Shown: positions 1 through 64,000 of the stretch, in pieces | How positions within the stretch are numbered: position 1 is the first letter of the stretch | How the letters are laid out: every line of letters starts with the position of its first letter | Origin: Nitrospirillum viridazoti CBAmc | GTDB lineage: Bacteria > Pseudomonadota > Alphaproteobacteria > Azospirillales > Azospirillaceae | Assembly: GCF_000730165.1 (NCBI RefSeq) | Contig: NZ_CP022111.1 | Coordinates: 1,240,001-1,304,000 of the forward strand | DNA length: 64,000 nucleotides | Direction: 5' to 3' | Translations under genes and position numbers: made by a program | Notes under the pieces: generated by a model | The model's input: only the letters and a program-made list of their open reading frames with translations | Databases searched by the model: none | Told to the model about the DNA's origin: nothing

Positions 1-697
1 CGGCCAGGCCTGCCCCGAGGGCGCACAGGCGGGCCTGGACCTCGCGGCTGTTGCTGCGCGATACCACGGCGGCCTTGGGCAGCAGGCGGGTGGCCCAGCC
101 CACGTCGGGCATGCCGCCGAAGGCCGTGTCCATCAACACCAGCCGGCAACCGGCGCCATCGCCCGCCACCGGGGTCCACAGACCGGGCTTGGCATAGAGG
201 CCATAGGGGATGGTCACCAGCCGGCGGGCGATGACCTCCGGCTCGTCAAACGGCCGGATGCGCATGACCAAATCCGCCTCCCGCCGGGGCAGGCTGTAGA
301 GGCGCGGGTCGGTCAGCACTTCCACTACCACGGCCGGATGCATGCCGGCGAATTCCGCCAGCACGGGGGAGAGCATCGTCACCCCGAACCAGTCGGAGCA
401 GGAGACGCGCAACATGCCCTCCAGCCCGCCGACACTGCCGGCCAGATGGCGCTGCAGGGCCAGCGCCTCCTCCTCCATGCGCAGGGCCGGGCCCAGCATG
501 GCCTGTCCCTCATCGGTCAGGACGAAGCCGTCGCTGGTGCGCTGGAACAGGGCAGCGCCCACCGCCTCCTCCAGCGCGCGCAGGCGCCGGCCCATGGTCG
601 GCTGCGTCTGGCCCAGCTTGCGGGCGGCGGCGCCCAAGGTGCCTTCCCGCGCGATGGCCAGGAAGATGGGCAGGTCACTCCATTCCAGGACGCGCAT
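1..697 (-). CDS. LysR-family transcriptional regulator (3' end outside window)
   Basis: The visible 232 codons encode an N-terminal winged helix-turn-helix (starts MRVLEWSDLPIFLAIAREGT, with the typical LGAAARKLGQTQPTMGRRL recognition region at about residues 21-39) followed by the beginning of a LysR effector-binding domain. The gene runs off the left edge, so the C-terminus is not seen. It is transcribed away from the MDR oxidoreductase starting at 818, the usual arrangement for a LysR protein that controls its divergent neighbour from the shared 120-bp intergenic region. The inducer cannot be told from the sequence. Confidence 0.85.
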   Translation of the reverse strand, partial: MRVLEWSDLPIFLAIAREGTLGAAARKLGQTQPTMGRRLRALEEAVGAALFQRTSDGFVLTDEGQAMLGPALRMEEEALALQRHLAGSVGGLEGMLRVSCSDWFGVTMLSPVLAEFAGMHPAVVVEVLTDPRLYSLPRREADLVMRIRPFDEPEVIARRLVTIPYGLYAKPGLWTPVAGDGAGCRLVLMDTAFGGMPDVGWATRLLPKAAVVSRSNSREVQARLCALGAGLA

Positions 698-817
698 AAG
701 CTCACCCAAACAAAATCGCATGGTATTCGTACAGTTCTTAAGATTTCCATGCATTGTGGTTGGGCGCAAGGTTTGTGGGCGCCGATGAGGGCGCCCCTCG
801 AACCGGAGCAGAACACC

Positions 818-1810
818 ATGATCCCTACCATGAAGGCCGCGATCGTCGAGACGCAGAACGGCCCCTTCCGCATCACCGATATCGCCCGCCCCCAGCCGGC
901 CGCCGGCCAGGTGCTGGTCCGCATCCAGGCCAGCGGGGTCAATCCGCTGGACACCAAGATCCGTGCTGGCGCCGCCGCCCATGCCCGCCATCCCCTGCCG
1001 GCCATCCTGGGCCTGGACCTGGCCGGCGTGGTCGAGGCGGTGGACCCCGGCGTCACCACCTTCCGCCCGGGTGACGAGGTTTACGGCATGACCGGCGGCG
1101 TGGGCGGGCTCCAGGGCTCCCTCGCCCAGTACGCCGCGGTCGATGCCGACTTGCTGGCGCTGAAGCCCGCCAACCTGACGATGCGCGAGGCGGCCGCCCT
1201 GCCGCTGGTGGCCATCACGGCCTGGGAAGGGCTGATGGACCGCGCCAAGGTGCGGCCCCGACAGACCCTGCTGGTCCAGGGCGGCGCCGGCGGTGTTGGC
1301 CACATGGCGGTGCAGATCGGTCGCGCCCTGGGCGCCAAGGTCTATGCCACGGCCAGCGCCGAGGACGCCGGGTATGTGCGCGGCCTGGGCGCCACTCCCA
1401 TCGATTACGCGGCCGAAACGGTGGCGGATTACGTGGGCCGCCTGACGGGCGGCAAAGGCTTCGAACTGGTGTACGACACCAACGGCGGCGCGGTGCTGGA
1501 CGCGTCCTTCCAGGCGGTGGCCCGCTTCGGCCATGTGGTCAGCGCGCTGGGCTGGGGCAGCCATGCCCTGGCACCCCTATCCTTCAAGGGGGCGACCTAT
1601 TCCGGCGTCTTCACCCTGGCGCCGCTGCTGACCGGCGTGGACCGCGCCCACCATGGCGAAATCCTGGCGCAGGTCACCACCCTGGTCGAGGCCGGAAAAC
1701 TGCTGCCCCGCCTGGACCCGCGCACCTACACCCTGGACAGCGTTGCCGAGGCCCACACCGCCATCACCGACCGCAGCGCCAAGGGCAAGATCGTCGTCTC
1801 GATCGCCTGA
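818..1810 (+). CDS. MDR-family NADPH:quinone oxidoreductase / zinc-independent alcohol dehydrogenase-like protein
   Basis: A 330-residue medium-chain dehydrogenase/reductase. The N-terminal GroES-like fold contains GVNPLDTKIR and GLDLAGVVEAV; the Rossmann fold carries the nucleotide-binding stretch QGGAGGVGHMAVQIGRALGA. Catalytic-zinc cysteines are not evident, which places it with quinone oxidoreductases that reduce quinones or activated alkenes with NADPH. Start at 818 was chosen because GGAG lies 9 nt upstream; an internal ATG at 830 (MKAAIV) is the alternative. It is divergent from a LysR gene that probably regulates it. Substrate unknown. Confidence 0.85.
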   Translation: MIPTMKAAIVETQNGPFRITDIARPQPAAGQVLVRIQASGVNPLDTKIRAGAAAHARHPLPAILGLDLAGVVEAVDPGVTTFRPGDEVYGMTGGVGGLQGSLAQYAAVDADLLALKPANLTMREAAALPLVAITAWEGLMDRAKVRPRQTLLVQGGAGGVGHMAVQIGRALGAKVYATASAEDAGYVRGLGATPIDYAAETVADYVGRLTGGKGFELVYDTNGGAVLDASFQAVARFGHVVSALGWGSHALAPLSFKGATYSGVFTLAPLLTGVDRAHHGEILAQVTTLVEAGKLLPRLDPRTYTLDSVAEAHTAITDRSAKGKIVVSIA

Positions 1811-1844
1811 GACGGGCGGCTGAAAGGGGACGCCAGCCCCCCCT

Positions 1845-3509
1845 TCAGCGCCCATGCCCTTCATCAGCCAAATGCGGCGATAGCGATTCAGGAGTGTCGT
1901 GGGCCTCGCGCGACGGCGGGATGACGAAGAAGCCGTGGGTGCCGTCGCGGCGCAATTGCCCGACCAGGCCGTACTCCCAATCCAGATAGGCCTGCATCGC
2001 CTCCACCGCGTTATCGGTGCCCTCATAGGGCCGGCGGTACACATCGTCTGGGGCGGACAGATAGGCCCCCTCCCCGGCTTCCAGCTGCAGGCCGGCGGCC
2101 GTCCATGCGGCCGTGCCCCCGTCCAGCACCAGCGCCGGCCGGCCCGTCAACGCCTCGATGTCCGCTGCGGCGAAGCGGGCGGCGACGCCGTCGGGTGAAG
2201 TGACGACGACGGTGCCCTCGCGCGCCACCGCCGGCAGGTCCGCCGCCAGCCGGGCGCGGATGATGAACCGGGCGCCGGGAACGCGGCCCCGGCGATAGGC
2301 CGGGCTGGGCCCCACATCCAGCAGAGTGACGCCACCTTCGGCCAGCAGCCGCGCCAGATGGGCGGGCGGTATGGCCTCCACAGTCGGCACCGGCGGCAGG
2401 GTGGGCGCCCACGGCCCCGTGGCGGTCAGGGTGGACGTGGGAACGTCGTCCAGCACCAGCACCTCCCAGCCCATCTGGGCCAGCCAGGACGCGCTCATGT
2501 CCGCGCGCACCGACAGGGTGTCGAACAGCACGATGCGGGCGCCACGCACCGGGGCGGAATGGTCCGTCTCCTGCACCAGCTGGCCGCCCGGCGCGCCCCG
2601 GAAGCCCGGCAGATGCCCGGCCTGGTACTCGTCCGGCGTGCGGACGTCCAGGCGGTAGAGGGTACGCCCCGGCTCCTCCAGCGCTTCCAGCTGGGCATAA
2701 GGCAGGCGGCGCACACCGGCGCGATAGGCCACGGCGCGGGCGGCTGTCCGGGCCGCTTCCTGAGCCGCGCTGTCCACCGCGCCGAAGCGGCGTTCCTGCC
2801 CGTGCTCCAGGGTGAATCCGGCCAGGGTCCAGCCTATGGTGCCGTTGCGCAGGGCGTAGACGGGGTTGGGCACCCCGGCGTTGCGCAGCGACTGGGCGCC
2901 GATCAGGCTGCGGGTGCGGCCGGCGCAATTGACGATGATGGTGGTGCTGGGGTCGGGTGCCAGGGTGCGGGCACGCAGCACCAGCTCCGCCCCCGGCACG
3001 CTGGTGCCGGTGGGGATGCTCATGGTGCGGTATTCCTCGAACCGCCGGCTGTCTAGCACCACCACGTCCGCCTGCTCATCCAGCAGGCCTTTGACCTGGG
3101 GGGCGCTGAGAGAGGGCGTGTGCGCCTCCGTCTCCACCAGCTCACCAAAGGATTTGGACGGCACGTTGACGTCGCGGAAGATCTCATAGCCGGCGGCGCG
3201 CCAGCCTTCCAGGCCACCGGCCAGCAAGCGGACATTGGTGTAACCCAAGGCCACCAGCGTGACCGCCGCCCGCTCCGCCAAACCTTCACCCGCGTCGTAC
3301 AGCACGATGGCGGTGTCGCGCCGGGGCACGCGGTCCAGCACCTCCAGCTCCAGGCGCGACAGGGGCAGGTTGGCGGCGAACAGCGGATGGGCCTGAGCGT
3401 AGGGATCCTCCTCCCGCACGTCCAGCAGGGCCAGTTCGCGCCGGGCGATCAGGTGGAGGCGGACGTCCGCGGGGGAGACGGTGGCGGCTGCGGAGGGGGC
3501 GAAGGACAT
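1845..3509 (-). CDS. Four-domain rhodanese (sulfurtransferase) protein
   Basis: A 554-residue protein made of four tandem rhodanese-like domains (roughly 10-115, 130-240, 265-375 and 390-490). Only domain 2 keeps a catalytic cysteine, Cys195 in the loop NCAGRTRS; the equivalent loops of the others read YDAGEGLAER, FDTLSVRADM and TSPDGVAARF, so they are probably structural or substrate-docking. Rhodaneses move sulfane sulfur to thiol or cyanide acceptors. The start codon overlaps the stop of the upstream thiol dioxygenase (TGATG), so the two are translationally coupled and probably form one thiol-oxidation/sulfane-sulfur pathway. No signal peptide is seen; cytoplasmic. Confidence 0.9.
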   Translation of the reverse strand: MSFAPSAAATVSPADVRLHLIARRELALLDVREEDPYAQAHPLFAANLPLSRLELEVLDRVPRRDTAIVLYDAGEGLAERAAVTLVALGYTNVRLLAGGLEGWRAAGYEIFRDVNVPSKSFGELVETEAHTPSLSAPQVKGLLDEQADVVVLDSRRFEEYRTMSIPTGTSVPGAELVLRARTLAPDPSTTIIVNCAGRTRSLIGAQSLRNAGVPNPVYALRNGTIGWTLAGFTLEHGQERRFGAVDSAAQEAARTAARAVAYRAGVRRLPYAQLEALEEPGRTLYRLDVRTPDEYQAGHLPGFRGAPGGQLVQETDHSAPVRGARIVLFDTLSVRADMSASWLAQMGWEVLVLDDVPTSTLTATGPWAPTLPPVPTVEAIPPAHLARLLAEGGVTLLDVGPSPAYRRGRVPGARFIIRARLAADLPAVAREGTVVVTSPDGVAARFAAADIEALTGRPALVLDGGTAAWTAAGLQLEAGEGAYLSAPDDVYRRPYEGTDNAVEAMQAYLDWEYGLVGQLRRDGTHGFFVIPPSREAHDTPESLSPHLADEGHGR

Positions 3510-4132
3510 CAGGCGTGCTCCAGGGCCGGCGTGCGGCTGACGGCGAAGGCGGGGGTGGCGCCGGCGTTGCTGTAGCCGGAGATGAAGGGCTTACGCGGTC
3601 CCTCCGCCGGGTAGACCCAGCGCCGCACCTGGCCGATATCGGCGCCATAGACGTGGATGCTGACGGAGGTGCGGTCCAGGTGGGCGTTGGTGACGCGGTG
3701 GATGTCGCCCGCCTGCGGCGACAGCGTTTCCACCTCCCCCGTCTCCAAGCGCTGTTTGGGGCCGATGGCCACCAGCTCATCGCGCGACCCCACGACGAAG
3801 CGCTGGGAATACTCAGCCCCCCGCAGGACGCCCACCAGGCCCCAGACGGTATGGTCATGCACCGGCGTCTCCTGCCCCGGCCCCCAGACGAAGCTGACGA
3901 TTGAATAGCGCCCATCGGGATCGGCATAGAGCAGAAACTGACGATAGCGCACCGGGTCAGGCTCGGCATACGCGGCCGGCAGCCAGTCGTCCTGGGCCAC
4001 CAGGTCCGCCAGCGCGTCCCGCGCCTGGTCCAGCAGCGCGCCCTCGGGCAGACGCTGGTCCACCAGGGTGTCCAGCCGGCCGATGAAGGCGCGCAGCCGC
4101 GCCGGCGCCTCGGGGTTGGTGGTCTCGCTCAT
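3509..4132 (-). CDS. Thiol dioxygenase (cysteine / 3-mercaptopropionate dioxygenase family)
   Basis: A 207-residue cupin. The iron ligands are visible as His92 and His94 (PVHDHTVWG) and His145 (GDIHRV), with the conserved SIHVYG (His160, Tyr162) beyond. Thiol dioxygenases use O2 to turn a thiol into a sulfinate. At the carboxylate-binding position (RYRQFLLY) there is Gln65 where animal and Bacillus cysteine dioxygenases have Arg, which is the pattern of the Gln-type enzymes that prefer 3-mercaptopropionate; this substrate assignment is inference. First gene of a two-gene operon with the tetra-rhodanese, overlapping it by one base. Confidence 0.85.
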   Translation of the reverse strand: MSETTNPEAPARLRAFIGRLDTLVDQRLPEGALLDQARDALADLVAQDDWLPAAYAEPDPVRYRQFLLYADPDGRYSIVSFVWGPGQETPVHDHTVWGLVGVLRGAEYSQRFVVGSRDELVAIGPKQRLETGEVETLSPQAGDIHRVTNAHLDRTSVSIHVYGADIGQVRRWVYPAEGPRKPFISGYSNAGATPAFAVSRTPALEHA

Positions 4133-4270
4133 CTCGTCCTCCGCCTGGTGACATCAATGGGTGGGTGGACAGCAACCCTAGGGGCTGGACCAGGGCCGGG
4201 GAAATCGAGTTTTCCTGAAGGTGGGCTTGAGGCCCGGTGGTCAGGCGAGAGCCCCTTCATCTCGAGACGG

Positions 4271-4669
4271 CTACTTTACCCAGTCTTCAATCGCCAAGTT
4301 CGGAACCTGTCGGAAAGCCCGATCGTTTGTCACCAGCACTGCATCAACCGCCCGCGCGTGGGCGGCAATGAGCATGTCCAACGGGGCCAGTGATCGGCCA
4401 GATCCAGCCATGTGCGACCGTAAGGCACCATAGACTTCCGCCACACGGCTATCCCAGGGCAAGACATCCACCCTTAACAGCAACTCCCGGACCGCCGCGC
4501 TAAGGCGCACAGCCTCGGGTCGGCGGGCAAGACCGAACAACAGCTCACCCTCCGTGATGGCGGAGACGGCCAAAGCCGACATGGGCATGGTCGTGACACG
4601 CTGCGATACGCCAGGGTGGCGGCGAACCAGATGGCTAACCGTATTGGTGTCCAACAGATAACGGGTCAT
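4271..4669 (-). CDS. vapC: VapC-type PIN-domain ribonuclease toxin
   Basis: A 132-residue PIN domain. The acidic residues that bind the catalytic metal are Asp7 ([11 protein letters not shown]), Glu40/Glu42 ([10 protein letters not shown]), Asp98 ([11 protein letters not shown]) and Asp116 (VTNDRAF). VapC toxins cleave tRNA or rRNA when the antitoxin is degraded. Start at 4669 is chosen because its ATG overlaps the stop of the antitoxin gene (ATGA); an ATG three codons earlier at 4678 lies inside vapB. Confidence 0.9.
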
Positions 4670-4926
4670 TCTTCCCATCCGGCGAACGGATCACGCTCGT
4701 GGGAACCCTGGTCCCGCTCCTCCTGGCTCAGGAAATCCGCGGGAACATCCACTCCCTCAAGGGCAGCGAAGAAGCCCGACCAGTCCGTCGGCTTACGGGA
4801 AAGGATGACGTCTCCTGTTTCCGGATCCTTGCGGATGTAAACTTCCTTGGCGTCGAAACGATAGGCCGCCGGCAGGCGCACCGCTTGGCTGCGGCCGTTG
4901 ATGAAAAGCTTGGCGACATCACTCAT
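4666..4926 (-). CDS. vapB: VapB-type antitoxin (AbrB/SpoVT fold)
   Basis: An 86-residue protein beginning [20 protein letters not shown], the N-terminal swapped-hairpin DNA-binding fold of VapB antitoxins ([10 protein letters not shown] is the family signature). The C-terminal half, rich in acidic and aromatic residues and ending FAGWEE, would wrap the toxin. GGAGG sits 6 nt before the start. It precedes vapC with a 4-base overlap, and the pair is expected to repress its own promoter in the short region 4927-4993, where TATACCATGATAC-like sequence is a possible operator. Confidence 0.88.
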
Positions 4927-4993
4927 GGCATGCCTCCGACGGGAGTCTATACCATGATACATACCACACAACGATGCTCCCAAGAAGGCTGCC

Positions 4994-7228
4994 TCACAGC
5001 TTATACCCCACCTTGAAGAACACGGTACGCGGCGGGCTTTCAACGTAGTACCAGACCGTGCCGGCGGCGGAGGCGGAGTAGCTGCCGCCCTGGGGCAGGC
5101 GGCGGTCGGCCAGGTTGCGCACGGTGGCGGAGAAGGTCCAGCGTTCGTCCTCCGTCGTGTATTTGGCGAACAGGTTGACGTTCCACTGCGCGGGGATGGC
5201 CACCTGCCAGGAATTGGCGACGTCGGCGTAGGACAGCGTCTGGTACTGGGCGTCCACACCCACCTGCGCCTGGCCCGGCACCGCCAGCGGCAGGGTATAG
5301 GTGGGGGCCGTGCGGAAGGTCCAGCGCGGGGCGTAAGGCAAGCGGTTGCCGGTGGCGCTGGTACCGATGCCGGCGTAGTTCGGGAACTGGTCGTACAGCG
5401 CCAGGGTGTAGCTGGCAGAATTGTCCCAGCGCAGCCCGTCGAAGGGCTGGAAGGTGGTTTCCAGCTCAAAGCCCTCGGTATGGGCGGAGGCCGCGTTCAG
5501 ACGGCGGGAGCGCAAGGTGGCCGGGTCCGTCGCCGTCGCCTGCAGGTTGGTGTAATCGTTGTAGTAGAGCGCGAGGTTCACCAACACCCGCCGTTCCCAC
5601 CACTGGCTTTTCACACCCACCTCATAGGTCTCGACCTTTTCCGGCTGATAGGGCAGCTGGGCGTTGATCAGGGCGCTGGCGCGATTGTCGAAGCCGCCGG
5701 CCTTAAAGCCCTTGGAATAACTGGCATAGGTCAGCACGTCCGGCGTCCATTGGTAGGACACGCCGAACTTGGGCGTCAGCGAGTACCAGGTCGCGTCCGA
5801 CTTGGCCTGGAAGGCGCCGGCCTTGTTGGTGGCCGTGGCCGGCACGATGGGGTTGCCGGCGGCATCGGTGATGCGCGTGCCGTCCGGCGTGTCGTCAAAC
5901 TGCCGATAGGTGAAGTCGCGGCTTTCGATGGTGTAGCGCAGGCCTACCGTGCCGGTCAGCTTGTCGGTGACATGGTAGTCACCCTGGCCGTAGGCTGCGT
6001 AGCTGTCAGTCTTGGTGTTGCCCACCTGGTCCTGCGGCGGGTTGGCCAGGCTGGGATAGCTGAAACCGTTGCGGTCGCTGGAGAAATTTTCGTGCAGGTA
6101 GAACAGGCCGCTGGTGAAGTCCAGCGGACCCCAACTGCCGTTGGCCTGGAATTCCTGCGTCAGCTCATTCTCGTAATAGCGGATGTAGTTCACCTGCTTC
6201 ACCGCCGCCTCACCGTCGTTGTCGTAGGCGACGGGCGCCTGGCCGAACAGGCGGTAGGCGGTCACGGACTTCAGGGTCAGCTTGTCGCCCAGCGCCTGGG
6301 TGATGCGTAGGGCCGCCCCGCCGGAGTTGGAGTTGTTCTGCGGCTGCGGTTCCGCGAACGACAGCGACGGGTCGAAGCCACCGCCCGGCTGGTTCCTGGG
6401 CGTGTAATAGGCGGTGGTGGAGCGGTCGCGCTTGGCATCCAGGGTCAGTTGGATGTCCAGGTCGTCCGTGGCCTGCAGCTTCAGCTTGGCGCGGGCGCTG
6501 TCCACGTTCAGGTCGTTCACGTCCTTGCTGATGGTGGGGTCGCGGGTATAGCCGTCGTGCTGCTCATGCCCGTAGGCCAGGCTGGCGTACAGCTTGTTGG
6601 CGATCAGAGGGCCGGAGACGTAGCCGTGCGTCTCGAACGCGCCCCAGGTGCCGACCCCGGCGTCCACCGACAGCCGCACCTCGTCATTCGGGTCGCGGGT
6701 GATGTAGCGGATGGCGCCGGCGCTGGTGTTGCGGCCGTAGAGCGTGCCCTGCGGCCCGCGCAAGACCTCCACCCGCTCCAGCTCTGCCAGCAGGGGCGAA
6801 GCGGCGATGGAGCGCGGGATGTAGACGTCGTCCACATACTGGGCGATGGCGGGGTCGAAGATGGGGTCGGTCTCACCGATCCCGCGCAGGAAGAACAGCT
6901 GCGTCGTGGGTGTGATGCCGCCGCGCGGCACCGTCAGGCCGGGCACCAGGCCCGCCAGGTCGCGCACCGTGCTGATGTGCTGGTCGGCGATGGCATCGCC
7001 GGTGTAGGCCGACAGCGCAATGGGCGTTTCCTGCAACCGGGTCTGGCGCTTTTCCGCCGTGACCACGATGTCGGCGATGCCGCCGCCGCTGGCGTCCAGG
7101 TCCGGCGCCACCTCGGCCACCGGCGCCGGGACCGTCTGAGCTGACGCGGATGCCGTCAGCGCGCACAGGGCAGTCCCCAGCAGCAACGAGGAAACGGCAA
7201 CGGGGGAAAACGAGGCCCGGCGAACCAT
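4994..7228 (-). CDS. TonB-dependent outer-membrane receptor
   Basis: A 744-residue receptor with a signal peptide (about residues 1-31, ending ASASAQ), a TonB-box-like [12 protein letters not shown], a plug domain ([50 protein letters not shown]) and a 22-strand barrel ending in VFFKVGYKL. The [16 protein letters not shown] signature is typical of the sphingomonad/Rhodospirillales receptor subfamily; substrates in that group range from siderophores to plant aromatics and sulfate esters, so the ligand here is unknown. A 13-bp-arm hairpin (7241-7272) lies directly upstream of the RBS GGAG. Confidence 0.92.
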
Positions 7229-7240
7229 GGAAGAGTGCTC

Positions 7241-7272
7241 CGCGAAACGAATGGGGAAGCATTCGTTTCGCG
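7241..7272 (-). promoter_or_regulatory. Perfect inverted repeat in the leader of the TonB receptor gene
   Basis: CGCGAAACGAATG at 7241-7253 and its exact complement at 7260-7272 are separated by 6 nt. It ends 12 nt before the receptor start codon and abuts the GGAG ribosome-binding site, so it could be an operator or an mRNA hairpin that limits translation. No T-run follows, so it is not a simple terminator. The core CGCGAAACG also occurs in the repeat block at 9833-9875. Confidence 0.6.
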
Positions 7273-7419
7273 TATTTCACAGTTCCATAAAAACGAGATT
7301 TGCTTATGTGATTAGTGATTGGCCGTCAAATGACTGTGAATTTTGGCAATAGCACACTTATTGAGCATTGGACTGGGTCTTGCCGACTATGCGGCCGCCC
7401 CCTTGGAGCCGGATGGGCC

Positions 7420-7806
7420 CTATCGCCCGAGCCACCTTACCGCCGCCGCGTCGGTGTCATCTGGCCGCGTGTTGAAGGCGATACGGGAGTGTGGGGCCAC
7501 GCGGTGGATGGTGTTCAGGACGGTTTCCAGCAGGATGAGGTTGGCCGGCGGGTTGCGGATGCCGGCACCGATCACCACCACGTCATAGGTCGCGCGGGAC
7601 AAGGCGGCGGCAACTTCCGTCTCGGCCACGGCGGGGGCGGGCTGAACATACAGGTTGTCGCAACTGTAGCCCTGGCCCTCCAGCGACTGCTTGGACGCGG
7701 TCACGCCCGCGCGAACCTTGTCAGCCGTCATGCCCGGGATGATCCCCGGTGCCGTGAAGTCCACGGTGTCGGGATCCTGGCCGACGATCAGGATACGATG
7801 AGTCAT
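7420..7806 (-). CDS. Conserved hypothetical protein with Rossmann-like fold
   Basis: A 128-residue protein starting MTHRILIVGQDPDTVDF, with a second strand-loop TYDVVVIGAGIRNPP and FNTRPDDTDAAAVRWLG at the end. The alternating strands and glycine-rich turns suggest a small alpha/beta (Rossmann or flavodoxin-like) domain, but no family is recognised with confidence. Start chosen because GGGGAG precedes it by about 8 nt; a longer reading to 7887 has no RBS. It lies between the TonB receptor and the ECF sigma gene on the same strand but with gaps of over 100 bp on both sides, so it is probably separately transcribed. Confidence 0.6.
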   Translation of the reverse strand: MTHRILIVGQDPDTVDFTAPGIIPGMTADKVRAGVTASKQSLEGQGYSCDNLYVQPAPAVAETEVAAALSRATYDVVVIGAGIRNPPANLILLETVLNTIHRVAPHSRIAFNTRPDDTDAAAVRWLGR

Positions 7807-7923
7807 GGCGCAAAACTCCCCTAGATTTGCGACGGGAGGATGCAATGAAAGCGACCACGACGCAAGCGCAGGGCAGGTCAAATGCAAACCTTCACAGTTC
7901 CCACCATGCCGCGGCTTCGCCCT

Positions 7924-8811
7924 TTAAGGGGTCGCGCCGGCCAGCCCCAGCGCCTGCGCGATCCGGACCAGCTTGTCGGGATTGCGGGTGATGTAGATGG
8001 CGGTGATGCGGCCGTCCTCAATCTCGAAGGCGGTGGTCTGCAGCATCGTGCCCCGCTCCACACTGACATAGCCCGGCAGGCCGTCAATGCGCATGGGCCG
8101 GATGAAGGCGGTCGACTGGAACTCCCCCTTGGCGTGCAGGCTGGCGAACAGGCGAACCATACGCTCCACCCCCACGATGGGGTTGCGGAAGGCGTGCACC
8201 TTGCCGCCGCCGTCGGCCCGCAGCACCACGTCCTGCGCCAGCAGGCCCCGCAGGGTGTCCACGTCACCCAGATGGGATGCGGCATAGAAGGCCTGGGCGA
8301 TGCGCTCCCCCTCCTCCGGCGCCACGGGATAGCGGGGGCGCGCCTCCTGCACATGGCGGCGGGCGCGCACGGCCAGCTGGCGCACGGCAGCGGCATCGCG
8401 GTGCAGGGTGCCCGCCACCTCGTCCAATGCCACGCCGAACACGTCATGCAGCAGGAAGGCCGCCCGTTCCAGGGGCGACAGCCGCTCCAGCGCCATCATC
8501 AGCGTCAGGGTCAGGTCATCCTCCTCCGCTTCCTCATCACTGCCGGCCAGAGGCTCCGGCAGCCAGGCGCCGACATACGTCTCCCGCCGCACCCGGGCCG
8601 ACTTCAGCGTGTCCAGGCACAGGCGGGTGACGATGCGCGACAGGAAGGCGGCGGGGACGTCCACCATGGCGTGGTCTGCCTGCCGCCAGCGCAGGTAGGC
8701 GTCCTGCACCACGTCCTCGGCTTCCGCCAAGGAGCCCAGCATGCGGTAGGCCAGACGCACCAGCCGGGGCCGATGCGTCTGAAAGATCGCGGTGGCGTCC
8801 CCTGCGTTCAT
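7924..8811 (-). CDS. ECF41-type RNA polymerase sigma factor with SnoaL-like C-terminal domain
   Basis: A 295-residue extracytoplasmic-function sigma factor. Sigma region 2 (LVRLAYRMLGSLAEAEDVVQDAYLRW) and region 4 (LSPLERAAFLLHDVFGVALDEVAGTL) are followed by a SnoaL/NTF2-like extension of about 120 residues. Three landmarks of group ECF41 are present: WLPEP in the linker between regions 2 and 4, DGGGK in the extension, and NPDKL near the C-terminus. In this group the extension replaces a separate anti-sigma factor. The gene overlaps the stop of the upstream AhpD/CMD gene by one base (TGATG), the standard ECF41 neighbourhood, and the pair is probably self-activated from 9331-9358. Confidence 0.93.
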   Translation of the reverse strand: MNAGDATAIFQTHRPRLVRLAYRMLGSLAEAEDVVQDAYLRWRQADHAMVDVPAAFLSRIVTRLCLDTLKSARVRRETYVGAWLPEPLAGSDEEAEEDDLTLTLMMALERLSPLERAAFLLHDVFGVALDEVAGTLHRDAAAVRQLAVRARRHVQEARPRYPVAPEEGERIAQAFYAASHLGDVDTLRGLLAQDVVLRADGGGKVHAFRNPIVGVERMVRLFASLHAKGEFQSTAFIRPMRIDGLPGYVSVERGTMLQTTAFEIEDGRITAIYITRNPDKLVRIAQALGLAGATP

Positions 8812-9290
8812 CAGGCGGCCGCCCCCTGGATGTGGGCCACCGGCGGATGGGCGGCGCGGAAGCCTACCTGCAGGCGGTTCCACAGGTTGATGATGCCGAT
8901 GGCCAGCGACAGCTGCACCTGCTCCGCCTCGGTGAAGTTGGCCTGCACCAGGGCGTAATCCTCGTCCGGCGCGCCGGTGTCGGCCACGCGGGTCAACGCC
9001 TCCGTCCAGGCCAGCGCCGCGCGCTCACGATCGGTGTACAGGGAGGAATCCCGCCAGGCGTTCAGCAGATGCAGGCGCATCTCCGTCTCCCCCATCTTGC
9101 GGGCGTCGGTGACGTGCATGTGCAGGCAGAAGGCGCAGCCATTGATCTGCGATGCCCGGATCTTCACCAGTTCCAGCAGCGCCGGCTCCAGCCCGCTGGC
9201 CTTGAGGGCGTTGCTGGCCGCCAGCAGGCCCTTGATGGTCTCGGGCGCCAGCTTGAACGCGTCATTGAGGCGGGGGATATGGGTGCTCAT
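8811..9290 (-). CDS. Carboxymuconolactone decarboxylase / AhpD-family protein
   Basis: A 159-residue all-helical AhpD-fold protein with the redox motif GCAFCLHMH (Cys52, Cys55, His59), the pattern of alkylhydroperoxidase-like enzymes. It is cotranscribed with the ECF41 sigma factor; proteins of this family are the commonest ECF41 partners and likely targets, presumably in oxidative or electrophile stress. Start at 9290 has GGAG 6 nt upstream; ATGs upstream of 9331 would be ahead of the predicted transcription start and are rejected. Confidence 0.88.
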   Translation of the reverse strand: MSTHIPRLNDAFKLAPETIKGLLAASNALKASGLEPALLELVKIRASQINGCAFCLHMHVTDARKMGETEMRLHLLNAWRDSSLYTDRERAALAWTEALTRVADTGAPDEDYALVQANFTEAEQVQLSLAIGIINLWNRLQVGFRAAHPPVAHIQGAAA

Positions 9291-9330
9291 CGTCATCTCC
9301 ATCAGATCATGCGTCATCGCATGACCCAAA

Positions 9331-9358
9331 GACGAGATGGCGTCATGGCCGTGTGACA
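9331..9358 (-). promoter_or_regulatory. ECF41-dependent promoter of the CMD-sigma operon
   Basis: Read on the minus strand, TGTCACA (9352-9358) is followed by exactly 17 nt and CGTC (9331-9334). This matches the published ECF41 promoter consensus (TGTCACA at -35, CGTC at -10). It lies about 40 nt upstream of the CMD start, as expected for an autoregulated ECF41 operon. Confidence 0.8.
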
Positions 9359-9889
9359 TGGGGCCTGAAAAAATTCCGGCCCCACGCATTTTATTCCTAT
9401 CAGGCCGTGGTGCTTGATCAGATTTTGACGGAAGATTCCCCCTGTGGTCAGGGGGCGGATCGGCCGCCTCCCCGCCACAGGAAGAGGGATACCAGATGCT
9501 TATCCGGGCCTTCTTCCTTCATCTCCGTTTCCGGTTCTTCGGCATGGCCGTGGAACTGAAAATCGGGAGGTGAAGGGCGCCGGGGGGAGTAGCCGCTCTC
9601 CCCGGTTGCCCTCGGAAAATACCGCGTTCTGCGATCTTGGAAAATCACAAAACGTAGCGCCTCGCGACACAGCGCGAATTGCTCGTATCGCTAACCGTAG
9701 CGCAATGCCCGCCACGTAGCGCTAATGTCATTCTATAAAATCTTTCTAAATCAGTGTCTTATCATATTCATAGCGCACACGCAGATATCCACAGCTCAGC
9801 TGGCCAGCTTACGAAACGTAATAAGTTAAATCGCGTTTCGCGATACATCGCGTATCGCGGCGTACCGCGAAACGCATTCTTCTACGCCG
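9359..9889. other. Noncoding, repeat-rich block between two minus-strand operons
   Basis: About 530 bp without a convincing gene. The part after about 9600 is AT-richer than its surroundings and carries short repeats: CGTAGCGC at 9653-9660, 9696-9703 and 9715-9722, with TAGCGC again at 9771-9776, and a nested palindrome at 9833-9875. It lies downstream of the substrate-binding-protein gene (stop 9890) and upstream of the ECF41 promoter. The role is unknown; regulatory region or remnant of mobile DNA are both possible. Confidence 0.5.
9833..9875. repeat. Nested inverted repeats (CGCGAAACGC / CGCGATAC)
   Basis: Outer arms GCGTTTCGCG (9833-9842) and CGCGAAACGC (9866-9875) enclose inner arms CGCGATAC (9839-9846) and GTATCGCG (9852-9859). 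Both pairs are perfect and share bases, so the two hairpins are alternatives. It lies 14 bp after the stop of the substrate-binding-protein gene; no T-run follows in either direction. Confidence 0.6.
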
Positions 9890-10879
9890 TTACAGTTTCG
9901 CCAGCACCTCATGCAGGCTGTCGTCCCACAGCGGGCGCACATCCACCGGGGCGGGGATGACACCGGCGGCGGCGAAGGTGTCGGCCACGTCCTGTTGCGA
10001 GGCGATGGCCGCGTCGCTGACCGGCAGCAGGCGATAGCCGGCGCTGCGCTCCCGGTATTCCTGGATGTAGGCGGCCTCGGGAATGCTGGTCAGCTGCGCC
10101 CGGATGCGGGCCCAGCGGGTGTAATCGGCCTCGATCCAGGCCAAGGTCTTGGCGTAGCGCTGCAGGTAGTCGCCGATGGCACGCTTCTTAAGCGGGTCGG
10201 CCAGCGCGTCCTTGGATGCGGCCACCAGATAGTTGCCGGACAGGCGGTGCAGGCCAGTGGTCAGCACCCGGGCCCCGGCCTCGCGCGCCAGTTGCACCAC
10301 CACGCCATAGATGACCCAGGCGTCCAGGCTGCCCTGGTTGAAGGCCGCCAGACCATCCTGCGGCGACAGCGCCACCGGCGTGATGTCGGCGAAGGTCAGC
10401 CCCTGTTCCTTCAGAATCTTCAGCAGCATGTATTGCGAGGTGGTGGCGCGGACATAGCCCACGCGCTTGCCCTTGAGGTCCGCCGTGGCCTGCAGCGGGC
10501 TGTCCTTAGGCACCAGCACCACCTGGTTGTTCACGTCGCCTTGCAACACCGCGATGATGCGCACCAAGGGGTTGGCGGCGGCGATGAAGATGGGCGGGAT
10601 CTCGCTCATGCCGCCCACGTCCAGCGAATGGGCGTTGATCGCCTCCGCGATCAGGTTGCCGCCGGCGAACTGGGCCGTTTCCAGGGTGTAGGGCGTGTCG
10701 GCCACGCCCGCCTGCTCGAAGAAGGAGTCCGGATTGCCCCGGTATGTCGCCGCCCGCAGGGTGACGCCGGCAAGGTCCGCGTCCTTTTTGCGGCCGCAAG
10801 CGGCCAGGTTCAGGGCGCCCAGGCCCAGCGCCCCCGCCGCCAGCCCCTGCAAGGCGGACCGGCGCGAAATCAGCATCAT
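9890..10879 (-). CDS. ssuA: ABC transporter substrate-binding protein, sulfonate/nitrate/taurine (SsuA/TauA) family
   Basis: A 329-residue periplasmic binding protein. The N-terminus has twin arginines (SRRSALQG) and a lipobox ending at Cys28 (LNLAAC), so it may be a Tat-exported lipoprotein. The body shows the SsuA/NMT1 pattern: GGNLIAEAINAHSLDVGGMSEIP and DLKGKRVGYVRATTSQYMLL. It is the last gene of the six-gene minus-strand operon that starts at 15981 and supplies the binding protein for that permease and ATPase. A second, different binding protein is at 17424-18389. Substrate is inferred to be an organosulfonate. Confidence 0.88.
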   Translation of the reverse strand: MMLISRRSALQGLAAGALGLGALNLAACGRKKDADLAGVTLRAATYRGNPDSFFEQAGVADTPYTLETAQFAGGNLIAEAINAHSLDVGGMSEIPPIFIAAANPLVRIIAVLQGDVNNQVVLVPKDSPLQATADLKGKRVGYVRATTSQYMLLKILKEQGLTFADITPVALSPQDGLAAFNQGSLDAWVIYGVVVQLAREAGARVLTTGLHRLSGNYLVAASKDALADPLKKRAIGDYLQRYAKTLAWIEADYTRWARIRAQLTSIPEAAYIQEYRERSAGYRLLPVSDAAIASQQDVADTFAAAGVIPAPVDVRPLWDDSLHEVLAKL

Positions 10880-10894
10880 GGGTTCGATCTTTCC

Positions 10895-11860
10895 TTAATA
10901 ACCACGCGACAGATCGACCACATCCTCCAGCGGCTCCCCGCGGCGGAAACGAATCAGATTGTGGGCCAGCTGGGCCGCCAGGTTGGCGTGAGTGTCCGGC
11001 GTGAAGACGGAGGTGTGCGGCGACAGGCGCACGCGGGGGTGGCTGTAATAGGGGTGGCCATCCGGCAATGGTTCCGGATGCGTCACGTCCAAGGTGGCCA
11101 GCGAAACCGGCCCCTCCGCCAGCGCGGCCAGCAGCGCCTGGTCGTCGATCAGCGCGCCGCGCGCCACGTTGACCAGATGCAGGCCGGGCTTGGCGGTGGC
11201 CAGCACCCGGGCGTTCACCAGATGGTGGGTTTCCGCCGTCGCGGGTGCGGCCAGCACCACATGGTCGGCGCGGGCGAACAGTGCCGCCACGTCATCCACC
11301 CGCTCCACGCCGGGCACGCCCAAATCTCCGGCGCCGCGCCGCGTGGCCAGCACCGTCATGCCCAGCGCCAGGGCCTTGGGCGCCAAGGCCTGGCCAATGC
11401 CGCCGAAGCCGACGATGCCCAGGGTGGCGCCCTCCACCAGGCCTAGGGGCGACGGTTGCCAGTCGGCCGCCCGGCTGACCCAGATATCGGGGAAGCGCTT
11501 GGCGGCGGCGAAGATGGCGGCCAGCGAGAACTCGGCCAGAGCCGTGGCGGAGGTGCGCTTGGCCGCCGTCACCACCGGCCCCTCGAACAGCCAACCGGGA
11601 TAGAAGTCGATGCCGACGGAAACCAGCTGCACCCAGCGCAGGTTGAAAGGCCAGCCCGGCGGTTGGGCCGGCAGGTCGCCGCCGGCGCGGCGGAAGGGTG
11701 CGGCCACGAAGACGTCGGCATCGCGCGGCCACTCGGCCGGCACCCCCCGGGGCAGGGTGGTCAGTTCGACCGCCCCCTCCCCCGTCGCGGCGCTGACCCG
11801 CCGCGCCACCTCGGCATTGATGGGCTCGGCCAGTTGGCTGGCCACACGGATGGGGCTCAT
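10895..11860 (-). CDS. D-isomer-specific 2-hydroxyacid dehydrogenase
   Basis: A 321-residue NAD(P)-dependent dehydrogenase. The nucleotide-binding GFGGIGQALAPKA sits near residue 150, followed by the family signature with catalytic Arg (HLVNVARGALIDDQAL), an acidic residue in DVTHPEPLP and the catalytic His in SPHTS. It would reduce a 2-keto acid or oxidise a D-2-hydroxyacid. It overlaps the upstream SsuD-like gene by 4 bases (ATGA), so it belongs to the sulfur operon; a hydroxyacid dehydrogenase is not a usual ssu member and may process the carbon skeleton left after desulfonation (inference). Confidence 0.88.
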   Translation of the reverse strand: MSPIRVASQLAEPINAEVARRVSAATGEGAVELTTLPRGVPAEWPRDADVFVAAPFRRAGGDLPAQPPGWPFNLRWVQLVSVGIDFYPGWLFEGPVVTAAKRTSATALAEFSLAAIFAAAKRFPDIWVSRAADWQPSPLGLVEGATLGIVGFGGIGQALAPKALALGMTVLATRRGAGDLGVPGVERVDDVAALFARADHVVLAAPATAETHHLVNARVLATAKPGLHLVNVARGALIDDQALLAALAEGPVSLATLDVTHPEPLPDGHPYYSHPRVRLSPHTSVFTPDTHANLAAQLAHNLIRFRRGEPLEDVVDLSRGY

Positions 11861-12972
11861 TCGGCCGCCACCGCCGTGGCGTGTCCGGCCTCTCTTGCCG
11901 CGACCGCCTGGCGCACCAGGGGAATAAGCTCGCGGCCATACTCGATGGCATCCACCAGCGGATCGAAACCCCGGATGAGGAAGGTGCGCACACCCAGGTC
12001 ATAGTAGTCCAGCAGCGATTCCGTGACCTGCTCCGGCGTGCCCACCAGGCTGGTGGAATTGCCCTGGGCCCCGGTCAGGACGGCGATCTCCGTCCACAGG
12101 CGCTTGTCCCGCACCTTGCCGGCGGCTGCCGCCGCCAGCAGGCGCTGCGAACCCACATTCTGTGGCTCTCCCGCACGCACGGGCCGGAAGGTCGACTGGG
12201 TGGCGCGCAGCTGCTTGGCCTGCTCCAGGATGCGGTCGGCCTTGGCCCAGGCCTCCTCCTCCGTCCGCCCCAGGATGGGGCGCAGCGACAGGCTGAACTG
12301 CACATGGTCCTGCCGGCCATGCAGGGCGGCAGCGGCGCGCACCTTGGCGATGGTCTCGCGCACGTCGTCCAGCGGCTCGCCCCACAGGGCGTAGACGTCG
12401 GCATGGCGCCCGGCCACGGCGATGGCCTCATCCGACGATCCGCCGAAATAGATGGGCAGCGTGCCGTTGACGGGCTTCACGTAGGATTGCGATCCGCGCG
12501 ACTTGTAATAGGGGCCGTCATGGTCGAAGGGCGCCGTGCTGGTCCACACCTTGCGCACCACGTCCAGATAGTCGTCGGTGCGGGCGTAGCGTTCCGTCTT
12601 GTTCAGGAAATCGCCGTCGCGCTGCTGTTCCTCATCCGACCCGCCGGAGATGATGTGCACGGCCAAGCGGCCCTGGCTGAAATGGTCCAGCGAGGCCAGC
12701 TGACGGGCGGCCAGGGTGGGCGCCACGAAGCCTGGGCGGTGGGCCAGCAGGATCTTCAGCCGCTCCGTCTGCTGTACGGCGTAGGCCGCGATCTGGAAGC
12801 CATCGGGCGAGGCGCTGGAGTGCGCGATCAGCACGCGGTCGAAGCCGGCATACTCCTGGGCCCGCGCCACGGTACCGATATAGTCGCGGTCGATGATGGG
12901 GCCGCTGCCGGGCCGGGTCTCGGACCCATCCTGCGACCCGATGAAGCCGATGAACTGCAAGGTGTTGGACAT
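11857..12972 (-). CDS. ssuD: FMNH2-dependent alkanesulfonate monooxygenase-like protein (LLM class)
   Basis: A 371-residue bacterial-luciferase-like flavoprotein close to SsuD: DYIGTVARAQEYAGFDRVLIAHSSAS at the N-terminus, ILLAHRPGFVAPTLAARQLASLD, GRLAVHIISGGSDEEQQRDGD, and YFGGSSDEAIAVAGRHADVYALWGEPL. SsuD cleaves C1-C14 sulfonates to sulfite and aldehyde with reduced FMN. Third enzyme gene of the operon, 28 bp after the flavoenzyme at 13001-14179 and overlapping the hydroxyacid dehydrogenase. No separate SsuE-type FMN reductase is encoded nearby. Exact substrate uncertain. Confidence 0.87.
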   Translation of the reverse strand: MSNTLQFIGFIGSQDGSETRPGSGPIIDRDYIGTVARAQEYAGFDRVLIAHSSASPDGFQIAAYAVQQTERLKILLAHRPGFVAPTLAARQLASLDHFSQGRLAVHIISGGSDEEQQRDGDFLNKTERYARTDDYLDVVRKVWTSTAPFDHDGPYYKSRGSQSYVKPVNGTLPIYFGGSSDEAIAVAGRHADVYALWGEPLDDVRETIAKVRAAAALHGRQDHVQFSLSLRPILGRTEEEAWAKADRILEQAKQLRATQSTFRPVRAGEPQNVGSQRLLAAAAAGKVRDKRLWTEIAVLTGAQGNSTSLVGTPEQVTESLLDYYDLGVRTFLIRGFDPLVDAIEYGRELIPLVRQAVAAREAGHATAVAAE

Positions 12973-13000
12973 GGCGGAACCCTTTCAGGAGGGGGGAGCT

Positions 13001-14179
13001 TCAGGAGGGGGTAGCGGCGGCGAAGGCGGCGCGGCCGGCGCCGACCAGCACCACATCGGCCTGGGGGGTATGGATGCGGCCGCACAGCACATCGCGGTAA
13101 TGCCGCTCCAGCGGGTTGTGGCGGGTGGTGCCTGGGTTGCCGGTCAGGCGCACCGCCGTCTCCACCGCCTGGATGGCGTTCTCCGTCACCAGATGCTTGA
13201 CCAGACCGGCCTCCACCGCGCTGGTCTCCCCGCGCGTGGCGGCGGCCAGCAGGGCGCGGTTGGACAGCAGCAGGCCGTCGATGGTGCCCACCGCCTCCTG
13301 GAAGCGCGGCAGGGTGGACAGGGCCGCCCCCAGGTTGCTGGGCACCCGCTGGCGGGCGAAGGCGATCAGCCAGTCGCGCGCCGCCTCGGCCACCGCGTCA
13401 TAGATGCCGGCGGTCAGCACGGCGGCCCATGCGCCGAACAGCGCGTCGCGCGGCCCGGCCACCCCGGGCGCCCGCAGATCCAGCGCATGGTCCAGCGGCG
13501 TGGGCACATCCTCCAGGATCACGTCGTGGCTGCCGCTGGCGCGCAGGCCCAGATGGTCCCAGGTTTCGACCACGCGGATGCCGGGGCTGTCGCGGTGCAC
13601 CAGGAAGCCGCCGACACGCGGCTGCGGCTCGTCAGTGCGGGCCCAGACCAGCAGCCAGGTCAGGGCCGGGATGCCGGTGGAATAGAGCTTGTGCCCGCTG
13701 ATGGACCAGCCGTCCGCCGTGCGCCGCGCCACCGTGGCCGGCAGGCCGCCGCGCGCCGGCGTGCCCAGGTCAGGCTCCACCCGCAGGGCATTGATCAGGG
13801 CGCCGTTTTCCACCGCGTCCCGCGCCACCCGGTCGTAGAGCGCGTCGGGCACGGCGCGCTGATCGACGGACGCATGAAACAGGTACTGCATGACCAGCAC
13901 CAGGGCGGTGGCGGGGTCGCCCTTGGCCACCGCCCGCACCACCTTCAGCGTGGTGGCGAGGTCGGCGCCGGCACCGCCCCAGGCGGGCCCCACCGTCAGG
14001 CCCAGCAGACCCCTGGCGTGCAGGCTCCTGAAATTTTCGAAGGGGAAGCTGCCGTCGCGGTCGTGCGCGGCGGCACCGGCGGCGAACTCGGCGGTCAGTT
14101 CGGCCAGCACGGCGTCCAGGGCCGGGCCGTCGACGTGCTCCTCCTCCACCGCTTCCACGCGGCGCAGGGCCGCCGTCAT
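13001..14179 (-). CDS. Acyl-CoA dehydrogenase-like flavoenzyme (SfnB/DszC group)
   Basis: A 392-residue acyl-CoA-dehydrogenase fold: GLLGLTVGPAWGGAGADLATTLKVV, ISGHKLYSTGIPALTWLLVWART, DHLGLRASGSHDV and a C-terminal domain with ETAVRLTGNPGTTRHNPLERHYRDV. The lack of a typical catalytic Glu and the operon context put it with SfnB/DszC-like proteins, flavin monooxygenases or accessory enzymes of dimethylsulfone, thiophene and sulfonate use. Its ATG overlaps the stop of the ABC ATPase gene (ATGA). Confidence 0.83.
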   Translation of the reverse strand: MTAALRRVEAVEEEHVDGPALDAVLAELTAEFAAGAAAHDRDGSFPFENFRSLHARGLLGLTVGPAWGGAGADLATTLKVVRAVAKGDPATALVLVMQYLFHASVDQRAVPDALYDRVARDAVENGALINALRVEPDLGTPARGGLPATVARRTADGWSISGHKLYSTGIPALTWLLVWARTDEPQPRVGGFLVHRDSPGIRVVETWDHLGLRASGSHDVILEDVPTPLDHALDLRAPGVAGPRDALFGAWAAVLTAGIYDAVAEAARDWLIAFARQRVPSNLGAALSTLPRFQEAVGTIDGLLLSNRALLAAATRGETSAVEAGLVKHLVTENAIQAVETAVRLTGNPGTTRHNPLERHYRDVLCGRIHTPQADVVLVGAGRAAFAAATPS

Positions 14180-15120
14180 GACAGGCCCCCGCCCAGCGGA
14201 GCGCTGTGATGGGCGCCGCCATTGAGCACACCGTTATGGCCGCCGTGACCGTTGACAGCGTGACCGTTGACGGCGTGACCATTAACGGCGGCCGGCCGGT
14301 TCCAGCCGGGGCGCAAGCCGGCGGCGGGCGGGATGAAGGTCAGGGGTGCCGTATCGCGGGGCAGCGGCTGTTCCACCCCCAGGTGACCCAGCAGGCGGCG
14401 GCGCAGGGCCTGGAATTCCGGCCCCGCCTCGCGCGGGCGGGCCAGGGCCACCTTCTCCTCCACCGCCAGCCGGCCGTCGGCCAGCACCAGGATGCGGTCG
14501 GCCAAGGCGATCGCCTCGTCCACGTCATGGGTGACCAGCAGCACGGCCGGACGGTGTGCCCGCCACAGCGACAGCACCAGCTGATGCATGCGCAAACGGG
14601 TCAGGGCGTCCAGGGCGGCGAAGGGTTCGTCCAGCAGCAGCAGTTGCGGCTCACGCACCAGGGCGCGGGCCAGGGCGGCGCGTTGGGCTTCCCCGCCCGA
14701 CAGGGTGGCGGGCCAGGCGTCGACGCGATGGCCCAGGCCCACCTCCTCCAGCGCGGCGGTGGCCTGCAGGCGGGTGCGGCCGCCCTTCAGGCCCAGGGTG
14801 ATGTTGCGCCACACCTTCTTCCACGGCAGCAGGCGCGGTTCCTGGAACACGACGGCGCGGGCACCGGGGGTGGACACCTGCTCCGCCGGGGCGGCGTCCA
14901 GGCCGGCCAGGGTGCGCAGCAGGGTGGTCTTGCCCGAGCCGCTGCGGCCCAGCAGGGCCACGAACTCACCCGGGGCGATGTCCAGATCCAGGTCGCGCAG
15001 CACAGTGACGTCGCCGAAGCGGCGGCTGAAGCCACGCACGCGAACCGCGGCGTCGCTGGACGCGGTGGAGCTGTCGGCAGTCAAGGGGGCAGCTGTGAGA
15101 GGGGCGGTGTTGGAAGCCAT
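14176..15120 (-). CDS. ssuB: ABC transporter ATP-binding protein, SsuB family, with His-rich C-terminal tail
   Basis: A 314-residue ATPase. Walker A is GRSGSGKTT (58-66), the Q-loop is VVFQEPRLLPW, the signature LSGGEAQRAALARAL, Walker B LLLLDEPFAALD and the switch His in LLVTHDVDEA. SsuB proteins energise sulfonate import. The N-terminus carries an extra Thr/Ala/Ser-rich 25 residues, and the C-terminus ends in three AVNGH repeats plus GHNG and AHHS, about 37 residues from residue 278, unlike ordinary SsuB. The gene is 3 bp after the permease stop and overlaps the next gene by 4 bp. Confidence 0.92.
   Translation of the reverse strand: MASNTAPLTAAPLTADSSTASSDAAVRVRGFSRRFGDVTVLRDLDLDIAPGEFVALLGRSGSGKTTLLRTLAGLDAAPAEQVSTPGARAVVFQEPRLLPWKKVWRNITLGLKGGRTRLQATAALEEVGLGHRVDAWPATLSGGEAQRAALARALVREPQLLLLDEPFAALDALTRLRMHQLVLSLWRAHRPAVLLVTHDVDEAIALADRILVLADGRLAVEEKVALARPREAGPEFQALRRRLLGHLGVEQPLPRDTAPLTFIPPAAGLRPGWNRPAAVNGHAVNGHAVNGHGGHNGVLNGGAHHSAPLGGGLS
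14215..14289 (-). repeat. In-frame 15-bp tandem repeat encoding AVNGH in ssuB
   Basis: Three consecutive 15-bp units (consensus on the minus strand GC(C/T)GT(T/C)AA(T/C)GGTCAC) encode AVNGH-AVNGH-AVNGH and are followed by a degenerate GGHNG and VLNGG. The units differ only at wobble positions. They form a histidine-rich tail on the ATPase. Confidence 0.75.
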
Positions 15121-15123
15121 GGT

Positions 15124-15981
15124 TCAGCGCTCCAGGAAGGTGGGGCGCCAGGCCAGCAGGCGGCGCTCCAGAAGGCGGACGAGGAAGTCGGTGCCCAGGC
15201 CCAGCACGGCATAGACGCCCAGGCAGACGACGATGATGTCGGTGCGCATGAAGTCGCGGGCGTTGTTGATGAGGTAGCCTAGGCCGGCGGAGGCGTTGAT
15301 CTGCTCCGCCACCACCAAGCTCAGCCAGGCATGGCCCAGGGCGTAGCGCAGGCCGACCAGGAAGGATGGGGTGGCCCCCGGCAGCACCACGTTGGTGATC
15401 AGCTCCAGCCGCGACAGACCGAAACTGCGCCCCGCCTCCACCAGCTTGGCCTCGATGGCGCGGATGCCGGAGAACAGGGTGAGGTAGGTGGGGAAGGCGG
15501 CGCCCAAGGCGATCAGCGCCACCTTGGGCACCTCGCCAATGCCGAACCACACGATGAACAGCGGCACCAGCGCCAGAAAGGGCAAGGTGCGCAGCATCTG
15601 CATTAGGGGGTCGACCAGCGTCTCCCCCCGGCGGAACAGGCCCGCCAGGACGGCCAGCACCGTGCCGACGGCAACCCCGATGCCCAGGCCCGTGGCCACG
15701 CGGACCAGCGACACCAGCAGGTTGGACACCAGCTCGCCCGAGGCCAGCAGGGTCCAGAAGGTGGCCAGCACGGCGCTGGGGGCAGCCAGCACACGGGAGG
15801 GCACCAAACCCACCCGCGACCCCAGTTCCCACGCCAGGATCAGGGCCAGGGGCACGGTCCAGCGGGAATTGCCCAGCCGGGCCAGAAGGCGCCGGATCAG
15901 CGGGACGCCAGCGGGCCGGGGGGTAGGCCGGGGGACGGCGGACAATGCCGCGTCTTGCGGAGCGTCGAGGGCCAGGGACAA
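15124..15981 (-). CDS. ssuC: ABC transporter permease, SsuC/TauC family
   Basis: A 285-residue inner-membrane permease with about six hydrophobic segments after a 40-residue polar N-terminus. The cytoplasmic coupling loop EAGRSFGLSRLELITNVVLPGATPSF is the EAA motif of sulfonate/nitrate/taurine permeases. The start is taken as TTG at 15981, preceded by GAGG at 7 nt; no in-frame ATG is near. It is the first gene of the six-gene sulfur operon. A palindrome at 16005-16020 lies just upstream. Confidence 0.88.
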   Translation of the reverse strand: MSLALDAPQDAALSAVPRPTPRPAGVPLIRRLLARLGNSRWTVPLALILAWELGSRVGLVPSRVLAAPSAVLATFWTLLASGELVSNLLVSLVRVATGLGIGVAVGTVLAVLAGLFRRGETLVDPLMQMLRTLPFLALVPLFIVWFGIGEVPKVALIALGAAFPTYLTLFSGIRAIEAKLVEAGRSFGLSRLELITNVVLPGATPSFLVGLRYALGHAWLSLVVAEQINASAGLGYLINNARDFMRTDIIVVCLGVYAVLGLGTDFLVRLLERRLLAWRPTFLER

Positions 15982-16004
15982 GGCCGCACCTCATTCTACA
16001 TGTG

Positions 16005-16020
16005 AGATATGGTGATATCT
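16005..16020. promoter_or_regulatory. Candidate operator upstream of the sulfur operon
   Basis: AGATAT-GGTG-ATATCT, perfect 6-bp arms with a 4-bp spacer, 24 bp upstream of the ssuC start and in the intergenic region shared with the divergent hydrolase-OsmC gene. Position suits an operator or promoter element; the regulator is unknown. Confidence 0.35.
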
Positions 16021-16193
16021 GATCGATGAACTCCATTAAATGTCGTGGATTTTAATCCGGCAATGGACTTCTCATGCTGTGAATGTTTGAAAATTCTCAA
16101 GCATGGAGATTTCGTTGCGTGGCGGCGGACGGCTTGGCCATTGCCCCGCTGGCGGTGCTACAAGAACGGCAGGCAGAGGGAAGGGAGGCCGCC

Positions 16194-17411
16194 ATGGCCA
16201 GCCAGCAGTTCGATTTCGACAGCGCCAAGGGGTACCGGTTGTCCGGCCGGATCGAGCCGGCGGAGGGTACGCCGCGCGGCTGGGCCATCTTCGCCCACTG
16301 CTTCACCTGCGGAAAGGACAGCCTGGCCACCACGCGGCTGGCCCGCGCCCTGGCCATGACCGGCATCGGCGTGCTGCGCTTCGACTTCGCCGGGCTGGGC
16401 AAAAGCGGCGGTGACTTCGCCGATGGCGGCTTCGCAGCCGATGTCGATGACCTGATGGCGGCCTATGCGGCCATGACCCAGGCGGGCATGCCGCCCAGCC
16501 TGCTGGTGGGCCACAGCTTCGGCGGGGCCGCGGCCCTGGCCGCCGCCGGCGACATGCCCACGGTCAAGGCCGTCGTGACCATCGCCGCCCCGTCCGATGT
16601 GGCCCATGTGCTGCAGACCTTCGGACCGGAGGCGCTGAACCGCATCGAGGCGGAGGGCGAGGCCGAGGTCGACCTGGCCGGCCGGCCCTTCGTGATCCGC
16701 CAGAGCTTCGTCGATGATGCCCGCGAACAGGATTTGGCGACACGCATCGCCCGCCTGCGCCGTCCGCTGCTGATCCTGCACGCCCCGGGCGACATGACGG
16801 TGGGCATCGACAACGCCACCCGCATCTTCGTGGCGGCCAAGCATCCCAAGAGCTTCGTCTCGCTGGACGACGCCGACCATCTGCTGACCCGCCCGGCGGA
16901 CGCCGACTACGCGGCCGCCGTCATCGCCGCCTGGGCCAGCCGCTACCTGCCGCAGCAGGGGGAGACGCCGGATCCGCATGGCGAGGCCGAAGGCGTGCTG
17001 GCGATGGAAACGGGTCGCGGCCGCTACCAGCTGGCCATGCGCAGCGGCCCGCACCAGTTCCTGGCGGATGAGCCGGTGGACGTGGGCGGCCTGAACAGCG
17101 GCCTCGCCCCCTATGACTTCGTGTCGGCGGGCTTGGCCGCCTGCACCACCATGACCATGCGCATGTATGCGGAGCGCAAGGGCCTGCCCCTGGTGCGCGC
17201 CCAGACGCGGGTGGTGCACACCAAGCGGGCGGACCAGACACCCGCCGACCTGTTCACCCGCACCATCACCCTGGAAGGCCCCTTGGATGCGGAGCAGCGC
17301 GCCAAGCTGCTGTCCATCGCCAACCGCTGCCCCGTGGACATCACCCTGACCCGCGCGTCGGAGGTGGAGACGCTGCTGGTGGATGAGCAGCCGGACGACC
17401 AGCCCTCCTGA
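16194..17411 (+). CDS. Bifunctional alpha/beta hydrolase - OsmC family fusion protein
   Basis: A 405-residue two-domain protein. Residues 1-260 are an alpha/beta hydrolase with nucleophile Ser108 in GHSFGG, a late Asp in HAPGDMTVG and His in DDADHLL. Residues about 275-405 are an OsmC/Ohr-type domain with two conserved cysteines (LAACTTMTMRMYAERKG and NRCPVDITL), the arrangement that reduces organic hydroperoxides with thiols. GGGAGG 5 nt upstream sets the start. The fusion is a known architecture; the hydrolase may release substrate for the peroxidase. It sits on the opposite strand inside the sulfur cluster. Confidence 0.9.
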   Translation: MASQQFDFDSAKGYRLSGRIEPAEGTPRGWAIFAHCFTCGKDSLATTRLARALAMTGIGVLRFDFAGLGKSGGDFADGGFAADVDDLMAAYAAMTQAGMPPSLLVGHSFGGAAALAAAGDMPTVKAVVTIAAPSDVAHVLQTFGPEALNRIEAEGEAEVDLAGRPFVIRQSFVDDAREQDLATRIARLRRPLLILHAPGDMTVGIDNATRIFVAAKHPKSFVSLDDADHLLTRPADADYAAAVIAAWASRYLPQQGETPDPHGEAEGVLAMETGRGRYQLAMRSGPHQFLADEPVDVGGLNSGLAPYDFVSAGLAACTTMTMRMYAERKGLPLVRAQTRVVHTKRADQTPADLFTRTITLEGPLDAEQRAKLLSIANRCPVDITLTRASEVETLLVDEQPDDQPS

Positions 17412-17423
17412 TACAGGCGGCCT

Positions 17424-18389
17424 CTACAGCACCCGCTCGAAGGCCGGCCGCACGTCCAGGCCATCGCCACCCAGCCCCACCTTGGCGAACTGGTCCACGA
17501 TGCTCTGCTGGTCGGCGATGATGCCATCGTCCAGCGGTACGGGATGGAAGTTGGTGCGGCGGATCATCAGGGCCGCCACCTCCGCCGGCACGCCCGTCTG
17601 CTGGGCGAAGACCGCGGCGTAGGCGTCGGGCTTGGCGGCGGAATACTCCCGCGCCCGGTCGATGCGGGCCACGAAGTCCCGCACCAGGGCGCGGCGGGCG
17701 GACAGCGCCGCCGGCGTGGACAGCAGATAGGACAGGCCGGGCATGCGCCCCTGCGCGTTCACCAGCACCTTCAGCCCGTCGTGCAATTCCCCCAGGGCGG
17801 TATAGGGGTCCCAGGTGGCCCAGGCGTCGATGCTGCCGGCCAGCAGGGCGGCCTTGGCGTCGTTGGGCGCCAGGAAGGCGATGGTCACCCTGTCCACCGG
17901 CACGCCCACCTCCGCCAGGGCGCGCAGCACCAGGAAATGGCCGATGGACCCCTTGCTGGTGGCGACCGTGCGGCCGGCGAGGTCGGCCACCGCCCGGACC
18001 GGGCCATCCGGCTTCACCAGCACGGCCGTGCCCTCACCGCTGGAACGATAGGCGGAGACCGCCTTGATCTGCGCCTTGCCCGCCAAGCCGAAGCCGAAGG
18101 GCGCGTCGCCCACCGCGCCCACGTCGATGGCCCGGGCGTTCAAGGCCTCGATCACCGGGGCGGCGTTGGGGAACTGCGCCCATTCCACCTGATAGTCCAG
18201 GCCGGGTTTGTCATCGGGATAGGCGCTGAGCAGGGCCTGCAACCCGCCGCGCTGGTCCCCCACCTTCAGGACGCCGGGCGCCTTCTTATCATCACAGGCC
18301 GTCAGCAGCGCTGGGCCGGCGACGACCACGCCCAAACCCGCACCCGCCCGCAAAAAGCCGCGTCGCGACCAATCCCGACCCCAAGCCAT
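17424..18389 (-). CDS. ABC transporter substrate-binding protein, aliphatic sulfonate family (second copy)
   Basis: A 321-residue binding protein with a Tat-like signal (SRRGFLRAG, residues 8-16) and lipobox LLTAC (Cys32). Conserved features are FPNAAPVIEALNARAIDVGAVGDAP and DLAGRTVATSKGSIGHFLVLRAL. It is a solitary gene: no permease or ATPase is adjacent on its strand, so it may dock with the SsuBC system at 14176-15981 as an alternative receptor. Upstream lies an interleaved inverted repeat (18473-18507). Confidence 0.87.
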   Translation of the reverse strand: MAWGRDWSRRGFLRAGAGLGVVVAGPALLTACDDKKAPGVLKVGDQRGGLQALLSAYPDDKPGLDYQVEWAQFPNAAPVIEALNARAIDVGAVGDAPFGFGLAGKAQIKAVSAYRSSGEGTAVLVKPDGPVRAVADLAGRTVATSKGSIGHFLVLRALAEVGVPVDRVTIAFLAPNDAKAALLAGSIDAWATWDPYTALGELHDGLKVLVNAQGRMPGLSYLLSTPAALSARRALVRDFVARIDRAREYSAAKPDAYAAVFAQQTGVPAEVAALMIRRTNFHPVPLDDGIIADQQSIVDQFAKVGLGGDGLDVRPAFERVL

Positions 18390-18472
18390 GATGCACCCAA
18401 ACCCATGCCATTGCAGCGAGAACCCAGGCTAGCGGACGGGCGCACCGGCGACTGTTTGATAAGTTTCAACAG

Positions 18473-18507
18473 TTCCTTGAGCGGTGGCGGTCCAAGGAAC
18501 GCTCAAG
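18473..18507. promoter_or_regulatory. Interleaved inverted repeats between the binding-protein and aldolase genes
   Basis: TTCCTTG (18473-18479) pairs with CAAGGAA (18493-18499), and CTTGAGCG (18476-18483) pairs with CGCTCAAG (18500-18507). The left arms overlap, so only one pairing can form at a time. It lies in the divergent intergenic region between 18389 and 18588 and is a candidate operator or switch. Confidence 0.45.
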
Positions 18508-18587
18508 CCAAGCTTTAAAATCCCCAATTTGACGTCCCGCCCGCGTGGATCGACGCTGAAGGCCAATCAACGCGATGGAGAATGAGG

Positions 18588-19379
18588 ATGGCGGACGGAT
18601 CCTACCTGGGCATCCAGTCCCTGAAGGGGCAGGTGGATGAGGCGGAGTGGCAGACGCGGGTTGAACTGGCGGCGCTCTACCGCCTGGTGGCGCTGTTCGG
18701 CTGGACCGACCTGATCTACACCCACATCTCCGCCCGCGTGCCGGGCCCGGAAGAGCACTTCCTGATCAACCCCTATGGCCTGTACTTCGATGAGATCACG
18801 GCCAGCAGCCTGGTGAAGGTGGACCTGGACGGGAACATCCTGCAGGCGCCGGTGTGGGGCGACACGGAATATGGCATCAACCCGGCGGGTTTCACCATCC
18901 ATTCCGCCATCCACGGCGCCCGGCATGACGCCAAGTTCGTCATCCATCTGCACACCGCCGACGGCATCGCCGTCTCGGCGCACAAGGAGGGGCTGCTGCC
19001 CCTGAACCAGCATTCCCTGACCGTCATTCCGCGCCTGGCCTATCACGACTATGAAGGCATCGCCCTGCATCTGGATGAGCGGGAGCGGCTGGTGGCTGAT
19101 CTGGGCGACAAGAGCCTGATGCTGCTGCGCAACCACGGCACCCTGGCCCTGGGCCCCACTGCCGCCCATGCCTTCCTGGGCATCCATGCCCTGGAACGTT
19201 CCGCCACCCTGCAGGTGCGCACCCTCAGCGCCGGCCGCGACGGCATCCTGCTGGCGCCCCAGCACGCCCAGGCCGAGGTGCGCCAGCAGGTGGCCAACCA
19301 CCGCCCCGACCACGCCAAACTGCCCTGGGCCGGCCTGCTGCGCCGCCTGGCCCGGGAGTCGCCGGGGTATGATAGCTGA
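18588..19379 (+). CDS. Class II aldolase/adducin family protein
   Basis: A 263-residue class II aldolase fold. Zinc ligands are visible as HLHTADG (His-X-His) and LLRNHGTL; the N-terminal LFGWTDLIYTHISARVPG is the family signature. Members include fuculose-phosphate aldolase, ribulose-phosphate epimerase and decarboxylating or dehydratase-like enzymes, so the reaction is not assigned. Start at 18588 was chosen because GGAG lies 7 nt upstream, whereas the ATG at 18582 is only 1 nt from it. Confidence 0.87.
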   Translation: MADGSYLGIQSLKGQVDEAEWQTRVELAALYRLVALFGWTDLIYTHISARVPGPEEHFLINPYGLYFDEITASSLVKVDLDGNILQAPVWGDTEYGINPAGFTIHSAIHGARHDAKFVIHLHTADGIAVSAHKEGLLPLNQHSLTVIPRLAYHDYEGIALHLDERERLVADLGDKSLMLLRNHGTLALGPTAAHAFLGIHALERSATLQVRTLSAGRDGILLAPQHAQAEVRQQVANHRPDHAKLPWAGLLRRLARESPGYDS

Positions 19380-19493
19380 CCCTTTCGCGTGGGCGATCCA
19401 GCCCCCGCATTGCGCCCCGTCCGGGACATCGCCAATATCGGTTCGCGCGCCGGCGCGGATGGTGAGGCGCACCAGTCCTCGACGGGGAAAAGC

Positions 19494-20468
19494 ATGCGAC
19501 GGTCCAGGTGGACGTACTATGTGCCCGCTGCCGGTCTTCTGATTTGGGTGCTGGCGACGGGAACCAGAGCGTGGGGCCAGACGGCGCCCACGACCGCCGG
19601 GGCTGCCTACCCCTGCTATGAGGCGGCCAATCCTGATGATATTCGCCTGTGGCCTGGGCGGGCGCCGGGGGCGGTGGGGGATGAGCCCTGTCGCGACATC
19701 CCGTTCGTCCAGGTTTTCCGGGCAGGCGGTGTGGATCCCGGCCCGGCCCTCGTGCTCATCCCCGGCGGCGGCTACGATCACCTGTCCAACGAGCGCGAGC
19801 AGGCGACGGTCGCGGCCTATTTCGCCGAACACCTCAAGATCACCACCTTTTTGCTGTCCTACCGGCTGGTGCAGCCGGACGGGACGTACCGCTACCCCGT
19901 GCCGCTCTGGGATGGCCGCCGCGCGGTGCGGCTCGTCCGCACCCTGTCGGCCCGCTATGGGGTGGACCCCAATCGCATCGGCGTGTTTGGCTTTTCCGCC
20001 GGCGGCCACTTGGCCGCCCTGATCGCCTTCCGGCCCAAAGACGATTTCGGCTTCACCCCAGGGGACGTCATCGATGCGGCGGACGACACGGTGGCCGTCC
20101 TGGGGCTGGGTTATCCCTTGGTCGCCCTTGATCCTGCCGTGGTGCCGCCGTCCGGCAGCGTCAGACACCTGTTGGCCGGCTACCACGGCGCAGAGCGGGC
20201 CGCCCTGGAACAACAACTTTCCGCCCAGACGCAGATTGGCCCGGACGCGCCGGCGGTTTTCCTATTCGACGGGCTGGATGACCAGCGTGTCAGCTCCAAG
20301 AACAGCCTTCTGCTGGCGCAGGCCCTGCGTGACGCGGGGGTGCCCAACGACATCCATCTGTTTGACCATGGCCCCCACGGGGTGGGGCTGGCAATGGGCG
20401 TTACCGGAGAAGAGGCGTGGCCCCGCCTGTTTCAGGACTGGCTACTGCAGCGCGGCTTTCTCCCATAA
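19494..20468 (+). CDS. Secreted alpha/beta hydrolase (acetyl-xylan esterase-like)
   Basis: A 324-residue protein with a signal peptide (RRSRWTYYVPAAGLLIW, cleavage near GTRAWGQ). The oxyanion motif IPGGGYDHL, the nucleophile GFSAGGHLAA, the Asp in FDGLDDQRVS and the His in FDHGPHGVGL form the esterase machinery of the BD-FAE/AxeA1-like group that deacetylates sugars. GGGGAAA precedes the ATG. The gene is 114 bp after the aldolase on the same strand. Periplasmic; natural ester unknown. Confidence 0.82.
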   Translation: MRRSRWTYYVPAAGLLIWVLATGTRAWGQTAPTTAGAAYPCYEAANPDDIRLWPGRAPGAVGDEPCRDIPFVQVFRAGGVDPGPALVLIPGGGYDHLSNEREQATVAAYFAEHLKITTFLLSYRLVQPDGTYRYPVPLWDGRRAVRLVRTLSARYGVDPNRIGVFGFSAGGHLAALIAFRPKDDFGFTPGDVIDAADDTVAVLGLGYPLVALDPAVVPPSGSVRHLLAGYHGAERAALEQQLSAQTQIGPDAPAVFLFDGLDDQRVSSKNSLLLAQALRDAGVPNDIHLFDHGPHGVGLAMGVTGEEAWPRLFQDWLLQRGFLP

Positions 20469-20482
20469 CAGCACACCCATCC

Positions 20483-21367
20483 TCATGCCGCGTTGGCCCG
20501 CGGCTCATCCTCTTCGCCATCGTCGTCCCCGGCGCCTTGGGCGCTGATCGCCTGGTGCACCAGACTGATCAGGCTGGTGATGGATTCCGACGGGTTGGGA
20601 CGATGGGCCAGGATGACGCTGACGGGGGCCAGGGGCGGCAGCACACCCAGCGGCAGGGGCGGCAGCGGGTCGAAGGCCATGGCGCGGCAGGTCAGGCCCA
20701 GGCCGGCGCGCACGGCGGCGCGCAGGCTGGACAGGTTGGGCGTTTCCACCACGATGCGGTGGGGCCGGCCGATGCGGTCCAGGGCCGCCAGCGCCGCCTC
20801 GCGGAAGCGGCAGGGCGTTTCCAGCACCACCAGGGGCAGCACGTCGGCACTCAACAGTTCCGGATTGCCCATCCAGCGCACCGGCACGGTCAGCACCCCG
20901 TTGGGGTCCCCCGCCGGGCCAAAGCCCGCCACCACATCCAGCCGGTCGGCCGTCATCTGTTCCAGCAGTTCGGCGGTGCCGGCGATGCGGGCGTGCAATT
21001 GCGCCTGGGGATGGATCTGGGCGTAGCTGGCCAGCACCCCGGTCAGCAGCGTGTCGGTCATGTCCTGCACCATGCCCACCCGCACCGGGCCGGCGAAGGC
21101 GCCGGCAGTAACGGCGCTGACCGCCTGCTCGTTCATTTCCAGGATCTTGCGGGCGAAACCCAGCAAGGTCACCCCCGCCGGCGCCAGCGTCAGGCGCCGC
21201 CCCTCACGCAGGAACAGCTGCGTCTGCAACAGGTCCTCCAGCCGCTTGATCTGCAGGCTGAGGGCCGACTGGGTCAGGAAGATGCGCTCCGTCGCCTTCT
21301 GCAGGGTGCCGGCGTCAACGATGGCGACGAAGGTGCGCAGCAGCTCGGTGGGCAGATTGGGGGGCAT
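20483..21367 (-). CDS. LysR-family transcriptional regulator
   Basis: A 294-residue LysR protein: helix-turn-helix LLRTFVAIVDAGTLQKATERIFLTQSALSLQIKRLE at 9-44, effector domain from about 90, and an acidic Asp/Glu-rich tail (AGDDDGEEDEPRANAA). It is divergent from the TonB receptor gene at 21712, across a 344-bp gap, and may regulate it. Convergent with the esterase gene, 14 bp apart. Confidence 0.9.
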   Translation of the reverse strand: MPPNLPTELLRTFVAIVDAGTLQKATERIFLTQSALSLQIKRLEDLLQTQLFLREGRRLTLAPAGVTLLGFARKILEMNEQAVSAVTAGAFAGPVRVGMVQDMTDTLLTGVLASYAQIHPQAQLHARIAGTAELLEQMTADRLDVVAGFGPAGDPNGVLTVPVRWMGNPELLSADVLPLVVLETPCRFREAALAALDRIGRPHRIVVETPNLSSLRAAVRAGLGLTCRAMAFDPLPPLPLGVLPPLAPVSVILAHRPNPSESITSLISLVHQAISAQGAGDDDGEEDEPRANAA

Positions 21368-21711
21368 GGGGCACGGTCCTCACTGTCCATGGGTTCTCAT
21401 TGACCCCAATTACACATGCCGATACGCAAGACAGCAACCTGAGTCCGCAGCATAGCGATGTACAATATATCGCATAGCTCCATATTTCACACTTATTTAG
21501 TGCATTATAAGAATCCAGCCTTTCCAAGGCCTCATCCCGGGCGGCCCGCCGCAATGATGCGCGGCCTGACTACCAATTTAGTGCCCTCATCAAATCCTCA
21601 AGGATAAGTCGATTTACGGGCCAGGGCGGCGGCCTGTCTAAAAACCCAACGCTTTATTCAACATCGGGGAAGCCCGGCAGGCGTGCCAAGTCGGGCCCAA
21701 GGGGGTTTTAC
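21368..21711. other. 344-bp intergenic region between divergent LysR and TonB receptor genes
   Basis: AT-rich around 21450-21510. It holds GCGAT (21455-21459) and ATCGC (21469-21473) facing each other, the palindrome ATCCTCAAGGAT (21594-21605), and a GC hairpin near 21669-21696 before the GGGGG ribosome-binding site of the receptor. No open frame with a supported start is seen. Probably the promoter and operator region for both genes. Confidence 0.5.
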
Positions 21712-24225
21712 ATGCATGCCGCTGCTATTCTGAGCCGTCACAAGATCCTGCTGCTGGCCACCGCGCTGGCCCTGCCCACCGTTGCCGTCACGGCGCACGC
21801 GGGGGAGCTGGCCGCCCCGGCGACCGCGACCACCGGGGCCCTGACCAGCGATAGTGTGGAATTGGACGCGGTGCAGGAAACGGTGGTGACCGGCCTGCGC
21901 GGCGGCAGCCGGGCGGCCATCGACAGCCCCTCCCCCATCGATGTCGTCGGCTCGGCGGCTTTGGCGGAAACGGGCAAGGTCGGCCTGAAGGAACTGCTGA
22001 ACCAGCTGGTGCCGTCCTTCAACCTGCCCGGCGTGAACGGCGGTGGCACCAGCTGGACCGTGCGCTCCACCACCATGCGCGGCCTGAACGGCGACCAGGC
22101 GCTGGTGCTGGTCAACGGCAAGCGCCGGCACAACACGGCGCTGATCAATAATCTGGCGCGCATCGCCAACGGCGGCGTGCCGGTGGATCTGGACCTCATC
22201 CCGGTGGGCGCCATCGACCATATCGAGGTGCTGCGCGACGGGGCCGCCGCCCAGTATGGCTCCGACGCCATCGCCGGCGTCATCAACGTCATCCTGAAGA
22301 ACGCGCCCGAGGGCGGCAGCGTGGAAAGCAGCCTGGGCCAGAACTATGGCGGTGACGGCTTCACCAAGCACGTCGCCGCCAATTACGGGCTGGAGTTGCC
22401 CCGGCAAGGCTTCCTCAATCTCTCCGCCGACTATAAGGACAACCAGTCGGCCAGCCGCGCCGCGCCCACCAGCGTGGCCAACCTGTACAACCCCCTGGCC
22501 AACGGTGCCCGCGACCCGCGCGAGGCCACGGCCGACCGCACCTTCTACGGCAGCAGCTACGGCCCGGGGCAGGAGACGATCTACAGCGGGTCGTACAACG
22601 CGGAACTGCCGATAGGGGACGATGTCACCCTCTATTCCTTCAGCACCGTGTCCAAGCGCCGCTCACGCAAGAACACCGGCAGCTTCCTGCCTAACAACAT
22701 CAACTCCCTGCCCGAGGTGTATCCCAACGGCTTCAACGCCCTGCGCCGCATCTGGGAGACGGATTTCCAGACCACGGTGGGCGGGCGGGGTGAGATCGCC
22801 TCATGGTCCTGGGACCTCAGCACCACCTACGGCCGCGACGATGCCAAGCTGGACGGCGAGAACACGCTGAACGCCACCTTGGGCCCGACCAGCCCCACCT
22901 ATTTCCACCTGGCCGACCAGATCTTCGACCAGGTGACCACGGATCTGGACGTCAGCCGGGCCCTGGATCTGGGCCTGCCCGCCCCCGTGACCGTGGCCTG
23001 GGGCCTGGAACACCGGTATGAGCGCTATGAGATCGACCCCGGCGACCCGGCCAGCTACATCATCGGCAGCTACGTCATTCCCAGCGGCTACTACGCCGGG
23101 CAGCATCCGCAGCCGGGCCTGGCCTCCTACACCGGCACCTCGCCCGCCGACAGCGGCGCCATCGCCCGCAACAACGCCGCGGCCTATATCGACCTGGCCA
23201 CCAACCTGACGCCCGCCTGGTCGGTGGACGCCGCCGGCCGGGTGGAGCACTACACCGGCGCCGTGGGCGACACCGCCAGCGGCAAGCTGGCCACCCGTTA
23301 TGAGCTGGCGCCCGGCTACGCCCTGCGCGGCACGGTCAGCAACGGCTTCCGCGCGCCCTCGCTGGCGCAGACCATCTACGCCTCCTCCACCTTCACCGGC
23401 ACGGTGGATGCCGCCGGCAATTACATCACCTTGCCCATCAAGGTGCTGCCCGCGACCTCGGGCGAGGCCAAGGCCCTGGGCGCCACGCCGCTGACGCCCG
23501 AGACCTCCACCAACTACAGCGTGGGTGTGACAGCGGAACCGGCGCACGGCCTGCAGCTGACGCTGGACGCCTACCGCATCGACATCAAGGACCGCATCGT
23601 CGAAACCGGGCTGCTGACCGGCAACGCCGTTTCCACCATCCTGCAGCGGGCCGGTTTCGCCCCCGGGCTGTCGGCGCAGTACTACACCAACGCCGTCGAC
23701 ACCCGGACGGAGGGCGTGGACGCCGTGGCCAACTACCTGGTCGATCTGGGCGACGCCGGCGACGTACGGCTGGGGGCCGCCTACAGCTGGACGCGCACCT
23801 ACATCACCCACATCAAGCCGACGCCCATCCAGCTGTCCAGCCTGGGCTACGCCCTGTTCGACCGGCAGCGCCAGGCGGACCTGACCGACGGCACGCCGCG
23901 TGGCAAGGCCATCCTGTCCGCCAACTGGCACTGGGACCGCCTGCATATCGATACCCGCGTCACGCGCTACGGGAGCTATACCGAGGCCGGCACGGTGGCC
24001 GCCAACGACCGCACCTTCGGCGCCAAATGGATCACCGACCTGGATGTGGGCGTGGACCTGACCGACCGCATCAGCGTCAGCCTGGGCGCCAACAACCTAT
24101 TCGACGTCTATCCCGATGCCATCGGCATCGTCGACGCCAAGACCGGCCTGAACAAATATGGCCTGTTCTCCCCCTTCGGCATCACCGGCGGCTATTACTA
24201 CAGCCGCGTGTCGGTGAAGTTCTGA
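21712..24225 (+). CDS. TonB-dependent outer-membrane receptor
   Basis: An 837-residue receptor with a signal peptide ending near AVTAHAG (about residue 31), TonB-box-like QETVVTGLRGG, plug motifs (MRGLNGDQALVLVNGKRRH, IDHIEVLRDGAAAQYGSDAIAGVINVIL) and a barrel ending YYYSRVSVKF. The VLVNGKRRH and RDGAAAQYGSDAIAGVIN pattern is the iron-complex/catecholate-like group with many sphingomonad homologues. GGGGG is 6 nt upstream of the start. It precedes a flavin monooxygenase gene on the same strand, so import of an organosulfur or organonitrogen compound for that enzyme is possible (inference). Confidence 0.92.
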   Translation: MHAAAILSRHKILLLATALALPTVAVTAHAGELAAPATATTGALTSDSVELDAVQETVVTGLRGGSRAAIDSPSPIDVVGSAALAETGKVGLKELLNQLVPSFNLPGVNGGGTSWTVRSTTMRGLNGDQALVLVNGKRRHNTALINNLARIANGGVPVDLDLIPVGAIDHIEVLRDGAAAQYGSDAIAGVINVILKNAPEGGSVESSLGQNYGGDGFTKHVAANYGLELPRQGFLNLSADYKDNQSASRAAPTSVANLYNPLANGARDPREATADRTFYGSSYGPGQETIYSGSYNAELPIGDDVTLYSFSTVSKRRSRKNTGSFLPNNINSLPEVYPNGFNALRRIWETDFQTTVGGRGEIASWSWDLSTTYGRDDAKLDGENTLNATLGPTSPTYFHLADQIFDQVTTDLDVSRALDLGLPAPVTVAWGLEHRYERYEIDPGDPASYIIGSYVIPSGYYAGQHPQPGLASYTGTSPADSGAIARNNAAAYIDLATNLTPAWSVDAAGRVEHYTGAVGDTASGKLATRYELAPGYALRGTVSNGFRAPSLAQTIYASSTFTGTVDAAGNYITLPIKVLPATSGEAKALGATPLTPETSTNYSVGVTAEPAHGLQLTLDAYRIDIKDRIVETGLLTGNAVSTILQRAGFAPGLSAQYYTNAVDTRTEGVDAVANYLVDLGDAGDVRLGAAYSWTRTYITHIKPTPIQLSSLGYALFDRQRQADLTDGTPRGKAILSANWHWDRLHIDTRVTRYGSYTEAGTVAANDRTFGAKWITDLDVGVDLTDRISVSLGANNLFDVYPDAIGIVDAKTGLNKYGLFSPFGITGGYYYSRVSVKF

Positions 24226-24369
24226 GCCATCCTTCAGCGCCGCCAAACAGTCGCTGCACGATTTCCAAAATTTCCCGGCGGTCCGGCGGCGCTAGACTTT
24301 CCTTGAGATAGCCCCATCCCGAACCGATCAACCGGCGGCCAGCTCGGCCGCCGACTGGAGACACGCACC

Positions 24370-25697
24370 ATGACCCGTTCCCTGCACCTGGGCGCCATCC
24401 TGGCCGGCGTCGGCACCAGCCACGACGACTGGCGCGACCCCGACCTGCCCGGCGACGCCAGCATCGACATCAATTGGTACATCGACGCCGCCCGCCAGGC
24501 GGAGGCCGCCAAGTTCGACCTGGTCTTCATCGTCGACAGTCCCTACATCACGCCCGACAGCGCCCCCCATTTCCTGAACCGGTTGGAACCGCTGACCCTG
24601 CTGTCGGCCCTGGCCGTTTCCACCAGCCACATCGGGCTGGTGGGCACGCTGACCACTTCATACTGGGAGCCGTACAACGTCGCCCGCCAGTTCGGCTCGC
24701 TGGACAACATCAGCCGCGGACGCGCCGGCTGGAACGTGGTGACCACCGGGCTGGAAGGCGCCGCCCGCAACTATGGCCGGGACCACCACCTCGACCATGC
24801 GGAGCGTTACCAGCGCGCCCGGAGTTCGTGTCCGTCGTCCAAGGCCTGTGGGACAGCTATGAGGATGACGCCTTCCCCCGCGACAAGGCGGCGGGCGTGT
24901 TCCTGGACAAGACCAAGCAGCACGCGCTGAACCACAAGGGCCGCTTCTTCTCCGTCGCCGGGCCCCTGGCCCTGACCCGCAGCCCGCAGGGCCAGCCGGT
25001 CATCTTTCAGGCGGGCGACAGCGACGCTGGCCGCGACCTGGGTGCCACCATCGCTGACGCCACCTTCGCCAGCGCCGACGGGTTCGAGGCGGCCCAGGCC
25101 TACTACGCCGACTTGAAGGCGCGCGCCGCCGCCCAAGGGCGCAACCCCGACCACATCGTCGTCCTGCCCGGCCTGACCGTCACCATCGCCGACACGCAGG
25201 AGGAGGCGGACCGCCTGGCCGCAGCACACGAGGCGGAACTGGATTTGGACAAGCTGCTGGTCCAGCTGGGCCGTCCCTTCAACTACCACGACTTCCGCCT
25301 GTACGACCTCGACGCGCCTTTCCCCGACCTCAGCCATGTCAGCCTGAACGGCTACAAGGGCCATGCGGAGCGCATCATCAAGACCGCGCGGGAGGAAGGC
25401 CTGACCCTGCGTGAGGCGGCGTGGCGTTTCGGCCGCTGGCGCTCCGGCTTCGTCGGCACGCCGGAGGCGGTGGCCGACGAGATCGAGCGCTGGTTCACCG
25501 GGCGGGCGGCCGACGGCTTCAACATCCATGTCACCAAGCCCGGCGCCTTCGCCCAGTTCACGGACAAGGTGGTTCCCATCCTGCAGCGCCGGGGCCTGTT
25601 CCGCGCCGATTACACGGCCCGCACCCTGCGCGGCCACCTGGGCCTGCCCATCCCCGCCAACCGGTACAGCGGGCGGCTGGCGCAAGTGGCGGAATAA
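24370..25697 (+). pseudogene. LLM-class flavin monooxygenase (NtaA/SnaA/DszA type), frameshifted
   Basis: Reading starts at 24370 (GGAG 9 nt upstream) with MTRSLHLGAILAGVGTSHDD and follows the NtaA/SnaA family up to DHAERYQRA at about 24819. The family sequence then continues in another frame from 24822 as EFVSVVQGLWDSYEDDAF to the stop at 25697. Between the two there are only two bases (24820-24821) where a codon is expected, so one base is missing. Both halves are otherwise intact and together give about 440 residues, the normal length. Either a recent frameshift or a sequencing error. These enzymes oxidise nitrilotriacetate, dibenzothiophene sulfone and related compounds with FMNH2. Confidence 0.85.
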
Positions 25698-25913
25698 GGC
25701 CCGGCGGGTCATGTCCAATTGGGGGGATGAATAGCGGTGCCCTTCCCCCCGCCATCGGTGGTAGCGTGCGGGGATGGGCATTACCCCATCCCCGACGTTG
25801 ACCACGGGCGGGCGCAGCACCACTAACTTCAAGATTGCCAGGCCCTGGCCGCCAGCGGCGCGGGGAACGGCGCATAACTCATAACCCCAATTGATCCGGG
25901 ACTTGGAACAGAG

Positions 25914-26648
25914 ATGAGCACGCAGACCCTTCCCGCCTTCTACCAGCGCCCCCGCCCCCTGGCCGCGGAGCGTGACGGCGACCTGTCGCTGGCGCCCGCC
26001 GCCGGCTACCAGTTCGCCGCCGGCTCCAACTCCGTGCCGGTGATTGCGGCGGAGTTCACGCTGGCCTGCAAGCACTACCCCATCCTGTTCCTGGACGGCG
26101 CCCCGCCCCAGGCCGTGGCGCTGCTGGGCTTGCGCAATGGCGAGAACCTGTTCGTGGACGCCGACGGCACCTGGGAATCCGGCGCCTACATCCCCGCCTA
26201 TGTCCGCCGCTACCCCTTCATCTTCCTGGAGAACCGCGAGAAGGCGGAATTCACCCTGTGCATCGACGAGGCGGCCTCCAGCCTCAGCCACGGCGGCCCC
26301 AACAAGCTGTTCGAGGGCGGCCAGCCCACCGAGGTCACCCGCAACGCCCTGGCCTTCTGCAGCGACTACCAGGGCCACTACAACGCCACCACCGAGTTCG
26401 TGGAGGCCCTGATCAAGGCCGACCTGCTGGTGGAGAACCGCGCCGACGTCACCCTGAAGGACGGCCAGAAGCTGAGCCTGGCCGGCTTCAAGGTCATCGA
26501 TGAAGCCAAATTCAACCAGCTGCCGGCCGAGGACTTCCAGCGCTGGCGCGAGCGCGGCTGGCTGGCCCTGGCCTATGCCCATTTCATCTCGGTCAGCAAC
26601 TGGGCCGGCCTGGTGGACCGCACCTCGCAGCGCCCGGCGACCAACTGA
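25914..26648 (+). CDS. SapC family protein
   Basis: A 244-residue protein matching the SapC family (NSVPVIAAEFTLACKHYPILF, PAYVRRYPFIFLEN, CIDEAASSLSH, YADLL-like EALIKADLLVENRADVTLKDGQKLSLAGFKVIDEAKFNQLP, WLALAYAHFISVSNW). SapC was named from a Campylobacter S-layer locus, but in alphaproteobacteria it is often found near TonB receptors and its function is not known. A strong terminator follows at 26671. Confidence 0.87.
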   Translation: MSTQTLPAFYQRPRPLAAERDGDLSLAPAAGYQFAAGSNSVPVIAAEFTLACKHYPILFLDGAPPQAVALLGLRNGENLFVDADGTWESGAYIPAYVRRYPFIFLENREKAEFTLCIDEAASSLSHGGPNKLFEGGQPTEVTRNALAFCSDYQGHYNATTEFVEALIKADLLVENRADVTLKDGQKLSLAGFKVIDEAKFNQLPAEDFQRWRERGWLALAYAHFISVSNWAGLVDRTSQRPATN

Positions 26649-26670
26649 CGCAGCGCCTTTAGCCTTAAAT

Positions 26671-26708
26671 GAAACGGCGGCCCGGGTCATCCCGCGGCCG
26701 CCGTTTTC
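26671..26708 (+). terminator. Rho-independent terminator after sapC-family gene
   Basis: AAACGGCGGCC pairs with GGCCGCCGTTT, the stem extended by CGGG/CCCG around a TCAT loop, ending in TTTTC. It starts 22 bp after the stop at 26648. Confidence 0.85.
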
Positions 26709-26761
26709 ATATCCGGGCATATTCCACAAGCTGGGCGCGGACAATCAAGTCCACGCGGGCG

Positions 26762-26881
26762 TCACACCGGCGCGCCGCCATACAGCATGCCCAGCAACAT
26801 GAGATACAGCAGCGCCGCCAAGGGCAGGCACGCCTCGCCCCACATCTGGGCCCGTTGCTCGACCTTCGCCATCGCCGTCAT
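26762..26881 (-). CDS. Small hypothetical single-span membrane protein (39 aa)
   Basis: The frame encodes MTAMAKVEQRAQMW followed by a hydrophobic segment (LPLAALLYLMLLGML, residues 19-33) and the end YGGAPV, then TGA. GAGG lies 6 nt before the ATG. A basic N-terminus plus one membrane helix is typical of small inner-membrane proteins, but no family is recognised and the frame could be chance. Confidence 0.4.
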   Translation of the reverse strand: MTAMAKVEQRAQMWGEACLPLAALLYLMLLGMLYGGAPV

Positions 26882-27055
26882 TTCCAACCTCATCCGTCCA
26901 GCCCGCGCCGTTGGATAATTTCAAACATCGGCAGTCGTTTGCGTCAATAAAATATATTCAACAATATTTTTCAGTTATTCCTCTTGGCAACTTGCCGGCG
27001 GGCGGGTGCGTGGCATTTCCCTAGCAGGCATGGCGGCAGACAGGGATCGGTGCGT

Positions 27056-28075
27056 ATGGAAAATCGGCGTGGACTATTCTCACCCTGGCGGCGCACGACC
27101 CTGGCGGCCGCCCTGACGATCGCCTTGGTCCCCGCTTTATTTCCCCCCACGGCGCGGGCGCAGACCACGACCTCGGGCGTCAGCGCCGAGGCGATACGCG
27201 ACGCGGTGCGCGAGCAGTTGAAGGCGGAGGACATCGGCCACGGCTTCGAGACCCTGGGCGTCTTCGGCGGCACGCCCGACGCCAGCGCCGCCCGCTACAG
27301 CAGCAATGAGATCACGCTGCACGGCTACAAGCTGCCCATCACCCACAGCTTCCGCGACAAGGACGATACCGACAGCGTCGCCCCCTACCTGGAGGTAACG
27401 CTGGGCTATGAGACGGCCTGGCACCAGACGGCCTTGGGCGCCGATACCGGCGCGCCGGACGTGGTGAAGGAAAACTACAAATCCTATTCCGCCCTGGGGG
27501 GCTTCGGCCTGGACATCCCGATCGGCGGTTCCACCTCCGTCCGGCCGGTCGCCCTGGGCGGCTACACCCGCATCCGCGGCAGCGGGGAATTCGCCGGCCC
27601 CAATGCCGACCTGTTGCGGGAGAGCACGGGCGGCATCCTGACCAGCATGCGCATCGACAGCTTCCTGGCCGGCGGCGGGGTGGAAGTGCTGCACGAGCGC
27701 GCCCTGGCCGACGGCCTGCGCCTGCACCTGATGGGCCGCTTCAGCGAGTTCGCCGACATCCCCAGCCGCGTCAGCGACCCGTCCTTGAAATCCACCGGCA
27801 GCTTCGGCTTCGCCACCGTCAATGCCCAGTTGGACGGCCCGCTGGGTCATCTGTTCGCCGACGACCTTCGCTGGATCGCCTTCAGCCGGGGCAACATCCT
27901 GATCGGGTCGCAGCAGGATTTCCTGGGCTTCGACAAGTTCCTAGAGGTGGGCGGCGGGCTGGAGGTGGTGACGCCCCATCTGGGCTATGGCATCGAGGGC
28001 GTGACGCTGCGTGGATCGGCCATCATCGGCAACGGCGTGCGCGGCTGGACCATCGGGCTGGGCTTGGCGTTTTAG
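27056..28075 (+). CDS. Outer-membrane beta-barrel protein, autotransporter-barrel-like (function unknown)
   Basis: A 339-residue protein with a signal peptide (RRTTLAAALTIALVPALFPPTARAQ, about residues 15-39) and then alternating amphipathic strands, finishing GWTIGLGLAF with the C-terminal aromatic residue required for barrel assembly. It resembles solitary autotransporter-like barrels (no passenger domain). Start at 27056 is chosen because the signal peptide begins shortly after; earlier in-frame TTG codons have no RBS. Role unknown. Confidence 0.65.
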   Translation: MENRRGLFSPWRRTTLAAALTIALVPALFPPTARAQTTTSGVSAEAIRDAVREQLKAEDIGHGFETLGVFGGTPDASAARYSSNEITLHGYKLPITHSFRDKDDTDSVAPYLEVTLGYETAWHQTALGADTGAPDVVKENYKSYSALGGFGLDIPIGGSTSVRPVALGGYTRIRGSGEFAGPNADLLRESTGGILTSMRIDSFLAGGGVEVLHERALADGLRLHLMGRFSEFADIPSRVSDPSLKSTGSFGFATVNAQLDGPLGHLFADDLRWIAFSRGNILIGSQQDFLGFDKFLEVGGGLEVVTPHLGYGIEGVTLRGSAIIGNGVRGWTIGLGLAF

Positions 28076-28088
28076 GGCCCTGGGTCGC

Positions 28089-28104
28089 CCATACCTAGGT
28101 ATGG
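28089..28104. promoter_or_regulatory. 16-bp perfect palindrome upstream of selA
   Basis: CCATACCTAGGTATGG reads identically on both strands. It lies 13 bp after the stop of the barrel gene and 88 bp before the selA start. Candidate operator for the sel operon; could also form a hairpin in the transcript. Confidence 0.4.
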
Positions 28105-28192
28105 CTTGGCGGCGTGCTTGTTTTCGGTGGGATTGACCAAATTCTTAAATGTGCCAAAAGGGGGAACACCCCAACGAAAGTGCCCTGCCCCC

Positions 28193-29565
28193 GTGCACCT
28201 CCGCGATCTGCCGTCCATCAGCGCCGTCCTTTCCCACCCCGCCGCATCCCCCCTGCTGGACCGCCACGGCCGGACGGCGGCGACGGACGCCATCCGCGCC
28301 GTGCTGGCCGAGGCCCGCGCCGCCCTGCTGGCCGGCGGCGACACTGTGCCGGATGCCGACGCCGTGGCCGCCCTGGCGGGGGCCCGGCTGGAGGATACCG
28401 GCCGGTCCAACCTGCGCCCGCTGTTCAACCTGACGGGCACGGTGCTGCACACCAACCTGGGCCGCGCCCTGTTGGCGCGGGAGGCCATGGACGCGGCCCT
28501 GGCCGCCATGGGTGATCCGGTGGCCCTGGAATTCGACCTGGACGACGGCAAGCGCGGCGAGCGGGACGACCATGTCCGCGCCCTGTTGTGCGAACTCACC
28601 GGGGCGGAGGACGCCACCGTCGTCAACAACAATGCCGCCGCCGTGCTGCTGGTGCTGAACACCCTGGCACGCGGCCGCAACGCCATCGTGTCGCGGGGGG
28701 AGCTGATCGAGATCGGCGGCGCCTTCCGCATGCCCGACATCATGGCCCAGGCCGGTGCCCGCCTGGTGGAGGTCGGCACCACCAACCGCACCCACGCCAA
28801 GGACTACAAGGGCGCGCTGACGCCCGAGACCGGCGTTATTCTGAAGGTCCACACCAGCAACTACCGCATCCAGGGCTTCACCAAGGAGGTGCCGGCGCCC
28901 GAACTGGCCGGCATCGCCCATGGCGTCGGGGTACCCTTGGTGAACGACCTCGGGTCCGGCACCTTGGTGGACCTGTCCGCCTACGGCCTGAAGCGCGAGC
29001 CCACAGTGCGCGAAGCGGTGGCGGAGGGGGCGGATCTGGTCACCTTCTCCGGCGACAAGCTGCTGGGCGGGCCGCAGGCCGGCTTCATCGTCGGCCGCCG
29101 CGACCTGATCCAGGCCCTCAACCGCAACCCCATGAAACGGGCCCTGCGGGTGGACAAGGTGCGACTGGCCGCCATCGAGGCGACGCTGAAGCTGTACCGC
29201 GACCCCGATCGCCTGGCCCAGCGCCTGCCCACCCTGGCCCTGCTGTCCCGCCCCCAAGGGGAGATCGCGGAGCAGGCCCGGCGTCTGGCGCCCGTGCTGG
29301 CCCAGGTGCTGGGCGATGGCTTTACGGTGGGGGTGTGCGATTGCGACAGCCAGATCGGCTCCGGCGCATTGCCACTGGACACGCTGCCCAGCGCCGGCCT
29401 GGCCATCCGCGCGGGCGGGGCAGCGTTGAGCGCGCTGGCGGCCGCCTTCCGCACCCTGTCGCGGCCCATCGTTGGCCGCATCGAGGATGGGCGCCTGATC
29501 CTGGACCTGCGCTGCCTGCGTGATGAGGACGCCTTCATCGCCACCCTGGCGGAGTTGCGGCTGCC

Positions 29566-29569
<4 letters not shown>
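28193..29569 (+). CDS. selA: L-seryl-tRNA(Sec) selenium transferase
   Basis: A PLP enzyme that converts Ser-tRNA(Sec) to Sec-tRNA(Sec) with selenophosphate. Landmarks are [26 protein letters not shown]-like [36 protein letters not shown] and the PLP lysine in [13 protein letters not shown]. The start is uncertain: GTG at 28193 gives 458 residues and aligns with the start of the family ([11 protein letters not shown]), while in-frame GTG at 28151 and TTG at 28106 are also open. First gene of selA-selB-selC; it overlaps selB by 4 bp (ATGA). Confidence 0.93.
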
Positions 29570-31533
<1,964 letters not shown>

Positions 31534-31546
31534 GTTTGGTTTATAC

Positions 31547-31642
31547 GGAAGGGAATCGCCCCTGGTGGGGCGTCCGGACTTCAAATCCGGGTGGGGCAGC
31601 GAGACTGTCCCGGGTGGGTTCGACTCCCATTCCCTTCCGCCA
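31547..31642 (+). tRNA. selC: tRNA-Sec (anticodon UCA)
   Basis: A 96-nt tRNA with an 8-bp acceptor stem (GGAAGGGA at 31547-31554 with TCCCTTCC at 31631-31638), a D-arm of the long tRNA-Sec type, anticodon stem CCGGA/TCCGG with loop CTTCAAA and anticodon TCA at 31581-31583, a long variable arm, the T-loop TTCGACT and an encoded CCA end. It lies 13 bp after selB. Confidence 0.97.
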
Positions 31643-31726
31643 TCCCTCAAAGCTTGCATCCCGGCGCCGGTGCCGTTCAGGCGCATGCCATAAGTGGCGC
31701 GCCCGTCAGTGGCCGTAAAGCCCACC

Positions 31727-32890
31727 CTACGGCCTCTTCTCCCGCTCAATCTGAAATATGCTGATCTTGCCTTGGTTGAATTCGGCCAAAATGCCGTTGG
31801 GAGCGTTCACGCTCAGGGAGCAGCATCCTGGAAGATGCTCACCCCCAGGATATTTGCCTTTCTGGATGTCGAAGATGGAAGCGCCAGGGCCAAGAAAGAT
31901 GGTCGACCCGGCATCCTTGGAAATGACCGCGATGTTTTTGTGATCACCAAGGAAGTCCTCGACATAGGGACCTGGATCCAATCCAGTGTCACCGAGATCT
32001 TTGATCAACTTCGCCGCCGACGCGTCGATAATGAAGAACGGCTGGAACAATATCCTGTCGCCGTCCCTATTTGACCGTCCCGATATCCAGCGAAGCCCGC
32101 AGCTTGACGCCGACATGCTGTGATATCCGCCCGCGACACGGAAAGACGTGGGCGCCGAATGGGAGGAAATGTCCAATAAGGACGCGACCACGTCGCAGTC
32201 CTCGTATTTCACGTCGCCGCCTATGGCCAACCCCTTGTTCCACCAGCCGATGGCGGCGATCTTGTCCTGCCCGGCCCACGCGACGGCCATGGCCGGAACT
32301 ATCATGTCAGCCTGATATACCAGTGCGTTATTGTCGATCTGGTATACTTCAATTCGACCGGAGTTGGGGAAATCGGATCGGTTGACCAGAATCTTTTTGC
32401 CGTCCGGGCTGAAATAGGCGGGCGATCTGGTAACGCCACCCACGGTGACACGATATTTTTCCTTCCCCGTTCCGGAATCCCAGATGCCGATAGTGTCCCT
32501 TTTGGCCCAAGCCGTGCCGATCATGATCAATGAGCCATCGGGGCTCCAATCAATATTACTCTGGTCCGCCATGTAGTTCATGCCAACGCCGTCATCTATT
32601 CTGGCCAATTCTTTTCCACTGGCGAGATCGATGATTGAAATGACAGATAATGAATAATTCAATTCCAATAACAAAGCGACCCTCGTTCCAGAAGGATCCA
32701 CCTTGATCTGTTCCAGGAAAAATCTTCTCCCAATGTCCGGAATGGCGATATTTCTCACCAGCTTCATTGAAACGCCACCGCCAACATCGTATGTCGGCTT
32801 CCACGCAAATTTGAAAATACCCACACCGAAAAGCCCCGCAAGCAGCAGCGTTCCCAACAGGACCTTGCGGTTCTTTAGAAGCCCAGCCAT
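31727..32890 (-). CDS. Hypothetical membrane-anchored beta-propeller (WD40-like) protein
   Basis: A 387-residue protein with an N-terminal membrane anchor (KNRKVLLGTLLLAGLFGVGIF) and then propeller-like repeats: VISIIDLASGKELARI, IDWSPDGSLIMIGTAW, IGIWDSGTGKEKYRV, YFSPDGKKILVNRS. Function not recognised. Start at 32890 has GGGG 6 nt upstream; ATG at 32908 is an alternative. The gene is clearly AT-richer than its neighbours and lies next to selC, a tRNA locus known elsewhere as an integration site, so horizontal acquisition is likely; no integrase is present. Confidence 0.65.
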   Translation of the reverse strand: MAGLLKNRKVLLGTLLLAGLFGVGIFKFAWKPTYDVGGGVSMKLVRNIAIPDIGRRFFLEQIKVDPSGTRVALLLELNYSLSVISIIDLASGKELARIDDGVGMNYMADQSNIDWSPDGSLIMIGTAWAKRDTIGIWDSGTGKEKYRVTVGGVTRSPAYFSPDGKKILVNRSDFPNSGRIEVYQIDNNALVYQADMIVPAMAVAWAGQDKIAAIGWWNKGLAIGGDVKYEDCDVVASLLDISSHSAPTSFRVAGGYHSMSASSCGLRWISGRSNRDGDRILFQPFFIIDASAAKLIKDLGDTGLDPGPYVEDFLGDHKNIAVISKDAGSTIFLGPGASIFDIQKGKYPGGEHLPGCCSLSVNAPNGILAEFNQGKISIFQIEREKRP

Positions 32891-33071
32891 CACCCACCCC
32901 ACAGTCATTCTTTCAGCTCATCGGGCTCGCGCCGCCCGCCTTCACCCATTCTCCAAGTCCCTGCCCGGCATTTTGGATCGCCGGGCAGTTATCCATAGCG
33001 CCTTTGGATAAAATTACTTACCCCTTGGCACCCATGCTCACCACGACGCGCCTCAAAGGGGAAGCACAGCC

Positions 33072-33653
33072 ATGCCCAGGAAACCCGTACCGCCCGCCGA
33101 TGAGCCCGTGCAGGTTCCGATCCACGGTACCGTCGAGCAGGGCTTCAGCGCCCGCTTCACGTCCGACTTCCCCCGCCGGGGCAACAGCCAGCCGGGCACC
33201 AAGATCGAGAACCCGGCCGGCGCCGCCGGCGGCGCCTTCAGCCCCAGCATCGACGGCGACGCCAGTCTGCACCTGCGCCTGTCGGCCAACGGTGTGCGCA
33301 AGGTGGAGGCGACCTACGACCCCCGCCACTTCTACATCTCCCCCGCCGACCTCTCCGCCAACCCCCACTTCACAGTCGCCGCCCGGGAAGAAAACGGCCT
33401 GGGCATCACCACGCTGTTCCAGTCGGACATCGCCCTGATCATGCGGGACCCGCTGTTCACCCTCTTCCCCTATGAGGCCGGCAGCCGGCCCGGCCATGTC
33501 ATCATCCCGGGCCCGCAGCACATCTGGCCGGCTGGCTGGCTGAAGCTGCGCATCACCGGAGCCAACGGCGACGTCATCCATTGCGTGAAGACCAACTCCG
33601 AAAACGGAGAGGGCGAGTTCACCATCGAGAAGATCGACCGCTGGCGCTGGTGA
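33072..33653 (+). CDS. Conserved hypothetical protein
   Basis: A 193-residue soluble-looking protein, no signal peptide, starting MPRKPVPPADEPVQVPIHGT, preceded by GGGGAAG. It contains predominantly short beta segments (HLRLSANGVRKVEATYDPRHFYIS, GHVIIPGPQHIWPAGWLKLRI, GEFTIEKIDRWRW). No family is recognised. Convergent with selD, whose stop is 7 bp away; not evidently linked to selenium metabolism. Confidence 0.6.
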   Translation: MPRKPVPPADEPVQVPIHGTVEQGFSARFTSDFPRRGNSQPGTKIENPAGAAGGAFSPSIDGDASLHLRLSANGVRKVEATYDPRHFYISPADLSANPHFTVAAREENGLGITTLFQSDIALIMRDPLFTLFPYEAGSRPGHVIIPGPQHIWPAGWLKLRITGANGDVIHCVKTNSENGEGEFTIEKIDRWRW

Positions 33654-33659
33654 AGCGGC

Positions 33660-34706
33660 CTACACCACCCGCACCACCGGTTCCCCCTCCGTCACCCGGC
33701 CGATGATGCGGGCCATGGGATAGCCGGCGTCCACGATCTGGCGGCAGATCTCCTCCGCCCGCTGCGGCGCCACGGCGACCAGCAGGCCGCCGGAGGTTTG
33801 CGGGTCGGTCAGCAGGGCGCGGCGCCAGGGGGCGATGTCGGTGGGCAGGCGCGTCTCCTCGCCATAGCTGGCCCAGTTGCGGTTGGAGGCGCCGGTGATG
33901 AAGCCGGCCTGGGCCAATTGGGCGGCCTGGGACAAGAACGGCAAACGGTCCCACTCCACCGCCAGCGTCAGCCCGGCGCCCCGCGCCATCTCCAGGCCGT
34001 GGCCCAGCAGGCCGAAGCCGGTGACGTCGGTGATGGCGTGCACGTCGGGATCTTGCGCCAGGGTGGCGCCGACGCGGTTCAGCAAGGTGGTGCTGGCCAC
34101 CATCTCGGCGTAGCCGGCGGCATCCAGCGTCTGCTTCTTGAAGGCGGCGGAATAGACGCCCACGCCCAGGCCCTTGGTCAGGATCAGAGCATCGCCGGCC
34201 TTGGCCGTGGCGTTGCGGCGGATGGCCTGGGGCGGGGCGACGCCGATGACGGCCAGGCCGTAGATGGGCTCGCCTGAATCGATGGAATGGCCGCCGGCCA
34301 CGGGAATGCCGGCCTCGGCGCAGATGCTGGCGCCGCCGGCCAGAATCTCCCGCACCACCTCTGGCGCCAGCTTGCCCAAGGGCATGCCCAGGATGGCCAG
34401 CGCGAACAGGGGGCGGCCGCCCATGGCGTAGACGTCGGACAGCGCGTTGGTGGCGGCGATGCGGCCGAAGTCGCGCGGATCGTCCACCACCGGCATGAAA
34501 AAGTCGGTGGTGGCGATGATGCAATGGCGGTCGTCCAGCTGCCAGACGGCCGCGTCATCCCCCGTTTCCGTCCCCACCAGCAGGTTGGCGTAGGCGGCCG
34601 TCTGCGGCTGGCCCGCCAGCAGCTGCTGCAGCACCGCCGGCGCCAGCTTGCAGCCGCACCCCCCACCGTGGGCGAGATCGGTCAAACGTATCGGGTCATT
34701 GGACAT
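33660..34706 (-). CDS. selD: Selenide, water dikinase (selenophosphate synthase)
   Basis: A 348-residue enzyme making selenophosphate from selenide and ATP for SelA. The active-site loop HGGGCGCK has Cys17 and Lys20, the same numbers as in E. coli, so this is the Cys and not the Sec form. ATP-binding motifs are [32 protein letters not shown] and the C-terminal [10 protein letters not shown]. Start at 34706 is preceded by GAAGG at 8 nt; a TTG at 34721 is in frame. Divergent from the permease at 34970, with an 11-bp-arm inverted repeat between them. Confidence 0.95.
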
Positions 34707-34770
34707 TTCTATCGCCTTCAATTGTATGGAAGACCGGTTTTTGTATTGTCTGCAGGCAAACCAACCTCGT

Positions 34771-34799
34771 TGCAGATAAGGACATTGCCCTTATTTGCA
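34771..34799. promoter_or_regulatory. Inverted repeat between selD and the permease gene
   Basis: TGCAGATAAGG (34771-34781) and CCTTATTTGCA (34789-34799) are complementary except one position, 7-bp spacer. It lies in the shared promoter region of two divergent genes; probable operator. Confidence 0.45.
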
Positions 34800-34969
34800 A
34801 GCGGCGTTAAGACCGGAGTTGTTCGATCGAGGATGCCTATCGCCGTGACGCCCGCCATGAGGGGCGGCGATAGCGGGCTCCCGATGCCGAACCGTGGCCC
34901 GGTCGGGTCCAAGACGTGAGGGGCGCGCCGCCCCTCGCGGGACCTAGCCTATGCCACGGACGCATCCCC

Positions 34970-36034
34970 ATGGACCTGACCGCCGCGAAGTCATCGCCCG
35001 CCCCCGGACGCCCCCACCCCATGGTGGGGATCGCCATCGTCGCCCTGATCGCCATCGCCGGCCTGTTCTACGTGAAATGGTCGCCCTATTACGCCCGCGC
35101 CTTCGCGGCGGCGGCCAACCACGCCATCGGCAAGTCCATCCTGATGGGCACCGACGCCGCCGCCCCGGCCCCGTCGTGGGACGCGGCCGTGGGCTATGCC
35201 CTGGCCTATGGCAAGGCCATCTGGCAGGCCATGGTGCTGGGCCTGCTGCTGGGCTCCGCCATCCAGGCGCTGCTGCCCGTCACCTGGGTGGCGCGCGCCC
35301 TTGGCCGCACCGGCTTCGGCAGCGTGCTGGCCGGCGGCCTGCTGTCCCTGCCCGGCATGATGTGCACCTGCTGCGCCGCCCCGGTGGTCATGGGCCTGCG
35401 CCGTCAGCAGGCGGCGCCCGGGGCGGCCATGGCCTTCTGGCTGGGCAACACCGTGCTGAACCCCGCCACCCTGGTCTTCATAGGCTTCGTCCTGGGCTGG
35501 CAGTGGACGGGCCTACGCCTGGCCCTGGGGCTGGTGATGGTGCTGGGCCTGGGCCTGCTGGCCAACCGCGTCAGCCCCATGCCCGATCAGGCGACCGCCC
35601 TGCTGGCCCTGCAGGCGGAGGCGGAGGCGCAGAACCCCTTTGTCCGCTGGCTCAAAATCCTGGGCCGCATGGCGGTGCGCCTGATCCCGGAATACGTCGT
35701 CATCGTCCTGGCCTTAGGCGCCGCCCGCGCCTGGCTGTTCCCCGCCATCGGGCCGGAGATCGGCAACCAGTTCATCTGGATCGCCGCCTTCGCCATCGCC
35801 GGCACGCTGTTCGTCATCCCCACGGCGGGCGAGGTTCCCATCATCCAGGCCATGCTGTCGCTGGGCATGGGCGTGGGGCCGGCCGGCGCCCTGCTGATGA
35901 CCCTGCCGCCCGTCAGCTTGCCGTCCATCGCCATGCTGCATCGCTCCTTCCCCCAGAAGGCGCTGGCGGCGGTCATCGCCGGCGTGGTGCTGCTGGGCAT
36001 CGTCAGCGGCTATCTGGCGGTGGCGTTGTTCTAG
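34970..36034 (+). CDS. Permease of the ArsP/DUF318 (UPF0718) family
   Basis: A 354-residue integral membrane protein with about eight hydrophobic segments. The motif SLPGMMCTCCAAPVVMGLRR with three cysteines, and a second half-repeat IPTAGEVPIIQAMLSLGMGVGPAGALLMTLPPVSLPSI, are those of the PF03773 permease family, which includes the methylarsenite exporter ArsP. The cysteines may bind a soft metalloid. Divergent from selD, so export of a selenium or arsenic compound is a reasonable but unproved guess. Its TAG stop shares the CTAG with the convergent LysR stop. Confidence 0.82.
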   Translation: MDLTAAKSSPAPGRPHPMVGIAIVALIAIAGLFYVKWSPYYARAFAAAANHAIGKSILMGTDAAAPAPSWDAAVGYALAYGKAIWQAMVLGLLLGSAIQALLPVTWVARALGRTGFGSVLAGGLLSLPGMMCTCCAAPVVMGLRRQQAAPGAAMAFWLGNTVLNPATLVFIGFVLGWQWTGLRLALGLVMVLGLGLLANRVSPMPDQATALLALQAEAEAQNPFVRWLKILGRMAVRLIPEYVVIVLALGAARAWLFPAIGPEIGNQFIWIAAFAIAGTLFVIPTAGEVPIIQAMLSLGMGVGPAGALLMTLPPVSLPSIAMLHRSFPQKALAAVIAGVVLLGIVSGYLAVALF

Positions 36035-36969
36035 CTCTCGCCCCCCGGGTCGCCCCCCAGGTCGCAACGCGGCCCCATGTAGCCCGGCAGGGCGGTGGTC
36101 AGGGCATCCACCGCCGCCCGCACCTTCAGGGGCAGGTGCGGCGTCTGCACCCACAGGGTATGGACGTCATAGAGATACTCCGGCTGGTCCGGCAGCACCG
36201 TCACCAGCGCGCCCGACGCCAGCTGTTCACGGATAAGCCAGGAGGGCAGCCAGGCCAGACCCATGCCGGCCACGGCCAGGTCGGCGATGGTCTCCAGATC
36301 GTCCAGCTGGATGCGGTGGCGGGGCAACATCTCCACCGCCGGGCGCCCGTCGCGCGGGAACAGCCATTGCGGAATGCGGGCGGAGCGGCGGTAGATGATG
36401 CCCTCATGCCGGGCCAAGTCATCCAGATCCGTCGGCGCGCCATGCGCCGCGAGGTAGGCGGGTGCGGCGCAGACCACCATGCGCTGGCGCGCCACGCGCC
36501 GGGCGATCAGGCCGGCGCGGTCGGCCAGGCCGCCGGTGCGGATGGCCAGATCGAACCCCTCCTCCACCAGGTCGACCAAGCGATCGCCCAGCGACAAATC
36601 CAGCTCCAGCGCCGGATAACGCCGCGCCAGTTGCAGCAGCACGGGTACGACGCAGCGGCGGCCGAAATGCTCCGGCATGGTCACGCGCAGCCGGCCGCGC
36701 GGCTCCCCCAGCTGGTCGGCGGCCAGGGCGTCGGCCGCGTCCGCCTCCGCCAGCACGACGCGGCAGCGCTCGTAATAGGCCCGGCCAAAATCCGTCAGGC
36801 TCTGCCGCCGCGTGGTGCGGTTCAGCAGCCGCACGCCCAGCCGTTCCTCCAGGAAGCGGATGTGCTTACCCACCATGGGGCCCGACAGGCCCAGCGCCGA
36901 CGCGGCGGCGGCGAAAGACCCCAGATCCACCGCCTTGACGAAGACGGCCATGCTGCCCAAGCGGTCCAT
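36031..36969 (-). CDS. LysR-family transcriptional regulator
   Basis: A 312-residue LysR protein: MDRLGSMAVFVKAVDLGSFAAAASALGLSGPMVGKHIRFLEERLGVRLLNRTTR is the helix-turn-helix segment of the CrgA/DmlR-like group, effector domain from about residue 90. ATG at 36981 is an alternative start. Divergent from the MDR oxidoreductase at 37073, the same pairing as at 1-1810. An 11-bp palindrome AACCATTGGTT (36976-36986) lies at its start codon. Confidence 0.9.
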   Translation of the reverse strand: MDRLGSMAVFVKAVDLGSFAAAASALGLSGPMVGKHIRFLEERLGVRLLNRTTRRQSLTDFGRAYYERCRVVLAEADAADALAADQLGEPRGRLRVTMPEHFGRRCVVPVLLQLARRYPALELDLSLGDRLVDLVEEGFDLAIRTGGLADRAGLIARRVARQRMVVCAAPAYLAAHGAPTDLDDLARHEGIIYRRSARIPQWLFPRDGRPAVEMLPRHRIQLDDLETIADLAVAGMGLAWLPSWLIREQLASGALVTVLPDQPEYLYDVHTLWVQTPHLPLKVRAAVDALTTALPGYMGPRCDLGGDPGGES

Positions 36970-37072
36970 ATTAAAAACCATTGGTTCATAGTGTTCTGCA
37001 TCCTAGCCCATTTATCCCGCCTGGCGGTCACGCTCATGTTCATTCCTGTCAATTGATTTGGAGTGAATGACC

Positions 37073-38065
37073 ATGGCACGCGTTATCCGCTTTCATGAGC
37101 ATGGCGGCCCCGAGGTCCTGCGTATCGAGGAGGCCGAGGTACCGCCCCCCGGCGTCGGGCAGGTGCAAATTCGCGTCAAGGCGCTGGGCCTGAACCGGGC
37201 GGAGTCCATGCTACGCACCGGCGCCTATATCGAAACGGTGGAGAATTGGCCCAGCGGCCTGGGCTTTGAGGCGGCCGGCGAGGTGGCGGCCCTGGGCGCC
37301 GGCGTGGAAGGCCTCAAGGTTGGCGATGCCGTCAGCGTGGTGCCGCCGCCCTCACAGATCGAGTGGCCCGCCTACGCCGAACTGGCCAACTTTCCCCTGC
37401 ATCTGGTGGTGAAGCACCCGGCCTCCCTCAGCTGGGAAGAGGCCGCCGCCACCTGGATGCAATACGTCACCGCCTATGGCGCCCTGATCGACCTGGCCAA
37501 GCTGGCGGCCGGCGATTTCGTGGTCATCACGGCGGCCAGCAGCAGCGTGGGCCTGGCCGCCATCCAGATCGCCCGCATGGTGGGCGCCACCCCCATCGCC
37601 GTCACCCGCACGCATGCCAAGCGCCAGGCCCTGCTGGAGGCCGGGGCCGCCCATGTCGTCGCGTCGGCGGAGGAGGACCTGGAGGCACGGCTGGCGGAGA
37701 TCGCGGGGCCCGAGGGCGTGCGCGTGGTGTTCGACCCCATCGGCGGCCCCATCTTCACGCCTTTGACCGCCGCCATGGCCCGGGGCGGCATCCTGATCGA
37801 GTACGGCGCGCTGAGCCCCGAGCCGACGCCCTTCCCCCTGTTCAACGTGCTGGGCAAGAGCCTGACGCTGCGCGGATACCTGATCCACGAGATCACCACC
37901 GACCCCGCGCGGCTGGCGGCGGCCAAGGCCTTCGTGCTCAAGGGCCTGGAGTCCGGCGCGCTGAAGCCCATCATCGACCGCAGCTTCGCCTTCGACGACA
38001 TCGTGGCGGCCCACCGCCACCTGGAATCGAACCAGCAGTTCGGCAAGCTGGTGGTGACGGTCTAA
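37073..38065 (+). CDS. MDR-family zinc-independent alcohol dehydrogenase / quinone oxidoreductase
   Basis: A 330-residue MDR protein: VLRIEEAEVPPPGVGQVQIRVKALGLNRAE, GFEAAGEVAALG, and the cofactor loop TAASSSVGLAAIQIARMVGA (the usual Gly-rich AGGVG replaced by ASSSVG). Start at 37073 was chosen over ATG at 37067 because GGAG is 9 nt away and only 3 nt from the earlier ATG. Probably controlled by the divergent LysR. Substrate unknown. A hairpin terminator shared with fdhE follows. Confidence 0.87.
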   Translation: MARVIRFHEHGGPEVLRIEEAEVPPPGVGQVQIRVKALGLNRAESMLRTGAYIETVENWPSGLGFEAAGEVAALGAGVEGLKVGDAVSVVPPPSQIEWPAYAELANFPLHLVVKHPASLSWEEAAATWMQYVTAYGALIDLAKLAAGDFVVITAASSSVGLAAIQIARMVGATPIAVTRTHAKRQALLEAGAAHVVASAEEDLEARLAEIAGPEGVRVVFDPIGGPIFTPLTAAMARGGILIEYGALSPEPTPFPLFNVLGKSLTLRGYLIHEITTDPARLAAAKAFVLKGLESGALKPIIDRSFAFDDIVAAHRHLESNQQFGKLVVTV

Positions 38066-38071
38066 GGGAAC

Positions 38072-38098
38072 CGGCCCCGATATCATCAACCGGGGCCG
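38072..38098. terminator. Bidirectional hairpin between MDR gene and fdhE
   Basis: CGGCCCCG (38072-38079) pairs with CGGGGCCG (38091-38098) around an 11-nt loop. It lies in the 40-bp gap between two converging genes (stops at 38065 and 38106). T-runs are weak on both sides. Confidence 0.6.
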
Positions 38099-38105
38099 TC
38101 TCTCC

Positions 38106-39032
38106 CTACGCCAGCAGCAGCGGATTGGGCGCATGGCGCAGCCAGCCGACCTCGGCCACCATCAGGTCCAGGCCCAGGCTGGCCAAATCGTCGGCGTAGG
38201 GGTCCAGCCTGGGGTCCTTGGCCACGTACAGCATCTTGGCGTAGGTATGGCAGTCGTCGCAGGTTTCCACCTGCACCGCACCGTTCTCCCCCTCCACGCT
38301 TTTCAGCGACAGGTGGGCGGACTGGCCGCAGGTGATGCACACCGCCCGCACATGGTTCCAGGCGGTGGAGCAGAGGGAGCAGTAGAGGTAACGCACGCCG
38401 GGCGTGGAGCCGGAAGCGGTTATGACACCCGCCACCGGGGTGGAGCCGCAGCAGGGGCACAGGCCGCGCTCCGGCAGCAGATGCACCTGGGACTCGTCCA
38501 GGGTGGCGGCCAGCTTGGTGAAATAGACCTGCAGGGCCGCCGCGATGAAGACGGCGCGGCCGGCATCCTCAGGCGCGACGTTGCCGCTGAGGAAGTCGTT
38601 GGCCAGGTATTCCAGCGTGTCGCCGTCCACCTCGTTCAGGCTGTCGATGACGGAGGCCACCAGATCCGGCACTTCGGGCAGGCGGTCGAAATGGCGCAGG
38701 ACCAGGGTCAGCGCCTCGCGCCAGACGATGTCGCGCTCATGGCCATCGGCGGCCAGGGGCGGCATGCCGGCGTCGGTGGCCGTGGCCACGTCGTCGGCAT
38801 CCGGGCCGGTCACATCGATCATGTCGGCCGCGTCGTGCTGGGCCTGCGACAGCTCGCACAAAAACTCCAGCCACTGCGCCATGGGATGGTCGACCGCCAG
38901 CACGCCCAGGCGCCCGGAGGTACGGGCGAAGCGCGTGGACGGATCGGGCAGGATAATGGGGGCCGGCGCCGTCACCCCGCCTTGGGGGTTGCCGATCCAC
39001 GGCGCCTTGGGCGCCACTTCACCCTGTCTCAT
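38106..39032 (-). CDS. fdhE: Formate dehydrogenase accessory protein FdhE
   Basis: A 308-residue cytoplasmic iron-binding maturation factor for formate dehydrogenases. The four CxxC pairs of the rubredoxin-like region are visible: LCPCCGS, YCSLCST, CITCGQ and CDDCHT, with RYLYCSLCSTAWNHVR typical of the family. AGGAG 8 nt upstream sets the start. Last gene of the fdn operon; separated from the gamma-subunit gene by 156 bp that contain a strong hairpin (39116-39145). Confidence 0.93.
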   Translation of the reverse strand: MRQGEVAPKAPWIGNPQGGVTAPAPIILPDPSTRFARTSGRLGVLAVDHPMAQWLEFLCELSQAQHDAADMIDVTGPDADDVATATDAGMPPLAADGHERDIVWREALTLVLRHFDRLPEVPDLVASVIDSLNEVDGDTLEYLANDFLSGNVAPEDAGRAVFIAAALQVYFTKLAATLDESQVHLLPERGLCPCCGSTPVAGVITASGSTPGVRYLYCSLCSTAWNHVRAVCITCGQSAHLSLKSVEGENGAVQVETCDDCHTYAKMLYVAKDPRLDPYADDLASLGLDLMVAEVGWLRHAPNPLLLA

Positions 39033-39115
39033 GATCAGACTCCTGAAAAAGCACTCGGGGGCGAGGCCTGATCCGACCGCGCCCCCGATAGATAGGCCCT
39101 TTATACGCTCCATAC

Positions 39116-39145
39116 CAACGGCATGAGGCTGCCCTCATGCCGTTG
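39116..39145 (-). promoter_or_regulatory. 13-bp perfect stem-loop between fdn gamma gene and fdhE
   Basis: CAACGGCATGAGG (39116-39128) and its exact complement (39133-39145) are separated by CTGC. In the minus-strand transcript it forms a very stable hairpin without a following T-run, so it may stabilise the upstream mRNA or reduce read-through into fdhE. Confidence 0.6.
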
Positions 39146-39188
39146 TAGGATGCGGTCGCCCGGCGCCTGAGGGAACTTTCAATAAACG

Positions 39189-39860
39189 CTAATCGCGGAA
39201 TTTGGCCGTGCTGTCCGGCGTCGGCCCGGGGGAGCCGCTGGCGACCAGGCTGCGGAACCACTTGCGGTGATGCCGATGGGCCCAGCCGGGCGTGACCCAG
39301 CCGTGCAGCATGGCCCGCATGGAGCCCTTCACCCACAGCGCGGCATAGACATGCGTGATCCAGATCAGGATGGCGCCGATGGCGGCCATGCTGTGGATCA
39401 GCACGGCCACGCGCTGCGTCTCGATGGAGGTGGCGTCCCCGAAATAAACCTCCCAGATCAGGATGCCGGTGACGAACAGCACCGGGATGATCAGGGCCAT
39501 GCCCCAGAACACCGCCTTCTGGCCGGCGTTGAAGCGGCCGACGGGCGGCACCTCCTCCTCCCGGTTGTCCAGCACCTTGTCCAGCGACTTGGCCCATTCC
39601 ACGTCGTCGCGGTTCCACAGGTTGTCCCGCCAGAACTGGATGAACAGGCCCAGGAAGCTGACGATCAGGCACACGCCCAGCCAGGGATGCAGCGCCCGCA
39701 TCCATTGTCCGCTGCCGAACAGGTTCGACAGCCAGAAGAACACGGGATGGAACATGGCCAGGCCCGACAGGGTCAACAGCACGAAGCAGAGGCCGGTGAT
39801 CCAGTGGTTCACCAGGGTCAGGGTGGAATTACGGACGATGGTTCCCTTGGGATAGCTCAT
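39189..39860 (-). CDS. Formate dehydrogenase-N gamma subunit (cytochrome b556)
   Basis: A 223-residue membrane cytochrome with four hydrophobic segments. Candidate haem ligands are His18 (TLVNHWITG), a second in the MHALHPWLG-like [10 protein letters not shown], and a late pair in [13 protein letters not shown]. It carries electrons from the beta subunit to quinone. Overlaps the beta gene by 4 bp (ATGA). Length is close to FdnI/FdoI. Confidence 0.92.
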
Positions 39861-40780
39861 GATTCGGCGCTCCCATTCCGTTTTGCCTTCTCCATTTCCA
39901 GCCGGGCATGGGCCTCATCGGCTTCCGTCGTCTCATTGGGGCCGGCGACGATGGAATGGACGAAGGCGCCCACAGCGGCGAAGGCCAGGCCCGCCAGGGC
40001 CACCGGCTTCAGGAAACCCTTCCACGCCCCCACCAGCGCGCTGATATGCGGCTTGTCCGGCAGGCCGGAGTAGAGCGAGGGCTTGTCGGCGTGGTGCAGC
40101 ACGTACATGACGTGCGTGCCGCCCACCTCCGGCGGGTCATAGAGGCCGGCGTTCTGGAAGCCGCGTTCCTTCAGCTCGGCGATGCGCTCGCCCGCCCAGT
40201 CCTTCATGTCGTCCTTGGAGCCGAACATGATGGCACCGGTGGGGCAGGTCTTCACGCAGGCCGGCTCCAGCCCCACGCCCACGCGGTCGGAACACAAGGT
40301 GCACTTGTACGACTTGTGGTCCTGGGCGCTGATGCGCGGGATGTTGAAGGGGCACCCCTTCACGCAATAGCCGCAGCCGATGCAGTTCTCGCTGATGAAG
40401 TCGACGATGCCGTTGGCGTACTGGACGATGGCGCCGGGGGCCGGGCAGGCCTTGAGGCAGCCCGGATCCTCGCAGTGCATGCAGCCGTCCTTGCGGATCA
40501 GCCACTCCAGGTTCCCCTGCTCGTCCTCGTACTCGGCGAACCGCATCAGGGTCCAGGTGCCGGGGTTGAGGTCGTGCGGGTTCTCGTACGCGCCCTGGAA
40601 CTCCTCCATCTCTGGCCGCAGGTTGTTCCATTCCATGCAGGCGGACTGGCAGGCCTTGCAGCCGATGCAGCGGCTGACGTCGATCAGCTTGGCCACCTCA
40701 AGCTCATGGTGGCGCACCGAGGGCGGCGTCAGGTTGGTGGCCGACCGGCGGATGTAGTCTTGGGATTGCAGGTCGGCCAT
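39857..40780 (-). CDS. fdxH: Formate dehydrogenase-N beta subunit, iron-sulfur
   Basis: A 307-residue subunit with four [4Fe-4S] motifs: [41 protein letters not shown] and [21 protein letters not shown], and a C-terminal membrane anchor ([22 protein letters not shown]). It links the alpha subunit to the cytochrome. ATG at 40780 overlaps the alpha stop (TGATG); an in-frame GTG at 40783 is possible. Confidence 0.95.
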
Positions 40781-43700
40781 CACAGGCTCCCCATCTTGGT
40801 GAGCGACTTCGGCACCCCTTGGGCGTCACGCGGCCCCTGGGCCACATCCACCGCGGGGGGCGCGCTGGTCTTCTCGATGTTGAGCAGGAAGGCCTTGAAC
40901 TCCGGCGTGTTGGTGTTGGCGTCACCCACGAATGGCGTCAGGGTGTTGGCGCCGTAGCCCTTGCGCGCCACGCCCGTGAAGCCCCAGTGGATGGGGCAGC
41001 CGATGACATGGGTCGGCTTGCCGTCCACCATCAGCGGCTTGATGCGCTTGGTCACGAAGGCCTTGCAGATCACCTGGCCGCGCTTGGACGACACCTTGAC
41101 CCAGCCGCCCTGCTCGATGCCCTTCTCCTTGGCCAGGGCCTCGCCGATCTCCACGAATTCCTCCGGCTGGAGGATGGCGTTGATCAGCGCATGCTTGGTC
41201 CAATAGTGGAAGTGCTCGGTCAGGCGGTAGGTGGTGCCGACGTAGGGGAAGTCGGCCGAGGCGCCCATGTGTTCCTTGTCGCTGGCGAACAGGCGGGCGG
41301 CCGGATTGTTCTTCACCTTGGGGTGCAGCACGTTTTCCGACGGGCTTTCGAACGGCTCGTAATGCTCGGGGAACGGACCTTCGTTCATCAGGCCGCGGGC
41401 GAACAGGCGGGCCTGCCCCTCCTGGTTCATGATGAAGGGGCCGACACTGTCCGACGGCTTCACCGTCGGGCCATAGTCGGGCACGTCCACGCCCACCCAC
41501 TTGGACCCGTTCCACTCGATGACGGGCTTGGCCGGGTTCCAGGCCTTGCCCTCCGGGTTGGCGCTGGCACGGTTGTACAGGATGCGCCGGTTGGCCGGCC
41601 ACGCCCAGGCCCAGTTGGGGGCGATGCCCGCCTCACGCGGATCCGTCGCATCACGGCGGGCCGTCATGTTGCCCTTGTCGGTGAAGCTGCCGGCGAAGAT
41701 CCAGCAGCCCGACATGGTGGTGCCGTCGTCGCGCAGCTGGGCGAAGGCGTCCAGCTGCTGCCCTGCCTTCAACAGCGGGGCGCCCGTGGCCGGGTCGTTG
41801 ACGTCCGCCAGGGCGCGGCCGTTCATCTCCTTGGCCACTTCCTCCGGCTCCGGCTCATGCGGGTCGGCATAGGTCCAGGTGAGGTTCAGCAGCGCGTCGG
41901 GGAAGGCCCCGCCGTCCTTGGCGTACATCGCCTTCATGCGGTTGTAGAGGCCGGCGATGATCCACAGGTCGGTCTTGGCCTGGCCGGGGGCGTCGGCCGC
42001 CTTCCAGTGCCACTGCAGCCAGCGGGCGGAGTTGACCAGCGTGCCATTCTCCTCCGCGAAGCAGGTGGTTGGCAGCTGGAACACCTCGGTCTGGATCTCC
42101 GTCGGCTTGGACGGGTTCTGCGGACCGTAGTCCTGCCAGAAATTGGCCGTCTCGGTATCCAGCGGGTCCATGACGACAAGGTACTTCAGGTTCGACAGGC
42201 CCCGGCGGATCTTGCCCCGGTCGGGGAAGGCCTGCATGGGGTTGAAGCCCTGGCAGATGTAGCCGTTCATCTGCTTGTTGTTCATCATCTCGAACGCGCG
42301 CAGGATGTCGTAACCATCCACGTCCAGCTTGGGCAAATAGTCGTAGGCCCAGTTGTTCTCGGCCGTGGCGGCGCTGCCGAACATGGCCTTCTGGAAGCTG
42401 ACGAAGAACTTGCGGTAGTTCTGCCAGTAACTGGTCTGCCCCGGGCGCAGGGGCTTGAACAGCTTGGTCTCCATGTACTTGTCGAAGGTGACTTCACTGT
42501 CCTTCGGCATGTTCATGTAGCCCGGCAGTGAGGCCGAGAGCAGGCCGATGTCGGTCAGGCCCTGGATGTTGGAATGGCCGCGCAGGGCGTTCATGCCGCC
42601 GCCGGCGACACCGATGTTGCCCAGCAGCAGCTGCACCATGGCCATGGTGCGGATGTTTTGCGCGCCCACCGAATGCTGCGTCCAGCCCAGCGCGAACAGG
42701 CTGGTCAGGGCCTTGTCCGGCGCCGAGGTGGTGGCGATCAGCTTGCAGATCTCCAGGTACTTGTCCTGGGGCGTGCCGCAGATGCGGGACACCATCTCGG
42801 GCGTATACCGGTCGACGTGGCTTTTCAGCAGGTTGATGACGCAGCGCGGGTTCTGCCAGGTGTCATCGGACTTGGCGTAGCCTTGCTCATCCAGCTCGTA
42901 ATCCCAGCTGGACTTGTCATAGCTGCGCTTTTCCTCGTTATAGCCGCTGAACAGGCCATCCTCGAAGGCGAAGCCGTCCTTCACGATCAGGCTGGCGTTG
43001 GTATACGCCCGCACGTACTCGTGCTGGATGGCATCGTTCGTCAGCAGATAGCGCATGAGGCCGCTGAGGAAAGCGATGTCGGTGCCCGGCCGGATGGGGG
43101 CATAGACGTCCGCCACGGAGGCCGTGCGGGTGAAACGCGGATCGACAACGATGAGCTTGGCCTTGTTCTCGATCTTGGCCTCGACCACCCATTTGAATCC
43201 GCAGGGGTGCGCTTCGGCGGCATTGCCGCCCATGACGATGACGACGTTGGCGTTCTTGATGTCCTGCCAGGTGTTGGTCATCGCACCGCGACCGAATGTT
43301 GGGGCCAGACTGGCCACCGTCGGTCCGTGTCAGACACGCGCCTGGTTGTCGAACGTCACCATGCCCAACGCGCGGGCCCACTTGAACGTCACATAGGCCG
43401 CCTCGTTCGAGGCCGCCGAGGCCGCCAGCATGCCCGTGGTGTTCCACCGGTTCACCGTGGCGCCGGCGCCGTTCTTGGCGATGAAGTTGGCGTCGCGGTC
43501 CTGCTTCATCAGCGTGGCGATGCGGTCCAGGGCGAAATCCCAGCTGACCTCCTTCCACTCCGTGGCACCGGCGGCGCGATATTTCGGCACCGTCAGGCGG
43601 CCCGGCGCGCGCACGATGTCCAGCAGGCCGGCGCCCTTGGGGCACAGCGTGCCGCGGTTGACGGGATGGTCCGGATCACCCTCGATATGGATGACCGAGG

Positions 43701-43923
43701 ACTTCACGTTCTTCGCGCGATCGCCCTGGCTGTAGATGAGGATGCCGCAGGCCACCGAGCAATAGGTGCAGGTGTTGCGGGTTTCGGTGGCGGCGGTCAG
43801 CTTGAACGGCCGGACGGATGCCGCCAGCGCGGTGCCCGCCGAGCCGAAGCCCAGCGCGCCCATGCTGGAGACCGCCAGTCCCGCGCCGGTCAGCTTGATA
43901 AAGCCGCGACGACTGAGATCCAT
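40780..43923 (-). CDS. fdnG: Formate dehydrogenase-N alpha subunit, selenoprotein (Sec198)
   Basis: One gene of 1047 residues read through an in-frame UGA at 43330-43332 as selenocysteine. The N-terminus has a Tat signal ([12 protein letters not shown]), the [4Fe-4S] motif CTYCSVACG, and [10 protein letters not shown]. The sequence then runs [25 protein letters not shown], the FdnG/FdoG pattern around the Mo/W-ligating Sec, followed by the molybdopterin domains ([48 protein letters not shown]). Periplasmic; oxidises formate to CO2. Treated as stop, the UGA would split it into apparent 197- and 845-residue genes. Heads the fdn operon; GGGAG lies 10 nt upstream. Confidence 0.96.
43289..43332 (-). 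promoter_or_regulatory. Bacterial SECIS element in fdnG
   Basis: Starting at the UGA, the mRNA folds with a lower stem CGAC/GUCG and an upper stem GGCC/GGCC closed by the loop AGUCU (upper hairpin 43303-43315). This is the (A/G)GUCU loop that SelB recognises, 11 nt after the UGA as in E. coli fdnG/fdhF. Confidence 0.85.
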
Positions 43924-44337
43924 GTCTCACACGCTCCCGTGAAAATCGGCCCTGCCAAAACGCCGAAGCCGCCCGGGAAGGGCAAGCAGACGCCGGCAGA
44001 CGGATGCATGCATCATAAGACGCGGCCGCAGCCCGTCAAGTTATTGGCGGTGAATTTCTCGGGCAGCGAATGAAGACGGTCCTATTGATAACCGTTCTCA
44101 TTAACTAAATTCAGAAAATTGGTTGCGTCATGCGCAAAGTTTATTACCCAACCAAAGGTATTCCGCGTCCGCTACCTGAAACGCGACGTTCTAAGTGCGC
44201 TATATTTAGATGAACATAACGATACCATCCCTGAAACCGGGCCGGGACAATGGCCCGAGGCCTGTGATGACCGCCCTTGCCCCTGGCCTTATCGTTTTGC
44301 CACCCTGGCCACTCCCCCGGATGAGGAGCTTACCGCC
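43924..44337. other. 414-bp divergent intergenic region fdnG / ogt
   Basis: It holds the 12-bp perfect palindrome GATGCATGCATC (44003-44014) and an AT-rich zone (about 44090-44230). No FNR-type TTGAT-N4-ATCAA site and no credible small gene were found. Probably the promoters of fdnG and ogt. Confidence 0.5.
44003..44014. promoter_or_regulatory. 12-bp palindrome upstream of fdnG
   Basis: GATGCATGCATC is self-complementary and lies 80 bp before the fdnG start. Candidate operator only. Confidence 0.3.
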
Positions 44338-44880
44338 ATGACCGGCACTGCCACGTTTGCGTTCAGGTACCTGCCCTCCCCCGTTGGACGGCTGACCCTG
44401 GTGGCCGGCGATGAGGGTCTGGCAGCCATCCTGTGGGAGAATGACCGGCCGGGCCGGGTGCGGCTGGGTCCGCTGGTCCCGGCCCCCGACCATCCGGTGT
44501 TGAATGAGGCTGAACGACAGCTGCGGGCCTACTTCGGCGGGGAGCTGACGGTGTTCGACGTCCCGCTGTCCTTCACCGGCACGGAATTCCAGAAACAGGT
44601 GTGGCGGGCGCTGCTGACCATCCCCTATGGCGAGGTGCGCAGCTACAGCGACATCGCCCGGCAGATCGGCAAGCCTGCGGCGGTGCGGGCGGTCGGGGCC
44701 GCCAACGGGCGCAACCCCATTTCCATCATCGCGCCCTGCCACCGGGTGGTGGGCATGGACGGTTCCCTGACCGGCTTCGCCGGCGGGCTGGAGGCCAAGG
44801 ACTATCTGCTGACGCTGGAAGGACGCCGCCCAGCCCGCCCGCCGGCAATCACAGGCGACCTGTTCGCGACTGCCGGATAA
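44338..44880 (+). CDS. ogt: Methylated-DNA-[protein]-cysteine S-methyltransferase
   Basis: A 180-residue alkyltransferase. The acceptor cysteine is in IIAPCHRVVG, preceded by the helix-turn-helix EFQKQVWRALLTIPYGEVRSYSDIA and the arginine-finger region AVRAVGAANGRNP. It removes O6-alkyl groups from guanine and is used once. GAGGAG lies 9 nt upstream. Convergent with the efflux operon (6 bp apart). Length and lack of Ada-type N-terminus point to Ogt. Confidence 0.93.
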   Translation: MTGTATFAFRYLPSPVGRLTLVAGDEGLAAILWENDRPGRVRLGPLVPAPDHPVLNEAERQLRAYFGGELTVFDVPLSFTGTEFQKQVWRALLTIPYGEVRSYSDIARQIGKPAAVRAVGAANGRNPISIIAPCHRVVGMDGSLTGFAGGLEAKDYLLTLEGRRPARPPAITGDLFATAG

Positions 44881-44886
44881 ACGCGC

Positions 44887-46371
44887 TCACCGCGCGTCCG
44901 CCATATCCGGGGCCACGTCCCGGGATACGGTCCAGCCGCCGCCCAGCGCCCGGTATGTGGCCACCAGATCCTGCGCCACCTGGATACGGCTCTGGGCCAG
45001 CTGGTCCTCCGCCTCCAGCTGGGTGCGCTGGGCGTCCAGCACGGTCAGAAAATTGTCGGCGCCGTAGCGGTAGCGCGTGGCCGCCAGGCTGGCGGCCCGG
45101 GTGCTGGCGGTGGCGGCGGTATCCAGCGAGGCGCGCCGCGACCGTTCCTGGGCGTAGCGGGCCAGCGCCGTCTCCGCCTCCTGCCAGGCGGTCAGCACCG
45201 CCTTCTGGAAGTTGGCCGCCGCCTGGTCGGTGTTGGCGTTGGCCTCGCGGATGCGGGCATAGAGGGCGGCGTCGAACAGCGGCAGGCTGATGCTGGGCCC
45301 GATGCCGTAGGTGAAGGCGCCCCGAGCGCCCAGGTCCCCCGGCTGCAGGGCCTGCACCCCCACCGACCCGGTGAGGGAGATCTTGGGGTAGAGGTCGGCG
45401 GTGGCGACGCCGATGCGGGCCGTGGCCGCCGCCAGGGCCCGCTCCGCCGCCGCCACATCGGCCCGGCGGCCCAGCAAGGTGGCGGGCGTGCCCACGGCCA
45501 CGCTGTCGGGCAGGTCGGGCAGGGGGGCCGGTGCGTCGAGCAGGCTCAGCAGCGCCCCCGGCTCCCGCCCCGTCAGGGTGGCCAAAATGTGCTCATCCGC
45601 CGCCACCGTGGCGCGCAGGGGCGGGATGGAGGCCAAGGTGGTTTCCAGCTGCGCCTGAGCGCGGGCGATGTCCAGGTCCGTCCCCCGGCCGGCGTCGCTC
45701 AAGGTATGGGTCAGGTCGAAGGTGCCGCGCTGGTTCTCCGCGTTGCGCAGGGCGACGGACAGGCGCAGCTGGGCGCCCCGCAGGTCGACATAGGTGCTGG
45801 CCACGTCGGCGATGATGACGGTCAGCACCTGGTGGCGCAGCGCCTCCGCCCGCGCGCTGTCCGCCTCCGCCGCCTCGATGGCCCGCCGCACCTGGCCGAA
45901 CAGGTCGATCTCCCACGACAGGCTGCCGCCGGCGGTGGTGACGTTGCTGTCGGGCAATTGCGCATTGGGCTGGCCCTGCTGCGTGGCCGCGGCGGCGCGC
46001 GCCCGGCTGTAGCTGGCGCTGGCGCCCAGGGAGGGCAGGTTGCGGGCGCCCACCGCCTCCGCTTCCGCCCGGGCGGCGCGGACGGCGGCGTCGGCCGCCT
46101 TCAGGTCCAGGTTGGCCTTGACAGCGTCGGCCACCAGTTGGTCCAGCACCGGGTCGCCCAGCTGGCGCCACCATTCCTCCAGCGGTTCCTCCGCCTTCAG
46201 CATGTCGGCCGCCTTGATCGCGGCACTGCCGGGCGCGGTGCCCGCGCGGGTGAAGGCTGCGCCGGCGGCGGCCGGGCTGGCGGGCGCCTGGTAATCCGGG
46301 CCCACGGTGATGCAACCGGACAGCGGCAGCAGGCAGACCGACAGGGCCAACAGGGTGCGATAGGTGCACAT
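44887..46371 (-). CDS. RND efflux outer-membrane factor (OprM/NodT family lipoprotein)
   Basis: A 494-residue outer-membrane channel with a lipobox LSGC (Cys20) and two TolC-like halves: CITVGPDYQAP, WWRQLGDPVLDQLVADAVKANLDLKAADAAVRAARAEAEAVGARNLPSL, and in the second half LGRRADVAAAERALAAATARIGVATADLYPKISLTGS. Third gene of the tripartite operon, 20 bp after the pump gene, GGGGG at the RBS. It would connect the pump to the exterior. Confidence 0.92.
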   Translation of the reverse strand: MCTYRTLLALSVCLLPLSGCITVGPDYQAPASPAAAGAAFTRAGTAPGSAAIKAADMLKAEEPLEEWWRQLGDPVLDQLVADAVKANLDLKAADAAVRAARAEAEAVGARNLPSLGASASYSRARAAAATQQGQPNAQLPDSNVTTAGGSLSWEIDLFGQVRRAIEAAEADSARAEALRHQVLTVIIADVASTYVDLRGAQLRLSVALRNAENQRGTFDLTHTLSDAGRGTDLDIARAQAQLETTLASIPPLRATVAADEHILATLTGREPGALLSLLDAPAPLPDLPDSVAVGTPATLLGRRADVAAAERALAAATARIGVATADLYPKISLTGSVGVQALQPGDLGARGAFTYGIGPSISLPLFDAALYARIREANANTDQAAANFQKAVLTAWQEAETALARYAQERSRRASLDTAATASTRAASLAATRYRYGADNFLTVLDAQRTQLEAEDQLAQSRIQVAQDLVATYRALGGGWTVSRDVAPDMADAR

Positions 46372-46391
46372 GGATCGATCCCCCTTCCCCA

Positions 46392-49300
46392 TCAGGCCGT
46401 ATGATGGCCAGGTGAACCGGCATGCGGCGGTGGCGTTTCTTCCCGCTTGCCGAAACGCCGCTGGCCCCACAGCGCCAGCCAGCGGCAGACGACGTAGAAC
46501 ACCGGCGTGAACAGCAGGCCGAAGAAGGTGACGCCCAGCATGCCGAAGAAGACGGCGGTGCCCAGGGCCTGCCGCATCTCCGACCCGGCGCCCGAGGCGT
46601 TGACCAGCGGCACCACGCCCAGGATGAAGGCGAAGGAGGTCATGAGGATGGGGCGCAGGCGCGTGCGGGCCGCGCGCACCGCCGCCTGGAAGCGGTCCAT
46701 CCCCTCCTCCTCGTCCTGCTTGGCGAATTCCACGATCAGGATGGCGTTCTTGGCCGCCAGGCCCACCAGCACCACCAGGCCGATCTGGGTCAGGATGTTG
46801 TTGTCCATGCCCCGCAGATTGACGCCGGAGATGGCGGTCAACAGGCACATGGGCACGATCAGGATGACCGACAGCGGCAGCATCCAGCTTTCATACAGGG
46901 CGGCCAGCAGCAGGTAGACGAACACCACGGCCAGGCCGAAGGCGATGGGGGCGGTGTTGCCGGCGATGATCTGCTGGAAGGTCAGTTCCGTCCATTCGAT
47001 GGCGAAGCCGTCCGGCAGGCGCTGCTGCGCCAGCTGTTGCACGGCGGCGATGGCCTGGCCGGTGGAATATCCCGGCGCAGGCGACCCCTGCAGTTCCGCC
47101 GCCGGATACAAATTGTAGCGCGGCACGCGGTAGGGCCCGGTCACGTCGCGGAAGGTGGCGACGGAGCCCAGGGGCACCAGCCCCCCGCTGTCGGAGCGCG
47201 TGCGCAGGTAGGCGATGTCGCGCACGCTGGTGCGGTCGGCACCGTCGGCCTGCGCCGTCACCCGGTAGGTGCGGCCCAGCAGGTTGAAGTCGTTGACGAA
47301 GGCCGATCCCAGATAGACGTTCAGCGTGTCGAAGATGCGCGACGGCGGCACGCCCAGCATGTCGGCCTTCACCCGGTCGATGTCGGCGTACACCTGCGGC
47401 GTGCGGGTGTTGTACAGGCTGAAGACGTTGGCCAGGCCCGGCGTCTGGTTGGCCGCCAGCATCATGTCCTGCGTGGCGTCGGCCAGGGCCTGCAGGCCGC
47501 GCGAGCGCCTGTCTTCGATGTAGAGCTTGAACCCGCCGGACGAGCCGATGCCCGGCACCGTGGGCGGCGGGATCAGCAGGATCAGGGCGCCGTCGACCTG
47601 CTGTATGGTCTTCTGCAGGTCGGAGAAGATGCCCTGGGTGGTGAGGCTGCCACGCTCCGCGAACGGCGTGGTGGCGACGAAGACGGCGCCGGCGTTGGGG
47701 GCATTGGTGAAAGTGGCGCCGTCGAAGCCGGCGAAGCCCACGGTGTGGGCGACACCCGGCCGCTTGCTCAGCAGGTCCTGAACATGGCGCAGGATGGCGT
47801 CCGTCCGGGCGAGGGAGGAGCCCGGCGGCAGCTGGATGACGGTGATGAAGTAGCCCTGGTCCTGCGCCGGGATGAAGCCCGTGGGCGTGCGGGAAATAAG
47901 GCCGCCGCCCAGCACGATCAGGCCGGCATAGACCACCAGCACGACGGTGGCCAGGCGCACGAGATGGCCTGTCACCCGGCCATAGCGCTCCGACAGCCAA
48001 TCGAAGCCGCGATTGAAGCCGCCGAAGAACCGCGCCACCGGATGGAAGCCCCGCCGGGGGGCCGCATGCTCCTGCACGTGCGGCTTCAGCAGCAAGGCGG
48101 CCAGGGCCGGGCTCAGCGTCTGCGACACCAGCATGGAGATGACGGTGGCGGCGGCGATGGTGACGCCGAACTGGCGGTAGAACTCACCCGCGATGCCGGT
48201 GAGGAAGGCCGTGGGCAGGAAGACGGCGGTCAGCACCAGGGCGATGGCGACCAGGGCGCCGCCGACCTCGTCCATGGTGCGGTGCGCGGCCTCACGCGGG
48301 GACAGGCCCTGGGCCAGGTTGCGCTCCACATTCTCCACCACCACGATGGCGTCGTCGACGACGATGCCGATGGCCAGCACCAGCCCGAAGAGGGACAGGT
48401 TGTTGAGGGAGAAGCCCACCGCCGCCATGACGGCGAAGGTGCCGATGAGCGAGATGGGGATGGCGATGACAGGGATCAGGGCCGCCCGCCACGATTGCAG
48501 GAAGACGATGACGACAATGACCACCAGCACCACCGCCTCGAAGATGGTGTGGTAGACCTCCTTCACCGATTCCGCGATGTAGTTGGTCGGGTTGTAGACC
48601 ACCTTGTAGGCCATGCCCTTGGGCATGTCGTGGCTCATCGTCTCCATGGACGACAGCACGTTGGCCGCCGTCTTCAGGGCGTTGGAGCCCGGGCGCTGGT
48701 AGATCAGGATGGCCGCCGCCCGCTGGCCGTCGACATAGGAATAGGTGTTGTAGTCCTGCGCGCCCAGCTCCACCCAGCCCACGTCGCGCACGCGGGTGAC
48801 GCGCCCCTGGGCGTCGGACTTGATGACGATGTCGGCGAACTGGCTGGGGTCGGTCAGGCGGCCCAGGGTCTGCACCTGCACCTCGAAGGCGCTGGGCTTG
48901 GGCACGGGCGGATGGTTCAGCTGGCCCGAGGCCACCTGCACGTTGTTGCCCTGCAGCGCCTGCACCACCTCCGCCGTGGTCAGGCCGCGGGCCTGCACCT
49001 TCTCCGGATCCAGCCAGACGCGCATGGAATAGTCGCCGGCGCCGCGGATGCGGGCGTCGCCCACGCCATCCAGGCGGGCCAGCGGGTCGCGCACCTGCAA
49101 CGTGGCATAGTTGGAGATGTAGAGCTGGTCCAGGCTGTCATCCGGGGAATAGAGATGGATGACCATCATCAGGTTGGGGGAATTCTTGCGCGTGGTGACG
49201 CCCAGGCGGTTCACCTCGTCCGGCAGGTGCGGCTGCGCCACCGACACGCGGTTCTGCACCAGCACCTGGGCCTTGTCGATGTCGGTGCCCAGCTTGAAGG

Positions 49301-49583
49301 TGATGGTCAGCGACAGGCCGCCGTCGCCCGTGTTCTGGGAGACCATGTACAGCATGTCGTCGACGCCGTTGATCTCCTGTTCCAGCGGTGCGGCCACGGT
49401 GTTGGCCACCGTCTCGGCGGAGGCACCGGGATACGTGGCCGTCACCACCACCGTGGGCGGCGCCACCTCGGGATACTGGGCCACCGGCAGGGCGAAATAG
49501 GCCAGGCCGCCGATCAGCGTGATCAGGATGGAGATCACGCAGGCGAAGATGGGCCGGTCGATGAAGAAGTGTGAGAACTTCAT
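46392..49583 (-). CDS. RND multidrug efflux pump, AcrB/MexB (HAE1) family
   Basis: A 1063-residue proton-driven antiporter with 12 membrane helices and two large periplasmic loops. The N-terminus FFIDRPIFACVISILITLIGGLAYFALPVAQYPE and the proton-relay aspartates in GIVVDDAIVVVENVERNL are those of AcrB. The final segment ends GVTFFGLLFTPVFYVVCRWL with a short basic tail. Substrates are typically hydrophobic drugs, detergents and solvents. No local regulator gene (AcrR, MexR) is present. Confidence 0.95.
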   Translation of the reverse strand: MKFSHFFIDRPIFACVISILITLIGGLAYFALPVAQYPEVAPPTVVVTATYPGASAETVANTVAAPLEQEINGVDDMLYMVSQNTGDGGLSLTITFKLGTDIDKAQVLVQNRVSVAQPHLPDEVNRLGVTTRKNSPNLMMVIHLYSPDDSLDQLYISNYATLQVRDPLARLDGVGDARIRGAGDYSMRVWLDPEKVQARGLTTAEVVQALQGNNVQVASGQLNHPPVPKPSAFEVQVQTLGRLTDPSQFADIVIKSDAQGRVTRVRDVGWVELGAQDYNTYSYVDGQRAAAILIYQRPGSNALKTAANVLSSMETMSHDMPKGMAYKVVYNPTNYIAESVKEVYHTIFEAVVLVVIVVIVFLQSWRAALIPVIAIPISLIGTFAVMAAVGFSLNNLSLFGLVLAIGIVVDDAIVVVENVERNLAQGLSPREAAHRTMDEVGGALVAIALVLTAVFLPTAFLTGIAGEFYRQFGVTIAAATVISMLVSQTLSPALAALLLKPHVQEHAAPRRGFHPVARFFGGFNRGFDWLSERYGRVTGHLVRLATVVLVVYAGLIVLGGGLISRTPTGFIPAQDQGYFITVIQLPPGSSLARTDAILRHVQDLLSKRPGVAHTVGFAGFDGATFTNAPNAGAVFVATTPFAERGSLTTQGIFSDLQKTIQQVDGALILLIPPPTVPGIGSSGGFKLYIEDRRSRGLQALADATQDMMLAANQTPGLANVFSLYNTRTPQVYADIDRVKADMLGVPPSRIFDTLNVYLGSAFVNDFNLLGRTYRVTAQADGADRTSVRDIAYLRTRSDSGGLVPLGSVATFRDVTGPYRVPRYNLYPAAELQGSPAPGYSTGQAIAAVQQLAQQRLPDGFAIEWTELTFQQIIAGNTAPIAFGLAVVFVYLLLAALYESWMLPLSVILIVPMCLLTAISGVNLRGMDNNILTQIGLVVLVGLAAKNAILIVEFAKQDEEEGMDRFQAAVRAARTRLRPILMTSFAFILGVVPLVNASGAGSEMRQALGTAVFFGMLGVTFFGLLFTPVFYVVCRWLALWGQRRFGKREETPPPHAGSPGHHTA

Positions 49584-49594
49584 GGCGCGGCCCC

Positions 49595-50758
49595 TTACTG
49601 CTCGGCCGCGGGCGTGACGGTCCCGGGCTGGGGCGTGACCTTGGTGCCGGGCCGCGCCCGCATGAGGCCGCTGATGATGACGCGGTCGGTGGGCGCCAGG
49701 CCGGACTTGATGACGCGCAGGCCGTAGGCCAGGTTGCCCAGCACCACCGGCTTGGGCACCACCGTGCCGTCCTCCGCCACGGTCAGGACGATCTTGTGCG
49801 ACTGGTCTGAGGCGATGGCCTCGTCCGGCAGCAGCAGGGCGTCGTACTCGCCGGAGCCCAGCAGCCGCATGCGGCCGAAGGTGCCGGGCTGCAGGAAGTT
49901 GTCGGTGTTGGGAATGACGGCGCGGCCCCGGATGGTGCCGGAGTTGGGGTCCAACCGGTTGTCGACGAAATCCATCTCACCCTTGTGGGTCCAGGCGGTC
50001 TCATCCATCAGGCGGACGAAGACGGGGTTGGCCTTGTCGCGCGACGAAGCGCGTTTGCCTTCCAGCGCCAGCCGGTTGTAGCGCAGGTAGTCCGCCTCGC
50101 TGCCGTCGAAGACGAAGTAGATGGGGTCCTGGGTTACCACGGTGGCCAGCAGGGTGGATTGCGCCGACCCGCCGCTGACCAAGTTGCCGATGTCGATCTT
50201 GCGGTCGCCGATGCGGCCGGAGATGGGGGAGCGGATCTGGGTGAACTCCAGGTCCAGCGCCGCCGAGCGCGCGGCGGCGGTGGCCGAGGCCACCGCCGCC
50301 TGGCTTTCCTGCTCCGCCTGGGCGCGAGTATCGTACTCTTCCTGGCTGATGGCGCGGGCGGCCAGCAGCTGGGCCGCTCGTTTCAGTTCCGAAACAGCCA
50401 GGGACTGCCGGGTCTTCTCCCGCTGGACGTCGGCGTTGGCCTTGTCCAGCGTGGCCTGGAAGGGGCGCGGGTCGATGACGAACAGCAGGTCGCCCTTCTG
50501 CACCAGCTGGCCGTCGCGGAACTTGATCTGGTCCAGGTAGCCGGAGACGCGGGCGCGCAGCTCCACCGTCTGCACGGCCTCGAACCGGCCGGTGAACTCA
50601 TCCCAGTCCACAATCTTGTGCGGCAGCGGCTGGGCCACCGTCACCGGCGGCGGACCGGCGTTGGCGGCCGGCGGATGCTTGTCGCCGCAGGCGGCCAACG
50701 CCAGGGCAAGGACCAAGGGATACAACCGGCGGACCGGCGACGGCATGGTGGACAGCAT
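49595..50758 (-). CDS. RND efflux membrane-fusion protein (AcrA/MexA family)
   Basis: A 387-residue periplasmic adaptor, lipobox LAAC (Cys24), barrel-sandwich and hairpin domains: VELRARVSGYLDQIKFRDGQLVQKGDLLFVIDPRPF, EYDTRAQAEQESQAAVASA, FTQIRSPISGRIGDRKIDIGNLVSGG. First gene of the efflux operon, 11 bp before the pump gene. The start may be 50758 or 50746 (MPSPVRRLYP). Confidence 0.93.
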   Translation of the reverse strand: MLSTMPSPVRRLYPLVLALALAACGDKHPPAANAGPPPVTVAQPLPHKIVDWDEFTGRFEAVQTVELRARVSGYLDQIKFRDGQLVQKGDLLFVIDPRPFQATLDKANADVQREKTRQSLAVSELKRAAQLLAARAISQEEYDTRAQAEQESQAAVASATAAARSAALDLEFTQIRSPISGRIGDRKIDIGNLVSGGSAQSTLLATVVTQDPIYFVFDGSEADYLRYNRLALEGKRASSRDKANPVFVRLMDETAWTHKGEMDFVDNRLDPNSGTIRGRAVIPNTDNFLQPGTFGRMRLLGSGEYDALLLPDEAIASDQSHKIVLTVAEDGTVVPKPVVLGNLAYGLRVIKSGLAPTDRVIISGLMRARPGTKVTPQPGTVTPAAEQ

Positions 50759-50959
50759 CCTTCCCCCAACACGAGGCTCAGGCTCGGGACCCCGCGCGGG
50801 CGCGGCATCCGGGCCAAGGTAGACAAGCCGCGCCTGGGCGCAGTTTTCCCACCACACTATGAGGGCGCCGGACCCCTGGCTTGGCTGGCTGCGCCGCGTT
50901 TTGTCTTTTTCCGCCGCCTTTGCCGAAATCGGGAGTTAAAGGTTCATGTCACCACGGGC

Positions 50960-51535
50960 CTATGCCAGCGTGCGGAAGGTCACGGAATAGCGCAGGGCGT
51001 CGCCCTCGATGATGCTGTGCTCCCACACCGAGCGCGCTTCTCCCGCCAGCAGGTAGACCGAGCGGGGGGCCAGGGGGGCCGCGGCGCGGCGCCAATCGTC
51101 CGCCTCGCGCCGGCGGAAGCGCAGGGTGGCCGGGGACAGCAGCGAAACGCCCGCCACCAGGCCGAACTGCGGCTTGTCCCGGTGCCAGCCGATGCCGGCG
51201 CCGGGCGCGTATTCGTTGATCAGCAGCTGGCGGAAATCATCGGGCGCCACCCCGGCCCAGGCGGCGACCCGGGCGCGCAAATCCAAAAGGAAGGACGGCA
51301 CGTCCGGCGCCGCCGCGACCGCGCGCCGGGCGTAGTCATAGCGATAGCCGAAGGACACCACCCGTCGGTTGGCCAGGTAGCCGTGGAACTCGAACGGCTT
51401 CAGCGGCAGCGCGGCGATGCCGGCCGCCAGCCAGCGCTCCTCTTCCCCATCGATCAGGTCGGGGGTGTAGCGGAAGCCCGGCGGATGGTCGCCGGATGGC
51501 GGCGCATCGGGGAAAAGGCTGGCCTGGATGGGCAT
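50960..51535 (-). CDS. alkB: Alpha-ketoglutarate-dependent DNA dioxygenase AlkB family
   Basis: A 191-residue Fe(II)/2-oxoglutarate dioxygenase. The iron ligands are in GWHRDKPQFG (His, Asp) and SVWEHSI (His); the 2-oxoglutarate-binding Arg is in RYSVTFRTL, and INEYAPGAGIGWHRD is the AlkB signature. It repairs 1-methyladenine and 3-methylcytosine by oxidative demethylation. Start at 51535 (MPIQASLFPD) is preferred; ATG at 51562 is in frame. Lies 200 bp upstream of the efflux operon on the same strand. Confidence 0.9.
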   Translation of the reverse strand: MPIQASLFPDAPPSGDHPPGFRYTPDLIDGEEERWLAAGIAALPLKPFEFHGYLANRRVVSFGYRYDYARRAVAAAPDVPSFLLDLRARVAAWAGVAPDDFRQLLINEYAPGAGIGWHRDKPQFGLVAGVSLLSPATLRFRRREADDWRRAAAPLAPRSVYLLAGEARSVWEHSIIEGDALRYSVTFRTLA

Positions 51536-51719
51536 GGAACGACGGTCCGGGAAAAGGGGCATCCATACGATATGGGCAGGGTGCGGCGTTTTTTCCCCGC
51601 ATGGCCGGGGAACTAATGGGGCGGGGGGGCATTGACCCACCGCTTACCCCACTTCAAAGCACCCCCTGTCAAAGCAAGCTCCTGCCAAAGCAAAACCCCC
51701 TGCCAAACCAAGGAAAGCC

Positions 51720-52586
51720 ATGGCCCGCCCCGCCACAGCCATCGCCTTGGCCGCCGCCCTGGGTGTGGCGCTGCCCGGCCTCGCCGGCTGTTCCGGCGGC
51801 ATCCTCGATCCGCAAGGGCCGGTGGCCACGCAGGAACTGACTATCCTGTGGGACTCGATGGGCATCATGCTGGCCATCGTCATCCCCACCATCCTGGCGA
51901 CCCTGGGCGTAGCCTGGTGGTTCCGCGCCGGCAACACCCGCGCCCGCTACCGTCCCGACTGGGAATATTCCGGCCGCATCGAGATGGTGGTGTGGGCCAT
52001 CCCCGCCATGACCGTGCTGCTGCTGGGCGGCATCGGCTGGGTCAGTTCACGCGACCTGGACCCACCCAAGCCCTTGCCCGCCGACACGCCGCCGGTGACG
52101 GTGCAGGTGGTGTCGCTGGATTGGAAATGGCTGTTCATCTACCCCGACCAGAACATCGCCAGCATCAACCACTTGGTGGTGCCCGCCGGCACGCCGGTCA
52201 GCTTCCAGCTGACCTCCGACGGGGTCATGAACAGCTTCTTCGTGCCCCAGCTGGGCAGCCAGATCTACACCATGCCCCGCATGATCACCCGGCTGAACCT
52301 GCAGGCCGACCGGCCAGGCCGCTATTCCGGCATCTCCGCCCAGTTCAGCGGCGCCGGCTTCCCCGACATGCTGTTCACGCTGGAGGCCCTGCCCCGCGAC
52401 GCCTTCGACAGCTGGGTCGCCAACGCCCGCGCCCAGGGCGAGGCGCTGGACGCCCCGGCGTACGCCCGGCTGACCCAATCCAGCCGGGCGGACCGCCCCC
52501 GCACCTTCCGCAGCGTGATGCCGGGCCTGTTCGACGCCGTCGCCAACCCCGGACACGACGACCCGCGCCTCAACGGCCACCCCTGA
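51720..52586 (+). CDS. cyoA: Cytochrome bo3 ubiquinol oxidase subunit II
   Basis: A 288-residue lipoprotein (lipobox LAGC, Cys24) with two membrane helices (IMLAIVIPTILATLGVAWWF and MVVWAIPAMTVLLLGGIGW) and a periplasmic cupredoxin domain in which WKWLFIYPDQNIASINHLVVP replaces the CuA ligands, the mark of a quinol oxidase. GGAAAG precedes the ATG. First gene of cyoABCD. Confidence 0.95.
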   Translation: MARPATAIALAAALGVALPGLAGCSGGILDPQGPVATQELTILWDSMGIMLAIVIPTILATLGVAWWFRAGNTRARYRPDWEYSGRIEMVVWAIPAMTVLLLGGIGWVSSRDLDPPKPLPADTPPVTVQVVSLDWKWLFIYPDQNIASINHLVVPAGTPVSFQLTSDGVMNSFFVPQLGSQIYTMPRMITRLNLQADRPGRYSGISAQFSGAGFPDMLFTLEALPRDAFDSWVANARAQGEALDAPAYARLTQSSRADRPRTFRSVMPGLFDAVANPGHDDPRLNGHP

Positions 52587-52610
52587 ACAAAGACCCGAGA
52601 AGGATCGAGC

Positions 52611-54605
52611 ATGTTCGGCAAGCTGAGCTGGAGCGCCATCCCCATCAACGAGCCGATCGACATGATCGCCTCGGGCCTCATGATCCTGGCGGTGCTGGGC
52701 GTGCTGGCCTGGGTGACGGTGAAGGGCTATTGGCCCTATCTCTGGCGGGAATGGCTGACGTCCGTCGACCACAAGCGCATCGGCGTCATGTATGTGGTCC
52801 TGGCCCTGGTCATGCTGCTGCGCGGCTTCACCGACGCGGTGATGATGCGGCTGCAGCAGGCCGTTTCGGTGGGGCCGGACGCCGGCTATCTGCCACCGGA
52901 GCATTACAACCAGATCTTCTCCGCCCACGGCACCATCATGATCTTCTTCATGGCCATGCCCTTCGTCATCGGCCTGATGAACTTCGCGGTCCCCCTGCAA
53001 CTGGGCATCCGCGACGTCGCCTTCCCCACGCTGAATTCCGTCAGCCTGTGGCTGACCGCCTCGGGCATCCTGCTGACCAATCTCTCGCTGGTGGTGGGGG
53101 AGTTCGCGCGCACCGGCTGGCTGGCCTACCCGCCCTTGAGCGAGCTGAAATACTCCCCCGGCGTGGGCGTCGATTATTATCTGTGGGCGCTGCAGATCTC
53201 CGGCGTCGGCACGCTGCTGTCGGGCATCAACCTGGCGACCACCATCCTGAAGATGCGGGCGCCGGGAATGAGCTACATGCGAATGCCGGTGTTCTGCTGG
53301 ACCGCGCTGGCGTCCAACCTGCTGATCATCGCGGCCTTCCCGGTCCTGACCGCCACCTTCGCCATGCTGCTGCTGGATCGCTATCTCGGCATGCACTTCT
53401 TCACCGCCGACGGCGACGGCAATCCGATGATGTATGTGAACCTCATCTGGGTCTGGGGCCATCCGGAGGTCTACATTCTGATCCTGCCGTGCTTCGGCGT
53501 GTTCTCGGAGGTGGTGTCCACCTTCTCCGGCAAGCCGCTGTTCGGCTACCGCTCCATGGTCGCGGCCACCATGGCCATCTGCATCCTGTCCTTCATCGTC
53601 TGGCTGCACCACTTCTTCACCATGGGCGCCGGGGCCAACGTCAACGGCTTCTTCGGCGTCATGACCATGATCATCGCCGTGCCCACGGGCGTGAAGGTCT
53701 ACAACTGGCTGTTCACCATGTATGGCGGCCGGGTGCGCTTCAACGCCCCCATCCTGTGGTCCGTGGGCTTCATGGTGACCTTTGTCATCGGCGGCATGAC
53801 AGGCGTGCTGCTGGCCGTGCCGCCGGCCGATTTCATCCTGCACAACAGCCTGTTCCTGATCGCCCACTTCCACAACGTCATCATCGGCGGCGTCGTGTTC
53901 GGGGTGCTGGCCGGCTATATGTACTGGTTCCCCAAGGCCTTCGGCTTCACCCTGGATGAGGGCTGGGGCAAGGTCTCCTTCTGGTGCTGGTTCGTCGGCT
54001 TCTACCTGGCCTTCATGCCCCTCTACTACCTGGGCATGCTGGGCATGACGCGCCGGCTGCAGCATTATGACAATCCGGGCTGGCAGCCCTGGCTGATCGT
54101 GGCAGCCGTGGGCGTCGCCTTCATCCTGGCCGGCATCCTGGCCCTGATCATCCAACTGGTGGTGTCCATGCGCACGCGGGAACGGCGGCGCGACCGCACG
54201 GGCGACCCTTGGCAGGGAAGGACCCTGGAGTGGTCGACGTCCTCGCCCCCGCCCGCCTGGAACTTCGCCGTGCTGCCCCAGGTGGAGCGGGAGGACGCCT
54301 ATTGGCACATGAAGCGCCGGGCGCGCGAGGAACGGGCCGCCGCCGCCGAGGCCCTGGCCTATGAGCCCATCCACATGCCGCTCAACAGCCCCACCGGCTT
54401 CGTCACCGCCTTCTTCGCCGTCGTCACCGGCTTCGCCCTTATCTGGCATATCTGGTGGCTGGTGATCCTAGGCCTGGTAGGCGCGCTGATCACCACCCTG
54501 GTCTTCGCCTGGCGGGATGAGAGCGAATTCGAGATCGCGGCGGAGGAACTGGCCCAAGTCGACCGTGCCCACCAGCAGGCCTATTGGGCGGGGGACACGC
54601 CATGA
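52611..54605 (+). CDS. cyoB: Cytochrome bo3 ubiquinol oxidase subunit I
   Basis: A 664-residue haem-copper oxidase core (E. coli CyoB has 663). Haem and CuB ligands are visible: [32 protein letters not shown] (His-Tyr pair), WLHHFFTMG and [11 protein letters not shown]. It reduces O2 to water and pumps protons. Overlaps cyoC by 4 bp (ATGA). Confidence 0.97.
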
Positions 54606-55255
54606 CCGCCACCACCACCGCCACCACCCTCGGCGGGCATGAGCCCCCGCACACCCACCACGGCATGCCCGCCAGCGCCAGCGCCGCCGGCCCGGCGCCC
54701 AAGCGTATCATCATCGCCTACGGCTTCTGGCTGTTCCTGCTGAGCGACATCGTCATGTTCTCCGCCTTCTTCGCAACCTTCGCGGTGTTGGGGAAGGCGA
54801 CGGCGGGCGGCCCGACGGGGGCGGAGCTGTTCGATGCCCGGAACGTGGCGGTGGAAACGGCGCTGCTGCTGTTCTCCAGCTTCAGCTGCGGGATGATGTC
54901 CCTGGCCATGGACGCGCGGCATCGCGGCACCTTCTACCTGGGCGCCGCCATCACCTTCATCCTGGGGCTGGGCTTCCTGGTCCTGGAGATGCGTGAGTTC
55001 GCCAACATGGTCGCCCGGGGCGCCACCGCCGACCGCAGCGCCTTCCTCTCCGGCTTCTTCACCCTGGTGGGCTGCCACGGCGCCCACGTGGCGGTGGGCC
55101 TGCTGTGGCTGGGGGTCATGGTGGCTCAGGTGGCGGACAAGGGCTGGCGCGCCACCGTCCTGCACCGGTTGATGTGTTTCAGCCTGTTCTGGCACGCGCT
55201 GGACATCATCTGGGTGGCCCTGTTCACGATCGTCTACCTGATGGGAGTGCGCTGA
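54602..55255 (+). CDS. cyoC: Cytochrome bo3 ubiquinol oxidase subunit III
   Basis: A 217-residue membrane protein with five helices, preceded by a Thr/His-rich N-terminus. Conserved stretches are [36 protein letters not shown] and [14 protein letters not shown]. Structural subunit of the oxidase. Start taken at the ATG overlapping the cyoB stop. Confidence 0.95.
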
Positions 55256-55256
55256 C

Positions 55257-55649
55257 ATGGCGGACACCACACAAGAACACACCCATGGCGGTGATACGGC
55301 CCCGGGCGACAGCCGGGAAGAACTGCTGTCCAGCCTCAAGGCCTATGTCATCGGCCTGGCGCTGGCCATCATCCTGACCGCCACCTCCTTCTGGGCGGCC
55401 AGCACGCACGTACTGTGGCAACCGGGCGTGCCCATCGGGCTGGCCGTTCTGGCCGTGGCGCAGATGGGCGTGCACCTGGTGTTCTTCCTGCACATCACCA
55501 CCGGCCCCGACAACACCAACAACGTGCTGGCGCTGGCCTTCGGCGTGCTGATCGTCTTCCTGGTGGTGGCGGGGTCGCTGTGGATCATGGCCAACCTCAG
55601 AGCCAACATGATGCCGCTGGAGATGATGGATCTGCATCACCAGCGTTGA
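55257..55649 (+). CDS. cyoD: Cytochrome bo3 ubiquinol oxidase subunit IV
   Basis: A 130-residue protein with three membrane helices (YVIGLALAIILTATSFWA, VLAVAQMGVHLVFFLHI, ALAFGVLIVFLVVAGSLWIM) and the QMGVHLVFFLH signature. The His-rich N-terminal 25 residues are longer than in E. coli. One base separates it from cyoC. No cyoE (haem O synthase) follows. Confidence 0.94.
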   Translation: MADTTQEHTHGGDTAPGDSREELLSSLKAYVIGLALAIILTATSFWAASTHVLWQPGVPIGLAVLAVAQMGVHLVFFLHITTGPDNTNNVLALAFGVLIVFLVVAGSLWIMANLRANMMPLEMMDLHHQR

Positions 55650-55778
55650 ACCGTCCGCCCCGGGTCTCTGTCTTTTGGGGAGGTATATCGTACCGCGACA
55701 TGGACTTTGGTTGGCGATGTGGCCTCAACGTGGCCGTGACATAACAACAGTCTTAGGAAATTGGCATGATGGCGGGGA

Positions 55779-57878
55779 ATGCGGGTGAACGGGACGCGGC
55801 GGCAAATGACGCAAGAAGCGGTACCGGTGTTCCTGAACGGCGGCGGCGAGCTGGCGGACCTGATCGCCGCCTATGACTGGGCCGCCACGCCCCTGGGCCC
55901 CCTGGACCGGTGGCCGCAAAGCCTGCGGACCACCGTGGCGCTTATCCTGCGCTCCCCTGTCCCCATCGTCACGCTGTGGGGGCCGGACGGCATCATGATC
56001 TACAACGATGCCTATTCCGTCTTCGCCGGCGGGCGCCACCCCATGCTGTTGGGCTCCAAGGTCCGTGAAGGCTGGCACGAGGTCGCCGACTTCAACGACC
56101 ATGTCATGAAGGTTGGCTTGGCCGGCGGCACGCTGGCCTATCAGGACCAGGAACTGACCCTGCACCGGTCCGGCCGGCCGGAACAGGTGTGGATGAACCT
56201 GGACTACTCCCCCATCCTGGATGAGGCGGGCAAGCCCGCCGGAGTCATCGCCATCGTGGTGGAGACGACGGCCAAGGTGCGGGCGGAACGGACCTTGCGC
56301 GTCACCGCCGAGAAGCTGGCCCGCCTGAACGCCGAGCTGGAGGAGCGGGTGGCCGAGCGCACGGCGGAGCGCGACCGCGTCTGGCGCTTTTCCCGCGACC
56401 TGCTACTGGTGGTGGGGCGGGACGGCGTGTTCCGCGACGCCAACCCCGCCTGGAAGCCCATCCTGGGGCACGACCCCGACGACATCATCGGCCACGGCTT
56501 CCTGGAGGTCATCTGGCCGGACGACGCCCGCGCCACGGCCGCCGCCCATGAAAGCCTGCTGCTCGAAGGCCAGCTGCTGGGCTTTGAGAACCGCCTGCGC
56601 CACAAGGACGGCGGCTTCCGCTGGATCTCCTGGAACTCCTTCGCCGAGGGGGACGTGGTCTACGGCTACGGCCGCGACATCACGGCGGAGAAGCGGCAGG
56701 CCGACGCCCTGCGCCTGGCGGAGGCGCAGCTGCGCCAGGCCCAGAAGATGGAGGCCGTCGGCCAGCTGACCGGCGGCCTGGCCCATGACTTCAACAACCT
56801 GCTAACCGCCATCAGCGGCAGCCTGGAATTGCTGGACCAGCGCGTCCGCCAGGGCCGGCTGGGGGCCCTGGACCGCTACATGAGCGCGGCGCGCGGCGCC
56901 GTGGACCGGGCGGCTTCCCTCACCCACCGGCTGCTGGCCTTCTCCCGCCAGCAGACCCTGGACCCCCGGCCCACCGACGTCGGCCGCCTGGTGCGCGACA
57001 TGGAGGACCTGGTGCGGCGCACGGCGGGGCCGGCCGTCGCCCTGGTGGTGGACACGCCAGCCGACCTGTGGACCACCCTTATCGATCCCAACCAGCTGGA
57101 AAGCGCCCTGCTGAACCTGTGCATCAACGCGCGCGACGCCATGCCCCAGGGCGGCCACATCACCATCGAGGCCAGCAACCGGGAGATCGATGAGGAAACA
57201 GCCCATGTCCAGGACATACCCGCCGGCCAGTTCGTCCTGCTGAGCGTCAGCGACACCGGCGTCGGCATGCCGCCCGACGTCATCGCCCGCGCCTTCGACC
57301 CCTTCTTCACCACCAAGCCCATCGGCCAGGGCACGGGCCTGGGCCTGTCCATGATCTACGGCTTCGTCCGCCAGTCGGGCGGCCAGGTCCGCATCCGGTC
57401 GGAGGTCGGGCACGGCACCACGGTGTCGCTCTACCTGCCCCGCCACGATGGCGAGGAGCGGGCGGCCGAAATGCTGGCCATCGCCCCGGCAGCACCCCGC
57501 GCGAAGCGGGGCGAGACCGTGCTGGTGGTGGATGACGAGCCCACCGTGCGCCTGCTGGTGACGGAGGTGCTGGATGAGCTGGGCTACACCACGCTGGAGG
57601 CGATGGACGGTCCCGAGGCTGTGCGCATCCTGGAATCGGACGCGGCCATCAACCTGCTGGTGACCGACATCGGCCTGCCCCAGGGCATGAACGGGCGCGA
57701 GCTGGCCGACGCCGCCCGGGCCCTGCGCCCGGGCCTGAAGGTGCTGTTCATCACCGGCTATGCCGAGAACGCCGTCATCGGCAATGAACGCCTGCCGCCG
57801 GGCCTGCATGTGCAGACCAAGCCCTTTTCCATGGAGGCCCTGGCCAACCGCATCAAGGGGATTTTGAGCGGAGGATAA
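55779..57878 (+). CDS. Hybrid sensor histidine kinase with PAS domains and C-terminal receiver
   Basis: A 699-residue cytoplasmic kinase: two PAS-like domains (about 55-165 and 200-305) joined by a short coiled coil ([23 protein letters not shown]), HisKA with phosphoacceptor His336 ([14 protein letters not shown]), HATPase with [11 protein letters not shown] and [10 protein letters not shown], and a receiver domain with Asp630 (LLVTDIGLP). No transmembrane helices, so it senses an internal signal. ATG at 55806 is an alternative start. A cognate output protein is not adjacent. Confidence 0.92.
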
Positions 57879-57899
57879 GGAACCGGCCTCGACGTTTCT

Positions 57900-58319
57900 T
57901 CAGTGGTGATCGCCTTTCGGCGTCTCCATGAGTTCCACCAGCACGCCGCCCATGCTCTTGGGATGTACGAAGATGACGGGCGTGCCGTGGGCGCCGATGC
58001 GGGGCTGGCCCAGCACCGTGGCGCCCTTGGCCGCCATGTCGGCGGCGGCGGCATGGATGTCTGGCACCTCGAAGCAGACATGGTGCTGACCGCCCTGGGG
58101 GAACTTCTTCAGGAAGGCATGGACGGGCGAGGCCTCACCCAGGGGTTCGATCAGTTCGATCTGGCTGTTGGGCGTGTCGATGAAGCAGACGCGCACCCCC
58201 TGGGCCGGCAGATCGAAGGGCTCGCGAATCACCGTGGCGCCCAAAAGGTCGCGATAGACGGCGATGGCGCCCTCGATCGACGGTGTGGCGATGCCGACAT
58301 GGTTCAGGCGGCCGATCAT
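57900..58319 (-). CDS. mce: Methylmalonyl-CoA epimerase
   Basis: A 139-residue vicinal-oxygen-chelate protein: LNHVGIATPSIEGAIAVYRDLLG, QIELIEPLGEASPVHAFLKKFPQGGQHHVCFEVPDI and VIFVHPKSMGGVLVELMET. Metal ligands are His7, His80 (QHHVCFEV) and Glu129. It interconverts (R)- and (S)-methylmalonyl-CoA in propionyl-CoA use. Convergent with the kinase gene. Confidence 0.9.
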   Translation of the reverse strand: MIGRLNHVGIATPSIEGAIAVYRDLLGATVIREPFDLPAQGVRVCFIDTPNSQIELIEPLGEASPVHAFLKKFPQGGQHHVCFEVPDIHAAAADMAAKGATVLGQPRIGAHGTPVIFVHPKSMGGVLVELMETPKGDHH

Positions 58320-58490
58320 GCGTGGACACTCCCTTTTTCGAAAACCCGGCCCGCCAGCGCACTGCGCGCCGCCCGGCACGGCCGCGATCCTGGAAAGGGT
58401 GCGGGGACCGGTCAATATGAATGATGGACCGGCCCTGCCGCCTCCCCCACTCTGGTGCCCAATGAACGACAGGATCATGGGAGGACAGCG

Positions 58491-59504
58491 ATGCGGGCTT
58501 GGCGCAGCCATCAGACGGGTGGACCGGACACCCTGGTTCTGGATATGGACCTGGCCCCGCCGGTGGCGGGCCCCGGCCAAGTGGTGGTCGCCGTGAGCGC
58601 CACGGCGCTGAACTACCCGGACCTGCTGGTCATCCAGGACCTGTACCAGGCCCGCCCGCCCCGGCCTTTCGCCCCCGGGCTGGAGATCGCCGGCCGGGTG
58701 ACAGCCGTGGGCGACGGCGTCCAGGGCCTGGCGGCCGGCGACCGCGTCATCGGTGTGGTGCCGCATGGCGGCCTGTCGGAACAGCTGGCCATACCGGCAT
58801 CGGACTGCCTGCCCCTGCCGGAGGGCGTGGATGACGCCGCCGGCGCCGCCCTGCGCCTGACCTATGGCACCAGCCACTACGCCCTGCGCGACCGCGCCAA
58901 GCTGGCGGCGGGGGAGACGCTGGTGGTGCTGGGGGCGGCCGGCGGCGTGGGCCTGGCGGCGGTGCAATTGGGCAAGGCGATGGGCGCCACCGTCATCGCG
59001 GCCGCATCCTCGCCGGAGAAAGCCGCCATCGCCAAGGACAACGGCGCCGACGCCGTGGTGGTCTATCCCGCCCGCCTGGACGACCCGGCCGCCGCGAAGG
59101 CCCTGACCGCCGACATCCGCGCCGCCTGCCAGGCCGTGTCCTCCAAGGGCGAGGCCGACGTGATCTACGACCCCATGGGCGGCGCCTATGCCGAGCCCGC
59201 CTTCCGCGCCCTGGGCTGGCGCGGCCGCTACCTGGTGGTGGGCTTCACCGCCGGCATCCCCAAGCTGCCCCTGAACCTGACCCTGCTGAAGGACGCCGCC
59301 GTGCTGGGCGTGTTCTACGGCGAATTCACCCGCCGCGACCCGGCCCTGAACCAGACCTACCTGCGGGAGATCATGGGCTGGCTGGCCGACGGCACCATCC
59401 GCCCCCACATCGGCCTGCGCTTGCCCTTCGACCGCGCCCCCGAAGGCCTGACCGCCCTGGGCGCCCGCCAGGCTGTAGGCAAGATCGTGGTGGAGGTGGG
59501 GTGA
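58491..59504 (+). CDS. NADPH:quinone oxidoreductase (MDR family)
   Basis: A 337-residue MDR protein of the QOR/ Crp group: ALNYPDLLVIQDLYQARPPRPFAPGLEIAG, VVLGAAGGVGLAAVQLGKAMGA, DVIYDPMGG and PEGLTALGARQAVGKIVVEVG. GGGAGG 6 nt upstream sets the start. It ends 30 bp before the NemR-type operator and could belong functionally to the electrophile response, although it has its own promoter region. Confidence 0.88.
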   Translation: MRAWRSHQTGGPDTLVLDMDLAPPVAGPGQVVVAVSATALNYPDLLVIQDLYQARPPRPFAPGLEIAGRVTAVGDGVQGLAAGDRVIGVVPHGGLSEQLAIPASDCLPLPEGVDDAAGAALRLTYGTSHYALRDRAKLAAGETLVVLGAAGGVGLAAVQLGKAMGATVIAAASSPEKAAIAKDNGADAVVVYPARLDDPAAAKALTADIRAACQAVSSKGEADVIYDPMGGAYAEPAFRALGWRGRYLVVGFTAGIPKLPLNLTLLKDAAVLGVFYGEFTRRDPALNQTYLREIMGWLADGTIRPHIGLRLPFDRAPEGLTALGARQAVGKIVVEVG

Positions 59505-59534
59505 GAAAAATTGCATGGGCGTGATCGATGTCAC

Positions 59535-59549
59535 TAGACGACTGGTCTA
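59535..59549. promoter_or_regulatory. NemR-type operator 1, upstream of the TetR gene
   Basis: TAGACGACTGGTCTA: arms TAGAC and GTCTA around 5 bp, 20 bp before the regulator start. It matches the second site at 60250 at 14 of 15 bases and resembles the E. coli NemR box (TAGACC-N4-GGTCTA). Confidence 0.8.
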
Positions 59550-59569
59550 ATCGTGTTTATATCGCGCCC

Positions 59570-60187
59570 ATGATCGCCAAGCCCCACAGCATCGACGTGC
59601 GCCAGCACATCCTCGACACCGCCCAGCGCATCATCGGCGGCAAGGGGTTCGCTGCGGTTGGGCTGAACGAGATCCTGGGCGCCGCCAATGTGCCCAAGGG
59701 ATCGTTCTACCACTACTTCGAGTCCAAGGACGCCTTCGGCACGGCCCTGCTGGAGAGCTATTTCGAGACCTATCTGGCTGACCTGGACCGGCAGCTGTCG
59801 GCCCCGGGCCGGCCGGTGGTCGATCGCATGCTGGCCTACTGGCAAAATTGGATCGACACCCAGGGCGACTGCGACGCCGAGGGCAAGTGCCTGGCGGTGA
59901 AGCTGGGGGCCGAGGTTGCCGACCTGTCGGAAGCGATGCGCGCCGTGCTGGATCGCGGCACCAAGGCCATCATCAAGCGCCTGGGCCAGGCGCTGGAGGA
60001 CGGCATGGCCGACGGCTCGCTGAAGGTCGCAGGATACGCCTGCCCCACGGCGGAAACCCTGTACCAGACCTGGCTGGGCGCCAGCCTGATGGCCAAGATT
60101 TCCCGCAGCCCCGCCCCGCTGGAGGCCGCCATGCGCGCCACCCGCATCATGCTGCACCTGGACACTCCCTGTAGCCCCCATCCGTAA
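59570..60187 (+). CDS. nemR: TetR-family repressor, NemR-like electrophile sensor
   Basis: A 205-residue TetR protein. The DNA-binding helices are ILDTAQRIIGGKGFAAVGLNEILGAANVPKGSFYHYFESKDAF (residues 14-56). Cysteines are Cys101, Cys107, Cys158 and Cys201; Cys107 lies in KCLAVKLGAE and Lys176 in LMAKI, the positions of the Cys106 and Lys175 that form the redox sensor in E. coli NemR (position match, not proof). Start at 59570 is after the operator; the upstream ATG at 59528 would precede it. It likely represses itself and the three genes that follow. Confidence 0.87.
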   Translation: MIAKPHSIDVRQHILDTAQRIIGGKGFAAVGLNEILGAANVPKGSFYHYFESKDAFGTALLESYFETYLADLDRQLSAPGRPVVDRMLAYWQNWIDTQGDCDAEGKCLAVKLGAEVADLSEAMRAVLDRGTKAIIKRLGQALEDGMADGSLKVAGYACPTAETLYQTWLGASLMAKISRSPAPLEAAMRATRIMLHLDTPCSPHP

Positions 60188-60249
60188 CCACCGGCCTGAC
60201 GGCGCGCCTTTCGCCGCTGATCAGGACGGCGTTTTCGTGACCAAACAAC

Positions 60250-60264
60250 TAGACGACCGGTCTA
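60250..60264. promoter_or_regulatory. NemR-type operator 2, upstream of the DJ-1/OYE/ABM genes
   Basis: TAGACGACCGGTCTA: same 5-bp arms as operator 1 and a C in place of T in the spacer. It lies 35 bp before the start at 60299, in position to overlap the promoter. Confidence 0.82.
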
Positions 60265-60298
60265 TTCAGGCCCATTGAACCTAAAGGAAGCGCAGATC

Positions 60299-60979
60299 AT
60301 GAACATCCTGATGGTGCTGACCTCTCACGACCAGCTGGGCGACACCGGTGCCAAGACCGGCTTCTGGCTGGAAGAACTCGCCGCGCCCTACTACGCCTTC
60401 AAGGACGCTGGCGCGACGGTCACGCTGGCCTCGCCCCAGGGCGGCCAGCCGCCGCTGGACCCCAAGAGCGCCGACCCGGCCTTCCAGACCGACACCACCC
60501 GCCGCTTCGAGGCGGACGCCGAGGCCGGCCAGGCCCTTGCCCATACCCGCGTGCTGGCCGAGGTCGGGCATGAGGGCTACGATGCCGTGTTCTATCCCGG
60601 CGGCCATGGCCCCCTTTGGGATTTGGCCAACGACGCCCATTCCATCCGCCTGATCGAGAGCACCCTAGCGGCGGGCAAGCCGGTCGCCCTGGTCTGCCAC
60701 GCCCCCGGCGTGCTGCGCGACGTGAAGGCAACGGACGGCACGCCCCTGGTGAAGGGCAGGCGGGTCACCGGCTTCACCAACAGCGAGGAAGAGGCCGTGG
60801 GCCTGACCCAGGTCGTCCCCTTCCTGGTGGAGGATGTGCTGAAAGCCAACGGCGGGCTCTATTCCCGCACCGGCGACTGGCAGCCCCATGCCGTCCAGGA
60901 CGGCCTGCTGATCACCGGCCAGAACCCGGCCTCGTCCGAAAAGACGGCGGAGTTGTTGCTGGCGGCGCTCCGCCGCTGA
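60299..60979 (+). CDS. DJ-1/PfpI family protein (type 1 glutamine amidotransferase-like)
   Basis: A 226-residue class I glutamine-amidotransferase-like fold: nucleophile Cys133 with His134 in ALVCHAPGVL, acidic Glu25/Glu26 in WLEELAAPYYAF and FYPGGHGPLWDL. This is the HSP31/YhbO-like group that can act as glyoxalase III or protein deglycase. AGGAAG lies upstream. Sits first after operator 2, fitting detoxification of methylglyoxal and reactive carbonyls. Confidence 0.9.
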   Translation: MNILMVLTSHDQLGDTGAKTGFWLEELAAPYYAFKDAGATVTLASPQGGQPPLDPKSADPAFQTDTTRRFEADAEAGQALAHTRVLAEVGHEGYDAVFYPGGHGPLWDLANDAHSIRLIESTLAAGKPVALVCHAPGVLRDVKATDGTPLVKGRRVTGFTNSEEEAVGLTQVVPFLVEDVLKANGGLYSRTGDWQPHAVQDGLLITGQNPASSEKTAELLLAALRR

Positions 60980-61026
60980 CCCCCCACGTCCAATCCCATA
61001 CCTTTCCATTTCATCCGGAGTTTCGC

Positions 61027-62127
61027 ATGCCCACCTTGTTCGATCCGCTGAAGATCAAAGACGTCGTGTTGCGCAACCGCATCGCCGTGCCGCCGATGTG
61101 CCAGTACAGCGCCACCGACGGCCTGCCCAACGACTGGCACCTCAGCCATTACGCCGGCCTGGCCCGGGGCGGCGCCGGCCTGGTGGTGGTGGAGGCCACC
61201 GCCGTGGCGCCGGAAGGCCGCATCACCCCGGCCTGCACCGGCCTGTGGAACGACGCCCAGGCCCAGGCCTTCGTGCCCATCGTCCGCGCCATCAAGGCGG
61301 CCGGGTCCGTGCCCGGCATCCAGATCGGCCATGCGGGCCGCAAGGCCAGCGCCAACCGCCCCTGGGAGGGCGACGACCACATCGCCGAGGGCGATCCGCG
61401 TGCCTGGGACACCATCGCCCCGTCGGCCGTCGCCTTCGGCGGCACCCTGCCCAAGGTGCCGAAGGCCATGACCCTGGACGACATCGCCCGGGTGCGCGAG
61501 GACTTCGTGGCCGCCGCCAAGCGTGCCCGCGACGCCGGCTTCGAATGGCTGGAACTGCACTTCGCCCACGGCTATCTGGCCCAGAGCTTCTTCAATCGCG
61601 ACGCCAATCAGCGCACCGACCAGTATGGCGGCAGTGCGGAGAACCGGGGCCGTTTCCTGGTGGAGACGCTGGCCGCCGTGCGCCAGGTGTGGCCGGAGCC
61701 CCTGCCCCTGACCGCCCGCTTCGGCGTCATCGAGTATGACGGCCGGGACGAGGAGACGCTGGCCGAGTCCATCGCCCTGACCCGCCGCTTCCGCCAGGAA
61801 GGGCTGGACCTGCTGAGCGTCAGCGTCGGCTTCTCCACGCCCAAGGGCAACGTGCCGTGGGGGCCCGCCTTCCTGGCACCGGTCGCCGCCCGCGTGCGCA
61901 AGGAGGCCGGCATCCCCGTCTCCTCCGCCTGGGGCTTCGCCAACCCCGAGGTGGCCGACCGCGTGGTGCGAGAGGAGCAGCTGGACCAGGTGCTGATCGG
62001 CCGCAACCATCTGGCCAACCCGCATTGGCCCTATGCCGCCGCCCTGAAGCTGGGCGTGGAGCGCCCGGCCTGGGTGCTGCCCGCCCCCTACGCCCACTGG
62101 CTGCAACGCTACGCCGTCGAAGCTTAA
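61027..62127 (+). CDS. Old yellow enzyme family NADH:flavin oxidoreductase (XenA/YqjM-like)
   Basis: A 366-residue FMN TIM barrel. Cys25 in PPMCQYSAT is the flavin-tuning cysteine of the thermophilic-like XenA/YqjM subgroup; IQIGHAGRKAS, ELHFAHGYLAQSFFN and RTDQYGGSAENRGRF are the family motifs. It reduces activated C=C bonds of enones, quinones and maleimides. Located between the DJ-1 and ABM genes under operator 2, the counterpart of NemA in E. coli. Confidence 0.93.
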   Translation: MPTLFDPLKIKDVVLRNRIAVPPMCQYSATDGLPNDWHLSHYAGLARGGAGLVVVEATAVAPEGRITPACTGLWNDAQAQAFVPIVRAIKAAGSVPGIQIGHAGRKASANRPWEGDDHIAEGDPRAWDTIAPSAVAFGGTLPKVPKAMTLDDIARVREDFVAAAKRARDAGFEWLELHFAHGYLAQSFFNRDANQRTDQYGGSAENRGRFLVETLAAVRQVWPEPLPLTARFGVIEYDGRDEETLAESIALTRRFRQEGLDLLSVSVGFSTPKGNVPWGPAFLAPVAARVRKEAGIPVSSAWGFANPEVADRVVREEQLDQVLIGRNHLANPHWPYAAALKLGVERPAWVLPAPYAHWLQRYAVEA

Positions 62128-62139
62128 GGAGAATTCTTA

Positions 62140-62439
62140 ATGACTATTGCATTGATCGCCACCGTGACGCCTAAGCCCGAGGCCGTGGACAAGGTCGAAG
62201 CGCTGATGCGCGAACTGACCGGCCATTCGCGGACCGAGCTGGGCGCCCGCCGCTACGACCTGTTCCGTGGCACCGACGCCACGGTCCGCTTCCACGTGTT
62301 CGAGATCTATGCCGACGAGGCGGCCGTCGAGGCCCACCGCACCAGCCCGCACTACACGGCCTTCCGCGCGGCGGTGGGCGACCTGCTGGCAGAGGCGCCG
62401 GTGGTGGTCTCCGCCACCCCGGTTGACACGGCGGAATAA
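62140..62439 (+). CDS. Antibiotic biosynthesis monooxygenase (ABM) domain protein, putative quinol monooxygenase
   Basis: A 99-residue ferredoxin-like ABM protein: ATVTPKPEAVDKVEALMRELTGHSRTELGARRYDLFRG, FEIYADEAAVEAHRTSPHYTAF. Similar to YgiN, which acts on quinols such as menadiol. AGGAG precedes the ATG. Last gene of the operon; a hairpin follows. Confidence 0.87.
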   Translation: MTIALIATVTPKPEAVDKVEALMRELTGHSRTELGARRYDLFRGTDATVRFHVFEIYADEAAVEAHRTSPHYTAFRAAVGDLLAEAPVVVSATPVDTAE

Positions 62440-62445
62440 GCACCA

Positions 62446-62484
62446 GGGGATCGCGGCGGCCGGATCTTGGCCGTCGCGATCCCC
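62446..62484 (+). terminator. Hairpin terminator after the ABM gene
   Basis: GGGGATCGCG (62446-62455) pairs exactly with CGCGATCCCC (62475-62484), with an inner GGCC/GGCC stem. Strong stem, no clear T-run. Confidence 0.6.
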
Positions 62485-62563
62485 ACCATGCGCCAATAGG
62501 GGAACTTTCCGGTAAGATGGCGCCGTCATCGGCGCCACGGCGTCATTCTATGGAAAGCACCCC

Positions 62564-62941
62564 ATGGGCATCACCCTGCGGCACCTGGACGGCCGCTATG
62601 CCATCGTCCAGTTCCCACCCGACACCCCTGTCCCCAGCTGGTGGGAGGGCGACGGCTTCACCGCCCTGGCCCGGGATGATGAGGAACTATCGCTGATCTG
62701 CCGGGAAGAGCGGGTGCCGCAAGACGTGAAGGCCGACCGCGACTGGGTGTGCCTGAAGTTCATCGGCCCCTTCGCCTTCGACCAGGCGGGCATCCTGCTG
62801 TCCGTCATCCGCCCGTTGTCGGAGGATGGCATCGGCGTCTTCGTCACCTCCACCTTCAACACCGACCATCTCATGATCAAGGCGGAGAACCGGGACCGCA
62901 CCCTGTCCCTGCTGAGAGCGGCGGGGCATAGCGTATCATAA
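62564..62941 (+). CDS. ACT-domain-containing protein
   Basis: A 125-residue protein with the double-ACT-like layout of the ACT_7 group: WVCLKFIGPFAFDQAGILLSVIRPLSEDGIGVFVTSTFNTDHLMIKAENRDRTLSLL. ACT domains bind amino acids; this small stand-alone type has no assigned role. The upstream terminator separates it from the NemR-type operon. Confidence 0.75.
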   Translation: MGITLRHLDGRYAIVQFPPDTPVPSWWEGDGFTALARDDEELSLICREERVPQDVKADRDWVCLKFIGPFAFDQAGILLSVIRPLSEDGIGVFVTSTFNTDHLMIKAENRDRTLSLLRAAGHSVS

Positions 62942-62983
62942 CATGACACAGTTCCACTTGTTATGTGTATCGTTTCATGATAC
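62941..62983. promoter_or_regulatory. Candidate HigBA operator region
   Basis: ACATGACA (62941-62948) and TGTTATGT (62959-62966) are complementary at 7 of 8 positions, and GTATC (62967-62971) faces GATAC (62979-62983). GTATCAT also occurs at 62933. They lie just before higB, where HigA is expected to bind. Confidence 0.5.
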
Positions 62984-63013
62984 GTGAATAATCTCAATGA
63001 ATGACTGGTTGCG

Positions 63014-63295
63014 ATGATTAAAAGCACCAAGGGCAAGATCAGTGAGGCGGTGCTCACGGGCACGTTGACGAAAGGTTTTCCTGCGGACTTGGTGCGCGCG
63101 GCGCAGCGGAAATTGGCGATCCTTCACGCGGCGACCACCGTGGACGATCTGCGCGTTCCGCCCGGCAATCGCTTGGAAAAGCTGTCGGGAGACCGTGAAG
63201 GCCAGCATTCCATCCGCATCAACGATCAATGGCGCGTGTGTTTCCGCTGGGACGGCCAAGATGCCCATGATGTTGAAATCGTCGATTATCATTGA
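63014..63295 (+). CDS. higB: HigB-type toxin (RelE superfamily mRNA endoribonuclease)
   Basis: A 93-residue RelE-fold protein: LVRAAQRKLAILHAATTVDDLRVPPGNRLEKLSGDREGQHSIRINDQWRVCFRW, the HigB/plasmid-maintenance-killer pattern (RIN-QWRVCF). It cleaves mRNA on the ribosome. The toxin comes before the antitoxin, as usual for higBA. Confidence 0.92.
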   Translation: MIKSTKGKISEAVLTGTLTKGFPADLVRAAQRKLAILHAATTVDDLRVPPGNRLEKLSGDREGQHSIRINDQWRVCFRWDGQDAHDVEIVDYH

Positions 63296-63307
63296 ACGGA
63301 GGCACCT

Positions 63308-63616
63308 GTGACCATCGATGCCCTGATCGCCATGCGCCCCGTCCATCCCGGCGAAGTCCTACGGGAGGAGTTCATGGAGCCCCTGGGCCTGACAGCGGGC
63401 AAGATCGCCAAGGCCTGCGGCGTGCCCCGCACACGGATCGAACGGGTGGCGAGCGAACAGACGGAAATGACGGCCGATACCGCCCTGCGCCTGGCCAAGG
63501 CGCTGGGCACCACGGCGCAGTTCTGGCTGAACCTGCAGACCACGCACAACCTGGCCCGCGCCCATCAGAGCGTAGACCTGTCGGCCGTGCAGGTGTTGCA
63601 CCACGCTGCGGAATAA
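63308..63616 (+). CDS. higA: HigA-type antitoxin (XRE helix-turn-helix)
   Basis: A 102-residue XRE-family antitoxin: RPVHPGEVLREEFMEPLGLTAGKIAKACGVPRTRIERVASEQTEMTADTALRLAKALGTTAQFWLNLQ. GTG start at 63308 has GGAGG 5 nt upstream; ATG at 63332 would lose the N-terminus. Confidence 0.92.
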   Translation: MTIDALIAMRPVHPGEVLREEFMEPLGLTAGKIAKACGVPRTRIERVASEQTEMTADTALRLAKALGTTAQFWLNLQTTHNLARAHQSVDLSAVQVLHHAAE

Positions 63617-63651
63617 AAATTTGGCCGGACGCCCTTGCGAGCGCCCGGCCA
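63617..63651 (-). terminator. Rho-independent terminator of etfA
   Basis: Stem of TGGCCGGACGC (63622-63632) and GCGCCCGGCCA (63641-63651) with one mismatch; read on the minus strand it is followed by AAATTTTTATT. It lies 28 bp after the etfA stop. Confidence 0.8.
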
Positions 63652-63678
63652 GTTCACGGTGTTATTCCTTGAAAAGGC

Positions 63679-64000
63679 TCAGACCTCGGCGGTCAGTTCC
63701 GGCACGGCCTTGAACAGGTCGGCGACCAGGCCGTAGTCGGCGATCTGGAAGATCGGCGCCTCTTCGTCCTTGTTGATGGCGACGATGACCTTGCTGTCCT
63801 TCATGCCGGCCAGGTGCTGGATGGCGCCCGAGATGCCGACAGCGATGTACAGCTCCGGCGCCACGATCTTGCCTGTCTGCCCGACCTGGTAGTCGTTGGG
63901 CACGAAGCCGGCGTCCACCGCCGCGCGGGATGCGCCCACGGCCGCCCCCAGCTTGTCGGCCAGGGCCTCCAGCAGGGGGAAGTTGTCGCCCGACTGCATG
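63679..64000 (-). CDS. etfA: Electron transfer flavoprotein alpha subunit (C-terminal part, cut by window edge)
   Basis: The 106 visible residues are the FAD-binding end of Etf[85 protein letters not shown]. It passes electrons from acyl-CoA dehydrogenases to ETF-ubiquinone oxidoreductase. The gene continues beyond 64000; the apparent ATG at 63999 is internal. Confidence 0.95.

Follow-up and report, generated by a model that had tools for sequence, protein, structure and literature searches.

A predicted selenocysteine-containing formate dehydrogenase encoded beside selABCD in Nitrospirillum viridazoti CBAmc

Results

The formate dehydrogenase operon

The window analysed here, a 64,000-nucleotide stretch of the Nitrospirillum viridazoti CBAmc genome (contig NZ_CP022111.1, positions 1,240,001 to 1,304,000), encodes on its minus strand the alpha subunit of a formate dehydrogenase of the N/O type (fdoG/fdnG; 40780..43923). 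The frame opens at 43923, includes the 23-residue stretch noted earlier (letters not shown), carries a single in-frame UGA at 43332-43330 (codon 198), and is closed by a TGA at 40782-40780, which was taken as the true stop. This reproduces the frame, the UGA position and the 1047-residue joined product given in a preliminary description of the locus, which had proposed that the UGA is read as selenocysteine (Sec).

The joined product matched NCBIfam profile TIGR01553 with 1495 bits, well over the cut-off of 814.2, residues 3-1018 aligning to positions 2-1009 of the 1009 in the profile, and it contains the Pfam domains PF04879, PF00384 and PF01568. Alignment with Escherichia coli formate dehydrogenase-N (FDH-N; PDB 1kqf_A), which had been suggested as a check, gave 1486 bits over residues 1-1018 and paired the UGA with a non-standard residue, X, in that chain. 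The N-terminus of the protein includes SRRGF within a 10-residue stretch (letters not shown), presumably a leader of the twin-arginine type, and residue 198 is what we take to be the molybdenum ligand position. When TGA is read as U, residues 198-201 spell UHGP, in agreement with the Sec-containing active-site motif UHxP as it is given in a recent review (PMC13188914).

Directly behind fdoG, with frames overlapping end to start, lie genes for the other two subunits of an FDH-N/O complex. The first is fdoH, encoding the Fe-S beta subunit (39857..40780, minus strand; TIGR01582, 463 bits, cut-off 335), whose ATG overlaps the fdoG stop by one base (TGATG). The other is fdoI, encoding the gamma subunit, a cytochrome b556 (39189..39860, minus strand; TIGR01583, 183 bits, cut-off 116), whose start and the fdoH stop overlap by four bases. 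The formate dehydrogenase accessory protein FdhE is encoded at 38106..39113 on the same strand (TIGR01562, 237 bits, cut-off 188; PF04216, PF24859 and PF24860).

Genes for selenocysteine synthesis and insertion

The four genes of the Sec-decoding trait, selA, selB, selC and selD, are all present in this one genome. L-seryl-tRNA(Sec) selenium transferase is encoded by selA (28106..29569, plus strand; TIGR00474, 601 bits, cut-off 268), although its true start may be further in, because the family match begins at residue 32 of the open reading frame. The Sec-specific elongation factor gene selB (29566..31533, plus strand; TIGR00475, 395 bits, cut-off 242) encodes C-terminal winged helices (PF09106, PF09107 and PF25461), which bind the SECIS element in other bacteria. 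The tRNA-Sec gene selC (31546..31642, plus strand), with anticodon TCA, was found by ARAGORN and by RF01852 (87 bits, gathering threshold 47); of ten genome matches to that family it alone was over the cut-off. Selenophosphate synthetase is encoded by selD (33660..34706, minus strand; PRK00943, 503 bits against a threshold of 299; TIGR00476, 424 against 125), and its N-terminal motif HGGGCGCK has Cys and not Sec. From the start of the selA open reading frame to the start of fdoG is 15.8 kb, a span that holds selA, selB, tRNA-Sec, selD, fdhE, fdoI and fdoH, so the earlier statement that the four sel genes lie within 16 kb holds. The selenouridine gene ybbB/mnmH (TIGR03167) gave no match in the genome, and the E. 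coli control was over the cut-off; the known use of selenium in this genome is therefore Sec.

The selB-selC junction was examined separately. The tRNA gene begins 12 nt past the UGA stop of selB (31531-31642, plus strand), without overlap, and the selB frame is open through the tRNA. Readthrough of this UGA into selC was considered and rejected: in seven Nitrospirillum genomes the gap between the selB stop and selC is 0, 12, 12, 12, 13, 15 and 17 nt, with no overlap in any of them and a TAA stop in one, so a selB frame running into selC is not kept. A survey of 28 loci, in which certain genomes occur twice, yielded 27 readable ones (L034 has no selB end), in which selC was nested in selB in 6, partly overlapping in 5 and separate in 16. 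In alphaproteobacteria selC has been described as nested in selB, as in many of them, or as abutting it, and Dyella and Luteibacter have a partial overlap, the overlapping form having likely been transferred to these genera (PMC8124441). The Nitrospirillum junction looks like a state that lacks the selB-selC overlap known from other alphaproteobacteria. As a side observation, in Tardiphaga (L037), Mesorhizobium (L040) and Bradyrhizobium (L041) selC partly overlaps the end of selB with a 48-nt offset, and the same offset is seen in Dyella (L058) and in a contig labelled Eremiobacteraeota (L036). The partial overlap in the first three would be consistent with an fdo-sel module that is shared through transfer.

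A SECIS element directly follows the UGA

Just 3' of the in-frame UGA, the Rfam family SECIS_3 (RF01989) matched the minus strand at 43335-43277 with 85.4 bits (gathering threshold 63; E 7e-19 over the window), and the matched hairpin has the AGUCU apex that had been pointed out earlier. No other SECIS_3 match was found in the genome (7.38 Mb). SECIS_2 gave no match in the genome with a positive E. coli control, and SECIS_4 gave none either, but its control also gave no match, which makes that search uninformative. FdoG is the only putative selenoprotein found here by the SECIS searches; the Rfam SECIS families are narrow, and the genome may encode further selenoproteins with divergent SECIS elements.

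Folding of the hairpin, another check that had been proposed, gave an unremarkable result. The 47-nt stretch on its own had a folding energy of -18.2 kcal/mol (z = -1.42), a value equalled or bettered by 18 of 200 shuffled sequences. The case for a SECIS element is thus made by the covariance-model match and by covariation, and not by fold energy.

Covariation was assessed in 58 distinct 59-nt SECIS sequences drawn from 93 fdoG loci, E. coli K-12 fdnG included. Over the whole structure 90.7% of cells were paired, a share that fell to 27.8-48.2% on sliding one side, and the covariation score was 0.207, compared to 0.022-0.063 for the slid controls and 0.100 for shuffles, none of 500 of which reached the observed value. 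The apical helix carries the clearest signal, with 98.5% of cells paired and two-sided changes in three of its seven pairs. The lower stem is weaker: 84.7% of its cells are paired, and two of the pairs are broken in 22 and 25 of the 58 sequences. Two of the five covariation measures were within the range of shuffling, namely the number of two-sided pairs (5, reached by 111 of 500 shuffles) and the number of further pair types (13, reached by 82 of 500). Because all of the sequences encode a near-identical peptide, codon constraint accounts for some of the conservation and may also explain part of the covariation signal. Synonymous change among codons for the same residue, counted across six genus relatives with codons paired by position and without alignment, was lower in the 17 codons immediately following the UGA, with 6 of 101 cases, versus 81 of 470 in codons 18-100 and 228 of 1632 in codons 101-400.

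Conservation, selection and other readings of the UGA

The codon at residue 198 is TGA in all 93 loci examined, from alpha- and gammaproteobacteria, and no Cys codon was found at this position among them. The set is made up of 12 genome loci (our own genome included), E. coli K-12 fdnG and the best 80 of 593 named loci; several genomes enter it twice (L003 and L032 are one such pair), and the distant loci L014-L031, which are other molybdopterin oxidoreductases at 41% identity or less, were left out of the count. The search patterns did not contain the Sec residue, and therefore did not select for TGA among the loci.

A mechanical, stop-based list of open reading frames under translation table 11 breaks the fdoG region into two pieces, 43330-43923 and 40780-43317. 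The expectation that a stop-based gene caller would report two fragments was borne out to this extent, but not by the public records of Paracoccus aestuarii and Roseomonas gilardii, in which fdnG is annotated as a single CDS of roughly 3.1 kb. Such a split is also what would be expected if the UGA were an ordinary stop in a decaying pseudogene, the downstream half being a relic. Against this, the downstream 849 codons are intact, and comparisons with five genus relatives gave low dN/dS both before and after the UGA, so that downstream decay is absent: the upstream and downstream values were 0.069 and 0.025 for L003, 0.099 and 0.14 for L004, 0.268 and 0.229 for L005, 0.232 and 0.228 for L006, and 0.252 and 0.243 for L007. 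For the other loci covered (L034, L035, L037, L040 and E. coli) the values were 0.129-0.257, the upstream value for E. coli not being computable owing to saturation. The TGA common to all of the loci and the presence of both SECIS and selABCD also speak against a pseudogene, which we regard as exceedingly improbable. The combination named earlier as one that would refute the Sec reading, Cys in close relatives together with a decayed downstream half, was sought in the examined loci and not seen.

A sequencing error in a Cys codon deserves mention in that a single-base difference from TGC or TGT would yield the observed TGA. The same triplet, however, recurs throughout the examined set in independent assemblies, both from the genus and from other families, even if some genomes are represented twice, and the chance of such an error is practically nil. 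It could also be supposed that translation passes the UGA independently of SelB and SECIS, by readthrough or by decoding as another residue such as Cys or Trp, and the identity of the inserted residue is indeed predicted here from sequence. The genome, on the other hand, has one SECIS_3 element and one tRNA-Sec over the cut-offs as well as selA, selB and selD, and several solved homologues are named as selenocysteine-containing, which leaves decoding of this kind a very slight chance. We rejected all three explanations on the grounds of conservation, selection, SECIS and the sel genes. The genes, the codon, the SECIS element, its conservation and the selection on the frame are read directly from the sequence, and they indicate that positions 43923-40780 almost certainly encode an FdoG/FdnG with Sec at UGA codon 198, part of a standard membrane-bound FdoGHI/FdnGHI enzyme.

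Relatives and distribution of the fdo-sel cluster

Among the named loci listed (the best 80 of 593), the closest FdoG proteins are those of Nitrospirillum amazonense strains, at 99% and 89% identity. Six other Nitrospirillum genomes, one of them represented by a partial contig, have an FdoG 86-99% identical to ours with the TGA, and selB is over the cut-off in seven Nitrospirillum genomes, our own included. In 17 genomes of other genera of the family the search found no FdoG exceeding 43% identity across most of its length, and four of these have a TGA-containing relative at 38-44% identity. The same best 80 of 593 loci include FdoG proteins at 75-81% identity from Luteibacter, Dyella, Tardiphaga, Mesorhizobium and others. 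This patchy presence points to loss of the fdo-sel cluster or to its horizontal transfer, the idea of transfer drawing on the identities and on the patchiness; horizontal transfer of Sec traits has been described (PMC1273633).

Among known systems, one of the closest counterparts is E. coli FDH-N (fdnGHI; PDB 1kqf and 1kqg), which has the same Sec site, SECIS family and G-H-I gene order and matches over residues 1-1018. The FdoG proteins of enteric loci are 64-65% identical to that of Nitrospirillum, but gene neighbourhoods differ: in 12 enteric fdoG loci, fdhE was found and selA, selB and selD were not within the 10 kb or less that was viewed on each side, whereas Nitrospirillum fdoG adjoins selABCD and fdhE. 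Sinorhizobium meliloti pSymA likewise has fdoGHI and selABCD in one cluster, but a transposon lies there between selAB and selCD (PMC8124441), whereas selC directly follows selB in Nitrospirillum. The clusters of Luteibacter, Dyella, Tardiphaga (L037) and Mesorhizobium (L040) have FdoG proteins 78-81% identical to ours and near-identical SECIS elements, but a different gene order (placement of selD, the permease and selAB), and in several of them selC partly overlaps selB. Two contigs appear to be mislabelled, as judged by fdoG and SECIS only: a 'Mycobacterium' contig (L054) that is close to Inquilinus (L052 and L053), and a 'Chryseobacterium' contig (L107) with an enteric SECIS.

A permease beside selD

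Between selD and fdhE are genes for an ArsP_1-family permease, a LysR-type regulator and a zinc-binding-dehydrogenase-family protein. The permease gene (34970..36034, plus strand; PF03773, 82.3 bits against a threshold of 32.3) is divergent from selD and its product has a CTCC motif; it fell under the NCBIfam cut-offs of SaoE (42.5 versus 325 bits) and SO_0444 (40.4 versus 300 bits). The regulator gene (36031-36981, minus strand) had a match of at least 35% identity in only 4 of 92 loci, and a LysR_Se subfamily has been described near sel genes (PMC5322559).

In 10 of 92 loci a related permease, at 65-97% identity, was found in the vicinity of fdo and sel genes. These loci belong to Nitrospirillum, Luteibacter, Dyella, Methylocella, Hyphomicrobium and a contig labelled Eremiobacteraeota, and they come from a neighbourhood survey that was bounded by the locus ends and dropped selB matches of fewer than 200 residues and lysR, qor, ogt and permease matches below 35% identity. 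In one alphaproteobacterium (G267) the permease gene is directly upstream of fdoG. The permease is rare in a sample of the class (3 of 289 genomes). Of the three genomes that have it, two belong to the set of 11 (out of 289) with SECIS_3 (p 0.004), the SECIS_3 search having used stricter filters than the permease search, and in the third (G088) selA is found at a distance of about 71 kb; the other nine SECIS_3 genomes are without the permease. Across 398 Pseudomonadota genomes, selA was present in 12 of 16 permease-positive and 40 of 382 permease-negative genomes (Fisher p 9e-9), a test that ignores relatedness, a single family (f187) supplying six of the 12 genomes that have both the permease and selA. 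The permease and selA counts were taken as referring to the same 398 genomes, and the totals and listed genomes agree. All five positives at 58% identity or more have selA, and the four positives without selA (G524, G571, G594 and G596) are 46-54% identical. The association between the permease and selenium is partly confounded by phylogeny.

Discussion

The fdo and sel genes of Nitrospirillum predict a familiar route to a selenoenzyme, in which Sec insertion, export, metal binding and the enzyme activity of FdoG are expected by analogy with the established E. coli system. SelD would make selenophosphate, with which SelA would convert Ser-tRNA(Sec) to Sec-tRNA(Sec). SelB, encoded in the window with its winged-helix domains, is predicted to bind the fdoG SECIS, and would carry Sec-tRNA(Sec) to the ribosome while bound to this hairpin just 3' of the UGA, which would thereby be decoded as Sec and not as a stop. 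The Sec residue would then ligate a Mo/W-bisMGD centre, the site of formate oxidation, and FdhE would assist in the maturation of FdoG.

Most of this is known biology. The requirement of the fdnG stem-loop for UGA decoding was reported in 1991, as referenced in PMC13188914, and the same review names FdhA as the most widely distributed bacterial selenoprotein family. Sec in the FdoG/FdnG family, the clustering of fdo with sel genes, and selC genes that abut or overlap selB are all already published. The earlier observation of the in-frame UGA, the hairpin and the nearby sel genes is confirmed and the reading of the UGA as Sec is supported, but the biology is ordinary.

The sole mildly new lead is the ArsP_1 permease beside selD, which has close relatives in other fdo-sel clusters and might handle selenium. 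That it is a dedicated selenium-handling transporter, for uptake or export of reduced selenium species, travelling with a horizontally moving fdo-fdhE-selABCD module, seems to us a doubtful proposition. No link of an ArsP_1/COG0701-type permease or SaoE to selenium or selD was found in titles and abstract openings among the papers listed, which is no proof that the link is unpublished, and passages of PMC2432076 make no mention of one. The review cited above states that a high-affinity transport system specific to selenium has yet to be identified in any prokaryote (PMC13188914), and a selenium role of the permease, if true, would bear on this stated gap. The main import of the locus is for annotation: what a mechanical reading divides into two fragments is predicted to be one selenoprotein of 1047 residues.
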